This document shows positions 1 to 64,000 of a stretch of 64,000 bases of DNA, one piece after another. The notes under the pieces were generated by a model, which worked only from the letters and a program-made list of their open reading frames with translations, did no database searches and was not told where the DNA came from. The position numbers and the translations under genes were made by a program. Within the stretch, counting starts at the first letter, position 1. Every line of letters begins with the position of its first letter. Origin of the DNA: Pelagomonas calceolata (lineage: Eukaryota > Sar > Pelagophyceae > Pelagomonadales > Pelagomonadaceae); contig CAKKNE010000003.1 of NCBI GenBank assembly GCA_918797485.1, forward strand, positions 4,464,001-4,528,000. The letters are read 5' to 3'.

Positions 1-1398
1 GCCCAGATTGACCTCGTAGAGCAGCCCGGTGTGGCCGAGGCAGTCCGGCTCGAGGTCGTCGAGGCAGTTCACCGCGGAGCCGCCGCACGCCAGGGCGATG
101 CGCTCCATGTTCCGGCGCTTGGCCCGTCGACACGCCCAGATGCCCTCCTTGGCGAGCATGTCCAGGGAGAGGGGGTCGATGCCCTTTTGGTTGATGACGA
201 CGAACGACTCGCCCTCCTTGCACACGCGGCGCTTGAACTCGATGACCTGCGGGGCGCGACCGGATTCGGCGGCGGCGGCGCGTCATCTCTCCGCCGGCGA
301 TGCCACCGCCGCGACGGACAGGACGCCGCGGGGCGGACCTGCTTCACCTTGTCGTCCGTGAACTTGCGCTCGCTCTCGATGAGCCTCTCGCGCTGCTCCG
401 CGTTCGAGTAGTAGAAGCCCGAGGCGACCTCGGACTTTTCGTACTCGAGCGAGACGTTGCACGTGAGGACGTGGCCTGCGCGGCGCGGCGCCGTCGCGCG
501 ACCGCCGCGGCCCGCTCGCGATCGCGAAGACGTTTCGCACGAAGACGCGAGACCACGGAGACGCCATCGACGCGACCCCGTCCCGGTCGGGTCCGATTTC
601 CGCGCCGCGTCGCCGACAGTTCGTGAGGCGCTTGGGCATGTCGGGGTGCCGCGACGCGTGGTCGAGCACCAGGCCTCGCACGAACCGGGAGTCGGCCCCG
701 AGCTTGTGCTCCATGGTCATCACCTCGACCATGTGCAGGTCGACGGCCAAACTCCCCTCGTCGTCTTCGTCGCGCACCGTCAGGACGGCGTCCACGACGG
801 CCCCGGTCATGAGGTCCGCGATCTTCGGCTGGAGCTTCGTCCGGAGCGCGGTCCGCGCGACGCTCTGGAGGAGCTCCCGCGGCGGATTCTTCGCGTCCAC
901 GCCGACGGCGCACGCGTCGAGGATTTCGAGCGCCTTGTCCCGCGCGAGGTCGTAGCCCTCGGCGATGACGCGCGGGTGCATGCCCTCGCCGACGTATCGT
1001 TCCGCGCACTTCAGAAGTTCGCCCGTCAGCAACACCACGGACGTCGTGCCGTCGCCCGTGATTTCGTCCTGCGCGGTGGCGGTGCGCGCGATCATGGTCG
1101 CCGTCGGGTGCCTGCGTAGAGATCGACCGGCGAGCGTATGAGCGCCGACACGCTCCTGATCGAAAAATTGCGGCGCCGTCGGGCGCATGATCTGCATCTC
1201 CTTCAGGAGGACGGCGCCGTCCTTCGTGAGCTTGATCTGGCCCGCGCCGCCCACGAGCATCTTCAGCGTTCCTCTCGGCCCGAGGTTCGACTTGAGGACC
1301 GACGCGAGCCCTCGGCCGGCGGAGACGTTGACTAAAAGCGACTGGGACTTGGCCACGATCTCGGCGTTCGGGTTGACGAGTTTGGCCGCGGCGGCCAT
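1..1398 (-). CDS. CCT6: CCT6, zeta subunit of the TRiC/CCT chaperonin (3' part beyond window)
   Basis: One subunit of the cytosolic ring chaperonin that folds actin and tubulin. Proposed exons on the minus strand: 1398-1187, 1111-618, 475-339 and 246-1; the joined frame is open and follows CCT6 throughout. Visible: NLGPRGT at residues 38-44, the ATP-site GDGTTS at 90-95, [18 protein letters not shown], and [13 protein letters not shown] in the last exon. About 363 of an expected ~540 residues lie in the window; the C-terminal third is off the left edge. Introns are 75 nt (1112-1186, GC-AG), 142 nt (476-617) and 92 nt (247-338). The first is an open-frame insertion after QIM that no CCT6 has. 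The zeta assignment rests on continuous alignment from memory with animal CCT6 and is firm. Confidence 0.95.
476..617 (-). mobile_element. Introner-like intron 2 of CCT6
   Basis: 142 nt, GT-AG. It contains GGCGCGGAAATC near its 5' side, like the introner inverted repeat, and GTCGCGTCGATGGCGT, the reverse complement of the core shared by the 8441 and 33747 elements. No clean target duplication is left. Removal joins PKRLTNC to [13 protein letters not shown] with no length change against CCT6. Confidence 0.6.
1112..1186 (-). mobile_element. Introner-like intron 1 of CCT6, GC donor, long direct repeats
   Basis: 75 nt lie between two near-identical direct repeats, GCGCCCGACGGCG and GCACCCGACGGCG in gene sense. 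The right end CGATCTCTACGCAG resembles the family end TTGATYTCCRCRCAG. No GT is available in the required phase; the donor must be the GC that begins the left repeat. Splicing gives [11 protein letters not shown], matching CCT6 exactly in length. Confidence 0.7.
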
Positions 1399-2036
1399 GG
1401 CGCAAAGAATTGCCCGGCGCGTCTGTCTTCCTCGGGCGTCGCTTTCTTAGAGCGCTGCGAACCACAGCCGCTAAATGCGCAGCTGCAGGCTGCCAAGTGA
1501 ATAAGAGGTCTCAGCAAAACCCCCCTCCCCAACCCGCACGGACATAATGTGGGCTTCACTAGCGTTCATGCACATTAGCCCGGCTTTTCGCCCCTAGTGG
1601 GTTGCCCCCTCCCTCCAAAAAAAACCGCCGCGAAAAAAGATGGTACAACGATATGTTCTATAAGCAAAGGTGAACTTTGCCCGGCCATCGGCGGCCCGGG
1701 ACTCGGACAACGAGACGCCTCGGAGTGTTTTTATTATAAACTGGTTTGCGGTGTAGCGTCGTTAGACACCCAATGTATAGTCTCAAATTTCGAGAGTGAG
1801 AGATACATATCTAGGGTAGGAAGGGCAGTACCTCGGTACTTGCTGGTACCGTAGGTACCGTGGTACGTCCCCTCCATACGCAGGTATGAACGTACCGTGG
1901 TACCGAGTGCCGCAGGCGCGGCAGGCACTGTTCAAGGAGCTCACAGATTATAACACAAAAAAACACACAACACGCTCCGACATGGAACGGGTGAAAATTT
2001 GGACGGTGTGACAGCTTTCGACTGACGCAGGAAGTC
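1399..2036. other. Intergenic, with degraded R1 repeat and GGTACC-rich hairpins
   Basis: Shared upstream region of CCT6 (minus) and ALG3 (plus). About 1727-1829 is a diverged reverse-strand copy of dispersed repeat R1 (the GAGATACATATCTAGGG part is clear). About 1838-1905 holds several overlapping GGTACC/GTACCGTGGTAC palindromes. No gene is seen. Confidence 0.6.
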
Positions 2037-3397
2037 GTGTTGCAGATGGCCGTCGCCGCGGGCCGGCATGCAATCTCGACCCGCATCGGCGGCGCGGCCC
2101 GCTCGTGGCCGCTCTGCACGCTCGCGCTCGTTCTGGGAGAAGCCGCGCTGCTCTACGTAATAATAAGCACCGTCGCCTACACGGAGATCGACTACGCGAC
2201 CTACCTGGCGCAGAAGAATGCCGTGTTAGCGGGCGAGCGCGACTATTCGAAGATACACGGGCCGCAGGGACCTTTGGTCTACCCCGCCGGCCACGTGTGG
2301 CTCTATGCCGTCATTGACTCCATATGTCAGGGCAGCGTCGAAGCAGCGCAGCGTCTGTTCGCCGTGATGTACGTGCTGGACGTGTACGTTGTGGCGCGCA
2401 TCTACCGAGCGACCTTCTTCCCTTCAAGAACGTTCCCGCCCGTCCTTCTCTCGCTCCTCGCGCTGTCGAAGAGGGCGCACTCGGTGTTTGCGTTGCGGCT
2501 GTTCAACGACGGCCCCTGCGCGTTACTAAGCCACGCGGCGGTGCTGCTCTTCGTGCAGTCGCGGGACGCGGCGGCCTGTGTCGTGTACTCGCTGGCGTGT
2601 TCGGTCAAGATGTCGGCTTTACTGTACGCGCCGGCGGTCTACGTGGGGGTTCAGCGCGGCGAGGGGCCTTCGACGCAAGACGCCGGCGTCGCGGCGACGC
2701 GAGACCCGCGCAGGTGCTACTCGCGGCCAAAAAAGGACATACAGGAGCGGTAACGACGATCCTCGGCTGCTGCGCCTCCGTGCAACTTTTGGTAGGGCTG
2801 CCGTTCCTGGCGCACGACCCCATCAGTTACATGAAGAATGCCTTTGATTTCGGGCGGGGCTTCAAGCATCGATGGTCTGTAAACTTTAAGTGGATCCCTT
2901 GTGAACCGCGGCCGCCTCAACTGATAACGCCGTTGCGCGACTGCGACGGGCCGTTCGCCTCGTCGTACTTCAAGGCCTGTACGCTCGCGCTCCACCTCAC
3001 GTTACTAGCCCTGTACGTCGACCGCTCTCTACGACGGCGGAACTTCCGGGGCCGGGGCGGGTTGATCGCGTTCGTCCGGGCGCCGCGCAAGTACGGGGCG
3101 ATCCCGGGTGATCGAATAGCGCCGCTCCTGTTCGCGTGCAACTTCATCGGCGTCGCGTGCGCGCGGTCGCTGCACTTCCAGTTCGTGGTCTGGTACGGCA
3201 ACACGCTGCCTCTGTTATTGTGGACGACGGCCGTGCCTCGGTTTTTGTGCGTCGCGTTGGTGGTGGCCGTCGAGGCGTGCTGGAACCCCTGGGGTTTGAA
3301 CGAGTCATCTTCGGTCGAGTCGTCGCTGTTGCTCACGGCCGCGCATCTGATTCTGGTTGCGGCGCTCCTCGCGGATAGTAAGCGTAAGGTCCGGTAG
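2037..3397 (+). CDS. ALG3: ALG3, dolichyl-P-Man alpha-1,3-mannosyltransferase
   Basis: Adds the sixth mannose (alpha-1,3) to Man5GlcNAc2-PP-dolichol on the lumenal side of the ER in N-glycan precursor assembly. Exons 2037-2642 and 2714-3397 give 429 residues, the usual ALG3 size. Conserved stretches: EIDYATYL, GPQGPLVYPAG, HSVFALRLFND, SVKMSALLYAP, VGLPFL, the FDFGRGFKHRWSVNF box, SNFIG-like CNFIGVACARSLHFQF, and WNPWG. Many membrane helices are visible. The 71-nt intron (2643-2713, GT-AG) is needed to move from PAVYV into LLAAKKG in a different frame. Start may be the second Met at 2046. Confidence 0.95.
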
Positions 3398-4120
3398 AGA
3401 CACCACGCGGTGATCTAGGGCGCCACGGCGGCGGTGTGGAGTGGTGCGGAACTCCCAACCACCACACCAACCTTGAACCCCGATTCCAACATCTCTTGTC
3501 CTTCTACTTGTGCCAGTGCCACTGGCAGTGGTAGATCTAGTGGTAGCAAGCCTGCTAGGATGCAAGTAACCTGTCCATTACCCGCCATTAGCCTATAATT
3601 CACCCTCGGAGGGGATCCGGGGTTAATAACCCGGTCAATAAATCGGCACTTTAATCACTCAACGTTTTAACAACCAAAACCCGTTAAACCCGTTTAGTGA
3701 AGTCGTCCCGCCGCGTTTTCAGCTTCTTGCGCAGCGACTTAACAGTGGCTCTTTTCGCTTGTGCGCGCTCATTTTCGATGCGATTTTCGGCTGCGCGGTG
3801 CGTTGGGGACTGGTAGAGGGCGAATCGTGCTCAGGCTGCGGGTGCGTTTGTGTTTTTACAACGGCGGGGCACGTGCAGGGTAGTAAGTTAGTGAAGCAGT
3901 TGTATACAAGAATACACCGAAGATGATGATGACGATAAATTTGGAAAAGACTCTAATTGCAAAAGAGGAGAAGTCATATGAGAACTCCCTCAGTGAACTT
4001 GAAGCTAAAGACACCGTCAGCCGCTGGTATGACGATACAGCGAGCTGGCCCGGGCAAATTCCAGTTTGAAAAAGTTCATTTTTTATTTAGAAGAAACATC
4101 ACATGCAACAGACAAAAGGC
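3398..4120. other. Intergenic with a partial copy of the 59878-60258 MITE
   Basis: 3603-3700 (CTCGGAGGGGATCC... to ...AAACCCGTTTAGTG) matches, in reverse complement, the inner part of the element at 60138-60215. A short open minus-strand stretch at about 3701-3845 looks like a charged coiled-coil tail but has no start and no recognisable family. The rest shows nothing. Confidence 0.5.
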
Positions 4121-6196
4121 CTAGTCCTTCCGCCAGCCCCTCGGCAGTGGCAGCCGCGGCGCCAGGAATGCCGGCAGCCCCGCGTCCGTCAGCCGCCCCC
4201 GGAGGCGCTCCGTGAGCCCGTCCGCGACTTGCGCCAGCGACTCCTGGCTCGCCGCGTCGTTGTCGACGATCGCAGCTTGGAAGACGGCCGCCGCGCCGTC
4301 GCGCGCGGCCGGCACCTTCGCGATGCGCGCGAGGGGTGCCGCGTCAGCGTCCTCGGGAGTCGCCGCGTCGTCGTCGAGCGCCGCGAGCGCCTCGGGGAGG
4401 CGCGAGACGACTGCGGACTCGTCCTCGGACAGCCTCGGGACCAGGGCCTCGGCCTTGGCGCGGAGAAACGGGGGGCCCCGCTCCCCAATGGCACGCCACA
4501 CGAGGTCGCGGCCGAGGGAGTCCAGCGCGTCCACGGCCTCGTCGCAGGCCAGGGCCCGCGTCGCTTCGTCCTCGAGCACCGCATCCAGCGACGAGGTCGC
4601 GGACGTCGACGTCTGCTGGGCGGTCTTCAAGAGGGACCTCAGCTTCGAGCCGTCGATACTATTCCCGTCGCCCGCGACGCCGTATAACAGCTCCCTCAGT
4701 AAGCTGGACGTATCAGAACGCTGTTGCGCGAGCCGCGCCGCCACCGGTAGGATGTCGTCCACAATTTTAAAGTCCGGGTCCGCCCGCAGCGCGAGACCTT
4801 CCAACTGGAGCACGGCGCGGCCCAGCAGCACCATGCTCGGTGGCAGACTCGTCGGGAGGCCGGTCGACGCTTGCGCTACATCTCCGAATAAAGTGGAGGC
4901 CTGGTAGGCGTTGATGGCCTTCGCGCCTCCCCCAGAATCGAGGTAGGGCCCGATGATACTTTTGGCGACGCGCTCCGCCTCGGACCGCGTCGCCGCGTCA
5001 AGCGTCTCGGGGAGAAAACCCAGCGACGCCGCCGCCGAGACGACGCGCGCCCAGTCGCGCGCCGCCAGCGCGAGCGACAAGGACAGCAAAGCTAGCGAAT
5101 CCTCCCGGCCAATCTCGACCATGAGCCCGCAGTCCAGGACACACAGCTCATCTTTTGCGGTCCACAACAAGTTCCCGCCGTGGCAATCGGCGTGGAAGTA
5201 GCCGTCGACGTATAAGGCCTGGCAGTAGGCGTTGCGGATGCAGTCGACGCTTTTCTTGAGCTGCCACGATCGATCGCTCAATTCGTTCAACGCGCGCCCG
5301 TCGACCCACTCGCTGACGAGCACGTCCCTCGTCGCGCCGAGCACGCGCGGGACCGTCACGTGCTCTACCGCATGCATGTTGCGCCGGAATTTCTCCTGCC
5401 GCTCTCCTTCGCCCTCGAAGTCGAGCTCGGACCAGAGGGCCGACGCGAGCCCGCCCAGCAAAAGACGCCAGTCCACGTTCGACTGGCCCAGCACCCTGGG
5501 CGCCCAGGTCTCCAGGGCCTCGCCGGCCCTCAACAGCACGCACAGGTCGACCGCGACCGCGTCCCGCACGCCCGGCCGCAGGACCTTGCACGCCACCTCC
5601 GTGACCTCGCCGTCCCTCCCCTGCCAGGTGCCGCGGTGCACCTGGGCTACGGACGCGCACGCGGCCGCGGTCGCGTTCACGCGCTTTAAATGGACGAAGT
5701 CCGCCGCCCAGATCGCGTCGACGGCGTCCGGGCTTCCCACGGACACGGTCGCCTGCAGCCGGGCGAGCTCCGCGGCCCAGACGGGGCCGACCACGTCCTC
5801 GCGGACCGAGAGGAGCTGGCCGATCTTTATAAAAGTTGGTCCGAGCCGCTCGAGCGCCGCCGCCGCGTCGCGCGCGAAGCGGGCGTCGTCTCGCCGGAGC
5901 GCGCCGGCGGCCCAGAGCTGGCCCGCGCGCGCCTGGAGCGGCAGCGCCTCGGCCGCGACGGCCGCCGTCCGTTTTATCAGGGCCGCCGGCCGCGCGTCGA
6001 GGTAGCGTTCGAAGGCGGCTCTATCAAACTCGCGTGGCCAGTCCGTGGCGCGCAGCGCGCGGCACGTCCAGACGAGACTGAGTACGTATAAGGACATAGG
6101 AGAAACCCTCGAGCTAGATTCGCCCCAGTCGTTCCCTCCAACTATTACAATACCTGCGTAAGACGCGCGAGCTAAGTTGCTAGCGGCCTGTAACAC
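4121..6196 (-). CDS. ABC1/UbiB (ABC1K/ADCK) atypical kinase
   Basis: Atypical protein-kinase-like family acting in quinone/prenyl-lipid metabolism in mitochondria and plastids. A single open frame of 691 residues. The family signature is in order: KIGQ at 124-127, ASVAQVH (in place of the usual A-rich nucleotide loop context) at 181-187, the lysine in VACKVLRPG about 204, ELDFEGE at 257-263, catalytic HADCHGGN at 335-342, and DCG (the DFG position) at 355-357. The last ~200 residues are an alanine- and acid-rich helical extension as in plastid ABC1Ks. The N-terminus up to Met34 (MSLYVLS) may be partly untranslated or a targeting sequence. Which ABC1K subgroup is not decided. Confidence 0.93.
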   Translation of the reverse strand: MLQAASNLARASYAGIVIVGGNDWGESSSRVSPMSLYVLSLVWTCRALRATDWPREFDRAAFERYLDARPAALIKRTAAVAAEALPLQARAGQLWAAGALRRDDARFARDAAAALERLGPTFIKIGQLLSVREDVVGPVWAAELARLQATVSVGSPDAVDAIWAADFVHLKRVNATAAACASVAQVHRGTWQGRDGEVTEVACKVLRPGVRDAVAVDLCVLLRAGEALETWAPRVLGQSNVDWRLLLGGLASALWSELDFEGEGERQEKFRRNMHAVEHVTVPRVLGATRDVLVSEWVDGRALNELSDRSWQLKKSVDCIRNAYCQALYVDGYFHADCHGGNLLWTAKDELCVLDCGLMVEIGREDSLALLSLSLALAARDWARVVSAAASLGFLPETLDAATRSEAERVAKSIIGPYLDSGGGAKAINAYQASTLFGDVAQASTGLPTSLPPSMVLLGRAVLQLEGLALRADPDFKIVDDILPVAARLAQQRSDTSSLLRELLYGVAGDGNSIDGSKLRSLLKTAQQTSTSATSSLDAVLEDEATRALACDEAVDALDSLGRDLVWRAIGERGPPFLRAKAEALVPRLSEDESAVVSRLPEALAALDDDAATPEDADAAPLARIAKVPAARDGAAAVFQAAIVDNDAASQESLAQVADGLTERLRGRLTDAGLPAFLAPRLPLPRGWRKD

Positions 6197-6394
6197 ACTA
6201 GCGGGGGGTAAAAACCCGTACCGTACTAGCTAGCGCAGCATAGCGCAGCTAGCTATTTAGAGCAAAATATTACGGGCGGGGCGGGGAATGACAACACACA
6301 CACTAGCACAGTGGGTGCTGATCTAAAACTTTATAGGCTCTGGCATCCTTTCCGCGCGAAGCATGCTGTACCGTAAGATTCTCCAATTACTGCG

Positions 6395-6892
6395 TTGAAG
6401 ACTAATCGACATCCCGCGAGCGCACGCGGGGGTCATAGCGTCGTGATGAGCCTTTTCTCGTCCGACGTGCCCGTCGCCGGGCCCTACGCGCCGAGCTGTT
6501 CCAGCCGGACGGCGGACGGCGCGCTGCGCGGCGTCTTGGTCGGCTGGTGCTGGACGGCGGCGTTCCGCGACGACGCGTCGCCGGCGATGCACGATGGACG
6601 GGCCGTCGCGAAGCCGCCGTCGCTCGCGAGGCTGACCCTGAAAAACAGCGCCGGCTTCGCCGCTTTCCTGGGCGCGTTCGCTGCCGCGACGTGCTTTTGC
6701 GAACGTACGCGCCGAGCGGACGACGCCTGGAACAAGGTGTTCGGCGGCGCCGTCGCCGGCGCCGTCGCCGGCGCGCGGGCGCCGCTGTCGTTGCGAGTCG
6801 TCGCGACGTCGGCGGGCTGGACGGCGGCGGTCGTGGGCGGCGTGTTCTTTTTGGCGGAGGGCCGCCGGGGCGGCGGGGGGCACGCGGGGTAA
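6395..6892 (+). CDS. Tim17/Tim22/Tim23-family membrane protein
   Basis: 165 residues, or 148 if translation starts at MSLFSSDVP (6446), which removes a poor N-terminus. The family pattern is visible: glycine-rich RGVLVGW, LKNSAGFAAFLGAFAAATC, then W-N-K-x-x-G-G-x-x-A-G (WNKVFGGAVAGAVAGAR) and a last hydrophobic segment ending in Arg/Gly. Members act as inner-membrane translocase channels or as complex I subunit B14.7/NDUFA11; the D-x-W-N-x-x-G-G spacing does not let me separate these. Single exon. Its 5' side is 200 bp from the start of the ABC1 kinase on the other strand, so the two may share a promoter region. Confidence 0.7.
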   Translation: MKTNRHPASARGGHSVVMSLFSSDVPVAGPYAPSCSSRTADGALRGVLVGWCWTAAFRDDASPAMHDGRAVAKPPSLARLTLKNSAGFAAFLGAFAAATCFCERTRRADDAWNKVFGGAVAGAVAGARAPLSLRVVATSAGWTAAVVGGVFFLAEGRRGGGGHAG

Positions 6893-7292
6893 AATGTTGT
6901 TTACTAGTACGTATCACGATCAGTCGTGAGGCGAGCTATTGGACGCCGTTCTCTATCTACGCAGACGACGACGAAGACGACGATGCCGACTTCCGGTTTG
7001 CCGTGATGGTTAAAGAGACGGAAATCGTGGCCGAGTTGGCCGAACGGATCTTTGGTGCCTGGCAAAGCCCGGGCCCTGTATTGATCTGCGACAGGTCGAA
7101 GAGGACGTACTTGTTTGGGAACTAAGCCCAGCTTAGGGATATAATTCCCTTGCTCCTAACTGCCAAAGGTTGCTGGGTCGAACAGCCATACCGTAGGTAT
7201 CATAGCAGGTAGGTCTTATGGTGGGGATATGTCGTGCCGCGGTCTGCCGCCCTTTTAAGCGGCGTGGGCCCCGCCCCCCTCGGCACTGGAAG
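6893..7292. other. Spacer with an unassigned open stretch
   Basis: About 6939-7125 on the plus strand is open and rich in acidic residues (IYADDDEDDDADF ... KRTYLFGN, stop at 7125) but lacks its own good start and I recognise no family. It may be a gene fragment or a last exon. Confidence 0.3.
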
Positions 7293-8231
7293 ATGGAGGA
7301 AACGAAAACGGAGCCCGGGCAGCCCGACGCGGCGGCCGACGCGACGGCTTGCGACTGGTCCCGTGTCGGGTACCGCTGGGGCCTCCTCTTCCTCGTCATG
7401 GGAGGGGGCTTCTTCGTGGGCGCGACGCTGCTGGCGACGGGCGCGCGACGGGCGGCGAGCAACGGCGACGGCAGGCGCGGGCCGAGTTACGACGACGCGA
7501 CGTGCGACCTGCTGTCCGTCGACGCGCAAAAGACGCAGACGTCGCGGGGCTGCTACGACGTCTTCCGCTACGCGTTCCGCGGGACCGGCGAAGCGACGCG
7601 ACACTTCGACGCCGCGTCGGTGTTGAACTGCACGGCTTCGACGTGCGACGAGTGCGCCACGAATACGCGGTCGCCCGTCGCGGGCCGCGTCGGCGACGTC
7701 GTGCCCTGTTTCCGCCAGAAAGGCGCGCCGCACGACTGCGAAGACTGCTTCGCGCTGGTCGCGCGGCCGGACCCGATCTGGCTCGAGGCGCGCTACCGGC
7801 CCTGGACCCAATTTGCGGTCGCGGGCGGCGCGCTGCTCGTCGTGTCCGTCTCGGCCGCCTGCCTGTTGGCGTGCGCGCAATGCTTGGTGCGGGGATCGCT
7901 CTTCCCCGTCACGCGCGGCGGGCCCTTCTGGCCTCACTTAGAGGACGACGAGGCCCTGTACCTCGTGCGGTGCCTGTCGGCGCCGGTCGACGCGGCTGCG
8001 TACCAGCGCTTCTACGTCTTCTTTGTCGTGGCGGGCGGGCTGCTCGTCGGCGCGTCACTCGCGAAATTGCGCCGGGGCCCGTCGCTGGCGGTCTTCGGAG
8101 GGCTCGCACTGATGACCGCCGCGGCGCTGCGGCTCGCGGTCGCGAGCGGCGCGCGCCGGCCGGGCAAGGACGAGGGGAAAGTGGCCGCGGCGGACCAGTG
8201 GCGGCACCATGGCTTCGACGGCGGCGCGTAA
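7293..8231 (+). CDS. Unrecognised multi-pass membrane protein with Cys-rich loop
   Basis: About 312 residues from Met at 7293 (MEETKTEPG); the frame is open from 7218. One membrane segment near residue 30-50 (WGLLFLVMGGGFFVGATLL) is followed by a ~110-residue loop with many cysteines (CDLL, GCYDVF, NCTASTCDECA, PCF, DCEDC), suggesting an oxidising extracellular or lumenal compartment. A second segment (QFAVAGGALLVVSVSAACLL) and two more near the C-terminus follow. The cytosolic tail is charged. I do not recognise the family. It ends 15 bp before the convergent stop of the sulfotransferase gene, so 3' ends nearly overlap. Confidence 0.6.
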   Translation: MEETKTEPGQPDAAADATACDWSRVGYRWGLLFLVMGGGFFVGATLLATGARRAASNGDGRRGPSYDDATCDLLSVDAQKTQTSRGCYDVFRYAFRGTGEATRHFDAASVLNCTASTCDECATNTRSPVAGRVGDVVPCFRQKGAPHDCEDCFALVARPDPIWLEARYRPWTQFAVAGGALLVVSVSAACLLACAQCLVRGSLFPVTRGGPFWPHLEDDEALYLVRCLSAPVDAAAYQRFYVFFVVAGGLLVGASLAKLRRGPSLAVFGGLALMTAAALRLAVASGARRPGKDEGKVAAADQWRHHGFDGGA

Positions 8232-8245
8232 CAATTTAACACAAG

Positions 8246-9662
8246 TTAGTCCACGAACGGCAGTCGCCGGGACACCGCGCACCAGGCGGCCCACATGTCA
8301 GGGACACACCGCGGCGCGCGCCACGTCTCCTCGTTCGCGAACCACCCACAAATATCAGGCGGCGGGCCCGGCACGGTCCGCGCCGCCTCGCCGGCGCAGC
8401 CGCGCCGCCACGCGTCTTTGCGCCGCCGCAGCGCCGCGACCTGTGTGGAAATCAAATTTACGGGGCGTTTGTCCTGAATCACCGCGTCACCCTCCACGCC
8501 ATCGACGCGACACCTGCTCGACGACGTGGCGATGTCGGTTCCTCGCCGCTCGACGGCGCCAGCGCGGCCACGTCATCGCCGAGAAATGACTTAGTGAAGG
8601 TTTATCGGGTGCACCCGACACACTGGTTGACTTCCACACAGGCCGCGACGTCCGCCCGCGACGTCGAGGCCCGCGCGACCCAGGCGTTCAGCGCGTTCTC
8701 CGCCGTGCCGTGCAGCACGGCGTCGTAGGGCTCCACGTGACGGAGCGTTGCTCGGTCCGCCGCGGACAGGGTGGCGGGCCGCGGCGCCGTCGCGAGCGGC
8801 AGCAGCCGGTCCGCGTCCCAGCCGTAGGCCGCGGCGAGGAGCGCGAGCGACTCGTCGGGCCGCTCCGCGACGAACGGCAGCCTGCGCGGACGCGCGACCG
8901 CTCGCCGCCGTCGCCGCGTTTGAGTCAGACGCCGCGGCGGCGCCAGCGCCCGGTCGCGAGCGCGTCGAGGCGGCTCTCGAAGTACGTGGCGAAGCACGGG
9001 TCGGCGGGCGCCGCCAGCCCCACGACGGCGCGCGCCTGGCGCGAGAGGCGGAGCGGCGCGACCGCCCGCTGCGTCGCGGCGTGCGTCGCGGCGGAGGCGT
9101 TCTCCGCGACGCGCAGCAGCGCGCGGAGCGGCCGCGGCGCCCAGGCCCCCACGAGCAAGTCCATGGGGTCCCGCACGTGCACAACGAACTGACCGAAGGC
9201 CGCGGGCACCATCGCCGTTAAAAAAGGGTGGTACGCGCCGGGCGCGAGCCATGCTTCTCGCGGCCAGCGCCCGCCCCGCAGGGCCTGCCGCACGGGCCTC
9301 TTGCGAAAGTCCCACTCGGGGTCCGCGCAGCACGGGAGGCGCGCGTCCGCCCCATCAATTTGGGTCTGGGCCAGCGCGTACGCGAGCGCGGCGCGCGCCG
9401 CGGCGCGGCGGCCGCCCGCGGCGCCGAGCAACACGAGGCCCGGGCCCTCGCGCCGCAGGGGGCTCCGGAGCCGGCTGTGCCGCGCGCCCAGGCGCGTCTG
9501 GAGTTTGAGTTTCGTCAGGCGGCAGCGCCGCGCCGACGGCCGGCCCGCCTCCGCGACCAAGGCGCCCCCGTCGTCGGCCAGCTGGAACACGACCACCGCG
9601 ATGGTCGCTAGCGTCGCGCCCGTGGCGCCGAGGAGCAGGGCGAGCGCGGCCCAGCGGCGCAT
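8246..9662 (-). CDS. Putative Golgi sulfotransferase, Gal3ST/HS2ST-like
   Basis: Type II membrane protein: Met at 9662 is followed by MRRWAALALLLGATGATLAT and a hydrophobic stretch. Proposed exons 9662-8944, 8881-8650 and 8440-8246 join to 381 residues. Support for a sulfotransferase: HVRDPMDLLVGAW resembles the 3'-phosphate box (LRDPxxRxxS) and VAERPDESLALL resembles the ERFDESLxLL box of galactose-3-O-sulfotransferases. The first intron (8882-8943, 62 nt) has only GC donors in the needed phase; GRW joins LPFVAERPDE. The second (8441-8649) is a textbook introner. The typical 5'-PAPS loop near the N-terminus is poorly conserved, so acceptor and even activity are uncertain. Confidence 0.65.
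8441..8649 (-). mobile_element. Introner A: 201-bp TIR transposon serving as an intron
   Basis: The element is 8441-8641, from CTGTGTGGAAATCAA to TTGACTTCCACACAG, flanked by the 8-bp duplication GCCGCGAC at 8433-8440 and 8642-8649. In gene sense the duplication is GTCGCGGC, so the left copy supplies the GT donor and the inverted repeat supplies CAG. Splicing (8441-8649, 209 nt) leaves one copy and restores RADVAALRRRK. Nearly the whole length aligns with the element at 33747-33949. Confidence 0.93.
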
Positions 9663-9925
9663 CGTCGGCTCTCTCCGCGTTTCTCGAGTTGCATGAGACA
9701 AGTGGGCAGCCCCGCCTTTTTTGTTTTGGTGTGTCTCTCGCCATGCCAGGCATCTCTCTGACCACTCTTGGTTCATAACTGTACGACAAGCAGTTCCTGT
9801 CGTTGCGGGTATTTAATTACGAGGAGGATCGAGCGCAAGCTGAGACCTATTTACGAGATGACTGCGCGCAGCGGTGTCAGTAAGTTTCAGACGACTTTTG
9901 AGCTCCTGAGGGGTCAATCTGGCAC

Positions 9926-10911
9926 ATGGCCCAGCGAAGAGAGCGCACGTTCGGCTGCTGCGCTGGGAACGAGGAATGGGGGGGAGTGAGAGGGGTCGAG
10001 GAGGCCCAAACAACGGCTGCGGCGCTGCACACGGGCTCGAGGAGTTTCGCGCCGGACGCGCGACCAAAAAAATTCGCCGAGCGGCCCCCGCAACCTCGTC
10101 GCGCGAGGCCCGAATTCCTCGCGGCGTCCACGCGCCCGCGCGACCGCGCCACCCCCCGCCGCAGAAGCTTCTCGTGGCGCTCCTCGTGGCGCCGGCCGCG
10201 GCGCTCGCGCCGAACTTCGGGCCCACGGCGCCGGCGCTCGACGGCATGCCGGGCATCGGCAAGGAGACGGGCGACAAGGCCTGGGACCCCTACGGGTTCA
10301 GCCTGAAGGCGTCCTCGGAGACGCTGGGCTGGTTTCGCGCGGCCGAGATCAAGCACGGGCGGGTGGCGATGCTCGCCTTCACGGGCTTCTGCGTCCAGGG
10401 CGCGGGCCTCGGGAACATCCCGCTGACGCCGGGCGCCGCGCCGCTTTCGTCGAAGCCCTTCGAGGCGCTGGGCCAGGTGCCGGCGGCGGGCATCGCGCAG
10501 ATCGTCATGACGATCGGGCTGATCGAGCTCTACTCGGAGAGCGTCAAGCCGCACTACACGCAGGGCGGCCAGCCCGGCTACCTGCCCATCATCGCGCCGA
10601 GCGGCCTCGCGGACGGCGGCGTCGACCTGCGGGCGGCGAACAAGGAGCTCAAGAACGGGCGTCTGGCGATGATCGGCGTCATGGGCTTCTTCGCGGCGGC
10701 GGCCGTGCCGGGCTCGGTGCCCGCGTTGGGCGCGTACGCGGCGTCCGAGGGGCCTTCTTCCGGGGGTGGGCGGCTGGGACCGTCGCCGGCCGCACCAATC
10801 ATCGTCGTTTTTGTCTCTGACGCGCTCGGTCCGCGCAGATCTTATCCCGGGCTTTGCGCTCTAGGTCGGGCGGTCGGTCGGGGGCCTTGTGTTAAGTCTC
10901 GCCAGCCATAG
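9926..10911 (+). CDS. Light-harvesting chlorophyll-binding (LHC/FCP) protein
   Basis: Plastid antenna protein. The mature part begins after KLLVALLVAPAAALAP, a signal peptide with an ASAFAP-like cleavage motif typical of plastids of red-algal origin. Helix 1 carries FRAAEIKHGRVAML and helix 3 ELKNGRLAMIGVMG, the paired E...R chlorophyll-binding motifs; a middle helix is at IAQIVMTIGLIELY. Exon 2 begins at 10165 after CCGCCGCAG. The best upstream start is ATG 9926-9928 followed at once by GC, giving MKLLVALLV after a 236-nt GC-AG intron; this is inference. The alternative start at 9976 gives an Arg-rich N-terminus. The last ~50 residues of the frame are not LHC-like, so a 3' intron may be missed. 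Confidence 0.8.
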
Positions 10912-10912
10912 T

Positions 10913-11802
10913 TTACGACTCTACGACCCCAAAGGCCACGTCCGTGGCCCCCAGCAACCCGGCCACGGTGGCCGCGAGCGCTCCCTTCGCGTCGGGTAGC
11001 GTGAAGGGCGTGTACCCCTTGGCGTCGGGCGCGCCGTCGACGAGCAGCGCGGCGCCGGGCGCCCAGGGCACGCGGTCTCGGAGCGCGTCGAGGCGCGCGG
11101 GCGTCGCGACCTATGCGGAAATCAAACTTCAAGCGCCCCCGTCCCATCCCTTCCTCCCGCTACCGCGCCTGCTCGACGACGGCGGAGGTCACGGCGAAGG
11201 CAACCATTCTCAGTAACCAACCGGTCGATTTCCGCACCGGTCGCGACCGCGACCCTCGGCAGCGGGCTCAGCGTCGCGAGGGCGCGCTCCTGCTCCTTCC
11301 GATCTTTGTGCTTGCCGAAGAGCTTGAAGACGCGTCGGATCTTCGCGTGGTCGCGGAGCGTCCTGGCGAGGTCCGCGGCCCGCCTGGCCGACGTACAAAC
11401 GACCACCACGTCGACGTTGCGGCCGCACCCGCGCCGCACCCGCGCCGCCACCGCCATCTTGACATCGCCTTCGGGAGGTGCGCAGCGCGCCGGCAGCGCG
11501 GCCGCGTCCGCGTCCGGCAAGAGGTTTCGGAGCCACGCGGCCCACGCGGCACCGTCGCGCGGCGCCGGGCGCGGCGGCTTCGGCTTCTTCGCGGGCCCGC
11601 CCGCCGTTTGAAACGTGACCGGCGCCGTCGACGCCGGTTCGGCGGCCGCCGCGGCGCTCTCCTCGAGGATTGGCGGCGCGCCGGGCGTGGCGTCGTCGTC
11701 GTCGTCGTCGTCGTCGCGCGGCCGTTTTTTTTTTGTCCGCTTCTTTTTCTGGGCTGCTGGCTCCTCATGTTCGAATTGCGGCTCGTCGAGGTCGTCGTTC
11801 AT
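10913..11802 (-). CDS. CMSS1: CMSS1/Cms1-like small-subunit processome protein
   Basis: Nucleolar protein of the Cms1 family, found with 90S pre-ribosomes. Exons 11802-11248 and 11110-10913 give 250 residues, near the family size. N-terminus is acidic and Lys-rich (a run of eight Asp encoded by a GAC/GTC repeat, then PKKPKPPRP-like basic stretches), followed by the helicase-like core: VDVVVVCTSARRAADLARTL, FKLFGKHKDRKEQ, and RVAVATPARLDAL, which corresponds to VGTPGRIKEL in animal CMSS1. That last motif only appears after removing the introner at 11111-11247; the unspliced frame runs into RLVTENGCLRRD instead. Confidence 0.82.
11111..11247 (-). mobile_element. Introner in CMSS1-like gene, exact 8-bp duplication
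   Basis: Flanked by GTCGCGAC at 11103-11110 and 11240-11247. Inverted ends in gene sense: CGGTGCGGAAATCGACC and GTTTGATTTCCGCATAG. Donor GT is the start of the left duplication, acceptor is the element's TAG. Removal of 137 nt restores VAVATPARL. The inner CGACGACGGCGG/CCTGCTCGACG portion resembles the core of introner A. Confidence 0.9.
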
Positions 11803-12333
11803 AGTGGCGGTCCCCTTAGCTGAAAACCGTCTTCTCCATCAAACGAGGCTGTAGCATAGAGTATAGAGTTTTGATATAGAGCTTACTCAGGCCAGCTCCC
11901 CTCGGTAGGCTGGCAGCCCTACGTAGCCCTACGTTGTCAGCTCGCCTGCGAGTGCAGCTCCGATATGCTCCGCGATCGGTTTATGCACGTCGGCCAGGGC
12001 TCCCCACTTGGCTCCCCCTGCCCTTCGCTAGTATGTCTATGACTCTAAATAAATTTAGAGACCGCGTTGTAGCTTGCTAGAGACCGCGTTACGCTAGCTT
12101 GGGTCAGGGGCTCGGCCTTGCCCCTGGGAACCCGTTTTGTTTGTTTGTTGGCATCCGCGGATATCCCTAGAGACCTACCGATCACTTTCTAAGACGCCTG
12201 GCGACCGCTAGTACGAGCTGGTAGTAGGGCCGCCCATGGGCCACCAGTCGAGAGAGTCGAGACTCTGCCAGTACAAAGGCCTCCAAGCCCCGGAACCCAA
12301 CGAACCCGTTGCTGGGAGCGGTCACCTCTCGCG
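11803..12333. other. Divergent promoter region between CMSS1-like and the double GT gene
   Basis: AT-richer than the flanking genes. A short direct repeat, AGAGACCGCGTT plus AGCTTGCT-like tail, occurs twice around 12057-12104. No reading frame of note and no recognised element. Confidence 0.4.
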
Positions 12334-15174
12334 ATGCGGGCGGTGACCACCGCGCTGCTGCCGCGGGCAGCCCCGCTGCTCGCCGCCCTGGGCGCGGCCC
12401 AGCACCACGGCCGCTTCAGCCGCCGCTTCCACGCGCGGCCCTCCTTCGCGGGCCAGGAGCGGACCTGGCGCGCGGACCGGCCCGTCGGGCTGGACGGCGT
12501 GAACCGGAGCTGGCTGCCGTCCCCGACAGAACTCGAGGCCCAGCCGCTCGTGCGACGGTCGAAGCAGTTCGCCCGGGACCTGCGGAACTGGGGCCGCTAC
12601 GCCAAGGCGCTGCGCTGCGTCGCGTGCAACGCGCCTGTAACAGAGGTGCGCACGCCGTGCGTCGGGCTCGGCAGCCTCGTGGTCAGCTTCGCGCAGGCCT
12701 ACGCCCGGGCCGTCGCGGCGGGAAACACCACGCGGCTCGTGCAAGACCAATGCGGGTGGTTCGCCAAGGACCAGTCGCGAAGCTGCTCCGAGCTGTTCGG
12801 GTGCTACGCGCCGTCGCTGCAGGAGGCGTGCCCGCCCGAGGCCTGCGGCGTCCTGGCGAAGCCGTCCGGCGTGAAGCTGCTGCGGAAGTGGGGGCCCACG
12901 CTGCACTTCAGCGCCGTGCTCTACCTCGCGCTCCACGGCCACCTGGGGCTAAACCGGGAGGCGCCGCCGCCCCTCGGCCGGGCGGACTGCGCCGTCGTCC
13001 ACGTCCGCCGGGGCGACGCGTGCGTGAACACCAACCGGCGGTGCCACTCGAACGACGAATACGTGGAGGCCGCCCGACAGCTGAAAGACGCGTACGGCCT
13101 CGAGTCCCTGCGCGTCGTCTCGGACGACGGGAACCTCCCCCTCGACCGGTGGCGGCGACTGGGGTACGACGTCGAAGTCCTGTCGCGGAGCGAAGCCTAC
13201 GACGTGTCCCGGTCGGTGGCCGGCGCCGCGAAGAGTCTGCGAGACCACTTCCCGGAGAAACGCATGGCGCGCGGGGAGCTGGGCCCCACCGCCACGCAGG
13301 ACGCGCTGCGCGACATGCTCGGGCCGCGGACGTTGGAGTGTCGTGCTCCGCGCGGAAATATAGACCAGCCGTCCGCGCCGGCATACTCGTCCTCAGATTT
13401 GATTGCCGCGCAGGTCGCGCGTTCGTCGGGTCCTTTTCGGCGAGCATGTCCAAGGCGATCTTTGCCCAGTTGCTGATCAGGCACCGGCGGGTGCCGCCCT
13501 TCGTCAGCGTCGGCGGCTGCGTGCGGCAGGCGCGCTTCTTCGACGCGGACGCGGAGGAGTACCCCCGCTGCGCGGCGAGCCCGCCCACGGAGGCCGAGCG
13601 GAGGCGCAACCGGGCCGCGGCGCTGCGGGAGCGCCGCGAGCGGTTCGGGCGGGTCCAGAACCGCGACACGCTCCGGGACCCGCCCGTGTGCGCCGCCAGG
13701 CTTCTGGGGAAGCGCGGCGTCCTGGCCGTCGCCGGCGCGGACCTCGGGGCCGCGGCGGCCACGGTGTTTTTCACGGCGGTCGTGAACCACGCGCTGCACG
13801 CCGAGCGCTTCGACCTGCTGCCGTGGGCGTCGCTGGGGCTCGCGGACAACCCCCTCGTGTACGACCGGGGGCGGCACGACGGCAAGCAGGGCCTCTGGGC
13901 GACGTACTTTGAGCCGCTCGAGAGTACCGCGCGGCGCCGCGGGGGGGCCTTCGCCGGCGCGCCGCGGCGACGGCGCCGCCCGCGCGACGCGCCGCCCGCG
14001 CAGGCGTCGCGCTGCGCCGCGCGTTCGACGACGGCACGATCGCCGACCCGCGCGATCCGGAGCGGGGCGACGTCGTCTGCGCGACGCTGCGGGCGCCCGA
14101 GCTCTGCGCGGAGCTAGACACGTGCCCCCGCGTCGCGTCGTCCGTCGCCCAGTTTTTCAACAAGACCGTCAACGCCAGCCAAGTGCCCGTCTTCCGCAAG
14201 TCCGGTCAGTGGCGCCTCTGGATGCACAAGAAGGCCCCCTGGAACGTGAGGGCGTGGTACTACGGGCCCAAGCGGACCCTGCCCCGTAATCTGACGACGT
14301 ACAACGCGTCGTGGTTCGCGTCGCAGCGGAGCCGGGCGCATCGCGCGTTGCAAAAGTACGTGCGGTTCCGGGCCGACGTCGTGAAGCGGGCGGCCGAGGT
14401 GCTGGACGCGCTGGCGTCGTCGAAAGAAACGGACTTGCTCGCGGTCCAAGCAGGCGCCAGCAAGTGCCTGGTCGGCGTCCACGCCCGCGGCACCGACGCG
14501 GACGGGCGGCGCAGCGTGCAGCCCGTGGAGGCCTACGTGGCGGTACTGGCGCCGGTGTGTAGCCAGCTGGGAAGCGCCCTCGCGGTCTACGTCGCGACCC
14601 GCGCGGAAATCAGGCGGCGCGGCGCCTTCGGACGTCGGCTCTGACGGCGTCTCGGCGCTTGCGTCGTCGTCGAGGATGAATTTTCACACAGGTCGCGACG
14701 GACGACGTCGCCATCGCCTCTCATCCTCGCTGGCGCGCGTTATCTTGCCGAGTGGCCGTGGCGTCCGGCGTCCGGCGCGGGTCCGACGGCAAGGCAGCCT
14801 TCGAGGTCCATAAGGACCGGCACGCGACGAACGTCGAGGTGCTGACGGACGTCGCGGTGTTGTCTTCGGCCGACGCGCTGGTGCACGGCGCGTCGGCCGT
14901 TTCCGAGGCGGCGCAGTGGCTCGCGTGGCCGCCCGTGTGGAGACAACCCTGTGGTTCCGCGTCAGGGGCTTATTGATCTCCGCACAGGTGGCCCCGGCTC
15001 CACGGCGCGTCCGCGCATCTCGAGTTTCCCCACGCGTCTCGGGTGATTACGACGCGGCTGGTGGAGGCGTGCGCGGCGTCGGCCTCGAGCCAATGGGTCG
15101 CGCGGCTGCGCGCGTGGACGTTGGCGCCGCTGGGCGAGGCCCCTACTTCATCTGCCAGTGGTGCGGTTGTGTAA
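12334..15174 (+). CDS. Tandem two-domain fucosyltransferase-like glycosyltransferase
   Basis: Five proposed exons (12334-13339, 13414-13923, 14004-14590, 14692-14924, 14988-15174) join to exactly 840 codons. Domain 1 (to about residue 400): LVVSFAQAYARAVAAGN, VVHVRRGDAC near 222, and FVGSFSASMSKAI. Domain 2: LAVAGADLGAAAATVF, GVHARGTD near 662, AVYVATDD near 700, VLSSADALVHGASAVSEAAQWLAWPRLHG. H-x-R-G/R-D, ATDD and the final S-x-x-S box are the three motifs of the GT23/GT68/GT65-type fucosyltransferase superfamily. N-terminus is a signal or anchor. Two GT domains in one chain is unusual; they could be two genes if the first intron is wrong, but FVGSF is needed to finish domain 1. Sugar and acceptor unknown. 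Confidence 0.75.
13340..13413 (+). mobile_element. Short introner in the double GT gene
   Basis: 74 nt, GT-AG. Ends CCGCGCGGAAATATAG and CAGATTTGATTGCCGCGCAG form the inverted repeat; flanks GTCGTGCT and GTCGCGCG are a decayed 8-bp duplication. Splicing joins LEC to RAFVGSFSASMSK and changes frame correctly. Confidence 0.8.
14591..14691 (+). mobile_element. Introner with exact duplication GTCGCGAC in the double GT gene
   Basis: Element 14599-14691 (93 bp) between GTCGCGAC at 14591-14598 and 14692-14699. Ends CCGCGCGGAAATCAG and GATGAATTTTCACACAG. The spliced product reads AVYVATDD, completing the conserved ATDD motif that the insertion splits. Confidence 0.92.
14925..14987 (+). mobile_element. 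63-nt minimal introner in the double GT gene
   Basis: Flanks GTGGCCGC (14925-14932) and GTGGCCCC (14988-14995), 7 of 8 matching. Ends CCGTGTGGAGACAAC and TTATTGATCTCCGCACAG. Little more than the two inverted repeats remains. Splicing gives QWLAWPRLHGASAHLE. Confidence 0.88.
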
Positions 15175-15212
15175 AGCCACATGCATGCTGTAGTACCTAG
15201 GTAGGGGGCTAT

Positions 15213-15446
15213 GCTAAGGTAGGGATGCCTAGTAGAGAGAGAAACCTACTAGCCCTTCCTACCCCTATATTATATGTATCTCCCTCTCTCTAATATTTGA
15301 GTCTATACATCGAGTGTCAAAAGCACTACGGTGTAACAACAGTTCACTATAAAACACTCTCGTAGTCAGGTCTAGCCAGCCATCGGCTGGTAGCTAACAC
15401 CCTGCTACTTTACATAACGCTGCGACATACTCTTCTTGCTACCTAG
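15213..15446 (+). repeat. Dispersed repeat R1, full copy
   Basis: About 220 bp from GTAGAGAGAGAAACCTACTAG to CATACTCTTCTTGCTACC. The same order of blocks recurs at 62073-62282 and, reversed, at 36713-36919: GAGAGAGAAA, CTAGCCCTTCC, ATATGTATCTCCC, TTTGAGTCTATACAT, AACACTCTCGTAGT, and a final CATAACGCTGCGACATACTC. AT-rich against the GC-rich genes. It fills much of the 15175-15658 intergenic gap; nothing else is seen there. Class unknown (MITE, SINE or a terminal repeat of a larger element). Confidence 0.8.
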
Positions 15447-15658
15447 GGCGAAAATCTCCAGCAACTAAGCTCCCTGGCCAATATTATGCGTGCAGCCACC
15501 CGACGGATAGGGCGTCGTGATTTGTCTTAGCCTCTTCCATAGCTTATCTACGCGTTGAGGCAGCCCAAGACGCATGTACCGGCCAACTCTGCTGCAACGG
15601 GCTAGGAAGCAGCAACGTGAGTGAACAGTAATCAGGGTTTCGGGATCTGCGGAGCAAA

Positions 15659-18113
15659 ATGATGCGTGCGTGCGTCGTTTTCGCGTGCACGACGCTGTGC
15701 GCCGCGGCGCCGCGGCGCTTTCAGAGCCCGACGGGCGCCTGCGACGTGCCGCCCACAACAGGCGGCCCGCGCGGCTGCCGCGCCGCGGCCGCCGCTGGCA
15801 ACGGCTGGCGTCGGCACGTCCAGAGAGCGCTTCTCGCGCTTGACGATGCGGTCGTGGCGTCCGCGAAGACGCCGGTGGAGCTTCGGCCACCTCGTTGCGC
15901 GCCAGGCAAAGTCCGAGGCCAGATACAGCGCCAGGACGGCACGACGAAGGTCGACACGACGACGTCGCGGGAAGGCGCGGGCGCGACCGCTCGGACGCGA
16001 CTCGCAGCGTTTGCCGAGGATCCCGTAGACCGCCACGCACGATCGGCGCTCCGGCGCATGGACGATGGCGGATTGGAACTGGTGATGGTGGGCGATTCGT
16101 TGAACGCGGAGTCCGTCACGGCGCTCGGGTGCGCGGGCGCGCCCGACGGCTACGACGGCGCCGCGCTGCGGCCGCTGCACGCGCACGTCCCGTTCGACAA
16201 GACGCCCTACACGCCTGAACAGTGGACCGTGCCCAAGGAGCGCGGCAAGGTGGAGCGCGACGGTTTGCCGATCCACGCCGCGGCGGACTGCTGCTCAGCC
16301 AAGCCCACCGTAGTCGTCGCTAACATTGGGATCTGGTACCAGTGCTGCGAGCATAACAAGCCCTTGAACGTCAGCACGTATGCGCGCGACCTCGCGGCCC
16401 TCGCGGCATTCTTAGAAGCCGTATGCGCAAACTCGCACCACGTTTGTCTCCTCCGCGGCACGACGGCGCAGAGCGCAGCGGCGTCCCCCCGTCGCGCGCG
16501 CGCGCGACCGAGCCGAGCCTCGCGGCGGCGCTGCGCCCCACACGCCGACGCGCTCTAATCCAGAGCAAGCGTTTTGCGCGAGCTCTCTCCCACGCAGGCA
16601 CTTTTGTACGGAGGACCAGTACTGGCACAACGGCCACAACGCGAGCCGCACGCCCGACAATTTTGGTCGGTGCGTCGCGCCGGCGCCGGGCATGCCGTCG
16701 GGCTGGCGCGACCGCCAGCTGTGCAACCTGTTCGAGGCAACGTGGCGCCGGACAGAGAACGTCTTCTTCTTTCCGATGGAACATTTATCGAGACCTTTCG
16801 TGGATGCGCATCCCTACCCCGACTGCACGCACCACACGCTCGCACCGTTCCACTGGGAACCGCTCTGGTGGGCGATCGATCTCGCGCTCCGGCATCGGGT
16901 CCCGCCTCTCGAACCGTTCGACGCGATTGCCGAAAGACGGCGCCTCGAGCGCGTCCCGGGCGTGGTCCTTCCGTATACGAGCCAGTACCGGCGGTCGCAG
17001 TTCCTCCCGGAGCCGGTCGCTGCCCCCCACCCCGCTAGGCACTTCGAGACCGAGCGGACCGAGCGGTCGACCGCTTGTCCGGCCTGCGCTGCAGTTTGTG
17101 CCAAGCCCTACGGTGACTGCGCGGCGTGCGAGTCAGCCAAGTGCGGTCGGCAGGCAGTCGCGACCTCGACCGCGCGTCCGCCGCCCGGGGCATCCGCTCT
17201 GGCGCCGCCCGTCGCGCCGGGGCAGCGATGCCGCGGGCGGGCGGCCGCGACTGGCTCCTGGGTCGCGGCGGCGGACCCGGCGCCGCGGTGGCCGGGCTGC
17301 CTGCCGTCGTGCTGCGGCCCGCCGGCCGCCGGCGCCGCGCCGCGCAAGTACGACTGGGTTCCGAGCGCATGCGATCTGCCGATCTTCGACCCGGACCGCT
17401 TCTGCGACCTGCTTGGAAACAAAACCTTGTTCCTCGTCGGCGACTCGACGATGCATCAGACCGCGGCGTTGCTTGAGAACGCCATCCAGGGCCGCCAATG
17501 CCTCGACAGGGTCGCCTTCGGCATGTCGGATTTCCTCGCGACCACCTCGAGGGCCGAGCGGGGCGCCAGTTGGGACGATCATGTCTCGAGGCTGGCACCG
17601 GATATCGCAATTCTTAGCACGGGACCGCACTGGGCGGTCCAGTGGTCCGAAGCGTCGTATGTCGCCGCGCTTCGGAACGTGTCGGCGGGCCTGCGGCGCT
17701 TCCCGCGGACGCTTTTTGCGTGGAAAACGCTGAATCCAGCCGGCTGCGGCACGGCGCCGCTGCCAGGCGGCACAAACGTGTCGGCGTGGCTCCGGTCGCC
17801 GGAGGTCCTGGCCACGAACCCGCACTGGCACAAGGATCAGTATGTCCATTACCCTCGCCTCGATGCGCTCGCGCTCGACGTCTTTTCGGGGCGCGTGCCA
17901 GTCATCGACGTGAGCCCCTTGTACCTGCGGCCCGACTCGCACCAGGGGTCGAGCACGTACGCGCACTCGGCCTGCGCGAAACTCAGCCAGTGTGACTGCC
18001 TCCACTTTTGCACCGACGGCACATCCGCGCTCACACTTGTGCCCGACTTGATCCTCAACTTCCTGGAAGATTTGGCTGGGACCCGTGAACGGAGGTCCGG
18101 GCGGGCCGACTAA
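15659..18113 (+). CDS. Two-domain PC-esterase/TBL-like (GDSL-type) protein
   Basis: Secreted or Golgi protein with signal peptide (MRACVVFACTTLCAA). Family: trichome-birefringence-like/PC-esterase, whose plant members O-acetylate cell-wall polysaccharides with a Ser of a GDS motif and a D-x-x-H pair. Two copies of the module: VMVGDSLN near residue 143 with PDCTHHTLAPFHWEPLWW, then LFLVGDSTMHQ near 547 with DCLHFCTDG near 735. A Cys- and Pro-rich linker separates them. Exons 15659-16467 and 16598-18113 total 774 residues. The donor is uncertain: GC at 16468 gives TTAHFCTEDQ, while a GT at 16483 also keeps the frame and adds five residues. Substrate unknown. Confidence 0.72.
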
Positions 18114-18236
18114 GCTGCACGGGCTCTCGAGTTATTGACCCGGATCTCTCTCGGGGTAAGTCTCGGGTGACCAGTGGGGTGATTCACAGGCAAATAACGG
18201 GTGAAATTGGACACAACACTTTAGGCCCGCAGCACA

Positions 18237-19004
18237 CTAGGCCTCGTGGCTCTCGAACAGCATCGCGGGGCCCTGGTTCCGGTCGTGCCGCAGGTGGTGG
18301 ATCCCCTTCTTCTGCCGCGCGAGCGAGTCCTTGAGCCAGTCGCCCGTCGGCTTCGGCGCGTCGTCGCGCTTCCGCTTCGGCGGCTTCGGCTTCTCCGCGT
18401 TGGGCGGGGGCCTCGGCCGCGCGACCGAGCGGAACGCCGACGTCAGCAGGGGCTCGTCGAAGATCTCGTCGATGCGCTGCATGATGTCCGTCCCGGGCAG
18501 CTTGCCGCCCTCCTCGAACACGGGCGCGACGCGGAGGTCATGCGAGAGGTGGCCGTCCACGAACCACGCCCGCATTTTCGTGGACGCGAAGGGCCCCTGC
18601 CGCGCGCCCGCGTCGTCGACGTAGTACCAGCCGCTCGCGGCGCGCGGGTCGCGCTTCCGCACTAATGAAGCGTACTCCTCGAGCGCCGCGTTCCGGGCCT
18701 TCTCCTCGACCGCCTGCCGCTCGCGCTCTTCCCGCAGCGCCTGCTCCGTCGCCGCCGCGACGCGTTCGCGCGCCTCGCGCTGCGCCCGCAGCTTCTCCCG
18801 CCCGGCGGCGACCTCGGCGGCGGCGCGCCGCCGCGAGGCCTCGAGGCGATCCGCGGCGCTCTCCTTCGTCTTCGAGGTGTCCTTTTGCTTCTTCTGCAGC
18901 GCCTGGAACCTGTGCGGAGATCAGTGAGATGACCAGAGGCAGGTCGCTTCCGTTTCGATCGGTTCTGGTTTCCGCAACGCTCCTGGCATGCCTGAGCCAA
19001 ACAT
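18237..19004 (-). CDS. GYF-domain coiled-coil protein, probable splicing factor
   Basis: About 232 residues from exons 19004-18979 and 18909-18237. A 9-residue first exon (MFGSGMPGA) leads into FQALQKKQKDTSKTKES and a long Glu/Arg/Ala-rich helix. Then comes a GYF domain: GWYYVDDAGARQGPF (GYF proline-binding pattern W-x-Y-x6-GPF) and MRAWFVDGHL, followed by a basic tail with KPPKRKRDD. GYF domains bind Pro-rich peptides and occur in U5 snRNP-linked proteins such as CD2BP2, and in translation and quality-control factors. Exact ortholog not identified. The intron is a short introner. Confidence 0.75.
18910..18978 (-). mobile_element. Short introner in the GYF gene
   Basis: 69 nt, GT-AG. In gene sense the right end CACTGATCTCCGCACAG fits the family end and the left end GTTGCGGAAACCAGAACC its complement. 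Outer flanks GTTGCGGA and GTTCCAGG no longer match well, so this is an older copy or one with the donor inside the repeat. Confidence 0.75.
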
Positions 19005-19330
19005 TTCCAATAGTGTGGCGACGTCGGCTCACTTAACTTTAAGTAAAGCTTAAATGAGCAGGGGCGTCGGCCTAGTGTCTTACTTGCCGCTAGAGTCCGC
19101 TGTTATGAAAGAAGCGGCTCGCGCCCGCCGCCGATGAATCGGCGTCGCGCGGTGTCTCCCCCCCAGGGGCTCCGCCCACTAGTCCTAGGACCGTAACAAT
19201 AAAACCTACACACTCTAGAGACACAGAACGAAATCGCCAGTTTAAATTCACTATGTTATTAATACTAAATCATGATGCCACCCTGCTGCAAACAAGCCTC
19301 TCGGGGGGCCTAGCATAAGATTCAAGCATA
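19005..19330. other. Intergenic, no feature seen
   Basis: AT-richer spacer between the GYF gene start and the 3' end of the next minus-strand gene. No recognisable repeat or open frame. Confidence 0.4.
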
Positions 19331-21256
19331 TTACCGGATGAACTCCAGGATGGAACCGTCCTCGACGGCGTCGAGCGCCCGCCGGCCCCGGTCCAGCACG
19401 GCCGCGTCCAGGGCGCATCCCTCGATCGCGGCGCGCACCGCCGCCCGCACTTCAGATGAAGCGGGCTCGTAGGCGTCCCGCGCGAGCCGCGCGCCGTACA
19501 TGTGCGGGTCCACGCACAGGTCGACGAGTGCCTCGTACTCGAGGCGCGGGAGCCGCGCCGGGCGGCGCTCGTATAGAAACTCGCGCACGGCGTCCTGGTG
19601 CGCGTCGCCCTGCGACTCCTCCGGCGGCCGCGCTTCCTGAACCCCCTCGTCGGAGTCGCTCTCCTCGTCAAACGCAAGCGCCAGCGCCAGCGCCGCCGCC
19701 GCGCCGCGCTCGAACACGTGCCTGAACTCCGCGGCCCGCAGCTTGCTCTTCATCGCCTTGACGCGCGGCGGGTCCCAGCGCGGCGCCGACGCGTCCCCCC
19801 GAAAGCCGAGCAGCGACGACCGCGGCACGAGGCGCGGCGCGTCCCACGGCGGGAACGCCGCGTCGTCGAAGACGCGCACGTAGGCGTGGTTCTTGAGCGG
19901 CGGCGGCAAACGCAAAGAAGCGACTTCGCGGCGCGGCAACGCGTAGGCGGGCCGCTTGTGGAAGCCGCCGCGCCGCCCGTCGCCGTAGTAGTCGTCGCCC
20001 GTCGCCGCCCACACGAGGCCGGACGACCGCACGCGCCACCGCTTCACGCTAGCTACGGCCGTCGGCGCGTCGCGCCACGCCGCGCTGTCTCCGTCTTCAC
20101 CGTCGCTCGGGTCGTCCTGGCTCTGGCGCGGCGTGTGGCTGTCCACGAAGTCGTCGATGTCGATGTCCTGCGTGGCCTTGGGGGCGGCGCTCCGCCGCTT
20201 CTTGCGCGGCGGCCTGCGCCGTGGCGCGGCCTTCTGCGACACGCTCCCGTCGGAGTCCTGCGAGCTCCGGCGGGCCCGCGGCTTCGGCGACGGCTGCGTC
20301 GGCGTGCGCTCGCGCGGCGCGCCCCGCGGCCGCTTCTCCGGGAGCACCTCCGCCGCCTCCTCCTCTTCGGTATCGGACCGCGGCCGCCGCCTGGACGGCT
20401 TCGTGGCCGGGCGCCGCGGCCCCGGCGACGACGCGTACAAGAAGTCGTCGTCGTCGGAGTCCGGCGTCGCGCCCGCCGGGCTCGCCAGCGCGCGCGCGAT
20501 GGCCGCGTCGTTGCCCGTCGTCGAGGCCGATCGCGGTTTTTTCTTCGTCGTCGTCGAAAGCACGCTGTCCTGCGACTCCGGGCCGGGTCGGTCGTCGTCG
20601 CTCGCGTCGGAGCGGCACGCGACCGCGGAGCCGCTCCGCCGCGCCGGCTGCTTGCTCTCGAGCACGCTGTCCTGCGTGTCGGACTCCTGCGTGGCGATCC
20701 GGCGCCGCGGCGGCCGTTTCGGGTCGAGGGCGTCGTCGTCGTCGTCGTCGTCGTCGAACCGGTACGTCGACGCGTCGGCTTTCTTCTTCCCCCGCGCGTC
20801 GTCCAGACCGCCGTCGCTCTCCGGCGCCTCCTCGGGCTCGCTGACGGAGCCATCGCTCCCGGCCAGGTCCTTCGTGAAGTCCTCCGGCGGCCTCCGCCGC
20901 CGCGCGGCCGGCTTCCGCGGCGGCGGGGCGTCGCTCTCGGACGACGACGACGGCGGATGCGGCGGCGCGCGGCGCGCAACCGGCTTTGCGGCCGGCTTGC
21001 GCGCCGCCGGCTTGGGCTTCGTGGTCGATGCCCCGCGACGCGCCTGGATCCAGCCTTGGTCGTCGGTCTCGGCGAGCGGCATGTCTCTCTTCCGCGCCGC
21101 GGGCTTCTTCTTTTGTGCGGGCGGGGAGCGCTTTAGAGTGGCCTGGGGCGGCGCGACCCTGGTGCCGCCGAGGGAGCGGCGCATCGGCAATGTAATTTGG
21201 CAGCGGCTGCTACGATTTTTACGTGACGTTTTTAAATTGTTGGGGCGGCCTTGCAA
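19331..21256 (-). CDS. Large disordered acidic/basic nuclear-type protein
   Basis: 641 codons in one open frame; Met at residue 25 (MRRSLGG) is an alternative start. The first two thirds are low complexity: Ser/Asp/Glu and Lys/Arg/Pro blocks, runs of Asp (eight in a row from a GTC/GAC repeat), and repeated short phrases of the type QDSVLxS, ESDTQDS, SQDSDGS and TQDIDIDD, which look like acidic kinase-target or SIM-like motifs. The C-terminal third (from RWRVRSSGLVWAATGDDYYG) is less biased, with YVRVFDDAAFPPWDAP, LVPRSSLLGFRG and a helical end, and may be a folded domain. I do not recognise it. Codon bias matches neighbouring genes, so it is probably real. Confidence 0.6.
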   Translation of the reverse strand: MQGRPNNLKTSRKNRSSRCQITLPMRRSLGGTRVAPPQATLKRSPPAQKKKPAARKRDMPLAETDDQGWIQARRGASTTKPKPAARKPAAKPVARRAPPHPPSSSSESDAPPPRKPAARRRRPPEDFTKDLAGSDGSVSEPEEAPESDGGLDDARGKKKADASTYRFDDDDDDDDALDPKRPPRRRIATQESDTQDSVLESKQPARRSGSAVACRSDASDDDRPGPESQDSVLSTTTKKKPRSASTTGNDAAIARALASPAGATPDSDDDDFLYASSPGPRRPATKPSRRRPRSDTEEEEAAEVLPEKRPRGAPRERTPTQPSPKPRARRSSQDSDGSVSQKAAPRRRPPRKKRRSAAPKATQDIDIDDFVDSHTPRQSQDDPSDGEDGDSAAWRDAPTAVASVKRWRVRSSGLVWAATGDDYYGDGRRGGFHKRPAYALPRREVASLRLPPPLKNHAYVRVFDDAAFPPWDAPRLVPRSSLLGFRGDASAPRWDPPRVKAMKSKLRAAEFRHVFERGAAAALALALAFDEESDSDEGVQEARPPEESQGDAHQDAVREFLYERRPARLPRLEYEALVDLCVDPHMYGARLARDAYEPASSEVRAAVRAAIEGCALDAAVLDRGRRALDAVEDGSILEFIR

Positions 21257-21557
21257 AGTGCTATGTAAATGATAAAAAAGGCTGCAGGCTTAACCCCCCC
21301 CCATCCCCCCCCCCTCCAAGCTCTTACCCTAGCCCGCACGATAACACAGCGCTACTGTGATACATGTACCGGGTTTGACGACGTAACTACCCACCGATCC
21401 GACTTCTCCCCGAAGGCCCCGGGAGGAGCACCATCCCCCGCCCCAGCGCCTGGGGCGCTAATTTCACGAGCCCAGGCAAGGAGCACGGCAGGGGCAGCCC
21501 CGACGCTCCAGCGGCGCACGAACGTGGCAAGCCCCCAGACAGACGCCGTCAGGTCCC

Positions 21558-22607
21558 ATGTTCACGTCCTCCAAGATGAGCGAGGCCTCCCGGAGGCCCC
21601 ACCGCACGCTGGCCATGCGCGAGCGGGCGGCGGAGCGGAACGGCGCGCGCCGCGTCGTCGTCGACTCGCGGCGCAGGGACCTCAGCGACCACCTGCCCGT
21701 CCCCGGCGAGCCCCCGGCCTTTCCCTTCGAGAGCGGCGGGAGCTACGTGGGCGAGTGGCGGCGCGACCGGAAGGAGGGCTTCGGCAAGCAGACGTGGAGC
21801 GACGGCCGCCTCTACGAGGGCGAGTGGCGCGACGGCAAGCGCCACGGCAAGGGGAGCCTCTGGACCCGGTCCGGCGGGAAGCTCGTCAAGAACTACGCGG
21901 GCGACTGGGACCGCGGCCGCAAGTCGGGCCTCGGCGTCCAGAGGTACGCGAACGGCGACGCGTACGAGGGCGAGTACGCCGCCGGCGAGCGGCACGGCAC
22001 CGGCAGCATGCGCTACGCGGACGGCGGGACGTACGAGGGCGGCTGGGCCCGGAACAAGCGGAGCGGGCTCGGGGTCTACGAGGCCGCGAACGGCGACCGC
22101 TTCGAGGGCCACTGGTGCGACGGCGTCAAGGAGGGGCCCGGGCGGTACTTCTACGCGTCCACCGGCAAGATCTACGAGGGCGAGTGGGTCGACGGCGCGC
22201 CGAGGTGCGGGTCGTTCCGGGACGCCACGCCGGAGGAGGCGAACGGCACGCTTCCGTCGGCCGACGAGCAGTTCTCGCTGCCCGCGCTGTCGCTGTTGGA
22301 GCCGGAGGCGTTACTCGCCAAGCGCGTCGCCGAGTTGCGCCAACTGCGGGCGAACGCGACCGAGGACGTGGTGCGGGCCTTCTCGGAGGACGAGCTGGCC
22401 GTCCTGAGACACGTCTTCACCCTCGAGGACAAGCAGAAGGCGGGGCTCGTGCCCGCCGTGAGGGTCGGCTACCTGCTCGAGCGGTGCCGGCTGCCCGTGG
22501 ACGCAGTCTCCGTGGAGCGGCTCCTGGGCGAGCTCGGCGCCGACGACGACACGCGCGTGACGCTGGCCGAGTTCGTTGACATGGCGGCGCTGCTCATGTC
22601 CGCCTAG
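21558..22607 (+). CDS. MORN-repeat protein, MORN3-like with C-terminal EF-hand-like region
   Basis: 349 residues, one exon. About seven MORN repeats span residues 55-225 (YVGEWRRDRKEGFG, YEGEWRDGKRHGKG, YAGDWDRGRKSGLG, YEGEYAAGERHGTG and so on), then WVDGAPRCGSF, which matches the WVDNMAKCG end of animal MORN3, and LSLLEPEALLAKRVAEL like its helical tail. MORN3 is a ciliary/sperm protein, so a flagellar role fits the dynein gene in the same window. After the MORN3-like end there is an extra ~90 residues (FSEDELAVLRHVFTLED, ERLLGELGADDDTRVTLAEF) resembling a degenerate EF-hand pair. MORN3 orthology is inference from the whole-length fit. Confidence 0.83.
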   Translation: MFTSSKMSEASRRPHRTLAMRERAAERNGARRVVVDSRRRDLSDHLPVPGEPPAFPFESGGSYVGEWRRDRKEGFGKQTWSDGRLYEGEWRDGKRHGKGSLWTRSGGKLVKNYAGDWDRGRKSGLGVQRYANGDAYEGEYAAGERHGTGSMRYADGGTYEGGWARNKRSGLGVYEAANGDRFEGHWCDGVKEGPGRYFYASTGKIYEGEWVDGAPRCGSFRDATPEEANGTLPSADEQFSLPALSLLEPEALLAKRVAELRQLRANATEDVVRAFSEDELAVLRHVFTLEDKQKAGLVPAVRVGYLLERCRLPVDAVSVERLLGELGADDDTRVTLAEFVDMAALLMSA

Positions 22608-23154
22608 GCAGCGACGTAGCGAGTAATGATGGCGATCCCGAAGGCCCGTCCGGTAGTATGGGGTTGTGTCGACCATGACATATCCCGTCGGCGGGCTGGC
22701 TGTTTTATACGGCACTCTCTCCCCGGGAGGTCAAATACGGCACTTCTACACGGATCGCAAACCAGGCACTCATGAGAGATGCCCCGTACCGTTAACGGCA
22801 CGGGGCACACAGGCCCTAGTGAGTTTTGCGCCACTAGCATTTAAGCTGTTTTGCGCCGCTCGTCAGAACGCTGTTCTTCGCCGCTCGCCCTTTCCGCCCG
22901 TCTAAAAACGTTTCTCTCGCTCCCCGCGTTCCGATGAGCACCTTTTCAAAACCACCCGAGCCCACCTTGCCTCGAAACTGCCGCCGACACTAGATAAATA
23001 AATTAAGGAAGACCTAAAAAAAGAACAAGCTCCTAAGAGCCTTCTCCCTGCTCGGTCAGTAATATTATAAGCATAAGCGGCTTTGCGGCACTTCTAAGCG
23101 GCATTGTACGGGGTTTTCTGACGGGTTTTACTGCGAAAACAATGAACATATATA
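22608..23154. other. Intergenic with palindrome and short dispersed repeats
   Basis: Between convergent genes. Contains the palindrome at 22781-22806, two CGGCACTTCTA motifs (about 22737 and 23085), and at about 22996-23045 the block GAAGACCTAAAAAAAGAAC plus AAGCTCCTAAGAG, which recurs at 40913-40960. No gene seen. Confidence 0.5.
22781..22806. repeat. 26-bp near-perfect palindrome
   Basis: GCCCCGTACCGTT followed directly by AACGGCACGGGGC; 12 of 13 pairs match. It could extrude a hairpin or be a dyad protein site between two convergent genes. Confidence 0.85.
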
Positions 23155-25308
23155 TTATTTCTCGGTGACCTTATAGCCACGGCACTGGCGGGCCGGTACG
23201 TCGGCGTCCGCGCGCGGCGCCGCGCACGCGCGCACGTCGCCGCGCCGGTTGACGAGCATGCCCGAGAGCGAGCAGTATGTCTTTCGTTGGCGGTGGATTA
23301 AAACGACCGCGTCGGCGCGGCACACGAGCCAGTCCTGGAACCGCCGCGACGCGTCGGGGCCGAGCAAAGCGGCCCAGGCCCGCTCGGCGAAGTGCCCCTC
23401 CTGGACGCTGTCGCCGCGGTCTAGGGTTTTGGCGACGAAGGCCCAGGTCGCCCGCGGCACGGACCGTACGGCGGCGCGGGACGCGGCGAAGGTCCCGCCG
23501 AAGCACACCGGGAGGACCCGCGCGGCGCCGACGGCCGCGAGGTGCCCGGCTTGGGCGGCCGTCGCCGTCGCCGCGCCCGCACCCAACACGGCGGCGAGCC
23601 ACGCCCCGAACGTGGAGTAATCCGGCGACGCGAAGTCCGGCCCCGATTGCCCCGACCAGCGCTTCCGGTAGTACGGGATCGTCCAGTTCCGGAGGTGCGA
23701 CGCGGCGTGCCAGTCCGTCTCGAAGGCCGGCAGGGCGCAGCCCACGCCCCGCGCGGCCGCGACGCGCGCCGCGCTCGCGATCCCGACCGCGCGCCGCCGC
23801 TCGCGGTAGACCGACGTGTCCTTGGCGAAGAGGACTAGGTCCCGCAGGTCGTCGTACCGGTCCCGCATGTGCCGCGCGTAGGTCTCGTCGCACCGGCCCA
23901 CGTTTGGCGCGAGCCTCGTCTCGACGACAACGCCGTCGCGCGTCGTCGCCAGCGCCGCCTTCGCGCCGCCGCACTTGGCGTAGATCGTGACCCGATCGAC
24001 GTCGACGCCCTCTTGCTTCAGCGCCTCGACCTCCTCCGCGAGCCAATCCACATTTTTCGTGCATTTCGCGACGACCAGTTCCGCCCGGACCCGCGTCCCC
24101 GGCGCGAGCTCCGGCGGCGTCGACAGCGGCTGCCACACGGCTTTGGGCGCGGCGAGGCACCCTGCGTCGAACCAGCACGCGCCGCCGCCGCAGGCCGCGC
24201 CTCGCCCGGGCTCGCACCAGCCCGCGTCACGGTGCGGCGCGCCGGCGGTCCGGGCGGCGGTCGCGCGGAGCGTGGGTCCGTAGGGGTTCCCCGCGTCCGC
24301 GGCGCGCGTCCCGCGCGGCGTCGTCGCGAGGGCCGTCCAAGGTTCGCGCGGCCGTCGATGCCGGCCCGGGCGTCCCCTCACGCCGTCGAAGCGCCGCGCG
24401 CCGCGCGCCTCGTCGCAGCGCGGGAACGCGCAGGTGTACCGCCCCCTGTCCGCCTCGCAGTACGGGCTGCGCCCTTCGGCGAAACCGTGCCGGTAGAAGT
24501 GGCGCGCGAGCGCGCCGACCTTGCGGCCGAGCGCAGCGGCGACGTCCGGGTTGCGCACGGCGTAGCACTGCCAATCGCCGGCCGTCGGCGGGACGTAGGG
24601 CGTGGGCTCGCAGCGCGGGAGGTGCTCGAAGCCCGCGTACGGCTCGTGGATGCACGCCGGCCGGCAGAGGCCCCGGACGCGCGCCACTTGTTTGGAAGCG
24701 CCGCAGCGTGCTTGCGGCAGGTCCGCGGCCGCGCCGCGCTCCGGCGCCGCCATGCCCCATTCGAGCTCCGAGCTGCTCCGCGTCAGGTTGCCGCCAGCTT
24801 TTAGTAGGCCGAAGCTCCCCTTGCAACTCATTTCAAGCGAGCCCCGGACCGACGCGTACGCGAAGTCGACGAGCGACACGCGGCCGGCTGCCACGGTGAA
24901 GTCCGTCCGCTCCCGCTTGCGGAGGTCGTTATGGCGGACGCCCGCGGCGTGCAGCTCGTCGAGGATGCGCCGCATTTGCGCGTCGTAGGACTCGGTCCGC
25001 TCGCACATCTCCTTGCCCCGCCACTCCGTCAGGATGTAGTCGTCGCCGGTGCAAAACCATCGCGGCGCCCAATCGAAACGCTGCAGCTTCTGCAAGACGC
25101 ACGTCTCGCGCTCGAGGAGCGAGTCCCGCCGTGTCAGCACATGCTTCAACACGTACCGCTCGTCCGCATGTATGACCGCCGAGGCGCAGGGCGAGTGCGA
25201 CAGCCGCCTCAGATCGAGCGCGGCGACCATCTCCGCGGCGGTCCGGCGGCAGGCCGGGGCCGCTGCGGCCGAAACCAGCAGGACTGCGGCGGCGAGGCAG
25301 CCCCTCAT
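23155..25308 (-). CDS. Kinase-like / DUF3431 fusion, probable Golgi protein
   Basis: The frame opens at 25368; Met at 25308 gives a clean signal sequence (MRGCLAAAVLLVSAAAAPA), about 717 residues. Numbered from the longer start: a protein-kinase-like fold at 60-180 with VLKHVL (Lys 75), RHNDLRK at 145-151 as the catalytic loop and VDFAYA at 167-172 in place of DFG; a middle module with the pattern CYAVRNPDVAAALG ... HFYRHGFAEGRSPYC; and a C-terminal DUF3431-type domain (AELVVAKCTKNVDWLAEEVE, RVTIYAKCGG) ending at 23155. DUF3431 is glycosyltransferase-like. The loss of Lys/Asn in the kinase loop (HNDLRK rather than HxDxxxxN) makes sugar or protein kinase activity uncertain. Confidence 0.65.
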   Translation of the reverse strand: MRGCLAAAVLLVSAAAAPACRRTAAEMVAALDLRRLSHSPCASAVIHADERYVLKHVLTRRDSLLERETCVLQKLQRFDWAPRWFCTGDDYILTEWRGKEMCERTESYDAQMRRILDELHAAGVRHNDLRKRERTDFTVAAGRVSLVDFAYASVRGSLEMSCKGSFGLLKAGGNLTRSSSELEWGMAAPERGAAADLPQARCGASKQVARVRGLCRPACIHEPYAGFEHLPRCEPTPYVPPTAGDWQCYAVRNPDVAAALGRKVGALARHFYRHGFAEGRSPYCEADRGRYTCAFPRCDEARGARRFDGVRGRPGRHRRPREPWTALATTPRGTRAADAGNPYGPTLRATAARTAGAPHRDAGWCEPGRGAACGGGACWFDAGCLAAPKAVWQPLSTPPELAPGTRVRAELVVAKCTKNVDWLAEEVEALKQEGVDVDRVTIYAKCGGAKAALATTRDGVVVETRLAPNVGRCDETYARHMRDRYDDLRDLVLFAKDTSVYRERRRAVGIASAARVAAARGVGCALPAFETDWHAASHLRNWTIPYYRKRWSGQSGPDFASPDYSTFGAWLAAVLGAGAATATAAQAGHLAAVGAARVLPVCFGGTFAASRAAVRSVPRATWAFVAKTLDRGDSVQEGHFAERAWAALLGPDASRRFQDWLVCRADAVVLIHRQRKTYCSLSGMLVNRRGDVRACAAPRADADVPARQCRGYKVTEK

Positions 25309-25661
25309 CCAGTGCAGCCCCGCATCCGTCTGTTTTTTGCGCTGTGCTACCCCGTCTTGGTCTTGCACAAGTACGGTACGGGTTTTTACCCCCCCCCTCG
25401 CCCACTAGCTAGCGGTTGCGAAAACGAGACTTGCTGCCCCTCACAGCCTCAGGAGGACGCCAACGGGAAGCTTGCGCGATCTTGGTCGGAGGGCGGTTCT
25501 GCCGTTCCCCCGTCGGCCGCGTGCCTATTCACCCATTGCTGCACTCAACGACTGACAGAAACCTCGGGACTGTGACTAATAGAGACGTGAGTCGACGTTC
25601 GTCATGGCGCTATGAAGCAAACTCTATATCAGAACCCGACTACTGACCAGTACGATGAGGG

Positions 25662-25706
25662 CCACAAGTACCTACGGTACCGTAGGTACCTACGGTACCG
25701 TACCTA
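25662..25706. repeat. Tandem GGTACCGTA palindromes
   Basis: Successive overlapping dyads built on GTACCTACGGTACCGTAGGT. The same motif occurs in looser form at 1838-1905, near 7190, and near 40473. Confidence 0.8.
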
Positions 25707-25707
25707 T

Positions 25708-25867
25708 GTGGGAACCCCCTCAACCCTGAGAAGACAGAGTTGGAATAAAGGAGATTAAGAGGGAGAAGGAAGTATCCTAAGATACAGGCCACTAGCCTCT
25801 GATATCTACTAGAACCTGAGAGGAGCTCTAGATAAAGGTAACTACAGTATCATAGCACAATCGCTGT
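25708..25867 (+). repeat. Dispersed repeat R2, copy 1
   Basis: 160 bp from GTGGGAACCCCCTCAACCC to AGCACAATCGCTGTA; a near-identical copy is at 31091-31256, where a few extra G/A bases sit in the AGGGAGAAGG run. Confidence 0.9.
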
Positions 25868-26075
25868 AACGTAACCGTATAGGTACCCAGAATCTGACCG
25901 CAGTACCGTAGCTCGGGAGTGCTGGGCCCGGCAGCGCACCGGAATTCATACGAAGCCGGCTCTGAATGGCCACACCCGCGACCGAAACACAGACGCAGAT
26001 AGCTCAACGGATCAGACCCGTTAGGGCCAATACTCTTGAAAATCAGTCGCGGGGCAGCCGTGGGACAGCTTTCAG

Positions 26076-28492
26076 ATGCCGCTAAGACGTGCGGTAGTTT
26101 CGCTCCTGGCGCTGGCCGCGCGCGCAGCGGGCGCGCGAGGCCCCGCCGCGCGCGGCGCCGCTACGTGCTACGCGAAGCGCTACCCCGACCTGAAGCGCAA
26201 GTTCTGCAACGCCGACGGCGCGTGCCACCTGCGCCAGGCGAAGGCGCACTTCCGGGAGCACGGCCGGCGCGAGGGGCGGCGGTTCGGGTGCGACGACGAA
26301 ATGAACGGGACCGCGCCGGCGCGCGTCGTCGACGGCATCGACGAGGCCCGGTGGTGCGCGCGCCACGCGACGCTGCCCCGGGGCGGCTTGACTCAGCGTG
26401 AAAGCTTCAATGACCCTCCTTACGCCATCGACGCGCGTCGTCTCCATCAGACGAGGTCGTGGGTGGCCTATCTTTCGATTTTGAGCCGTTTCGGACCACG
26501 TCGGGGCCGTCGCGGCGTGTCAGAGAGAGCGCCGTCGCTGCAATGGCGTGAGGTTGCTCGCACCGACGCGGTCGCCGCGACGGCGTCGGCGCGATGCCGC
26601 ATGAGAGTCACGCGCCTTGTGAGTGAACGGAGGCAGTGTCGCGACCGCGTCCGTCGCACGCAGGCTTCTGCCCCAAGGCCGGGTATGCCGGCCTGGACCG
26701 GGGCCTGGCACCGGCGCTCGCGGAGTACTTCGTGGCGCGCCGCCGCGGGGCGCGGCCGGCGACGGTTGGCGACTTCGGCGCCGGCCGCGGCTGGTACAGT
26801 GCGTACCTCAACAAAGTAGAGGGCCTCGCGGCGGCGCCGTACGACTACGGCGCGCGCCCCGGGACGGCCGTTCGGCCGTTTGACATCAGCCGGCCGCTCA
26901 ACGGGACGGTCCCCGTCTTCGACGCCGTGCTGTGCCTCGAGGTGGGCGAGCACGTGCCGGCCCGGTTCGAAGACGTGATCTTCGACAACATCGCGACCCA
27001 CGCGCACGACGCGGTCGTGCTCTCGTGGGCGGCGCCGGGGCAACCGGGCCTCGGCCACGTCAACACGCTCCCGGAGGCGCGCGTCGTCGCGCAGATGGCG
27101 GCGCGCGGCTGGGCCCGGGACAAGCGCGCGTCCGCGCGGCTGCGCGCGGCGGCGTCGTTCCCCCACTTCCGGGCGCACGTCCTTGCCTTCTCGCGCGCGC
27201 CGTGGCCCCCGGAGCCCCGGGGTAAACCCCGGGGCTGCCCGGCGCCTGCGTCCCCGCATTCGGTCGTCGTGCTCGCGCGCGTGCTCTACGAGCAGCCGTT
27301 CCTCGCCGGATTCGTGGACTGGTACGCGGCGCGCGGCGTCGAGTGCGTGCTGCTCGTGCGCGACGGCCTCGACGACGCGGGCGACGTGGCGGCCCTGCCG
27401 CCGGTCGCCGTCCAGCGGGCGGCCTCGCGCGGCGTCCACGCGGGCGCCATCATCCAGGCGACCCTCGCGGACGTGCGCGCCACGGGCTACGCGTGGATGC
27501 TCGTCGCCGACGCGGACGAGTACCTCGCGCTGCACCCGCGGTTCGACCGGTCGCTCCCGCGGTTCATCGAGATGCAGGCGGCGCGGGTCCCGCACCTCGC
27601 CGCGATTCAATTCAGCTGGGCCGCGGCCGAAGCTTTGGGCGCGGCCTGCCCGGCGCGCGCGCCGTTCGACGCGTTTTTCGCGAACGCGCACGTGAAGACG
27701 CTCGCGCGCGTGGACCGCGTGGACCGCTGGAACAACCCGCACGCGCCCGTGCTGCGACTGCGTGAAGCCGACTGCCCCGGCCTCCCGCGGGAGTGCCCCG
27801 TGGTCCTGAGCGGCGGCCGCGCCGTCGCCGCGACCCGCGGACGCCGGCGGGGCTCGGCCGCGGAGTACGGGCTCCCCTTCTTTACGGCCGCCCCCCCGCG
27901 CGCGACCGGCTGCACCTCGCTCGCGTGCCCGGCCGCGTCCGGGCCGGAGCCGGGGCCCGCCCCGGCGGCCGCGTACAGCGACGCCGCGCTCGCGCACGTC
28001 CACGTCCGGAGCACGACGAACGTGCTCGTCAAGGCGTGCGGAGCCGCGCCGGACCGGACGCAGCGGCGCCGGACCGTGGCGAACGCCACCGGGCTCCGGG
28101 CCGCGGCTCTCGCGCGCGGGCCGCTCGACCTGGGGAAGTTCGTGCGGGACGCGGGCCTCAAGGGACGTCAGATGCTGGGCGAGCACGGCTGCCTCCCCGC
28201 AATCTTGGCGTCGCAGGGGTGCACCGGCGACGTGCGCGCGCCCGTCGACCTCGCCCACCTCGATTGGGGCCCCGGCGGGTGGACCTTCTGCGACGCGGCG
28301 CGCGAGCGCGCCATCGCCGAGGGCGTCGTCGCTCGCTGCCTGGGCGTCGCCGCGGACGCCGTGCCGCGCCTCGCCGGGGCCGTTGCGGCGGCAGTGCGCG
28401 AGGCCACGCGACCACCAGCACCGACTCGGACGGCGGGGAAGGCGAAGACGGGATTCTGGCCGAACTTGCTCGGACTCGGACTCATAACTTGA
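26076..28492 (+). CDS. SAM methyltransferase / GT92-type glycosyltransferase fusion
   Basis: 712 residues from exons 26076-26385 and 26664-28492. Order: signal peptide (MPLRRAVVSLLALAARAAGA); a module CYAKRYPDLKRKFC ... HFREHGRREGRRFGC, shared with the kinase-like gene at 23155; a class I methyltransferase with VGDFGAGRGWYSAYL near 137, FDAVLCLEVGEHVPARF, and SWAAPGQPGLGHVN; and a GT92/DUF23-like domain starting VVVLARVLYEQPFLAGFVDWY near 304 with the ADADEY metal site near 385 and DRVDRWNNPH. Together it could methylate and extend a secreted glycan. A GT donor at 26398 is also compatible with the frame. Confidence 0.78.
26386..26663 (+). mobile_element. Introner-related intron of the methyltransferase/GT gene
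   Basis: About 278 nt if the GC donor at 26386 is used (or 266 nt from GT at 26398). Inside, GACCCTCCTTACGCCATCGA and GACGAGGTCGTGGG match the introner A/B core (CCACGCCATCGACGCGAC, CTCGACGACGTGG). Flanks GCTTGACT and GCTTCTGC share four bases. Confidence 0.6.
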
Positions 28493-29061
28493 ACATTGTG
28501 GTGGTATCCTTGGGTGTCGGCCCGCGGTCTCTACCGCGGTGACGGCGCGGTCGACTTCTAGTTTGAAGTTTTAATCCGTGTGCCTGGCGTAGATGCCTGG
28601 CGATGAGTCAGTTCGGCAATGAGCCAGTCCGGGGAGGTACCGTCCCGGGGCGCGGCGGCCAAGGTGAGAGAGAGAGAGTCGCTTATTAACCCACCCCCAG
28701 GTAGTACGGACCCCGAACGCTTCGCCACCGTGTCTATTGGGATTGGCGATAGGGTGTTGTTTCACCCTGCCCCCCGAGAACCCAGACACAAATGGTGTGA
28801 GGTTTCGCTCCGAACAGCTTGCGACGTGCCTTGGCCTGTTCGATGGTGTCGCTAGCGGCCCGTAAGACACTAGGCACCCTAGGACGCAGTGCCGCAGCAC
28901 GGCTCGCGTGTAGAAGTACCTTCTCATAAGTTCCCATAGGGAGCACTTGTGGCTTGATCTCTGCACATCAGCAACTGCTGAAACAAAGGCCAATGCCGGA
29001 CACACCAAGAGAGACGAGGCATGCGGCTACAGGCTAGGCTGCAAAAACTAGAGGGCATCGG
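28493..29061. other. Intergenic, no gene seen
   Basis: Includes the run GAGAGAGAGAGAGTCGCTTA at about 28665-28687, whose reverse complement recurs at about 60530-60550, and CTAGCGGCCCGTAAGACACTA near 28852, which recurs with small changes at 35267, 40523 (reverse) and 6179. Confidence 0.5.
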
Positions 29062-30300
29062 ATGCGCACTCGTGCCGCGGTGCTGCTCGGCGTCGCCCAC
29101 GCCTGGCATCCGGCCGTCCAGGGCGCCTGCACGCGTCAACGCCGGAGCCGCGACGCCGTCGTCTGGCTCGGCCAGCGAAAGCACTCGTCCTACGACGCGA
29201 GCCACGGCAACACGTTGAACGCGTCGCTCGCGTCCGTCGTCACCCACTACCGAGCGATCCGCGCGGCGGACGTGCTGATCTGGCACGAGGGCGATTTGAG
29301 TCGCTCGGACGTGGACTCCCCGTCCGAAGTGAACGTGCGGTTCTGCCGGCTCGCACCGCGCACGGGCTGGGGCCGCGGCCGGGGTCAGGATCGGATCCGG
29401 CCGCGAGAAACGCGCTGGTCCGAGGGCTACATGAGGATGATCCGGTTCTACGCCGTGACGGGCTGGGACACGCTCCGGCACCTGGGCTACGAGTGGTGGA
29501 TGCGCATGGACGACGACTCGTTTTTTCTCTCCAACATCGATTACAACGTCTTTGACGCGATGCGGGGCGGCGGGTACGTCTACGGGTTCCGCGCGCTGTC
29601 GCGCGAGTGCGACCGCATGTTCGGGGCCTTCGTGGACGTGTACCGGGAGGACCACGGCCTCCCGCCGTTGCTGGACGACGGGACGATCTTCTGCGAGCGG
29701 GTCCCGAAGCACTGTTCGCGCGACGGCCGGCCGCTGCGGCGCCAGACGCGCCGCGCCGCGTCGCGCCGACGCGGAGCGCGACCTGAGATTCGATGGCCGC
29801 GCAGGTTCCGCGCGCGGCCCTACTGCGAGGGCCCCGGCCGCGTCGGCTTCTACAACAACTGGTTCGTGTCTTCGATCGAGTGGTGGACCTCGGAGCCGGT
29901 CTCGAAATTTCGGCGGGCCTTCGACGCGTCGGCCTTAATCTTTAGCCACCGGCACAACGACCTCATCTTTCAGAGCGCCGCCGTGCGGCTGTTGTTAGCT
30001 CGCGAGAGGTGGCGGCGGTTCGCCGACTTTTCGTACCAGCACCACACGGTACGCGACGGCAGGGTCACGTGGGGCGGCCTGGAGACGGGCTACGACGACC
30101 CCGACGCCAAGCGGACGGTGACGGACTACCTTAGGCGGTGGCACGCGCACAACCCCGTCTCGTCCAAGAAATGCCGCGTGCAGCTGACGCGGAACGACTC
30201 CCGCTTCTACGACGTCGCCTACGTGCCGCACGGGCGGACGCGGTGGGGGGTCCCCGCGGCGCCCTACTGCCCGAAGGCGGGCCGGGCGCCGCTCTGGTAA
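29062..30300 (+). CDS. GT15-family (KRE2/MNT1) alpha-1,2-mannosyltransferase-like
   Basis: 412 codons open, 383 residues if the candidate intron is removed. GT15 features: Y-x-x-M-x-R-F (YMRMIRFYAVTG), the E-x-W-W-x-x-D-D-D-S signature EWWMRMDDDSFF near residues 143-154, VYGFRAL, NNWFVSSIEWW, and PVHS-equivalent FQSAAV. GT15 enzymes are type II Golgi proteins that transfer mannose from GDP-Man to N- or O-glycans. The N-terminus has only a weak hydrophobic stretch. The 29-codon segment SRDGRPLRR... RWPRRF is absent from the family and looks like an unspliced introner. Confidence 0.87.
   Translation: MRTRAAVLLGVAHAWHPAVQGACTRQRRSRDAVVWLGQRKHSSYDASHGNTLNASLASVVTHYRAIRAADVLIWHEGDLSRSDVDSPSEVNVRFCRLAPRTGWGRGRGQDRIRPRETRWSEGYMRMIRFYAVTGWDTLRHLGYEWWMRMDDDSFFLSNIDYNVFDAMRGGGYVYGFRALSRECDRMFGAFVDVYREDHGLPPLLDDGTIFCERVPKHCSRDGRPLRRQTRRAASRRRGARPEIRWPRRFRARPYCEGPGRVGFYNNWFVSSIEWWTSEPVSKFRRAFDASALIFSHRHNDLIFQSAAVRLLLARERWRRFADFSYQHHTVRDGRVTWGGLETGYDDPDAKRTVTDYLRRWHAHNPVSSKKCRVQLTRNDSRFYDVAYVPHGRTRWGVPAAPYCPKAGRAPLW
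29718..29804 (+). mobile_element. Candidate in-frame introner in the GT15 gene
   Basis: 87 nt (29 codons). Its right end GAGATTCGATGGCCGCGCAG closely matches the end of the 13340-13413 introner (CAGATTTGATTGCCGCGCAG). Flanks TTCGCGCG and TTCCGCGCG are similar. Only GC donors are available in phase. Because it is a multiple of three and open, retention is also possible. Confidence 0.55.
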
Positions 30301-31355
30301 GAGTGTAGCCGCCCCGGCCTGCGTCGAGGCGTCGCAGCGGGGCTGCTCTCGCCTCTACGCCACCGCTGGCACACAGTTCTCAGTGTCGCGTCGACGGCCG
30401 CACAGCAAGGCGACATGTCCAGGCGCGTGGCCTAGAAATCGTCGGGCATGCGAACTTGAAGTCAAGGTGGATAGTCTTACACCGGATTTGGAGCTCCGAG
30501 TCCAGTCACGGTCACTGTAGGTACCTAGTGCATCCGAGTCTCGCGACCGAGCAAGTGTAGTAGTAGCCTGAGTATACTAGTAGACTCAAATTTAGAGAGT
30601 CACTGAGTGGGAGATACATATCTCAGGCTACTAGTAGGGTAGGAACTTGAAGGGCTAGAGGATTTCTCTCTCTCTAGTACCGTAGTTTATAATACAACAC
30701 TCTCGGCGTAGTGGGTTTGGCCCAGTCTCTGACTGGTTTGCTTGCCACTTCTAGGCTGCATTCACTGTAACTTGAAACTTAGGCCCGACTCGTCACTTGT
30801 ACTATAAGGTTCATACGTAAAGGTCCATGTGCTGTCAGTTGGATAAGCTTGGAGATTACATGCGACGCCTGTATCATGTATAAGGCGTGCTAGGCTGTCA
30901 AATGACTCATTGGCTCTTTCAGCAAGCATGGATTCTCTGTCCCGTAGCTTCGGTATGTGCTGGTGTCTAATGAGCTCAGGCTGGGCCCGGGTGCAGCAAG
31001 TGCACAATGCAGCTGTGGTAGCTAGGTCTCTCGGGTGTCAATGTGACACGGAGATGCCAACAGGAAGGACTCTCACTGAAACGTGAGAGTGTGGGAACCC
31101 CCTCAACCCTGAGAAGACAGAGTTGGAATAAAGGAGATTAAGAGGGAGGGAGAAGGAAGTATCCTAAGATACAGGCCACTAGCCTCTGATATCTACTAGA
31201 ACCTGAGAGGAGCTCTAGATAAAGGTAACTACAGCATCCCAGCACAATCGCTGTATACTTTACATAACGCTGCGACATACTCTTGCTAGTACCGACGGCA
31301 CCTCGAGGCAGCAGGAGGCACGCGGGAGACCGCTCAGCCTAAGTAATCGAGGCCC
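30301..31355. other. Repeat-filled intergenic region
   Basis: About 30559-30690 is a rearranged R1: its left half is in reverse orientation, followed by a forward block (TTATAATACAACACTCTCGG, GTTTGGCCCAGTC). R2 copy 2 is at 31091-31256, followed directly by an R1 right end (TACATAACGCTGCGACATAC, to about 31290). No gene seen. Confidence 0.65.
31091..31256 (+). repeat. Dispersed repeat R2, copy 2, joined to an R1 end
   Basis: Same sequence as 25708-25867 with a short insertion; continues without a gap into the terminal 34 bp of R1. This suggests R1 and R2 are parts of one longer element. Confidence 0.88.
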
Positions 31356-33209
31356 ATGCGCAGAGGCAACGCGTCAGCGCCGCCACGCGTCTCGGGACGG
31401 CAAGGGCAACGGGATGCCGACGCCGAGGCCCAGCTGTCCAGGCTGGGCCTGGTCCTGGCGGTGCTCGCCGTGGCCGCGAACGGCTGCGTCCAGCCCGACG
31501 AGTGGTTTCAAAGTGTGGAGATTGCGGCTCGCGACGTGTTCGGCGCCAAGATCTGGACGCCCTGGGAGTTTGGCGGCTCCGCCGCGCTGGGCGACGCGGT
31601 GCACGAGCCGTGCCGGTCCGTGAGCTTTCCCGCTGTGGCAGCGCACGCTCCTCTGTTTCTGCTGCGCCTCTGTGGCGGGTCCATCGCTTGGCCGCGACTC
31701 ATCATGATGATACCGCGGCTCTGGGCCCTCGTCATCAGCATACTGGTGCACGACCGCCTACTCGGAGAGGTGTGGCGCGCGGCGGGCCTCGACGACGAGG
31801 GCGTCCGCGTCGCGAGAGCGCTGCGCCGGACGTCCTGGGCGTGCCTCGTGCTCGAGACGCGGCCCTTCTCGAACGTCTACGAGACGTTCGGCCTGGCGCG
31901 GACCCGGCGTGGAAACTCGCGCTCGCCGACTGGAGGTGGTGCCTCCGCGCCGATGGGCGAGATAACGCGGCGATGACGTGTCGACGTGTCGAGCCGCCGT
32001 CGACGCACGCGAGGACCGTCGGGAAAGTGCGTCGCGGTCACTGGCCGTGTCCGCGCAGGCGCTCTGCGCGCGCCTCGCCGCCGAGGGTCGGAGCGCGGCG
32101 CTGGGCGCCGCGACGGCGGTCGTCTGCTGGTGGCGGTTTGACTTCGCCGCCTTCGCCGCGCCGCTGGGCCTGTACTGCGTTGCGTCTTCGTCCAAGAGTA
32201 CCGCGAAAGCCATCGCGACGGGCCTCGCGACGTTCGCGGCCGGCGCTGGGCTCCTCGTCCTGGGCGACACCCTCTATTTCAACTCGATCGATGGCTCCGT
32301 CGTCGTCGCGCCAGTGTGCAAGTCAACTTTCGCGGCGCCTTCGTGCTGAATCATCGCGCCCACCTCCACGCCGTCGACGCGATACCTGCTCGATGGCGTG
32401 GACGGGGCGGCTCGCTAGCGCTCACGTACCCGACTCACTGGTTGATTTGCACGTAGGTCGCGCCGTGGCGCAACTTCCTCTTCAACGCTTCGACGGAAAA
32501 TTTGCGACGGTTCGGCCTGCACCCGCGCTGGTTCCACTTGGTTGTAAACGCGCCCTTCCTCTACGGGCCGCTCCTGCTCTTTTTGGGAGGCGCTCGCAAA
32601 AGGAGTCCCTTCGGTAAAGCGCTCGACGCCTCCGCGGTCCTGGGCCTCGCGGCGCTCTCGGTGGCGCCACATCAGGAGCCGCGCTTCCTGCTGCCGACGG
32701 CCTGCGCCGTCTTCGCGCGGGCGGCGCCGCGCGTCGCACGATTGAAGTGGAAGCGGAAGTTTTACATGTTTTGGCTGGTATTCCATCTAGCCGTTGCCGG
32801 CTTCTACACCACGATCCACCAGGCTGGCCTCGTGCCGCTGCTCCGGCGCGTCGGCGCGGCGCGCGGCGCCTGCGACCACGTCGCGTTCGTGGGCACCTAT
32901 TTGCCGCCTTATTCGGTGGCGGGGCCGCGCGCCGGCGCGGAGCTGTTCCTGCACGACTTCGAGAACGACGCCGCGGGCCTCGGCCGGCGCGTCGCGGCCC
33001 TGAAGCGCGAGCTCGACGGCGGCGCCTACGGACGGTGCGCGTCGCGGCGTTTGTACGTCGCGGTGGCGGCGCCCGCGCTGCCGGCGGCGCGCGCCGCGTT
33101 TCCCCGGCTGGGCGCCGCGGTCGCTTCGTTCGCACCCCACTTCTCGGGCGAGCTCCCGCCGGCGTCGTTCTCCCAGCTCGTGCTGGGGCTCTACGAGGCG
33201 CGCTTCTGA
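31356..33209 (+). CDS. PIGZ: PIG-Z/SMP3, GPI mannosyltransferase 4
   Basis: Adds the fourth, side-branch mannose to GPI-anchor precursors in the ER. Exons 31356-31895, 32059-32304 and 32457-33209 give 512 residues, all junctions in phase 0. Visible: VQPDEWFQSVE (HPDE-type catalytic loop with Gln for His) near 45-55, TPWEF, ETFGLALCARLAAEG, VVVAPWRNFLFN, and VAPHQEPRFLLP, which is the PIG-Z/SMP3 form (PIG-B has HKEFRF); also TIHQAGLVPLL and GTYLPPYSV. About ten hydrophobic segments. Both junction motifs, ETFGLA and VVVAPW, are rebuilt only by splicing. Confidence 0.9.
31896..32058 (+). mobile_element. Introner-like intron 1 of PIG-Z, GC donor
   Basis: 163 nt. Only one GC and no GT begins a codon in the possible window. 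Left part GCGCGGACCCGGCGTGGAAACTC has the layout of the 14591 element (8-bp flank, then CC-GCGYGGAAA). Right end GTGTCCGCGCAG. Flanks GCGCGGAC and GCGCTCTG have diverged. Confidence 0.65.
32305..32456 (+). mobile_element. Introner C in PIG-Z, exact duplication, opposite orientation to A and B
   Basis: Element 32313-32456 (144 bp) between GTCGCGCC at 32305-32312 and 32457-32464. Ends AGTGTGCAAGTCAAC and GTTGATTTGCACGTAG. The core (CTGAATCATCGCG, CCTCCACGCCGTCGACGCG, CCTGCTCGATGGCGTGG) matches introners A and B but about 55 bp of their right half is missing. Here the core reads in the sense of the host gene, in A and B antisense. Confidence 0.93.
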
Positions 33210-33302
33210 GGTTTTTGTGAATGTAGAGGAAACTACACTAACTGTTACTCCTAGTACTACTAGTAGTCTACTAGTAGTAGTACTTCTAGTATTTATAACG
33301 AG

Positions 33303-35115
33303 CTACCGCCGAACCAGCTTCCGCAACCAACGCGGCTTCGACACGACATCCAGCGCGGGGCCGAGCCACGCGTCGACCCACCGCTCCGCGCCGTACCAGT
33401 CATCTGTCGGCACGGAGGTCCCGGCGACGTTGATCGAGTGGCGGCAGGGCAGCGTGAGCTGTAGGTCGGCCTCGGGGAGGTGGGCGGCGGACAACGGTAC
33501 CACGGAGTCGCCGAGACCCTCCGGGTTGCCGGACACGCGGCCGTACGCGTCGGCCGCCGTCGCCGCCTCGACGTCGCCGCCTCGATCGCCTCTGATCGCG
33601 TCCGACGCCACCGTGATGAGAGCAACGTCCGGCCACGCGGCGCCTGCAACATCCGCCAGCACCCCCCTCGTCGCGCAGGGCGTCCCTTCCGGCGGAGGCA
33701 CGTGCGGCGCCCCGAGAGTCACGACGCCGACGGTCCGCGCGGCCACCTGTGTGGAAATCAAAATTTTACGGCGCGTTCGTGCTGAATCATCGCGTCGTCC
33801 TCCACGCCATCGACGCGACGCCTGCTCGATGGCGTGGCGATGCCGGTTCCTCACCGCTCGACCGAGCCAGGACGGCTGCGTCATCGCCGAGAAATGACTT
33901 AGTGAAGAATTGTCGGGTGCACCCGACGCACTGGTTGATTTCCACACAGGCGGCCACGGCCCCGTCCAGCAGACACGCGAGCTTCGCGAGCCAGCCGCCC
34001 GCGGAGTGCCCGACCAGTAGCACGGGGCCGTCCACCTTTCCTAGCGTCTCGGAGACCTTGTCGGCGTACCAGCGGAACGCCGGGCTCGTCCGCCGGGCCT
34101 TCTCGAACAGCAGGAAGTCGGGGTCGCGCCCCCCCCGCGTGAGCACCTGGAGCCAGTCGCCCCGCGCGACCGGCACGACCTCGACGCGGAAGCCGCGCCG
34201 GCCCAGCGCGGCCGCGAGGCCCGTCTCCTCAGGAAGCCCCAGCGGCGTCGCGTAGTCCGCGGCGTCGTTGCCGAAGCCTGCGCGGGGCGCCGTCGGCGCG
34301 AATTCATACCGCACGAAGGCGCCGGCCCCGGACCCGGCAGGACCACGACCGTCGGCGGATTCACGAGCGGCGCGCGCGCCTTCGGGGTCGGCGCCCGGCC
34401 CGCGAGCCGGCCGGGCCAGAACTCCGGCTCGACGATTTCCTCGACTTCCTGGGCCGCCGGTGTCAAGAGCTGCAACAGGGCCTCGCCCGCCGAGAGCGCC
34501 CACGTCTCGTCGTAGGAGGAAATGCGGCCGCCTGCGTCGTAGGAAGAGGTTCGGGCGCGGCCCAGGGTTTGTAACAAACGCGGACGGCGCGCCGGCCCCG
34601 TTAAGCGTGTACGTCGTCGTGCCGTTCAGGTCCAGGCGCGGCCGCCAGGGGAGAGCTAGGGTCCCGACCATGCGCCACGACGCGGTGATCGCGGTCCCGT
34701 CCACGGCGAGGGCGTAGAGGTCGACGCGCCTCCGCTCCGACGGGACGAAGCGCTCGATCCACGGGTCGAGGTTTCTCAGGTTCGCTTCGAAGACGTCCAG
34801 GCCCCGGAAGGACAGCGTCGGGTCCGTGAAGACGCACGCCTCGTCGTACAGTTCGGGCGTGATCCTGCCGGACCAGAGGTACTCGTTCCTGAAATCGTCG
34901 GCGAGGCCCGCCTTGACCTGCTGCGGCGTCAGGCTCGCGAAGCGGCGCGGCCGCTTTTTGTTCGCCGGTTTCGCGCCGCCGTTCAGGTTCACGAGCTGCG
35001 TGAGGCCCGAGACGATGGTCTTGGTCGCGGCCGACGTGCTGCCGTAGCCGCGGCCCTGGGAGAGGGCGGTGGCGGGCAACACGCATGCGAGGAGCCTCAG
35101 CGGCGCGTCAACCAT
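33303..35115 (-). CDS. DUF2358 / alpha-beta hydrolase fusion, probably plastidic
   Basis: Four proposed exons (35115-34593, 34531-34334, 34277-33958, 33746-33303) join to 494 residues. N-terminal SnoaL/NTF2-like DUF2358: LADDFRNEYLWSGRI, FTDPTLSFRGLDVF, WRMVGTLALPWRPRLDLNG, GRISSYDETWALS. Then an alpha-beta hydrolase: TVVVLPGFGND (oxyanion strand), LLVGHSAGGWLAKL (nucleophile elbow), VVTLGAPH, GDSVVPL and a late CRHSINVAG giving a possible catalytic His. The three introns are 61 nt (GC-AG, no in-phase GT), 56 nt (GT-AG) and introner B. The N-terminus (MVDAPLRLLACVLPATALS) looks like a signal peptide. Lipase or esterase activity is likely; substrate unknown. Confidence 0.8.
33747..33957 (-). 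mobile_element. Introner B: 203-bp TIR transposon serving as an intron
   Basis: Element 33747-33949 between GCGGCCAC at 33739-33746 and 33950-33957 (GTGGCCGC in gene sense). Perfect 15-bp inverted ends CTGTGTGGAAATCAA / TTGATTTCCACACAG. It aligns with introner A over nearly its whole length, including GAGAAATGACTTAGTGAAG and CGGGTGCACCCGAC. Removal restores DGAVAARTVGVVTLGAPH. Confidence 0.95.
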
Positions 35116-35366
35116 GCCGTGTGTGTGGCAGTAAAGATGAGTGGCTGGTCAATCTCAGGCACGCAAGGAAATTGGCTGTATGCCCTGAGGGGGCCAAAGC
35201 GGCTCCGCCTCGCTGCAATGGCTGTCGACGTAGAAACCCGCGAGCTCTCAAATAATTTTGCAGACTAGGCTAGCGACCCGTAAGACACTAGGCATCCAGG
35301 CAAGCGGTCCCAGACGCAGGCTAATATACCCACCAAGAATTATCAGCTAGTAGCAAGCGCAAAGAG
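35116..35366. other. Divergent intergenic region
   Basis: Between the minus-strand hydrolase and the plus-strand 35367 gene. Contains one CTAGCGACCCGTAAGACACT short repeat at about 35267. No other feature seen. Confidence 0.4.
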
Positions 35367-36080
35367 ATGAGGTTCGCGCCCCTGCTGGGTGCCACGGCAG
35401 CGCTCCGAGCCCCACCGCGCCTTCCACGGCGCCTGCCGTGCCGCGCCTCGAGCGGTGCCTCGGTCGACGTCGCGGCGGCGTCCAACAAGCTCGACGGCGT
35501 CCTGCCGCTCGCCTACGGCGCCGCGTCCGCCGCCCTGGTCGCCAAGTCGTTTAAGTTGCGCCGCGCGCCGCCCGAGGCCGCAGTGTGCTGCGCGCTGGCG
35601 GCGCTCGCGACCATCACGCACGCGCCCACGGCGCGGACGCAGCTAAAATCGGTCCGGCGCGCGCGAGAAACCGCCAGGGCCGAGGTCTCGCAACGGGGCG
35701 GCGCCGAGAAGCGCTACAACGCCCGAGCGTGGCGGCGCGCCGTGGTGTTGCGACTGGCGGCGCAGTGGGCCGGCCTCCTCCGAACGATCCTGGGGGAGGA
35801 CGTCTTTGTGGGCGCGGCGACGGTGCTCGGCGCGAACGCGGGATTTTGGTTGACGGGGGGCGCGCACCGGCGTCACGACGCGTCCGGGTCGTTCACGCCC
35901 GTGCCCTACGCGACGGCGTTCCTGGTGTTCGTCATCGACGCCGCAATCGTGGGCTGCGCGCTGCTGGCGGCGCGGCGGCCCCCGGGCTACGCGCGCGCGT
36001 TCTACGCGTCCGTCGTGGTCGCGGCGTGCGGGTTTGGGGTCCTGGAAATGCTACCCCGGTGGCTGCGTAAAGGAAAGTAG
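35367..36080 (+). CDS. Unrecognised membrane protein, possibly plastid-targeted
   Basis: 237 residues, single exon. N-terminus MRFAPLLGATAALRAPPRLP is Arg- and Ala-rich like a transit sequence. Hydrophobic segments occur at LPLAYGAASAALVA, AAVCCALAALATITH, VVLRLAAQWAGLL, the stretch FVGAATVLGANAGFWL, AFLVFVIDAAIVGCALLAA and FYASVVVAACGFGVL, so about five or six membrane passes. A charged stretch (RARETARAEVSQRGGAEKRYNARAW cut here as two blocks) separates the first pair from the rest. No family recognised. Its stop lies 4 bp from the convergent stop of the next gene. Confidence 0.55.
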   Translation: MRFAPLLGATAALRAPPRLPRRLPCRASSGASVDVAAASNKLDGVLPLAYGAASAALVAKSFKLRRAPPEAAVCCALAALATITHAPTARTQLKSVRRARETARAEVSQRGGAEKRYNARAWRRAVVLRLAAQWAGLLRTILGEDVFVGAATVLGANAGFWLTGGAHRRHDASGSFTPVPYATAFLVFVIDAAIVGCALLAARRPPGYARAFYASVVVAACGFGVLEMLPRWLRKGK

Positions 36081-36084
36081 TTTA

Positions 36085-36696
36085 CTAGTAGGCCGCCTTG
36101 TGCTCCGCGATGCGCGGCCCGTGGAGCCATCGCTGCGACGCCACGAGCGGGTTGGCGATGGACTTCGAGCGGAGCTGGCGCGCGTTGCTCCGCTTCTTCA
36201 GGAACCAGCCCTCGGCGTCGCGGACCTGCTCGGGCAGGGTCAGCTGATACAAATTCGTGTCGACCTCGGCCATGAGCGTCCGCAGCCGACTCTCGGCCTC
36301 GGCGTCCGTCCGGTCGGCCCGCGGCTTCGCTTCGTACCGGGACGGCTTCGGGATGACCGGCCGCCGCTTGCGGAGCGACAGGTCGCGCGCGCGCCGGGCC
36401 TCCCAGGTCCCCGGGTGCTCGCGCGCGGATTTCGTGGGCCCCACGGGCTCCTCCTCGTCCCCGTGGTGGTCGTGGTGCACCTTGTGCCGGGCCCGCCGCT
36501 TCTTCACCTGCGTGTGCGCTCTCCCGAGCTGGGCGTCCACGAGGTGCATGTGCGCCGCGAGCACCTTCCGCTGTTCCGCTAAATCAACCGCTACCCGCTG
36601 CTTGTCCATTCGGCCCCGCGCGAGCATGGCACTGGTCACGTCCGTCTCTTGCTCCGGGACGACGATGCCATGCTTGCGTTGGCGCTCCTCCTCCAT
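36085..36696 (-). CDS. Charged helical protein, no family recognised
   Basis: About 203 residues from Met at 36696. The upstream CCCTCCAG just before the ATG on this strand looks like a splice acceptor, so a first exon may lie beyond the R1 copy at 36713-36919. Composition: Arg/Lys/Glu/His-rich with MDKQRVAVDLAEQRKVLAAHM, KKRRARHKVHHDHHG, and a C-terminal part (LRTLMAEVDTNLYQLTLPE, NPLVASQRWLHGPRI) that is less biased. No membrane segment. Could be a basic-body or cytoskeletal protein, but that is a guess. Confidence 0.5.
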   Translation of the reverse strand: MEEERQRKHGIVVPEQETDVTSAMLARGRMDKQRVAVDLAEQRKVLAAHMHLVDAQLGRAHTQVKKRRARHKVHHDHHGDEEEPVGPTKSAREHPGTWEARRARDLSLRKRRPVIPKPSRYEAKPRADRTDAEAESRLRTLMAEVDTNLYQLTLPEQVRDAEGWFLKKRSNARQLRSKSIANPLVASQRWLHGPRIAEHKAAY

Positions 36697-36712
36697 CTGG
36701 AGGGCTGGCAGA

Positions 36713-36919
36713 GTAGCAAGGTGGGTATGCAGCGTTATGTAAAGTAGCAAGGTCCTAGCTCTCCAGCCAAAGACTGGGCCTAACCCACTACGAGAGTGTT
36801 GTAATGAAAGTTGGAATACACAACAAAGCAGTGCCAAGAGCACAACAATGTATAGACTCAAATTAGAGGGAGATACATATCTAGGGAAGTGCTAGAGGGT
36901 TTCTCTCTCTCTACTCAGG
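36713..36919 (-). repeat. Dispersed repeat R1, reverse-strand copy
   Basis: Reads, reversed, from GAGTAGAGAGAGAGAAACCC through ATATGTATCTCCCTC, TTTGAGTCTATACAT, AACACTCTCGTAGTGGGTTA and ACATAACGCTGCATAC to CTTGCTAC. About 30 bp differ in the middle from the 15213 copy. Confidence 0.8.
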
Positions 36920-37498
36920 CTCCCTCTGGACGGAACGTTGGCGTCCGCCCGAAGCCTCTTCTGCCCGGGGTACGTACCTCACCGCAGCTCAGAATTGTGA
37001 AGCTCAAAATGCCATATGATAATTTTTTTTCCCCTTCAAGTTGAGTTGTTATGTCGAACAGTCTTTGCCCTGTGTGATGGTATTCGCGAACCCTTCATCA
37101 GAAAAGAGGTGTAGGTTCTTACAGAAGTTTATGAACTCTCTCTAGGAGCTTGGAACTCACGGCGGCGGCTGAGATAGTCTGCCGAGCAGCTACCTTAAAA
37201 TACACCAACTAGTTTTGGTTTACGGTGCTTACTTGCGCGTTGCGTGTGTGGTGTGTCTAAGTGTATAAGAAAGGGTATAGAATAAGGGGATGGATTTCGC
37301 CCTATTTCAAGTTATCGCACCCCGACTCGGAAGAGTTCAACCGCATTTTACATAATGCGCGACCCGACGCCCTGGAGATCCAGGACATCGTCCAATTCTA
37401 CTTCGTGCTGCTCGGCCGCATCGAGAAGCACATCGCTGCCAAGTCCGCCGTCGCTATCGTGGACTAGGGCTGCAAGACTACTAGACTTCGGTCGGTTC
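36920..37498. other. Intergenic with one short unassigned ORF
   Basis: 37261-37467 (+) is a 68-codon ORF (MYKKGYRIRGWISPYF ... AVAIVD) with a natural amino-acid mix (FNRILHNARPDALEIQDIVQ). It could be a fragment or an exon. Nothing else seen. Confidence 0.35.
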
Positions 37499-38404
37499 TT
37501 ACTTCGGCGCCTCAACGCGCGACGGGGCAGGAGTGCCGCCTACCCACCGCCCCGACGAGTTCGCGTCGACGATGGATTGCGCGCCGGCGAGCGCCGCGCA
37601 GAGCGCGCCCGGCTTCGTTCGGCAGTCCGCCGCGGACGCTCGCAACGGGAGCAGCGCCACGACGGCCGCCGCCGCGACCGCGCCCAGCAGGCGCTTGAGG
37701 CCGCCGCGCCCCGGTTTCCGCGGCGCCGGCACGTCCCCGGGCGCGCGCGCCCGACCCTCGGTCGTGATCAGGCCCCGCTCGCGCAGGTCGCCCGTCGTCG
37801 CGTGCGACGCGTCGAACCCGGCCACGCCGTCGACGACGCGACACACGTACACTTCGTGGTCCCCGCAATCGACCGGCTCGCCGACGGCTTCGAGGCTCAC
37901 GTAGGCGGCGCACCTCGGCAGGACGCGCTCGTCCCAGTCGCTCGACTCCCACGCAAACCCCGCGCCGTAGCACGCCGCCGCCTTGTCCGCGTCCGCCGCG
38001 GACGTGCCGCCGAGCGCATACACGAGGGGCGCGTGCTCCGGCCGCAGCAGCTGCAGCACGCCGCGCCGCCGCCTCGCAAAGTTGGCTCGACTGACCGTGC
38101 TCTTGAACAGGCTCAGGGCCCACCTCCGCTCGGGCCGGATGCCCACGGGCGTCGCATACGTCACGACGTTCATGTTCGTGTCGCCCGCCTCGTCGAGCGT
38201 CGCGAGCGAGTAGACGGGGCCGTCCAGCAACGGGGCCACCGTCCTCGGCACGGGCTCGTCGTACTCGTCCTCCGCGAGGCAGTCGTCGAGGCAGTCGGCG
38301 TCGTCGACCTCGTCCGAGCGGAGCGGTCCTTGCAGCGGGCTCCGTAGTAGTGGCGGCACGAATCCGAGCGCGGGCGTGGCGAGGACGAGGGCGAGGCAGC
38401 GCAT
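37499..38404 (-). CDS. Flavin-reductase-like protein, plastid-targeted
   Basis: 301 residues, one exon. Start MRCLALVLATPALGFVPP is a signal peptide with an ASAFAP-like motif (ALGFVP), which marks plastid import in algae with red-derived plastids. Residues about 60-200 fit the FMN-binding split-barrel/flavin reductase fold: VYSLATLDEAGDTNMNVVTYATPVGIRPERRWALSLFK (quoted in parts: NMNVVTYATPVG, RWALSLFK), YVSLEAVGEPVDCGDHEVYV and VCRVVDGVAGF. These match NADH:FMN oxidoreductase-like proteins that bind FMN. The C-terminus has a hydrophobic helix (LLGAVAAAAVVALLPL) followed by a short Cys-containing tail, suggesting thylakoid or envelope anchoring. The enzymatic substrate is unknown. Confidence 0.8.
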   Translation of the reverse strand: MRCLALVLATPALGFVPPLLRSPLQGPLRSDEVDDADCLDDCLAEDEYDEPVPRTVAPLLDGPVYSLATLDEAGDTNMNVVTYATPVGIRPERRWALSLFKSTVSRANFARRRRGVLQLLRPEHAPLVYALGGTSAADADKAAACYGAGFAWESSDWDERVLPRCAAYVSLEAVGEPVDCGDHEVYVCRVVDGVAGFDASHATTGDLRERGLITTEGRARAPGDVPAPRKPGRGGLKRLLGAVAAAAVVALLPLRASAADCRTKPGALCAALAGAQSIVDANSSGRWVGGTPAPSRVEAPK

Positions 38405-39069
38405 GGCTGCAACTGAACGGAACTTGTACGGACTCGTTTTAAAGTCTCTGGCCGGTCAAAGACAGTGAACGTGAAAAAATAAGGGCCAAAAATACATACC
38501 AGTATATGCTATAGGTATAGGTATAATAGCTATAGTCAATTCGGGTTGCGGGGGCGCGCGCCTAGAGGGTACTATATACTGCAGTCATTCGGGTTTTGGG
38601 GACAATCCCCGCGAGCGTGTACCTGACGAGCACATTTGGCTGCAGAGTAAAATAAGGCTAAAGATAAATCACTGGCGATTGAGCCCCGAGCCTCCAGAGC
38701 TCGCGGGTTTCTACGTCGACAGCGTACGCGAGTGTGTACGTAAGCTTGCTGCCGGTCGTAGAAGCGTGCGTCTTGCGTCCGATTCGGGTGCGGGGTTCGG
38801 GTTTCACACGACCCCCTGGCTCCGTAGAGCCAAGACAAAGCTAAAGAAAAATCAATTGGCAACTGTCAATCGCACGATGGATTCCGAACTTATCATGGAA
38901 GTGTCTTCTGGAAGCAAAGTTAGCTAGCGTTGAGATGTTCACTTTGAGGTGATGAGGGTCCTCTGTCTGTCTAAAGCGAGGAAAAAGAAACCGTATCCAA
39001 GTTGAAACCAGGAGGACAAGTCCCCCCTTGGAAAAAAGAACCTCGTCAACCCCGTACAACATATACAAT
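38405..39069. other. Intergenic with local tandem-like repeats (R3)
   Basis: 38540-38930 has repeated blocks: ATTCGGGTT at 38539, 38586 and 38779, and two copies of a longer unit ending in GGCTAAAGATAAATCA / AGCTAAAGAAAAATCA. 38728-38772 is the R3 block shared with 40596-40640. Confidence 0.6.
38728..38772. repeat. R3, 45-bp block, copy 1
   Basis: 43 of 45 bases match 40596-40640, including ACGTAAGCTTGCTGCCGGTC. On the minus strand both copies would read DARFYDRQQAYVH, so it may derive from a coding piece. Confidence 0.85.
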
Positions 39070-40398
39070 TTAACCCGGCGGCGGCTGCGGCGCCGGCGGC
39101 GGCACGACCCCATTGATCGCCGCAAACGCGGCCGCGACCTCGACCGCCGCCCACGCCGCGAGCGCGCCGTCTTCGTCGGCGCCGCCGCCGCGCAGGACCA
39201 GGTCGACGCGGCCCAGGAGAGCGCCCCGCGCGTTTTCGTCGCCCCCCTCGGTGGCACCGGCCAAGGCGGCCGCCGCGGACGCGCAGGCCGCCCGCAGGGC
39301 CGGCGGCGTGTCGGCCGCGAACGCCCGAGTCGTCAAGGCCGTCATCAGGCCGTCGGGCGGCGTAGCAAGGGCCGCGTCCCGACACGCCAGCGCCGCGGCC
39401 AGCGCCGCGCCCGAGTCGCCGGCCACGAGCGCGCCGGGGACCGCCCGCAGAACCGTCTCCGCGGTGGCGTTTTTCGCGACTTGCGAGGCGGTCGCGACCC
39501 GGATCCACGCGACGGCGCCGAGCGCGCGTTCTGGCGGCGCGGGCCCGCCCACGACCGTCGCCGCGAGGAAGGCCGCCACGGCCGACGCCGTGTCGTGCGC
39601 GGCGTGGGACGCGGCCGGCGTATTCGACGCGGCGGCGTCCCGCAGAAACGTCGCCAGATCCTCGATCTCCGCCGCGCCGCCCTGCAGGAGGTAGGCGTCG
39701 TCGAGGGCGTCGACGGCGGCGTGGAACGCCCGCGCGAGCGCCCTTCCCACGGCGTTCAGCGCGTCGGGCGCCCGACCCGCGCACGCCCGCCGCGCGTTCG
39801 CGTCGTCGACCCCCCAGCAGTGCAGGAGCGTCGCGAGGCAGCCCGCCCGCTCCGGCGTGCCAAACGGCTCCTCGCCGATCTTTTCGAGAGCGCCCACGGC
39901 CGCGTCGTGCAGCGGGAACGCCCGGTCGTCGGACACGAAGAACTGCACCGTCGTCGCGTCGAGGCGCACCGAGAGCGTCTTGAGGAGGGCCACGAACACG
40001 CACCGCGTCTCGTCGTCGTCGAGGAAGGCCGGGGCGTCGCGCAGGATCGCGTCGATCGCCGGCGACGACAGGAGGAGGTAGAGGGCCTGCTGCCTCCTTA
40101 TATTCTGCGCGAGCAGCGCGCAAGCTCGCAGGACCCGCTGCTTGACGGACACGGGTCCCTCGCGCCCCAGCGCCGCCATCACCTGCAGGACGCGCCGCTC
40201 CGCGAACAGGTCGAAGACCTGCTCGCGCTCCGCCGCTTCGCCTCGCGCGACCAGCGCCGCCACGCGCCCGATGACGTTGCCACAGTCCTCCTCCCATCTG
40301 GTGCCGGGCTTGAGGACGCGCCTCGACCGCTGCCTAACCCTGTAGAGCGCGTCGAGGCGGTCGCAGGCCTCACCCAGTGATCGCTCCAGGGACGCCAT
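39070..40398 (-). CDS. CLEC16A/GOP-1-family (FPL domain) protein, short form
   Basis: 442 residues, one exon. The FPL domain spans about residues 35-190: QVFDLFAERRVLQVM, RACALLAQNIRRQQALYLLLS, FLDDDETRCVFVALLKTLSVRLD, TVQFFVSDDRAFPLHDAAV. These correspond to LIQNIRNETSLYYLLS, ISFLKTLSLKLN and HTVHFFYN of animal CLEC16A, a regulator of mitophagy and endosomal maturation. Animal and plant members are about 1000 residues; here the rest is an Ala-rich helical (HEAT-like) region and a Pro tail, so the C-terminal half is missing or very diverged. The ATG at 40398 fits the start of the family. Confidence 0.82.
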   Translation of the reverse strand: MASLERSLGEACDRLDALYRVRQRSRRVLKPGTRWEEDCGNVIGRVAALVARGEAAEREQVFDLFAERRVLQVMAALGREGPVSVKQRVLRACALLAQNIRRQQALYLLLSSPAIDAILRDAPAFLDDDETRCVFVALLKTLSVRLDATTVQFFVSDDRAFPLHDAAVGALEKIGEEPFGTPERAGCLATLLHCWGVDDANARRACAGRAPDALNAVGRALARAFHAAVDALDDAYLLQGGAAEIEDLATFLRDAAASNTPAASHAAHDTASAVAAFLAATVVGGPAPPERALGAVAWIRVATASQVAKNATAETVLRAVPGALVAGDSGAALAAALACRDAALATPPDGLMTALTTRAFAADTPPALRAACASAAAALAGATEGGDENARGALLGRVDLVLRGGGADEDGALAAWAAVEVAAAFAAINGVVPPPAPQPPPG

Positions 40399-41013
40399 GG
40401 TTGTGATCCAACGCTGCCGTGGCGCTGGGCTTTTTCGAAGGGGTTGATCCTAATGCTTGCCTAGTGTGTGGTACCTACGGTACGAAGGCATGCACGACTC
40501 TAGCTCTGGGGATTGCCTGCCTAGGGATGCCTAGTGTGTTACAGGCCGCTAGCGCAAGCCAGTTCGGGTTCTGGGGGCGCGGGGGACTACTCCGCGCGAG
40601 CGTGGACGTAAGCTTGCTGCCGGTCGTAGAAGCGTGCGTCGTCGTCGCCGTGCGCGGGCGCGTCGGTGAAGTCCGGGTTGCCGCCGACGAGGCGACCGCC
40701 CCCAGGCTTCCCAAGAGCGACACTCCAGCTGTGGCATGGAGCCCTTCCCATGCCTGCGGCCCATGGCACGGGGAATTCTCGGCGGTGTCCCCCCACGGCC
40801 GGATAGTCCGCCAGTTGATACTATCAACCGGGACGACCGGCGGACACAACCGAATAATACTAAATACTACGGTATTCATCAGTCAATTGCCGTGCGTGGG
40901 GGGCTAAGTAAGTAATAAACAACGAAGACCTAAAAAGAAGGAACAAGCTCCTAAGAGAGCCAAGAATTGACCTCTAGTAGGATGATCGAAATGGTCTAAC
41001 AAGGCCTCTATTA
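40399..41013. other. Intergenic with R3, R4 and R5 short repeats
   Basis: R3 copy 2 at 40596-40640. R4 at 40697-40740 (CGCCCCCAGGCTTCCCAAGA, GAGCGACACTCCAGCT) recurs at 46554-46597. R5 at 40913-40960 recurs at 22996-23045. Such shared blocks suggest pieces of one decayed element family. No gene seen. Confidence 0.6.
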
Positions 41014-42126
41014 CTATTCGTGTTTTTCGAGGCTAAAAACAGCCCCCCGCCGCCGCAGCGGCCGCGCGTCGTCCGCGTCGAAGAGCGGCCGTTTGCGCGC
41101 GGCCGCGGTCGGGTGAATCGGCGGCGGCGCGAAGTCCGGCGCCGCGTCCATGAACGCGCCGTAGTAGGACGCGTCGGCGGCGCCGGCCTCGTCGGCCTCG
41201 TCGACGTCGCGGAGCGGCGGCGCCCAGTGCGACCCAAAGGCCTTCGCCGCGGGCGCGGTCAGCGCCTCGCGACACACGCCCTGGGTGCGCGCCGCGTCCG
41301 AGACGGCGGACAACGCGCGCCGCGCGGCGGCCGGCGGCGCCGTCGTCGCCGCGTCGATGAGCGCGGCGGCCAGCGCCGCCCTCTGGAGGTCCGGGAGCCG
41401 GGACGCGCCCAGCACGGGCGCGGCGACGCCCAGGAGGTCCGCGGGGGCTTCTCTCAACGTCCGGGCCGTGGTCAGCGCCACGAGGCGGTCGACGAAGTCC
41501 GGCGCGTCGAGCCCGTGCCGCGTCACCAAGGTGAACACGCCCCGCAGCGCGCTGCACGCCTCGACCTCGTCGGCGGCGGCCAGCGCCGCCACGAACGCGT
41601 CGGCGAGCCGCAGCGGCTCCGGCATCGCCCCGAGCATCGCGCCGCATTTCCGCAGCGCCGCCAACCGCACCGACTTCGGCGTGATCGGCTTCTTGAGCGC
41701 GGCGACCCACGCGTGCCCCAGCGCCCGGCGCGCGACCTTGGAGGCCGGGGCCGGCAGGACCACGAGCACGCGCGGCGGGGCGGCCTTGGCCGCGCCCGCG
41801 ATCAGCGGCGCGCTCGTCGCCTGCCGGAGCACCGCCAGCAGCTTCGGCGGCGGCGGGTCGCGCATCGCGGCGACGGCGGCCCTGGCGACGCTCGCCAGCG
41901 GCGCCGGCGCGACGCCGCGGGCCGCGAGGCGATCGACCGTCTTCAACGCGACGCAGGCCGCCTCGTCGCCGAAGCGTGGCGCTTGCTCCGCGAGCGTCGC
42001 GAGCGCAGCGGGCACGGCTTCGCTGGTCGCGTCGGCGGCGACGGCCCGGCGCAACAGATGAATTGCGGCACAAGTCGGCCCCCCGTGTGACTCGAGTTGC
42101 GCGGCCGCTGCGGCGATGGCGCTCAT
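41014..42126 (-). CDS. NOC4: NOC4-like (CBF/Mak21 family) ribosome biogenesis protein
   Basis: 370 residues, one exon. After an Ala-rich helical N-terminus the core matches NOC4: ARRALGHAWVAALKKPITPKS, KCGAMLGAMPEPLRLADAFVAAL, VEACSALRGVFTLVTRHGLDAP (animal: ALNGLFILIHKHNLEYP), DFVDRLVALT, LPDLQRAALAAALIDAA and TTAPPAAARRALSAVSD (animal: LTAPPEALLMVLPFI). Near the end come ASYYGAFMDAAPDF and a basic KRPLFDADDARPLRRRGAVF. NOC4 with NOP14 is needed for 40S subunit maturation in the nucleolus. Size is shorter than animal NOC4L (~516). Alternative: another member of the CBF family. Confidence 0.75.
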   Translation of the reverse strand: MSAIAAAAAQLESHGGPTCAAIHLLRRAVAADATSEAVPAALATLAEQAPRFGDEAACVALKTVDRLAARGVAPAPLASVARAAVAAMRDPPPPKLLAVLRQATSAPLIAGAAKAAPPRVLVVLPAPASKVARRALGHAWVAALKKPITPKSVRLAALRKCGAMLGAMPEPLRLADAFVAALAAADEVEACSALRGVFTLVTRHGLDAPDFVDRLVALTTARTLREAPADLLGVAAPVLGASRLPDLQRAALAAALIDAATTAPPAAARRALSAVSDAARTQGVCREALTAPAAKAFGSHWAPPLRDVDEADEAGAADASYYGAFMDAAPDFAPPPIHPTAAARKRPLFDADDARPLRRRGAVFSLEKHE

Positions 42127-42376
42127 CTTGGTTGCCTCTCTCTTCAGGAGCTGCCGCTAGTACCTCACATGCTAGCCAAAGGAGAGAAGAGAGAAGGGAA
42201 TCGAGCTATAATAATCCTATTACTATTAATTAGAGCTAGCTAAGCAAGGATAGGCCAAGCAGGGATGCATGTAAAAGTATAGGGTTCGTTTGCAAGTTTT
42301 TATCTTACTTGTATATAAAACTTACTGCGCGTGCGCAATCCTGCGCCCGCGGCGAACTAGGAGCTTTTTCAGATAC
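42127..42376. other. Intergenic, no feature seen
   Basis: AT-rich spacer between two minus-strand genes; probable promoter of the NOC4-like gene and 3' region of the next. Confidence 0.4.
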
Positions 42377-44725
42377 TTACGATGGAGGAGAGAGCGCCTG
42401 CAGGCGCTTCACGAGATCGAAGAGCTTGTCCGCGTCCGCGGCCGCCAGCCCGAGCCCTTGTGGCTCGGGACGGACTAGATCGTTCCGACTCATGGCCGCC
42501 AGCGTGGCGCCGTTCACGTGGCGCCGCGCGAGCAGCGACCCGACGCGCGGCAGGCCCAGCGTCTGCGAAACGTACTCCTCCGCGCGCAACGGCGACCACG
42601 TCAGCGGTTCCAGGGACGCCAACTCCGCGTCGTCCGGCTGAGCGCGCTGCAGCGACCGCAGGCCGCGGAGCCCGATCGGCGACTCCTGTTGATCCGTAGT
42701 CGGGAACGACGACGCCACCGCCCGCGCGGGCGGCGTCCGCGCCAGCGTGTGCGAGGGCACGAAGCCCGCCTCGCCGAAGCCGCACGAGGCCTTGTGCTCC
42801 GCGAGCGCGAAGCGCAGCACGCGCTTGCCGCACCCCCGCGGGCACGGCACGAACGCCATCTTGCACTCCTCGGCGACGTGCGCGTTCATGCGGCTCCGGG
42901 GCACGCGCTTCATGCAGTACTGGCACTGCGCGGCGACCTCCTCCGCGGGAGGCGCCGTCGGCTTCTTCTCCTCGACCGCGGTCGTGGGAAGGGGTCCGAG
43001 CTTGGGCGCGAGGCCCATCGAGGGCAGGCCGAACGTCGCGGCCTGGTTGCCGGGCGAGCCAGGCAGCCCGAACGTCGCCGGCTCGGGCAGCCCGAAGGTC
43101 GGCCGCGAGGCCGCGCCCGGGGTCACCGAGTCGTCGTCCAGCGGGTCCGCCTGCGACAGGTCCGACGCGTCCGCCTCCTCGTGCTCGATCGGCGCCGGCG
43201 GCGCGCGCGTCGGCGGCGCGCCCGCGGGCCGCGGGCGCTTCTCGACCGCCTCGACGCGCTTCTGGAGCGCCGCGACCGACGCCGCGACGGGCTGCAGGGC
43301 CTTCCCGATGTCCTGCGCGGCCTGCGCGGACCGGGCGCCGGTCTGTTGCACCGCCGCCAGGACCTCCTCCAACTTGGCTTCGAGCGCGTCCGCTCTGGCG
43401 GCCGCGGCCGCCGCGGCCGCCCTGGCGCCGCTCGCCTCGGCCTGAGCCTTGACCGCTTTGGCCTCGGCCGCGTCCACCGCGTCGCGGGCGTTCGCGGCCA
43501 CCGCCTCGACCGACGCCGCCGTCGTCGCCGTCTTCGCCAGCGCGTCGAGGCGGGCCTCGAGCGCGCGCAGCGGCTGCCCCGGATCATTCGGTGCCTGCCG
43601 CTCCACGCCCTCGAGGCGTACCAGCAACGCCGCGAGCGTCGCCTCGACGTTCGCCGCGGATTCGCCGTGGGTCGCGGCGTGCCGCCGGTCCACGTCGTCG
43701 ACGCGCTTGCGGAGCGCCGCGAGCGAGGCGGTCGCGCCCTCGAGCAGATGCGCCGACTGGTCGCGGTGCTCCTTCCCGGCCCTCGCGTGGAGTCTCGCTT
43801 CCTCCAGGGCCGCGGCGACCTTGGCGCCGGTTCGGTCGCCGTACTCGGCCACGAGCCGCTCCACGGCGTCGGACGCCGCCCTCGCCGCAACGCCGGCGCA
43901 CTCGTCGCGCAGCGTCGCCTTGTGGTTGTCGCCCCACACCCTGCCGCCCGCGCGTTGCGCCACCGCCTCCACCGCTTCGCGCAGGAAGTCGCCCTTGTCG
44001 ACGATTTCTTTCGCGGCCCGCTCCGCGGCCTGCGCCGCGGCCGTCCGCGCCGCCCGCGCCACTCGGTCTTCGAGCTCGGCACTCAGAGCGCCGCCGTCCC
44101 CCAGCGCCGCGCCGACCGCGCTTCGCGCGGCGCGCCGGACCCACGCCTCCGCGCCCGGGTCGCTCTCGACCCACCGCGCCACGGTCTGCGAAGCGAGGTC
44201 GGCGCACTGGCGCTGCGTCGGCCGCTCGTCCAGCGCGAGGCGCAGCGCGGCAATCGACTGGCGAACGTGGCGCTGCTGCGCGTCGTTTTGCGTCTGCTGC
44301 TCCGCCAGTTCTCGTCGCACGGTGTTCGCCGCCGCCACGGCGTCGTCGCCCCGCCGCCCGGCGACGCGACACGCGTGCTCGGCGCGCGGCACCGCGCCCT
44401 CCGCAAGGTCCCGCAGCGCGGCGGCCAATTGCCGCTGGTGGAGCACCAGGGCTTGTAATTGGGCTTGCGCATTTTGTTGCGCGCGCACCAACGACTGCCG
44501 CAGGTCGTCCCGGGGCGGCGGCGACGGCGGCGCTTCGTGAGAGGACGGCGGCGGCACGAAGGGCGCGCCGGCCGCCCCCGGCGTCGGCGTCCGGGGGCCG
44601 GCGGCGGGCCCAGTCGGCACGGGCGCGTAGTTGAGGGCCTGCCGTAGCGAAGCCTCGTAGGCGGCCGCCGTGTGCTGCTGGCGGGCTCTGCGCGCCGAGT
44701 CGCGGAGAGGGGCGTAGTCCATCAT
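42377..44725 (-). CDS. Coiled-coil protein with TRAF-type zinc fingers and SAM-like domain
   Basis: About 782 residues from Met at 44725 (MDYAPLRDSARRARQQ, the frame being open from 44830). The N-terminus is Pro-rich; residues ~90-500 are long Ala/Glu/Arg coiled coil. Then a Gly/Pro linker with a repeated TFGLP motif (four times), a zinc-finger pair of TRAF type (CQYCMKRVPRSRMNAH, EECKMAFVPCPRGCGKRV, EHKASC), and a C-terminal SAM-like bundle (EEYVSQTLGLPRVG, GATLAAMSRNDLV, LFDLVKRLQAL). Coiled coil plus TRAF finger plus SAM suggests an oligomeric scaffold, perhaps in ubiquitin signalling or at the flagellar base. No direct ortholog recognised. Confidence 0.68.
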   Translation of the reverse strand: MMDYAPLRDSARRARQQHTAAAYEASLRQALNYAPVPTGPAAGPRTPTPGAAGAPFVPPPSSHEAPPSPPPRDDLRQSLVRAQQNAQAQLQALVLHQRQLAAALRDLAEGAVPRAEHACRVAGRRGDDAVAAANTVRRELAEQQTQNDAQQRHVRQSIAALRLALDERPTQRQCADLASQTVARWVESDPGAEAWVRRAARSAVGAALGDGGALSAELEDRVARAARTAAAQAAERAAKEIVDKGDFLREAVEAVAQRAGGRVWGDNHKATLRDECAGVAARAASDAVERLVAEYGDRTGAKVAAALEEARLHARAGKEHRDQSAHLLEGATASLAALRKRVDDVDRRHAATHGESAANVEATLAALLVRLEGVERQAPNDPGQPLRALEARLDALAKTATTAASVEAVAANARDAVDAAEAKAVKAQAEASGARAAAAAAAARADALEAKLEEVLAAVQQTGARSAQAAQDIGKALQPVAASVAALQKRVEAVEKRPRPAGAPPTRAPPAPIEHEEADASDLSQADPLDDDSVTPGAASRPTFGLPEPATFGLPGSPGNQAATFGLPSMGLAPKLGPLPTTAVEEKKPTAPPAEEVAAQCQYCMKRVPRSRMNAHVAEECKMAFVPCPRGCGKRVLRFALAEHKASCGFGEAGFVPSHTLARTPPARAVASSFPTTDQQESPIGLRGLRSLQRAQPDDAELASLEPLTWSPLRAEEYVSQTLGLPRVGSLLARRHVNGATLAAMSRNDLVRPEPQGLGLAAADADKLFDLVKRLQALSPPS

Positions 44726-45043
44726 GGCTGCCCTTTTTTTTTTTCGGGCGCCGCTGGTCGCTGCGCGTTCTTCGCCGGACAAACGAGCGCGACTGGCCCA
44801 GCGGCGGCGTCGGCCTCGCACGACTGGCACAGCGGCGGCGTCGGCCTCGCGCGAGCTAGCTGGGCCGTCGGCAACGGCGGGGCAGCCTCTATCTCAGCCT
44901 GGGGCCATGGGAGATGGCCATGGGGCGCCCCCCCCCCCTTGGAACCACTCCGTTGAACCGCTGCAGGAGTGCGAGAGCTCACAAAGTAGTGGTAAAAAAT
45001 GGCATTTTTTGCTGCTAGAGCCCGTACAAACTCTCGAGGTACC

Positions 45044-45752
45044 TGAGGCTGGGTGAGGTAGAAAACCCCCCTACCGAGGTATCGGTACTTTTGTATCTTT
45101 TACCGGCAAACGACGCCCCGTGCTCTGGGCGTCATTTTGCCGCAAAAATCTCGGCAAACGACCTAAATCTCGCCGAGTTATGGCCAATAAACCCCCGGGG
45201 AGAGCAGCCTGGCGCTGCTCTCGCTGGGGCTGCCCACGCGCGTAGCTGCGCATACGCGCCGCGCGCGGCGCGCTGCGGGGCGCGCGGGCGCCGCGCGCGC
45301 CGGGCGCCGCCGGCACGTGATGGTCCGCGACCCCCAGCGGTCGACGGCCCCCTGACGAGGCCCTCGTCGAGGTGAAAATGACATGCGCGCGACGGCGCGC
45401 CGAAACCGCGCGGACGTCCGGATAAAGGCAATGCCAATGCGCTGCGACGCTCCCGCCGCGTCGAGGCACATGGGGCCGATGATCTCCGACACTGCGTGGC
45501 TCGAATCGGCCGGGAAACGAAATTTCGGGCAGCTGCCCCTGATTTTGCTGCAGCTCGTTCTTGCCACTACGCAATCCGTCGGACTTCGCACCAGCGCCGT
45601 GGGGACGTCCGTAGCCACGGGTGTCCCCATGCAAAAGCTCATTGCACGCGAGGGTCCGTAGGCTGCGCTAGTGCGCCTCAAAACACAAAAGTGCGCTTAT
45701 CTCAAAATGGTACTGCGTCCAGTAGGGGGGTATTCTACCTCACCCAGCCTCA
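45044..45752. mobile_element. 709-bp DNA transposon with 31-bp terminal inverted repeats
   Basis: The left end TGAGGCTGGGTGAGGTAGAA plus AACCCCCCTAC at 45044-45074 is the reverse complement of 45722-45752 with one mismatch in 31. Inside are GC-rich stretches, no frame that I recognise as a transposase, and a repeated CTCGGCAAACGACC/TACCGGCAAACGACG phrase. Target duplication could not be fixed: outside bases are TACC on the left and CCTACGG on the right. Likely a non-autonomous element. It sits between the coiled-coil gene and the small plastid gene; 44726-45043 otherwise shows nothing but a C/G-run. Confidence 0.88.
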
Positions 45753-45882
45753 CCTACGGTATCGTCCGCGCCGAGGCAACACGACTTGTGACGCAACACG
45801 ACTTGTGATCCCAGGCAGTGCGTAGCTGAGGCATCGAAGTGTTAGTCTCTGCCCTCATCCGCAGCATCGACGAGGAGATATC

Positions 45883-46269
45883 ATGAGGCCCTCCATATGG
45901 CTATTAGCCGCAGCTTTGGGGTGTGCGCACAGCTTCGTCGCCACGCCCGACTGGCGCGCGAGGACGCTACGCAACGCCGAAAACAGCGACGAGGAGAAAC
46001 GCCCCGCGAAGATCACGCTGGAGGGCCTCCGCGACTTGGTCGCGTTGGGTCTGGGCGCGCCAAACCTGGGGACCTTCAAGGGCGTCGACAAGGACACGGG
46101 CGCCATGAAGTTCGAGCTCGACGAGAACCGCTTCATCACCAAGGACGGGAAGGAGTACGGCTCGTTCGACAACTCGAAGGGGACCTACTTCGAGTCCGGC
46201 GAGGTCGACGAAGACGCCGATTTCATGGGCAAGCTCGGGTCCTTCTTCGGTGGTGGGAATAAGAAATAA
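45883..46269 (+). CDS. Small plastid-targeted protein of unknown function
   Basis: 128 residues, one exon. MRPSIWLLAAALGCAHSFVAT is a signal peptide ending in an ASAFAP-like SFVAT site, followed by an Arg-rich transit region (RARTLRNAENSDEEKRP). The mature part is compact and acidic: TLEGLRDLVALGLGAPNLGTF, GVDKDTGAMKFELDENRFI, KEYGSFDNSKGTYFESG, and a helical end DFMGKLGSFFGG. The strong targeting sequence and natural composition support a real gene. Family not recognised; small stramenopile plastid proteins of this shape are common. The A of its ATG lies about 130 bp right of the TIR element. Confidence 0.7.
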   Translation: MRPSIWLLAAALGCAHSFVATPDWRARTLRNAENSDEEKRPAKITLEGLRDLVALGLGAPNLGTFKGVDKDTGAMKFELDENRFITKDGKEYGSFDNSKGTYFESGEVDEDADFMGKLGSFFGGGNKK

Positions 46270-46613
46270 TTAATTAGTAGCGACTCGGACGACGTATGAG
46301 GGCCGGGGCGGGACGGGCGTTTGGTCAAGCAGGCCGCGTCGTCGGCCACCGGGTGGCTACCTAGGCAGCCTAGCTCCAAGCAAAGCAAGTAGACAAGGCA
46401 ATTAGAAATCATCGAGGTCCGGGACGCCGGAGGAGCCTGAGAATCTCAGTGGCAGGAGTCTATGGCAGGAGATGGACGGAGGACACGCAATGACCACTCA
46501 ATGGTCTACATCACAGCGCATGGAAGTGTGCGCATGGCGCCTGTCGCCCCGCGCGCCCCCAGGCTCCCCAGGAGCGACCCTTCAGCTATGGCATAGGACG
46601 TAAACAATAGAGG
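46270..46613. other. Intergenic between convergent genes, holds R4 copy 2
   Basis: R4 block at 46554-46597 (CGCCCCCAGGCTCCCCAGGA...). No gene seen. Confidence 0.5.
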
Positions 46614-47672
46614 CTAGGAAATCTCCCGCAGGCGCCGCTCGACGGCCCGCCGCACGCACTTCTCGTCGGCCGCGTCGAGCGCGTAGCAGTGGAGGCCCTT
46701 TTTGATGACTCGCGCTCGCAGCACGCAGCCCCTGCTGAGGTACGCGGGCACGACGGCGAAGGCGGACGTCGGCGACTGCAAGAAGACGTCCGCCGAGGCC
46801 AAGTGCGCCCAGTGGTCCAGGACGGAGGCCGTGGCGTCGGCCCCGTTGAGGTGGACCGTGTAGTTATGTGCTCGATAGACGTCGAATGCCTCCGGCGACG
46901 CCGTCCCCCGCATCACCTGTGTGAGAAATCGACCAGTGAGTCGGGCGCACCAGAGACGCCGTGAAACTTTGATTTTCGCACAGCGCGTCGCGCCGCCCCG
47001 CCCGCGATGCGACTCGAGGGCGCTGAAGACGTGCACCTCGGCGCGCGGCCCAGCCCGCGCCGCGACCCAGCCCAAAGCATCCACGAGACACGCGTCCGAG
47101 ACCCAGCGCAGCGAGGGCTGGACACTGACATCGACGTCGCCCCTTCTCAAGTGAGCGGCGACGCGGACGGTACCTTTTCTGGCATATGTCAGTCGCGCGC
47201 GCCCCAACCGGCACGCGTTGCCGCGTCGCAGATCCGCGAGCCACGCCTTGTCTACCTTCGGGGCGAGCGGCACGTGCTTCTCCGTCCAGAGGACGGTTTG
47301 GTTGCTGGCGAGGTCCGCGAGCGCCGCCGCGCGCTGAATTCCGGCGGGCTCGCGCACGACGACGGCGTCCGTGCCAAGCGCCCATGCGACGCATTGGCGT
47401 TGGAGCACGCCATGCGCCTGCGGCGTGAGCGGCAACGTGCCGATCGCGCCGCCGTAGGCGTAGTTTTGCTCCCTTGCGAACCGCGCGTGCTCCGCGATGT
47501 ATTTGACCGTGGTGCCCACGCCGTCGACGTGCAGAACGCTGTAAAGCTTCGGACGGTGAGGAAGAGCGCACGCTGGGCAGTCGCCGGCGCAGGTCTCCGC
47601 CTTTGTGTGGTGGCGGTTGGGCCGCCGGTGCCGGCGCGCCGCCGCTGCCATCGCAACAAAAAACAATCTCAT
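46614..47672 (-). CDS. HxRRGD-motif glycosyltransferase (fucosyltransferase-like)
   Basis: 327 residues after splicing (exons 47672-46992 and 46916-46614). The motif VRVAAHLRRGDVDV near residue 170 is the H-x-R-R-G-D donor-binding loop of GT11/GT23/GT68-type fucosyltransferases; EVHVFSALES is the following strand, and ASADVFLQSPTSAFAVVPAYLS is the C-terminal D-x-x-x-x-S/T-x-S-x-F box. N-terminus is a short hydrophobic anchor (MRLFFVAMAAAA) then basic residues, as expected of a Golgi type II protein. The intervening KIKVSRRLWCARLTGRFLTQ is introner sequence, in frame but foreign to the family. Sugar specificity not known. Confidence 0.72.
   Translation of the reverse strand: MRLFFVAMAAAARRHRRPNRHHTKAETCAGDCPACALPHRPKLYSVLHVDGVGTTVKYIAEHARFAREQNYAYGGAIGTLPLTPQAHGVLQRQCVAWALGTDAVVVREPAGIQRAAALADLASNQTVLWTEKHVPLAPKVDKAWLADLRRGNACRLGRARLTYARKGTVRVAAHLRRGDVDVSVQPSLRWVSDACLVDALGWVAARAGPRAEVHVFSALESHRGRGGATRCAKIKVSRRLWCARLTGRFLTQVMRGTASPEAFDVYRAHNYTVHLNGADATASVLDHWAHLASADVFLQSPTSAFAVVPAYLSRGCVLRARVIKKGLHCYALDAADEKCVRRAVERRLREIS
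46917..46991 (-). mobile_element. Minimal introner (67 bp) with GC donor
   Basis: Ends in gene sense CTGTGCGAAAATCAAAG and CTGGTCGATTTCTCACACAG; inside only CGGCGTCT and GTGCGCCCGACTCA, which match the outer parts of introners A and B. It is an internal-deletion derivative. Flanks GCGACGCG and GTGATGCG match at 6 of 8. The left flank begins GC, so the intron is GC-AG; being 75 nt and open, it could also be retained. Confidence 0.78.
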
Positions 47673-48235
47673 TTCATTCTGGTCGTCACCGCGGGCAGCT
47701 CCAGGCCATCAACAGGTAGGTGTACCACTGGTCTGGGCCTCAGAGAAAACTGCTGCGGGGAGTGGCCGCTCGCGAAGTCTTCCAAGTGCGCGCGAGCAAA
47801 GCTGTTTTTTTATATGTGTGAGTGCGCGCGGAACGTGAGCGCATAGCAAAGCTGGTTTTTTATATGTGTGAGTGCGCGCGGAACGTGAGCGCATAGCAAA
47901 GCTGGTTTTTTATATGTGTGCCGTAGCCGGACCCATCTAAGCAGGAGGGCCTTCCGAATGAGTCTCTAGGCAGGCTATATCGGTATCTACATACACAAGC
48001 TCGTATCATTTTTAGGGGCTGAAACCCTTTTGGCGGCACGTCGGAGAGCGTCGCGATATAGGTCCCCCTACCGTTCGGACGCTTCCCACCCGGCGCGCAA
48101 GAAGATACAACAACAGCGGATAACAGCGGCTGGTAAATAGCTGCGGGGCCGCTCGAGCCGCGACGGGTCGACGAGCGACGGGATTGCGCTGCCCGGCGAG
48201 CCGCACCACAGCGTAGCCCCTCTCGCTAGCCACCG
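47673..48235. other. Divergent promoter region of the GT and dynein genes
   Basis: Contains the 50-bp tandem array (47796-47930) and AT-rich stretches. No open frame supported. Confidence 0.5.
47796..47930. repeat. 50-bp tandem repeat, about 2.7 copies
   Basis: Units start with GCAAAGCTG at 47796, 47846 and 47896 and contain TTTTTTATATGTGTGAGTGC then GCGCGGAACGTGAGCGCATA. The second and third units are virtually identical. Confidence 0.93.
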
Positions 48236-51200
48236 ATGGCCGACGACGCCGAGAACGAGGAGGAGGAGGAAGAGGTGGTACCCGAGGAGCTCATCGCACT
48301 CCTCACGAGCGACGCCTTCGGTCTGCGGACCTACCGCTGCAACGCGCCGCCCGTCCAACCCTTCGATGGCGCGGAGGACGAGGCCCAGGCGACCTTGGCG
48401 CGCGTCTTCGCGCCGGGCCCGTGGCGCATCGACGGCATGCGCGAACGGCGCTCGGCGAACCACGACGCCATCGTGAAGGACCTGGAGGAGAAGGGAGCCG
48501 AATCGGATTACGCCAAAGCGGTCTGCCCCTTTTCGGGCGTGACCGCGCTGCACGCCTGCGCCATCAACGGCTACCTGACGCTGTTCAAGCTGCTGGTGGA
48601 CGTCGGCAAGTGCGACCCGACGACGTGCGCGTCGGGCCTGGCGACGATGATGTCGTCGCGCCTGGAGCGCGAGCGCGGCGCCGACGCCAAGTGGATGTGC
48701 AAGCGGCGCGGCCACAAGCCGGTCCTCGACTTCATCAAGTCCCTGCCGGTCGTCGAGGAGGCGCAGAAGTCGCTCGACGTCCAGCTGGTGTCGCTCAACA
48801 AGGTGCACCACGAGGCCGTCGAGGCCGCCAAGGCCAAGGCCGAGGCCGAGCGCCTCGCGCGCGAGGCGGAGGAGGCGCGCATCGCCGCCGAGGAGAAAAA
48901 GCGCAAGGAGAAGGAGAAGGCCCAGCGCAAGGTGCGCGACGAGATCCAGGCCTTCGACCACACGCTGCGGCAGAAGCGCAAAGCGCTGGGCGAGCTGGAC
49001 ATCGACTGGAAGACGGCCGAGTGCGGCCAGGAGAAGTCGCTCTCGCTGCTGGAGGACGAGCAGGGGACACACAAGCAGGACCACAACCGCTTCAACGCGA
49101 TGAAGAAGAAGGCCGAGGCCGTGGACATCGGGTCGGAGATGAAGAAGCCCGAGGGCCTGATCGTGCCGACGCGGCGTCAGAACTTCAGCACGGTGGCGTC
49201 CGCTCCCCGCCGCTCGCGCGACGGCGCGCGGCGCCGCGGCGCTGGCGGCATCGTTTGACCCCCGCAGGCCGACATCGACGAGATCTTCAACGACTACGTG
49301 ATGTTGTGGGACCTGGACAACGCCCTGGACATGGCCATCGCGGTCGCGATGGACACGCGGTGGGGGGACTTGAACACCGAGGAGCTCGAGGAGACGGCCA
49401 AGAAGCTCATGCAGCGCTGCAAGAAGCTGCCCAAGCCCACGAAGGCGTCCTCGGCGTTCAAGGCCTTGGACAAGCGCTGCAAGGAATTCCAGAACTCGTG
49501 CCCGCTGATCACGTCCCTCAAGACGGACTGCATGAAGAAGCGCCACTGGGACGAGCTGCTCGAGGGCGCGCACGCGACCATGGAGCAGACGCCGCTGGAG
49601 AACCCGAACATCGAGCTGAGCGAGATCATGGCCCTGGAGCTGCACCGGCCCGCCGTGGCGTCGGTCGTCGAGGAGGCCACCGACAAGGCCGTCAAGGAGG
49701 CCAAGCAGGAGGAGACGCTCGGCGTGCTGGAGCAGACGTGGGCGCAGGCCGTCTGGAAGGCGACGCCCTACGACAAGGACGCGTCGGTGCCGCTCCTGGG
49801 CATGGACGAGAAGGACTTCGAGCAGCTGGAGTCGGACCTGCTCACGCTGCAGTCCATGGTCGCGGGCCGCTACGAGTTCTTCAAGGTGCAAAGCACGGCG
49901 TGGCAGCTCGCGCTGCAGAACGTGGGCGAGGTCGTGGCCATCTTGTCGGAGCTGCAGCGGATGTGGTCGTATTTGGAGCCGTTGTTCATTGGGTCTGACG
50001 AGGTGAAGCGGGAGCTCCCCGACACGGCCGCGAAGTTCAAGGAGATCGACACTACGGTGCGCAACATGCTGCGCGAGGCTCGCGACACGGGCAACGTCAA
50101 GCAAGCGTGCAACAAGGACGGCCTGATCCCCTTGCTGGAGGACATCACCGCCAAGCAAGACCTGTGCAAGAAGTCGCTCAACGAGTTTCTGGACTCGAAG
50201 CGCATGCAGTTCGCGCGCTTCTACTTCGTCAGCGAGTCGGATCTGCTGGACATCCTCTCGAACGGGTCCAACCCGCCGGCCGTCATGAAGCACGTCGACA
50301 AGGTCATGCTCGCGACGGCGGACCTGACGCTCGGCAAGCCCGACGCGTCGGGCCGGCCGGCGGCCAACTACTGGGTCTCGGGCGTCGGCAAGGAGTTCGT
50401 CGAGTTCACGGAGCCGGTCAAATTGCTGGGCAAGGTCGAGGTCTACTTCCAGACCATTTTGGACGCGCAGTGCGCCTCGCTCACGGCGGAGGCCCACAAG
50501 TCCGTGAAGCGCTACCTCACGTCCTCGCCGCGCACGCAGTGGCTCCAGGACACAAAGAAGGTCAGCGACGGCCGCAAGAACTCGGCCGACGCCGCGCAGA
50601 TCGCGCTCCTGGTCGCCGCCATCTACTACACGAAGGAAAGCGAAGACGCCATGAGGGCCATGGAAGCCGATCCTTCCCTCGGCGAAAAACCGTATTTAGA
50701 CTTCCAGAAGAAGACCCTGCAACAGCTCACGGACCTCATCAAGTGCGTGATGACGGACCTCGACAAGGCGACGCGGACCAAGGTCATGTGCATGATTACC
50801 TACGACGCCCATTCGAGAGACATGATCGAAGGGACGCTTCGAATGAAAATGTACCAGATCTCCTCGTTTAAATGGCAGAGTCAGTTGAAAATGAAGTACG
50901 ACGCCGAGCAGGACCGCTGGCTCGCGCTCATCCTGAACGCGACGTTCGACTACGGGTTCGAGTACCTGGGGAACGGTCCGCGCCTTGTGGTGACGCCGCT
51001 GACCGACCGCGTCTACGTGACCGCCACCCAGGCCCTGAACCTGTGCATGGGCTGCGCGCCGGCGGGGCCGGCCGGCACGGGCAAGACGGAGAGCACCAAG
51101 GACCTCGCCAGCGCGCTGGGCAAGTGCTGCTACGTCTTCAACTGTTCCCCGGAAATGGACTACAAGTCGCTGGGCAACATCTTCAAGGGGCTGGCCTGCA

Positions 51201-54200
51201 GCGGGAGCTGGGGGTGCTTCGACGAGTTTAATCGGCTGATCCCCGAGGTGCTCTCGGTGTGCACGGTCCAGTTCAAGGCCGTGTGCGCGGGCGTCAAGCG
51301 CGTCGTGACGGCCCAGAAGGCCTCCAAGAAGTCCGGCAGTCCGTTCGACGAGCAGGCGCGCATGACGACCATCGAGGGCGACGTCGTGAAGCTCAACGAA
51401 ACGTGCGGCGCGTACATCACGATGAACCCCGGGTACTTGGGGCGGTCGGCCCTGCCGGAGGGCCTCAAGGCGTTGTTCCGGCCGATGACCGTCATGGTCC
51501 CCGACCTCGTCATGATCTGCGAGAACATGCTCATGGCCCAGGGCTTCGTGACGTCCAAGTCGCTCGCGTCCAAGTTCTACACGCTGTACTCGTTGCTCAA
51601 AGACCTGCTCTCGAAGCAGGAGCACTACGACTGGGGCCTGCGTGCCATCAAGTCCGTGCTGGTGGTGGCGGGCATGCTCCTCCGGTCCGACCCGAACGGC
51701 GAGGAGGACGACATCTTGATGAGGGCGCTGCGAGACTTCAACATCGCCAAAATCGTAAAAGTGGACGAGGTCGTCTTCTTCGGCCTGCTGAACGACCTCT
51801 TCCCGGGCCGGGACCCGCCGCGCGTGGTGGACGACGCCCTCCAGAAGAGCGTGGACGACATGGTCGCGGCGATGCCCGATTTCGTGGACGACATCATGAA
51901 GCTCAAGACGATCCAGCTCGACGAGCTGCTCCAGATCCGGCACTGCGTCTTCGTCATGGGCCCGCCCGGCGCCTTCAAGTCGACGAGCTGGAAGTACCTG
52001 GCGAAGGCGAAGCGCATCGTGGCCGGCCGCGATTCCTTCCTGACGATCAAGGACATCAACCCCAAGACGATGCCCACGCAAGACCTGTACGGGTACATTA
52101 ACATGGCGACGCGCGACTGGAAGGACGGGCTCCTCTCCTCCATTTTACGAGACTTGTCGCAGATCCCCGACGAGGACCCGAAGTGGCTCATGCTCGACGG
52201 CGACCTCGACGCGAACTGGATCGAGTCCATGAACTCGGTCATGGACGACAACCGGCTCCTGACCCTGGCGTCCAACGAGCGCATCCCCCTGAAGCCGCAC
52301 ATGCGCATGATCTTCGAGATCCGCGACCTGAAGCACGCGACGCCGGCGACCGTCAGCCGCGCGGGCATCCTGTACATTTCGACCGACGAGGGTTTCCAGT
52401 GGCGCAGCATGGTCAACACGTGGATCCTGACGCGCGAGGAATCCAAGGGGTTCACGGCGGAGGCCAAGGCGTGGCTGACGGCGAACTTCGACGAGGTCGT
52501 CGCGCCGGCGTTGCTCTCGATTCGAAAACTCCTGTTCAACGTCGCGCAGCAGCAGACGACGCTCGTCAACAACATTTTGCGGCTGCTCGACGCGTTCTGC
52601 ACTCCGGACATGCTCGCGACGGAGGAGCACTGCCAGATGACGTTCTCGTTCTGCGCCGCGTGGGCCCTCGGCTCGGCCCTGGGCGTGGCCGACGACGGCA
52701 AGGACTACATGAAGGTGTTTAGCGAGTGGTGGAAGAAGACGTTCAAGAAGCGCATCAGCTTCCCCGGGCAAGGATTAATCTTCGATTATTGGCTGGACAC
52801 CGAAAACTGGGCCTTCGAGAGCTGGACCGAGTCGCCGGCCTACGCGCAGATCGTGTTCAACTCCAAGGAGGCGAACATGAGCGACGTGACGGTGCCCACG
52901 GGCGAAAGCGCCTCCGTGTCGTTCTGGCTCGAGAAGCTACTGCGGGACCACCACTGCGCCATGCTCGCGGGGCCCAGCGGCACGGGCAAGACGCAAACGA
53001 TCATGGGCCAGCTGAAGAAGTTGGATGCGAAGGAAACGCTGTATACCACGATCAACATGAACTTCTTCACGGGCGGGCTGGTGCTCCAGGCGTCGCTGGA
53101 GGGCGTCCTGCAGAAGAAGACCGGGTCGCTGTACGGGCCGCCGGGCGCGTGCCACATGGTCTACTTCATCGACGACTTCAACCTGCCGGAGCTCGACAAG
53201 TACAACACGCAGTCGGCCATCTCGCTCGTGCGGCAGCACCTGGACTACGGGCACTGGTACGACATCAGCAAGCTCGCGATGAAGACCGTCGAAAAGTGCC
53301 AGTACGTCGCCGCGTTGAATCCGACGGCCGGCAGCATGGAGATCAACCCGCGGTTGCAGCGCCACTTCACGACTTTTAACATCGCGATGCCGACGGACGT
53401 GTCGCTGGCGATCATCTACGAAACCTTCCTCAACGGCCACCTGGAGTCCATGTTCAACTCCAACGCCGCCCTGGTGGAGCTGGTCCCGAAGGTCATCAAG
53501 ACGACGCTCAACCTCCACAAGGACGTCTCCGAGAACTTCCGGAAGACGGCCGCAAACTTCCACTACGAGTTCAACATCCGCCACGTGGCCGGCGTCTTCC
53601 AGGGGTTGCTGATGACGACGCCCGCCAAGTTCAAGGAGCCCCAGGTCTTCGCGGACTGCTGGGTCCACGAGGCCTACCGGGTCTACGGCGATCGCCTGGT
53701 GTCGCCCGAGGACTTGGCCAAGTTCGAGGGCCTCTTGATGGGCCAGGCGGGCAAGGGCTTCGGCGAGTTCAACCCGAAGCGGTTCTTCGGCGACAGCCGC
53801 CAGCCGTTGACGTTCTGCCACTTCCTCGAGGGCATCGGCGAGGAGCCCGTCTACGACCAGATCCACGAGCTCAGCGTGCTCCAGAAGATCCTGGACCAGG
53901 CGCTGGACGAGTACAACGAGTCGAACGCCCAGATGGACCTGGTGCTCTTCGAGGACGCGCTGAACCACGTCTGCAGGATCACGCGGATCATCAACAACCC
54001 GTCCGGGCACGCGCTGCTGGTCGGCGTCGGCGGGTCCGGCAAGAAGTCGCTGTCGCGCCTCGCGTCGTTTATTTGCGGGTACCAAACCAGCACGATTCAG
54101 ATCTCGGCGACGTACGGCATCAACGACCTCAAAACGGACCTCCAGGAGATGTACAAGAAGGCCGGCATCAAAGGAGAGGGCGTCATGTTCCTGTTCACGG

Positions 54201-57200
54201 ACGCCGAGATCACGAACGAGCGGTTCTTGGTCTATCTCAACGACCTGTTGGGCTCGGCGGACATCGCGGGCCTGTACGCGCAGGACGAAAAGGACGAGGT
54301 GATCGGCTCGGTCACGAAGAAGGCCAAGGCCGCGGGCTTCGCGCCGGAGCCGGGGCCCGTCTACGACTTTTTCCTCCAGGAGGTGCGGCGGAACCTGCAC
54401 GTCTGCCTGTGCTGCTCGCCGGTCGGGCCCGATTTCTCGACGAGGTGCCAGCGCTTCCCGGCCCTCGTCAACTGCACGGTCATCGACTGGTTCCAGCCCT
54501 GGCCGGAGCAGGCCCTGTATTCCGTGGGCTGCAAGTTTTTGGAGGCCATCGAGGACCTCGGCGGCGACGCGGTGCGGGCGCAGCTGCAGACGTTCATGCC
54601 CGAGCTCGCGGGGAGCACCAACGCCATGGCCACGACCTTCAAGCAGATGGAGGGGCGGTTCGTCTACACGACGCCCAAGTCCTACCTCGAGCTGCTCAAG
54701 CTGTACTCGGAGCTGCTCGCCCGGAAAAGAGCCGAGAACGACACCGCGTCCCTGCGCCTCCAGAACGGCATTAAAAAATTGGAGGAGACGACGGCCGTCG
54801 TCGACGTCCTCAAGGAGTCCATCGCCGGGGACGTCGCCGACGCCGAGGAGAAGAAGGCCACCTCCGACAAGATCGCCAAGGTGTGCGCCGCCGAGAAGGA
54901 GGTCGTCGAGATGGAGACGGAGAACGCCAACATCGAGGAGAAGAAGGTGACCAAGATCGCCGCGGACGTCAAGGAGAAGAAGGAGTCCGCGGAGGCCGAC
55001 CTCGCGCAGGCCGAGCCCGCGGTCGAGGCGGCCATGGCCGCGCTCGATACGTTAGACGTGAAGGACCTGCAGATGTGCAAGACCATGTCCAAGCCCCCGC
55101 CGGGCGTCGACGACGTCTTCAACGCGTGCCTCGTGCTCCTCGCGTCGTACGACCCGGCCGTGCCGGTCCAGAAGTCCGGCAAGGTCAAGGACAAGGACCG
55201 CACCTGGGATTGCGCCAAGAAGGTCTTTTTGAAGGACCCCAAAGTGTTTTTAGACAACCTCAAGAGCTTCAAGACGGGCTTCGAGGAGGGGAAGGTCCCC
55301 GCCGTCAACTTCAAGGAGGTGCGGATGTACCTCGCGATGGAGCACTTCAAGCCCGATATTATTGCCGGCAAGAACAGCGCGGCGGGCGGGTTGTGCAACT
55401 GGTGCATCAACATCGTCATCTACTACGACGTGGTGTCGATGGTCGAGCCGAAGAAGAAGCTCGTGCGCGACTCCATCGCGCAGCTGGACGCGGCGCAGAA
55501 CCAGCTGGCCGACGTCAAGGCCAAGGTCAAGGCCCTCGAGGAGAAGCTCCAGCAGCTCATGATCGAGCTCAACGAGGCGAACGCGATCAAGGCGGCGGCC
55601 GAGGCGACGGTCGAGAAGGGCATGACGAAATTGGGCCTGGCGGAGCGCCTCATCAACGCGCTGTCGAGCGAAAACGCGCGCTGGAACCAGTCGGTCAAGG
55701 ACCTCGGCGTCGCGCGCGACTTGCTGGTGGGCGACACGCTGCTCAGCGCGGCCTTCATCTCCTACATCGGGCCCTTCACGAAGCAGTACCGCACGAAGCT
55801 CCTCGACGAGGAGTGGCTGCCGCGGCTCCTCACGCCGAAGAAGGGCGTCCCGGTGCCCATGTCCAAGAGCGCCAACCCCCTGTCGGCCCTCACGAACGAC
55901 TCCGAGGTCGCGCTCTGGCAGACGTGCAAGCTGCCGGCCGACCCGGTGTCGACCGAGAACGGGTCCATCGTGGAGCGGTCGACGCGGTGGCCCCTGCTCA
56001 TCGACCCGCAGCTCCAGGGCGTGGCCTGGGTCAAGGCGCAAAATTCAAAAGATCCCCAGAAGATGTTGAGGGTCGCGCGGCTGGGCACGAAGCAGCTCCT
56101 GCCGACGCTGAAGGAGTGCTTGGTGGGGGGGCTCCCCATGCTCGTGGAGAACATGGGCGAGCAGATCGAGGCGTCGATCATGCCCGCGGTGCAGCGCGCC
56201 AAGATGAAGCGCGGCGGCCGCTTCTTCCTGAAGCTGGGCGAGGACGAGATCGAGTACCACGACGAGTTCCGCATGTTCCTCCAGACGAAGCTGTCGAACC
56301 CGCACTACCCGCCCGAGATCCAGGCCGAGTGCACGCTCGTCAACTTCACGGTGACGCCCGCCGGGTTGGAGGATCAATTGCTGGCGCTGGTCGTGTCCAA
56401 GGAGCGGCCCGACCTGGCCAAGCAGAAGAAGCAGCTCGTGCAGCAGGAGAACCAGTTCAAGATCAAGATGATCGAGCTCGAGGACGAGATCCTGGCGCGC
56501 CTCGCGGCCGCGGAGGGCGACATCACGGAGGACAAGGACCTCATCGAGGGGCTCGAGGCGGCGAAGATGACGTCGAACGACATCAACGAAAAACTCGCCA
56601 TCGGCCGGAAGACGACCGAGTCCATCAATAACACCTCGGAAAGATTCAGATTGGTCGCGCGCCGCGGCTCCCAGATCTTCTTCATCATGAACGAGCTCGT
56701 CAAGATCCACACGTACTACATCTACTCGCTGAACGCGTTCGTCGTCGTGTTCCTCAAGGGCATCGAGGACGTCCAGGTCGCCGGCGCCGCGTCCTTCCCA
56801 GCTACTTCAACGTGCGCCGCCCGCTTTCGTGACCGTGCTCCGACGGTCGTCCGCCGCAGGCCCTCGACAAGCCCAAGGAGGAGAAGAAGAAGGGCGGGCT
56901 CCTGTCGCGCTTCAAGAAGGCCGCGAAGAAGGTGGTGAAGATGCAACGATTTCCCTGGAGCCGCGACATCCTGGGCGAGGCCTCCCACGCCGACGAGGTC
57001 GACCACGACTTGTTGATGAAGCTCCTGATGGGCGGCGGCAAGAAGAAGGCCGCGGCCAAGTGCAAGGAGGGGGATTTGGTCGAGTGCGACCTGTGCGTGG
57101 GCACCGTCAAAGCGGTCGTCAGGGACGGCGCCGCCTACGTCCTGGAGAAGCAAGATAAAACGGGGTTCCTGGTCATGCCGTCGGCGAGCTGCGAAAAGTT

Positions 57201-59762
57201 CGTCGACTACCCCGCGCGCTGCACGAAGCTGATCGACATGTGCACGTCGGTGTGCTTCAACTACGTCCGGCGCGGGTTGTTCGAGCGGGATAAGCTCATG
57301 GTGAGTTCGCTGTTCGTCATGACGCTGCAGATCGCCGACGCGAAGCTGAAATCGGAGTACATGATGACCCTGCTGGAGGGGCGGGGCGAGTCCGGGGAGC
57401 CCGCGCCCGAGGGCGTCGCGAGCTGGCTTCCCGAACTGGTCTGGCCCAAGGTGAGGGCACTCCAGAAAGATCAGAAGCAGGTGCCGCTGTTCGCGACCCT
57501 GATGCAAGCCATTGAGGAGGACCCGGCCGCGTGGGACGCCTGGTACAACAGCCCCCAGCCGGAGCAGACGCCCCCGCCGGGGGGCGACGCGCTCTCGACG
57601 TTCGAAGTCGTCATGCTGCTCGGCGCCATGCGCGGCGACCGCGTCACGATGGGCATGCAGAAGTACATCTCCGAGTGCTACGGCGACAACTACGTCTTCC
57701 AGCCGCCGTTCGACATGCGGCAGGCCTACACCGAGTCGACCGCCTCCACGCCCATGTTCTTCGTGCTCTTCCCCGGCGTCGACCCCACGGTCTGGATCGA
57801 GGAGATCGGCGAGAAGTTCGGGTTCACGACGGCAAAGAACAACTTCATCAACATCTCCATGGGCCAGGGCCAGGAGGCGCCGGCCGAGGCGATGATCGAG
57901 AAGATGGCGCCGCGGCGGCGTCCGGCGAGGCGCCCTTCGACGCCGCCGCGTCGGACGCGGAGCGAGCGCCGCCGCCGGGGCGCGCCACTCGTCCGGGGGA
58001 GCGAATCCTCACCGCCCCGAACCCAACGCAGGCCCAGGAGGGCGGCTGGATCCTGCTCCAGAACCTGCACCTCATGCAGAGCTGGCTCCCGCGGCTGGAG
58101 CGGAAGCTCGAGGTCTGCAGCGAGCACGCGCACCAGGACTTCCGCTGCTACGTGAACGCGGAGCCGCCCGGGTTTTCGTACCAAAAGAACATCCCCGAAT
58201 CGCTACTGCAGGGTTGCATCAAAATAAGCAACGAGGCCCCGTCCGACATCAAGTCGAACATCGAGCGCGCGTGGGCGCCCTTCGACCAGGCCAGACTGGA
58301 GGAGTCGAGCATGCCGGTGGAGTTCCGCGCGTGCCTGTTCGGGCTGTGCTTCTTCCACGGCGTCATGCTCGGCCGCAAGCGGTTTGGCCAGCAGGGGTGG
58401 TCCCGCGGATACGGGTTCAACATGGGAGATCTTAGCATCTGCGCGGACGTCCTGCAGAACTACCTCGAGGAGAACGGCGGGGTGGTGCCCTGGGAGGACC
58501 TGCGGTACATCTTCGGCGAGATCATGTACGGCGGGCACATCACGGACTTCTGGGACCGGAAGACGAACAACACCTACCTGGAGGTGTCGTTCCACGACGG
58601 CTTGCTGAAGCAGGCCGAGCTCGGCCACGGCTTCAACTCGCCGGACCCCCAGACGTGCACGACCGCCGCCGGGTATCTCAAGCACCTGGACACGCTGCCA
58701 GCCGAATCTCCCCTCATCTACGGGTTGCACATGAATTCCGAGATCGCCTACCTGAACAACGCCACGTCCTCGCTCCTGTCGACGATCCTGCGCCTGAAGG
58801 CGGGCGGCGGCGGCGGCGGCGGGAGCGGGGGCGGCAACATCTCGGCCATCATCGAGGAGCTCGAGGGCAAGCTCCCGCCCCTCTTCGACATGATCGACCT
58901 CAACGACAAGGCCCAGCCCATCATCAAGGGCAAGGACGGGCCCTACATCGTCGTGCTGCTGCAGGAGGCCGGCCGCATGAACGTGCTGACGGGCGAGATC
59001 GCGCGGTCCCTCGACGAGCTGCGGAAGGGGCTCCTGGGCCAGCTCAACATGTCGCAGAAGATGGAGGACCTGCTGAGCGCGCTCGCCATCAAGCAGGTGC
59101 CGGGCCGAAACCCCTTCCACACCGCGTCGTGGGAGAAGTTCGCCTGGCCCTCGATGAAGGGCCTGCAGGACTGGTTCGCGGACCTCATCCTGCGGTGCGG
59201 GCAGCTGACAGAGTGGTGCGCCATCGACGGCCTGCAGACGCCCATCTCCGTGTGGTTCCCGGGGCTCTTCAACCCGACGGCGTTCCTGACCGGCATCAAG
59301 CAGGTCACCGCGCGGCTCAACTCGCTGGCCCTCGACAAGATGGCCACGGAGACGCACGTGACGGCCTTCAACGGCCCGGAGGAGTGCGGCGAGCGGCTGC
59401 CGGAGGGCATGTACATCCACGGCCTCTTCTGCGAGGGCGCGCAGTGGGGCGAGTGCGAGAACGAGAAGTTCGACTACGTGGAGGACTCGACAGTGCAGTG
59501 CGCCGGTATACTCAGAGAGTCCAAGCCGAAGGAGCTGCTGCCACCGATGCCCATCATCTACGTCAAGGCCGTGCAGGTCCAGCCGTCGTGGGACCCGCAG
59601 TCCGTCGGCTACATCCGACCGGAGCCGGACCTCTACAACTGCCCAGTGTATCTGACGACGTTCCGCGGCCCGACCTGGGTCTTCGTCGCGACGCTCAAGA
59701 CGGACAAGCCCGCGTCGCACTGGGTGCTGCGCGGCGTCGCGCTCGTGGCGCAGCTCGACTAG
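48236..59762 (+). CDS. Axonemal dynein heavy chain with ankyrin-like N-terminus
   Basis: Flagellar motor subunit. Exons 48236-49192, 49268-56776, 56860-57906 and 58032-59762, all phase 0, total 3747 residues. The first exon is not dynein: acidic start, one ankyrin-like repeat (VTALHACAINGYLTLFKLLVD) and a charged coiled coil. The linker (DHC_N2: MKKRHWDELLEGAH) follows. AAA1 P-loop GPAGTGKTE near residue 918 with GSWGCFDEFNR; AAA2 GPPGAFKST near 1217; AAA3 GPSGTGKTQ near 1554; AAA4 GVGGSGKKS near 1905; stalk coiled coils about 2140-2440 around the microtubule-binding head; AAA6 GGWILLQNLHLM in exon 4; and a C-terminal domain with a Gly run. The DHC_N1 tail is missing. AAA1 LCMGCAPAGPAG resembles outer-arm gamma/DNAH5-8 chains, but class is uncertain. 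The third intron is GC-AG. Confidence 0.95.
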
Positions 59763-60918
59763 GGGGGTTCCCCCGCGTAAGGCTCTCTTGCGTATGTTCG
59801 CAAGGCGCCCCGGGGACATGATAGTGCGGCCCGGGTTCACCGTCCATGGAAGGACTTATGGAAGGGGGACTCGGAGGCTAGGTTGGCATTTACCTGAGGG
59901 GTTATTTACCCCTGGCGCCGCCCGGGGTTAATAACCCGGGTAATTACCGGTTAGTGCGGGTTATTTACCTCAGGATCTTATAGAGGGGTAGGGGAGGGGG
60001 CCTCGTGGGCCACTGGCGCGGGCCTGGGCCGCGCCGGGCCACATGACTCGGTACTTGCCTTGGCGCACCTGTACGTATCCAAAAGCTCAACGGGCTGCTT
60101 GCGCCCATCCGCTCGCCCGGAGGGGTCTTTCGCTAATCGCACTAAACGGGTTTAGTCGAAAACCCGTCGGGTAATTTACCGGGTTATTTACCCCAGATCC
60201 CCTCCGAGGAGTGATAATGGGTAAATTACCGGTTATTAACCGGTTAATGCCAACCTAGCTCGGAGGTGAACTTCATTGATGAAGGGGGCCGCGACTTGGG
60301 CCGCGGTCCCCTAATTTGGGATTCGAGTCACCAGCCGCTTGGCCGGTGGCGATTTTGGCTGCGGGGTCCCAATGAGACCCTTTGTACGCCCCGAGACCGG
60401 GCTGGGGGGAAGGGGTCACTTTCGTAGCGAGAAGCGGTCGCGAAGTTGCCCATCTGCCAGTGGGGCCTGACGCGCGGGTATTTCAGGAGCCCCCGCACTC
60501 GGGGTCCGTGCTAGAGGGGCTAGCTCAATAAGCGACTCTCTCTCTCTCTGCTTCTCTCTCGCCACGTCTCTCGCCCCCGGGCTGAAAAATCAAAACTCCG
60601 AGTCGCTTCTATGCTGGTAATTTAGTCTCCCAGGGGCCCTCGGGTACCTATTGCGTGGGACGGATGCGTAGGCGCGGCCGGGTACTACTTGTACCCGATG
60701 AGCTGCCAGATAGGTCGCCTGACGCGGTCGTGCGGTAGTACTACCGTGACTAGCCTACTGAGTATTTGATTGCCCCAAGTTCGAGGCCGAACGAAGGGTT
60801 CTCGGCTAAGCAGGGCTGGCCTCCATATTATCCTCGTGGCGGCCCGCACGGAAGCACAGGTCCGACGGGTTCGATGGCAACAAATCACAACCAAGTTTTC
60901 CGACGGCAGTATCAGCTA
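59763..60918. other. Repeat-rich intergenic region after dynein
   Basis: Contains the 381-bp MITE. R7 at 60311-60360 (TAATTTGGGATTCGAG ... GGCCGGTGGCGATTTTGGC) recurs at 62827-62887. A CT microsatellite lies at about 60535-60570. No supported gene. Confidence 0.6.
59878..60258. mobile_element. 381-bp MITE with 8-bp target duplication
   Basis: Ends CTAGGTTGGCATTTACC and GGTTAATGCCAACCTAG; exact duplication CTCGGAGG at 59870-59877 and 60259-60266. The interior is full of GGGTTAATAACCCGGG / GGTAATTTACCGGG palindromes, so it can fold back strongly. The 8-bp duplication fits the hAT class. A fragment lies at 3603-3700. Confidence 0.9.
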
Positions 60919-61986
60919 CTATGGCGCGCCGTCAGCGAGACCCGTGGCAGCTTCAAACGCGGCCACCCAGGGCAAAATGCCAACCATATTCAGCTTGATT
61001 GGGTGCATTAGCTCCGGGATCGGGTGAGCGCGTCGTGCGCTGTCGCCTGCGATCAGATCGAGCACAGTCTTGAGTTGCGGCGGGTCCTGGGCCAGCTTCG
61101 CGGCATACACGGGCACGTCAAACAGCCGCTCCATGATCTCCACAACAGACGGGAGGGCGCATTCGAGAAAAAGCCGCGCCTGGACGACGCCGTCAAGCAA
61201 GCGCAATAGTATCCGTACCTGCTCGTCGGAGGTTGTCGTCACGTACAAGAAGTCCGCACGCCCCCCCCCGACCACGAGAAATGGTGATGCGTTGAGCAGA
61301 GGTTTGGCCGTGGGGCTACGAGCAAATCTCGCAAATCCCGCTTCGCAAGCGGGCGTGTGCATCCATCCGGGCGCCAGACCGACCACTGACCCGTTTGGAT
61401 ACAGGCGGAGGGTGGAACGGCGGTTATTCGTGATCCAGGCGTCGTTGCCGAGTCTCGCAATGATGGATGAGGCCACGAGCATATCATCGTGCACATACAT
61501 AACGCCACGGGCAGCTGCACCAACCGTTCGGATGACGAAGGCCAGGTTGGCGCTCGGTGAAATGACGCCACCGTCCCCGGGATACGTCAGCACGTACAGT
61601 CCCTTCCCTGCGGGGTATGGCGAGAGATCGGCCTCCAGGTCCGCCGGCGTCCACGGCGCCGGCGCTCCAGTAGTGCTGATTGGCACCGCCACAAACACGT
61701 CGTCGACGAGCCGAAGGCGCGACCACGCGGAAGCCCAGGCCGCGACCGTTGCTGAGCGAAGGCGCGTATTGAACTGGCCCATGACCACGGTGTGGTTGCC
61801 CGTGGTTCGTGGACGTCGCACGACGGTCACGACGCGCGACTGTACTGCAGCGGGGGCCTGCTTTGGACCATGCCAGGGGCGTCTACCTAATAATGCTCCC
61901 AGGGCAGCACCAATGCCAAGTCCTAGGCAGACATGCTTCCAGGCAGACATGCCTCCACGTGGGCTGCATCCTCGTCTGTGTCTCAT
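60919..61986 (-). CDS. Type II membrane protein with DDM motif, putative glycosyltransferase
   Basis: 355 residues; Met13 (MSAWKHVCLGLGIGAALGALLG) gives a clean membrane anchor. The lumenal part begins with a basic stem (RVVTVVRRPRTTG) and then VVMGQFNTRL; a Rossmann-like strand-helix pattern; GLYVLTYPGDGG; and GVMYVHDDMLVASSIIARLG, where HDDM looks like the DxD metal site of GT-A or exostosin-like enzymes; ASPFLVVGGGRADFLYV; and LDGVVQARLFLECALPSVVEIM, resembling acceptor-side helices. Its composition is less GC-biased than the other genes, and it is flanked by repeats. Family not identified with certainty; STELLO- or exostosin-like are the closest patterns. Confidence 0.6.
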   Translation of the reverse strand: MRHRRGCSPRGGMSAWKHVCLGLGIGAALGALLGRRPWHGPKQAPAAVQSRVVTVVRRPRTTGNHTVVMGQFNTRLRSATVAAWASAWSRLRLVDDVFVAVPISTTGAPAPWTPADLEADLSPYPAGKGLYVLTYPGDGGVISPSANLAFVIRTVGAAARGVMYVHDDMLVASSIIARLGNDAWITNNRRSTLRLYPNGSVVGLAPGWMHTPACEAGFARFARSPTAKPLLNASPFLVVGGGRADFLYVTTTSDEQVRILLRLLDGVVQARLFLECALPSVVEIMERLFDVPVYAAKLAQDPPQLKTVLDLIAGDSARRAHPIPELMHPIKLNMVGILPWVAAFEAATGLADGAP

Positions 61987-62072
61987 TGCTTCTCATACTA
62001 AACAAATGTTGCAGGTCCAGCTATCCGATAACGGTACCATGGTACCACTCGGCCCTGCCCGGCCTAGATAGG

Positions 62073-62282
62073 TAGAGAGAGAAACCTACTAGCCCTTCCT
62101 ATCCTAGATATGTATCTCCCACTCTCTAATATTTGAGTCTATACATCGAGTGTCAAAAGCACTACGGTGTAACAACAGTTCACTATAAAACACTCTCGTA
62201 GTCAGGTTGGCCCAGCCCTCGGCTGGTGAGCTAAGACCCTGCTACTATACCGTGACATAACGCTGCGACATACTCTTGCTAG
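62073..62282 (+). repeat. Dispersed repeat R1, full copy
   Basis: TAGAGAGAGAAACCTACTAG to GACATACTCTTGCTAGG. Nearly the same as 15225-15442, with GGTTGGCCCAGCCCTCGGC in the right half. Confidence 0.9.
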
Positions 62283-62332
62283 GTTATGGGCCCACAGGGT
62301 TCTGCCTATTGACGTAGAGTGTTTTACAGTGA

Positions 62333-62605
62333 ATGCCTAGACAAGAAAAAACACCTAAAAAGAAATCCAAAAAGAAATCACCCCAAAAGAGCGAAGAAAG
62401 TGAATACCCAGCAATGGATCAAGCTGAAATGAATCGGCTCATACAAAACGCGGTCGAACACGTACAAGCTGAGCTCCAGCAGAAACACGAAGAACGTATC
62501 AAAGCGCTGGAAGCAAACCGCGAAGCGCAAATCAAAGTATACATCGACTCGGAGTGTCAAAAGCACTACGGTGTAACAACAGTTCACTATAAAACACTCT
62601 CGTAG
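62333..62605 (+). CDS. AT-rich 90-codon ORF ending inside an R1 repeat
   Basis: MPRQEKTPKKKSKKKSPQ then a Gln/Glu/Lys coiled coil (AEMNRLIQNAVEHVQAELQ, KHEERIKALEANREAQIK). Codon use is A-rich, unlike all neighbours. The last ~19 codons (ECQKHYGVTTVHYKTLS) are R1 sequence, shared in DNA with 62145-62195. It may be the start of a mobile-element protein or a chance fusion; it lies between two R1 copies. I do not assign a function. Confidence 0.4.
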   Translation: MPRQEKTPKKKSKKKSPQKSEESEYPAMDQAEMNRLIQNAVEHVQAELQQKHEERIKALEANREAQIKVYIDSECQKHYGVTTVHYKTLS

Positions 62606-62681
62606 TCAGGTTGGCCCAGCCCTCGGCTGGTGAGCTAAGACCCTGCTACTCTACATAACGCTGCGACATACTCTTGCTAAT
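62541..62681 (+). repeat. R1, 5'-truncated copy
   Basis: Begins at TATACATCGACTCGGAGTGT and runs to CATACTCTTGCTA, almost identical to the right two thirds of the 62073 copy. The two copies are direct repeats about 260 bp apart. Confidence 0.9.
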
Positions 62682-63118
62682 AGGGGCAAAATTTAATAGA
62701 CGGATAGTCTACTGCGGTATGTTTCTAGTGGACTCTTGGGAGGCTAGTAGGCCGGTAGTGTTTTATGGTAGCAAAAGTGGGCTAATCGGCGACGTAATAG
62801 TGTGGTTCACGTCGGTCCTCAGGCTCTAATTTTTGGGATTCGAGCCTGAGTTCCCAGCCACCGTGACTTGGCCGGCGGCGATTTTGGCCAGGGCAGCCAC
62901 ATACGTACGCAGGTCCAAACTCGTACCCCTCCATGGAGCTACACACTTTATTTCCCCCTGCATCGCAATGCTCTCTCGGCCCCGCCGTTCCGACGAGGAC
63001 TTTTTCCAGCTTGGACGACGCAGACTCATATTCCGCCCAAAACATTAGTCCTTTTTCGACTATCACGAGACCCGACTCACCGGAATCCACTTTCACCAAG
63101 GTCATGCCCCTACTGCTA
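62682..63118. other. Intergenic; R7 copy and an open minus-strand stretch
   Basis: R7 copy 2 at 62827-62887. The minus strand is open from about 63107 to 62782 (MTLVKVDSGESGLVIVEKG, YEFGPAYVCGCPGQN), but I recognise no family and R7 forms part of it; left unannotated as a gene. Confidence 0.35.
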
Positions 63119-64000
63119 CTATGGCTCGCTTGCGTTGGTGGCCACAAGTAACGGATACATCGCAAAGATCTCACGAAGGCGGCGGCTGAAGTCGCGCAGG
63201 ATCGGCGCGTTCCGGCGGTCGCGCGCGTAATACGCCCGCCGCATCGCCGTCCGGTTCCGTAAATCGTCGAGAACGACCCAGTTCTTGTGGCAGGAATTGA
63301 CTTGGCACGTCGGCCGTTGGTCCAGCCGCGCCAGCTTTTCGATCTTCACGTCGCGGCTGTCCGATTCCTCGATGTAACCGTGACTCACGATGACGTCGTG
63401 CGCCAAGCGAATCAAATCCTCGTAGGTTCTCTGGTGGTAGTGAACGATTGCGAGGCCCTCTGCTTCCGGTGCGGACCGGTTGTGCCAGGCATGGCTCCCG
63501 AGGTTAAAGAATCGCCGTCGGTAGCGTGCCCCACTGTAGATCTGCTTATGCACGCCCGCGCGCGACATCTTGGCATGCTCGCCGTCGGTCGGCGGGCCGC
63601 GTTGGATCGCATCGACGTCGAACGCCCACGCCGTGCGCAGCGTGTCCGAGACGCGCGCCGGCGGGAGGCCGAGCCGCGACGTCGTCACGTCGGGCGCGCG
63701 CGCGCCCTGTGCCACGTGCGCGACGAACTCGTCGGTGTCGACCTTGATGATCCAGTCGTATCGCGCCTTGATCTCGTCGATCCAGCGCGCGAGGTTGTCT
63801 TCGATGTGGTTCAGATCGACGAGGCTGTGGCGGAGGTGGATGGGATAGCTCGCCGTCACGTCCTGGAGGTGGTCTTTTTGGGCGCCCGTGCTGCCGTCGA
63901 ACACGTAAAGGTGCTCGAAACCGTACACGTGCCCGTGCCACGCGAGCCACCGCGACGCCAGCGGCCAGTCGTCCTTCGTCATAATGACGAGGGCGACCTC
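63119..64000 (-). CDS. GT92/DUF23-type glycosyltransferase (5' part beyond window)
   Basis: Open to the window edge, so the N-terminus is missing; 294 codons visible. GT92-like pattern: EVALVIMTKDDWPLASRWLAWH (start of the GT-A fold; quoted from 63999), GFEHLYVFDGSTG, HLRHSLVDLNHIEDN, DWIIKVDTDEFVAHV (DxD metal site), then KIEKLARLDQRP and a C-terminal helix. This is the same kind of domain as in the C-terminal half of the 26076 gene. Probably a Golgi enzyme. No introner seen in the visible part. Confidence 0.75.
   Translation of the reverse strand, partial: EVALVIMTKDDWPLASRWLAWHGHVYGFEHLYVFDGSTGAQKDHLQDVTASYPIHLRHSLVDLNHIEDNLARWIDEIKARYDWIIKVDTDEFVAHVAQGARAPDVTTSRLGLPPARVSDTLRTAWAFDVDAIQRGPPTDGEHAKMSRAGVHKQIYSGARYRRRFFNLGSHAWHNRSAPEAEGLAIVHYHQRTYEDLIRLAHDVIVSHGYIEESDSRDVKIEKLARLDQRPTCQVNSCHKNWVVLDDLRNRTAMRRAYYARDRRNAPILRDFSRRLREIFAMYPLLVATNASEP

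Follow-up and report, generated by a model that had tools for sequence, protein, structure and literature searches.

A transposon of Pelagomonas calceolata that is predicted to behave as an intron, and apparent variation at one of its insertion sites

Introduction

A predicted gene of the pelagophyte alga Pelagomonas calceolata is interrupted by a short element with inverted ends, named here introner A, and the locus raises the question of whether a transposon can by itself have made an intron. The window analysed, a stretch of 64,000 bp, corresponds to positions 4464001-4528000 of contig C3 in a genome of 32,445,274 bp and 8 contigs. The original prediction held that the element is exactly an intron of the introner kind and that its insertion was recent.

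Introner elements of Aureococcus anophagefferens were reportedly described by Huff, Zilberman and Roy in 2016. In the accessible portions of the literature, the co-option of splice sites and the insertion in both orientations are credited to Huff et al. 2016 (PMC10228655), and direct repeats and terminal inverted repeats, both constant in length, are given for the Aureococcus introners (PMC7789003). For P. calceolata RCC100, the accessible text of the genome paper describes a 32.4-Mb genome made up of six nuclear contigs and, in addition, plastid and mitochondrion, and already ties a peak of introns of about 210 bp to introners, with a comparison to Aureococcus (PMC9481584). This was the only paper found in the introner literature on Pelagomonas.

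Results

Element A and its host gene

The 201-bp element was found at positions 8441-8641 of the window, bounded by the inverted ends and the 8-bp duplication that had been predicted (Table 1); the ends differ at 1 of 15 positions, the two copies of the duplication are identical (8/8), and the end pair was also picked up separately as an inverted pair. On the minus strand the predicted intron runs from 8649 to 8441 and reads GTCGCGGC...CACACAG, with 8650 joined to 8440. Searching the window for the end with at most 4 or 5 mismatches in 15 bp next to an exact 8-bp duplication yielded 4 elements, and 0 were obtained with 30 shuffled ends; when 6 mismatches were allowed, the 30 shuffled controls gave 0.03 on average and 1 at the maximum. 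The structure of the window elements is far above chance. An Rfam scan of the window gave no match.

Table 1. Positions in the window of element A, its host gene and other members of the family
Feature	Position	Strand	Remarks
Introner A	8441..8641	-	Length 201 bp; terminal inverted repeats; host gene sense on the minus strand
Left terminal inverted repeat of A, CTGTGTGGAAATCAA	8441..8455	+	Tip CTG; on sense strand, intron 3' end TTGATTTCCACACAG, acceptor CAG
Right terminal inverted repeat of A, TTGACTTCCACACAG	8627..8641	-	1/15 mismatch to left end
Duplication copy staying in predicted spliced message, GCCGCGAC (GTCGCGGC in sense)	8433..8440	.	
Duplication copy forming 5' end of predicted intron, GCCGCGAC	8642..8649	.	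Donor GT at 8649-8648, minus strand
Predicted phase-0 intron, 209 nt (A plus one duplication)	8441..8649	-	Empty site in relative
Host gene exon 1, predicted	8944..9662	-	MRRWAALALL...DALATGRW; database homologues
Host gene first intron, predicted GC-AG, 62 nt	8882..8943	-	P0001, P0002, P0005 and P0006 (4/7 database ORFs) end just beyond border
Host gene exon 2, predicted	8650..8881	-	
Host gene exon 3 to stop codon, predicted	8246..8440	-	
Older introner-like element, 129 bp	11111..11239	.	Exact duplication GTCGCGAC; mismatches per 15-bp end: 2 and 3
Older introner-like element, 93 bp	14599..14691	.	Exact duplication GTCGCGAC; mismatches per 15-bp end: 4 and 3
Degraded family relative	32312..32456	.	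nhmmer E 1.2e-18 over first half, E 0.0011 at other end
Introner B, 203 bp	33747..33949	-	Duplication GCGGCCAC (GTGGCCGC in sense); near-identical database protein crosses site
Degraded 67-bp relative	46917..46983	.	nhmmer E 3.8e-05 and 0.0069 at the two ends; no duplication recognised

The host frame, read on the minus strand from 9662 to 8246, encodes 381 amino acids once the 62-nt intron and A with one duplication are excised. If A is retained, the frame meets a stop 12 codons inside the element and the product has 332 amino acids in total. The original proposal that the sense duplication begins with GT, that the element ends with CAG and that excision restores the reading present before insertion was borne out on the DNA, by this 381-aa frame and by the empty site described below. 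The only family match of the host protein was a weak one to galactose-3-O-sulfotransferase (PF06990, E 0.013), under the cut-off.

The whole conceptual protein gave 7 database matches (P0001 to P0007) among the best 8000 candidates, and exons 2-3 gave 5 (P0008 to P0012) of 650 candidates. Most of these entries bear source codes alone (ena, jgi and lgn, for instance) and presumably come from environmental assemblies. P0003 and P0009 run from exon 2 into element A in the same way as the window, P0009 (8 members) being the entry listed as window-encoded; P0010 (7 members) and P0011 (27 members) pass from an element copy that differs somewhat into exon 3. Since P0003, P0010 and P0011 also carry the insertion, it is not private to the genome of the window.

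P0008 (5 members), which is 72% identical to the host protein over 136 aligned positions with one gap, is uninterrupted across the A site. At the protein level it appears to represent the empty site for A, which would make A a gain rather than an old intron. The first residues of P0008 do not match exon 1; they could be unspliced sequence from ahead of the acceptor of the first intron, which would point to genomic DNA as the source. The 103-aa entry P0012 has a dehydrogenase-like start fused to host exon 3 at the introner site, and is either an assembly chimera or a rearrangement.

Members of the family in the genome

The exact 15-bp end occurs in 1,562 copies genome-wide (790 + 772), compared with 0 for the reversed-pattern control. 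Elements with both 10-bp tips exact numbered 225 for spans of 183-213 bp and 91 for spans of 60-90 bp, and controls gave 0 for both. Among the short elements listed, at least two types of interior share the same ends, one resembling the 203-bp family and another that contains GGGCGCCC and AACCTAACTCACTGG blocks. Within the window, the duplication is exact in four elements (starting at 8441, 11111, 14599 and 33747), and two more are degraded (32312 and 46917).

Elements were sampled from 30 loci chosen by similarity to A, from 30 loci and 20 regions on contig C1 chosen by the exact end, from the window and from one C4 region; C1 is over-represented because loci were picked there by the exact end. 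Among 61 end-bounded pairs in the first loci, the 8-bp duplication was exact in 45, had one mismatch in 9 and two or more in 7, and its sequence varied between loci. The count of copies with 8-bp duplications that had been proposed as a check came to hundreds of copies, with 45/61 of the first pairs exact. When no more than one duplication mismatch was allowed, a limit exceeded by 7/61 pairs of the first loci, 75 pairs were kept, 56 of them exact. Removal of a near-duplicate locus and of a 414-bp tandem span left 73 elements; element 14599-14691 does not belong to this set.

The 39 alignable full-length copies, in a sample partly picked by similarity to A, diverged by 1.5-8.5% from the family consensus; 2 of 41 full-length sequences (40% and 44% from the consensus) had other interiors and were excluded. 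Element A, at 8.5%, shares the highest value of the 39 with one other copy. This divergence does not support the view that A was inserted recently, and neither does the presence of the insertion in the database proteins P0003, P0010 and P0011.

Two arrangements were observed in the sampled loci. At C2:3731640-3732053 (L019 1501-1914), two 203-bp introners stand in tandem with three copies of the duplication TCCGCGAC between and around them. On C4, around 3808378-3808915 (L009 764-1699), elements of 199, 200 and 199 bp with exact duplications lie within about 940 bp, the first with a different interior.

The duplication and the coding strand

In order to assign a coding strand to each of the 73 elements, codon usage was scored in both flanks, to a maximum of 240 bp each, and the duplication was not a criterion. 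The codon model was a small one, built from 27 ORFs (50,304 nt) of the window and two C4 stretches, and these training stretches also contain 5/73 of the test elements. On the inferred coding strand the duplication starts with GT in 50 elements, GC in 22 and GA in 1 (n=73), against a flank background for GT plus GC of 17.3%. GT or GC was found at one or the other end of 56/56 exact duplications. The opposite, antisense end has GT or GC in 22/73 against a background of about 18%, and a target preference that is symmetric in part is possible. A 55-bp member of the set (window 14933), with one duplication mismatch, may be a chance find.

After exact excision, the frames inferred separately for the two flanks matched in strand and register in 60/73 elements; the 13/73 misaligned junctions comprise 4 on the same strand in another register and 9 on different strands. 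The best frame was free of stops in 45/73 exact joins, compared with 18-24/73 for joins off by 1-2 bases, and 28/73 retained a stop in the best frame despite exact excision. Predicted intron phases were 0 in 36 elements, 1 in 16 and 2 in 21. Excision is predicted to leave the coding sequence intact, for copy A from its 381-aa frame and for 60/73 elements from these flank frames. At the DNA level these data (GT or GC in 72/73, frames in 60/73) agree with the original assignment of A to the transposon-made introns of the introner kind. With intron status taken from the codon-usage test, we infer that one genome holds many similar introns at unrelated sites, a feature by which introners are recognised.

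The trinucleotide at the sense-3' end (n=72) was CAG in 70 elements, TAG in 1 and CGG in 1. In raw counts, AG occurs at 71/72 sense-3' ends and at 67/72 of the other tips. Orientation relative to the sense of the gene was clear for 37 full-length elements: 24 point in one direction and 13 in the opposite one. No slower decay of the sense-3' end was detected over 72 elements: it carries 29 mismatches vs 32 at the sense-5' end, and per element the two ends were the worse one in 18 vs 19 cases, with 35 ties. An end repeat retained for splicing once inserted should decay more slowly on the sense-3' side. The result argues against a strong role of the end after insertion, or else the copies are too young for a difference to show.

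Element B and its near-identical proteins

The predicted spliced frame at B continues a hydrolase-like gene, and related database entries carry PF10184 or PF07819. P0013 (110 members), which matches the full query at 99% identity, is uninterrupted across the B site, as is P0015, a 66% identical relative of the B gene. Judged from these proteins, the B site is empty in both. In P0018 (94 members), P0014 (51) and P0017 (1) the element is at the same position as in the window, and P0019 (41) appears to carry it with one residue altered ahead of the element. P0016 (6) shows ...GAVAARCVEIKILRR, which corresponds to the opposite end of the element and begins one codon further on. This points to an independent event in which the element, facing the opposite way, entered a target starting with GC 3 bp downstream.

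A short intron (VVVLPG / GFGND) on the minus strand just upstream of 34278 is present in the window, P0017 and P0018 and missing from P0013, P0016 and P0019; it is apparently polymorphic too. The latter three proteins share a linked residue (GFGNDK vs GFGNDA), and their first residues correspond to the unspliced frame of the window just ahead of GGRISSYDETW. The absence of the upstream intron, the linked residue and the unspliced start together favour, but do not prove, that P0013, P0016 and P0019 are genomic alleles rather than products of spliced RNA. If P0013 does derive from RNA, it is instead direct evidence that B is spliced. The near-identical proteins suggest three states of the B gene site: an empty allele, the insertion of the window type and, 3 bp away, an independent one in the reverse orientation.

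Search for an autonomous partner

Target duplications of hAT transposons are 8 bp long, a length found in other superfamilies as well. The 8-bp duplication of the family accordingly fits a hAT derivative (MITE), with the same reservation that the length is common to other superfamilies. Genome searches with transposase families gave 1 match for the hAT dimerisation domain, with 0/14 control genomes matched. There were 0 matches for KDZ and for the P-element-like RNaseH, for both of which the controls were silent, 0 for MULE, with 3 controls matched, and 0 for IS1595/Merlin, with 1 control matched.

A single-copy hAT-like open frame is located on the minus strand of C4 (4499877-4502021; L062 5878-8022), with PF05699 at the C terminus as its sole Pfam domain; comparison with solved structures gave no match. 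In the 15 kb around it, the frame was not bracketed by any pair of introner ends accompanied by an exact duplication. This region showed only scattered 10-bp tips with 1-2 mismatches, one pair of which forms a 132-bp introner.

Two leads to a longer element were discarded. Two ends 1 kb apart on C1 turned out to come from separate units, one a 203-bp element and the other a stretch of 73 bp that is bounded by ends but lacks a matching duplication. Spans of 208-6000 bp in the sampled loci with at most one duplication mismatch proved to be a tandem pair and two pairs joining the ends of different elements. In these limited searches, covering the families named above and the sampled loci, no partner with these ends and a transposase was found. 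Pattern scans for viral carriers were empty in a set of viral contigs from which records near the genome of the window may be absent.

Discussion

Proposed mechanism and alternatives

We consider A to be an intron made by a transposon, with a probability of roughly 0.92: a putative non-autonomous, MITE-like DNA transposon whose inverted ends would double as splice acceptors and whose predicted splicing restores the message. The observations that bear on this reading are the ends, the duplication, the copy number, the GT/GC rule on the inferred coding strand, the restored frame and the empty site at the protein level. A transposase would insert the element and duplicate 8 bp of target. Both ends read ...CACACAG outward and would supply a 3' splice site in either orientation, since the two ends are inverted copies of each other. 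The end repeat TTGATTTCCACACAG may also provide a branch point (TTGAT) and a pyrimidine tract (TTTCC). The duplication, with its two leading bases on the sense strand of the gene, would furnish the 5' splice site (GT or GC), and the spliceosome of the cell would then excise the element with one duplication and restore the old message.

One alternative is an ordinary MITE lying unspliced in a gene that is broken, or whose frame was misjudged; in its favour, the only family match of the host gene is the below-threshold one to PF06990 (E 0.013). Against this stand the GT or GC on the inferred coding strand in 72/73 elements, the frame restored by exact excision and the conservation of both flanks of A in an element-free relative, which make such an insertion highly improbable. 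The GT/GC rule could itself stem from the target choice of the transposase alone, and the antisense end is indeed above background too (22/73 vs about 18%). The constraint, however, falls on the upstream end, as defined by the direction of coding, in 72/73 elements, and a transposase with a symmetric target could not sense the direction of the gene; this one-sidedness renders target choice a very unlikely explanation.

If the transposon had landed in an intron that already existed, it would have created none. The host gene does seem to have another intron (8943-8882), but the duplication of A coincides precisely with the borders of the predicted exons, and the coding sequence of P0008, apparently an intronless orthologue, is continuous at the A site, with the same continuity at B in P0013 and P0015. 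We give this hardly any credence. Just as little can be granted to a spread as RNA by reverse splicing instead of as DNA, which the accessible part of one paper puts forward for fungal introners (PMC9860276): the inverted ends, the locus-specific 8-bp duplication and the occurrence of both orientations relative to the gene all speak against it. The transposon-made intron is the reading retained below.

Relation to known introners

In its proposed mechanism the Pelagomonas family matches known introners, and it belongs to a kind already described. A survey, reportedly of 2025, that covers introners and their horizontal transfer may already include this family. As in the Aureococcus introners, so far as the accessible text describes them (PMC7789003), the Pelagomonas elements have terminal inverted repeats and direct repeats of fixed length, and in Pelagomonas the target duplication of fixed length would supply one splice site. 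Intron length, about 210 bp, is likewise similar to that of the A. anophagefferens introners, and the P. calceolata introns of this length class, as they appear in the available part of the genome paper, are very probably the same family as A, given the agreement in intron length, genome size and contig layout (PMC9481584).

The share of GC among the Pelagomonas duplications is 22/73. High values are also given in the accessible portions of papers on Aureococcus anophagefferens, where GC-AG introns make up 39.6% (PMC3033335), and on the introner introns of Micromonas pusilla CCMP1545, with 43.5% GC donors (PMC4815162), the latter, unlike Pelagomonas, being a green alga. The remaining comparisons come from the part of one paper available to us (PMC9860276). 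There, the 4-bp duplication of Symbiodinium supplies the 5' splice site and the element carries the 3' site, the same division as predicted for Pelagomonas, where the duplication has 8 bp. The Pelagomonas element is unlike one Aureococcus sp. family of the same source, in which both splice sites lie inside the element and 12 bp are added to the message. Introner families are described there as lacking mutual homology, save in recently diverged species of one genus. Parallel intron gain, as far as the accessible texts go, has been reported in fungal introner-like elements (PMC4457414) and is treated for Daphnia (PMC4202315).

Significance

The apparent variation at the B site is the most interesting part of these results. 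A joint reading, which we hold tentatively and at somewhat less than even odds, is that in Pelagomonas the 15-bp end serves as a full splice acceptor in either orientation (with branch point, pyrimidines and AG), that an insertion beside a GT or GC in the coding sense would be an intron from birth, and that the family may still be mobile in the wild population, where an empty B allele, an insertion with a GT donor and an opposite-facing insertion with a GC donor 3 bp away would coexist.

The one-sided GT/GC rule provides a statistical test for introners that does not require RNA. The predicted introns described here suggest that a transposon is filling the genes of a small ocean alga with introns that come ready-made, a process visible from DNA alone, and the empty site, together with the apparent variation in the population, could allow the birth of introns to be watched directly.
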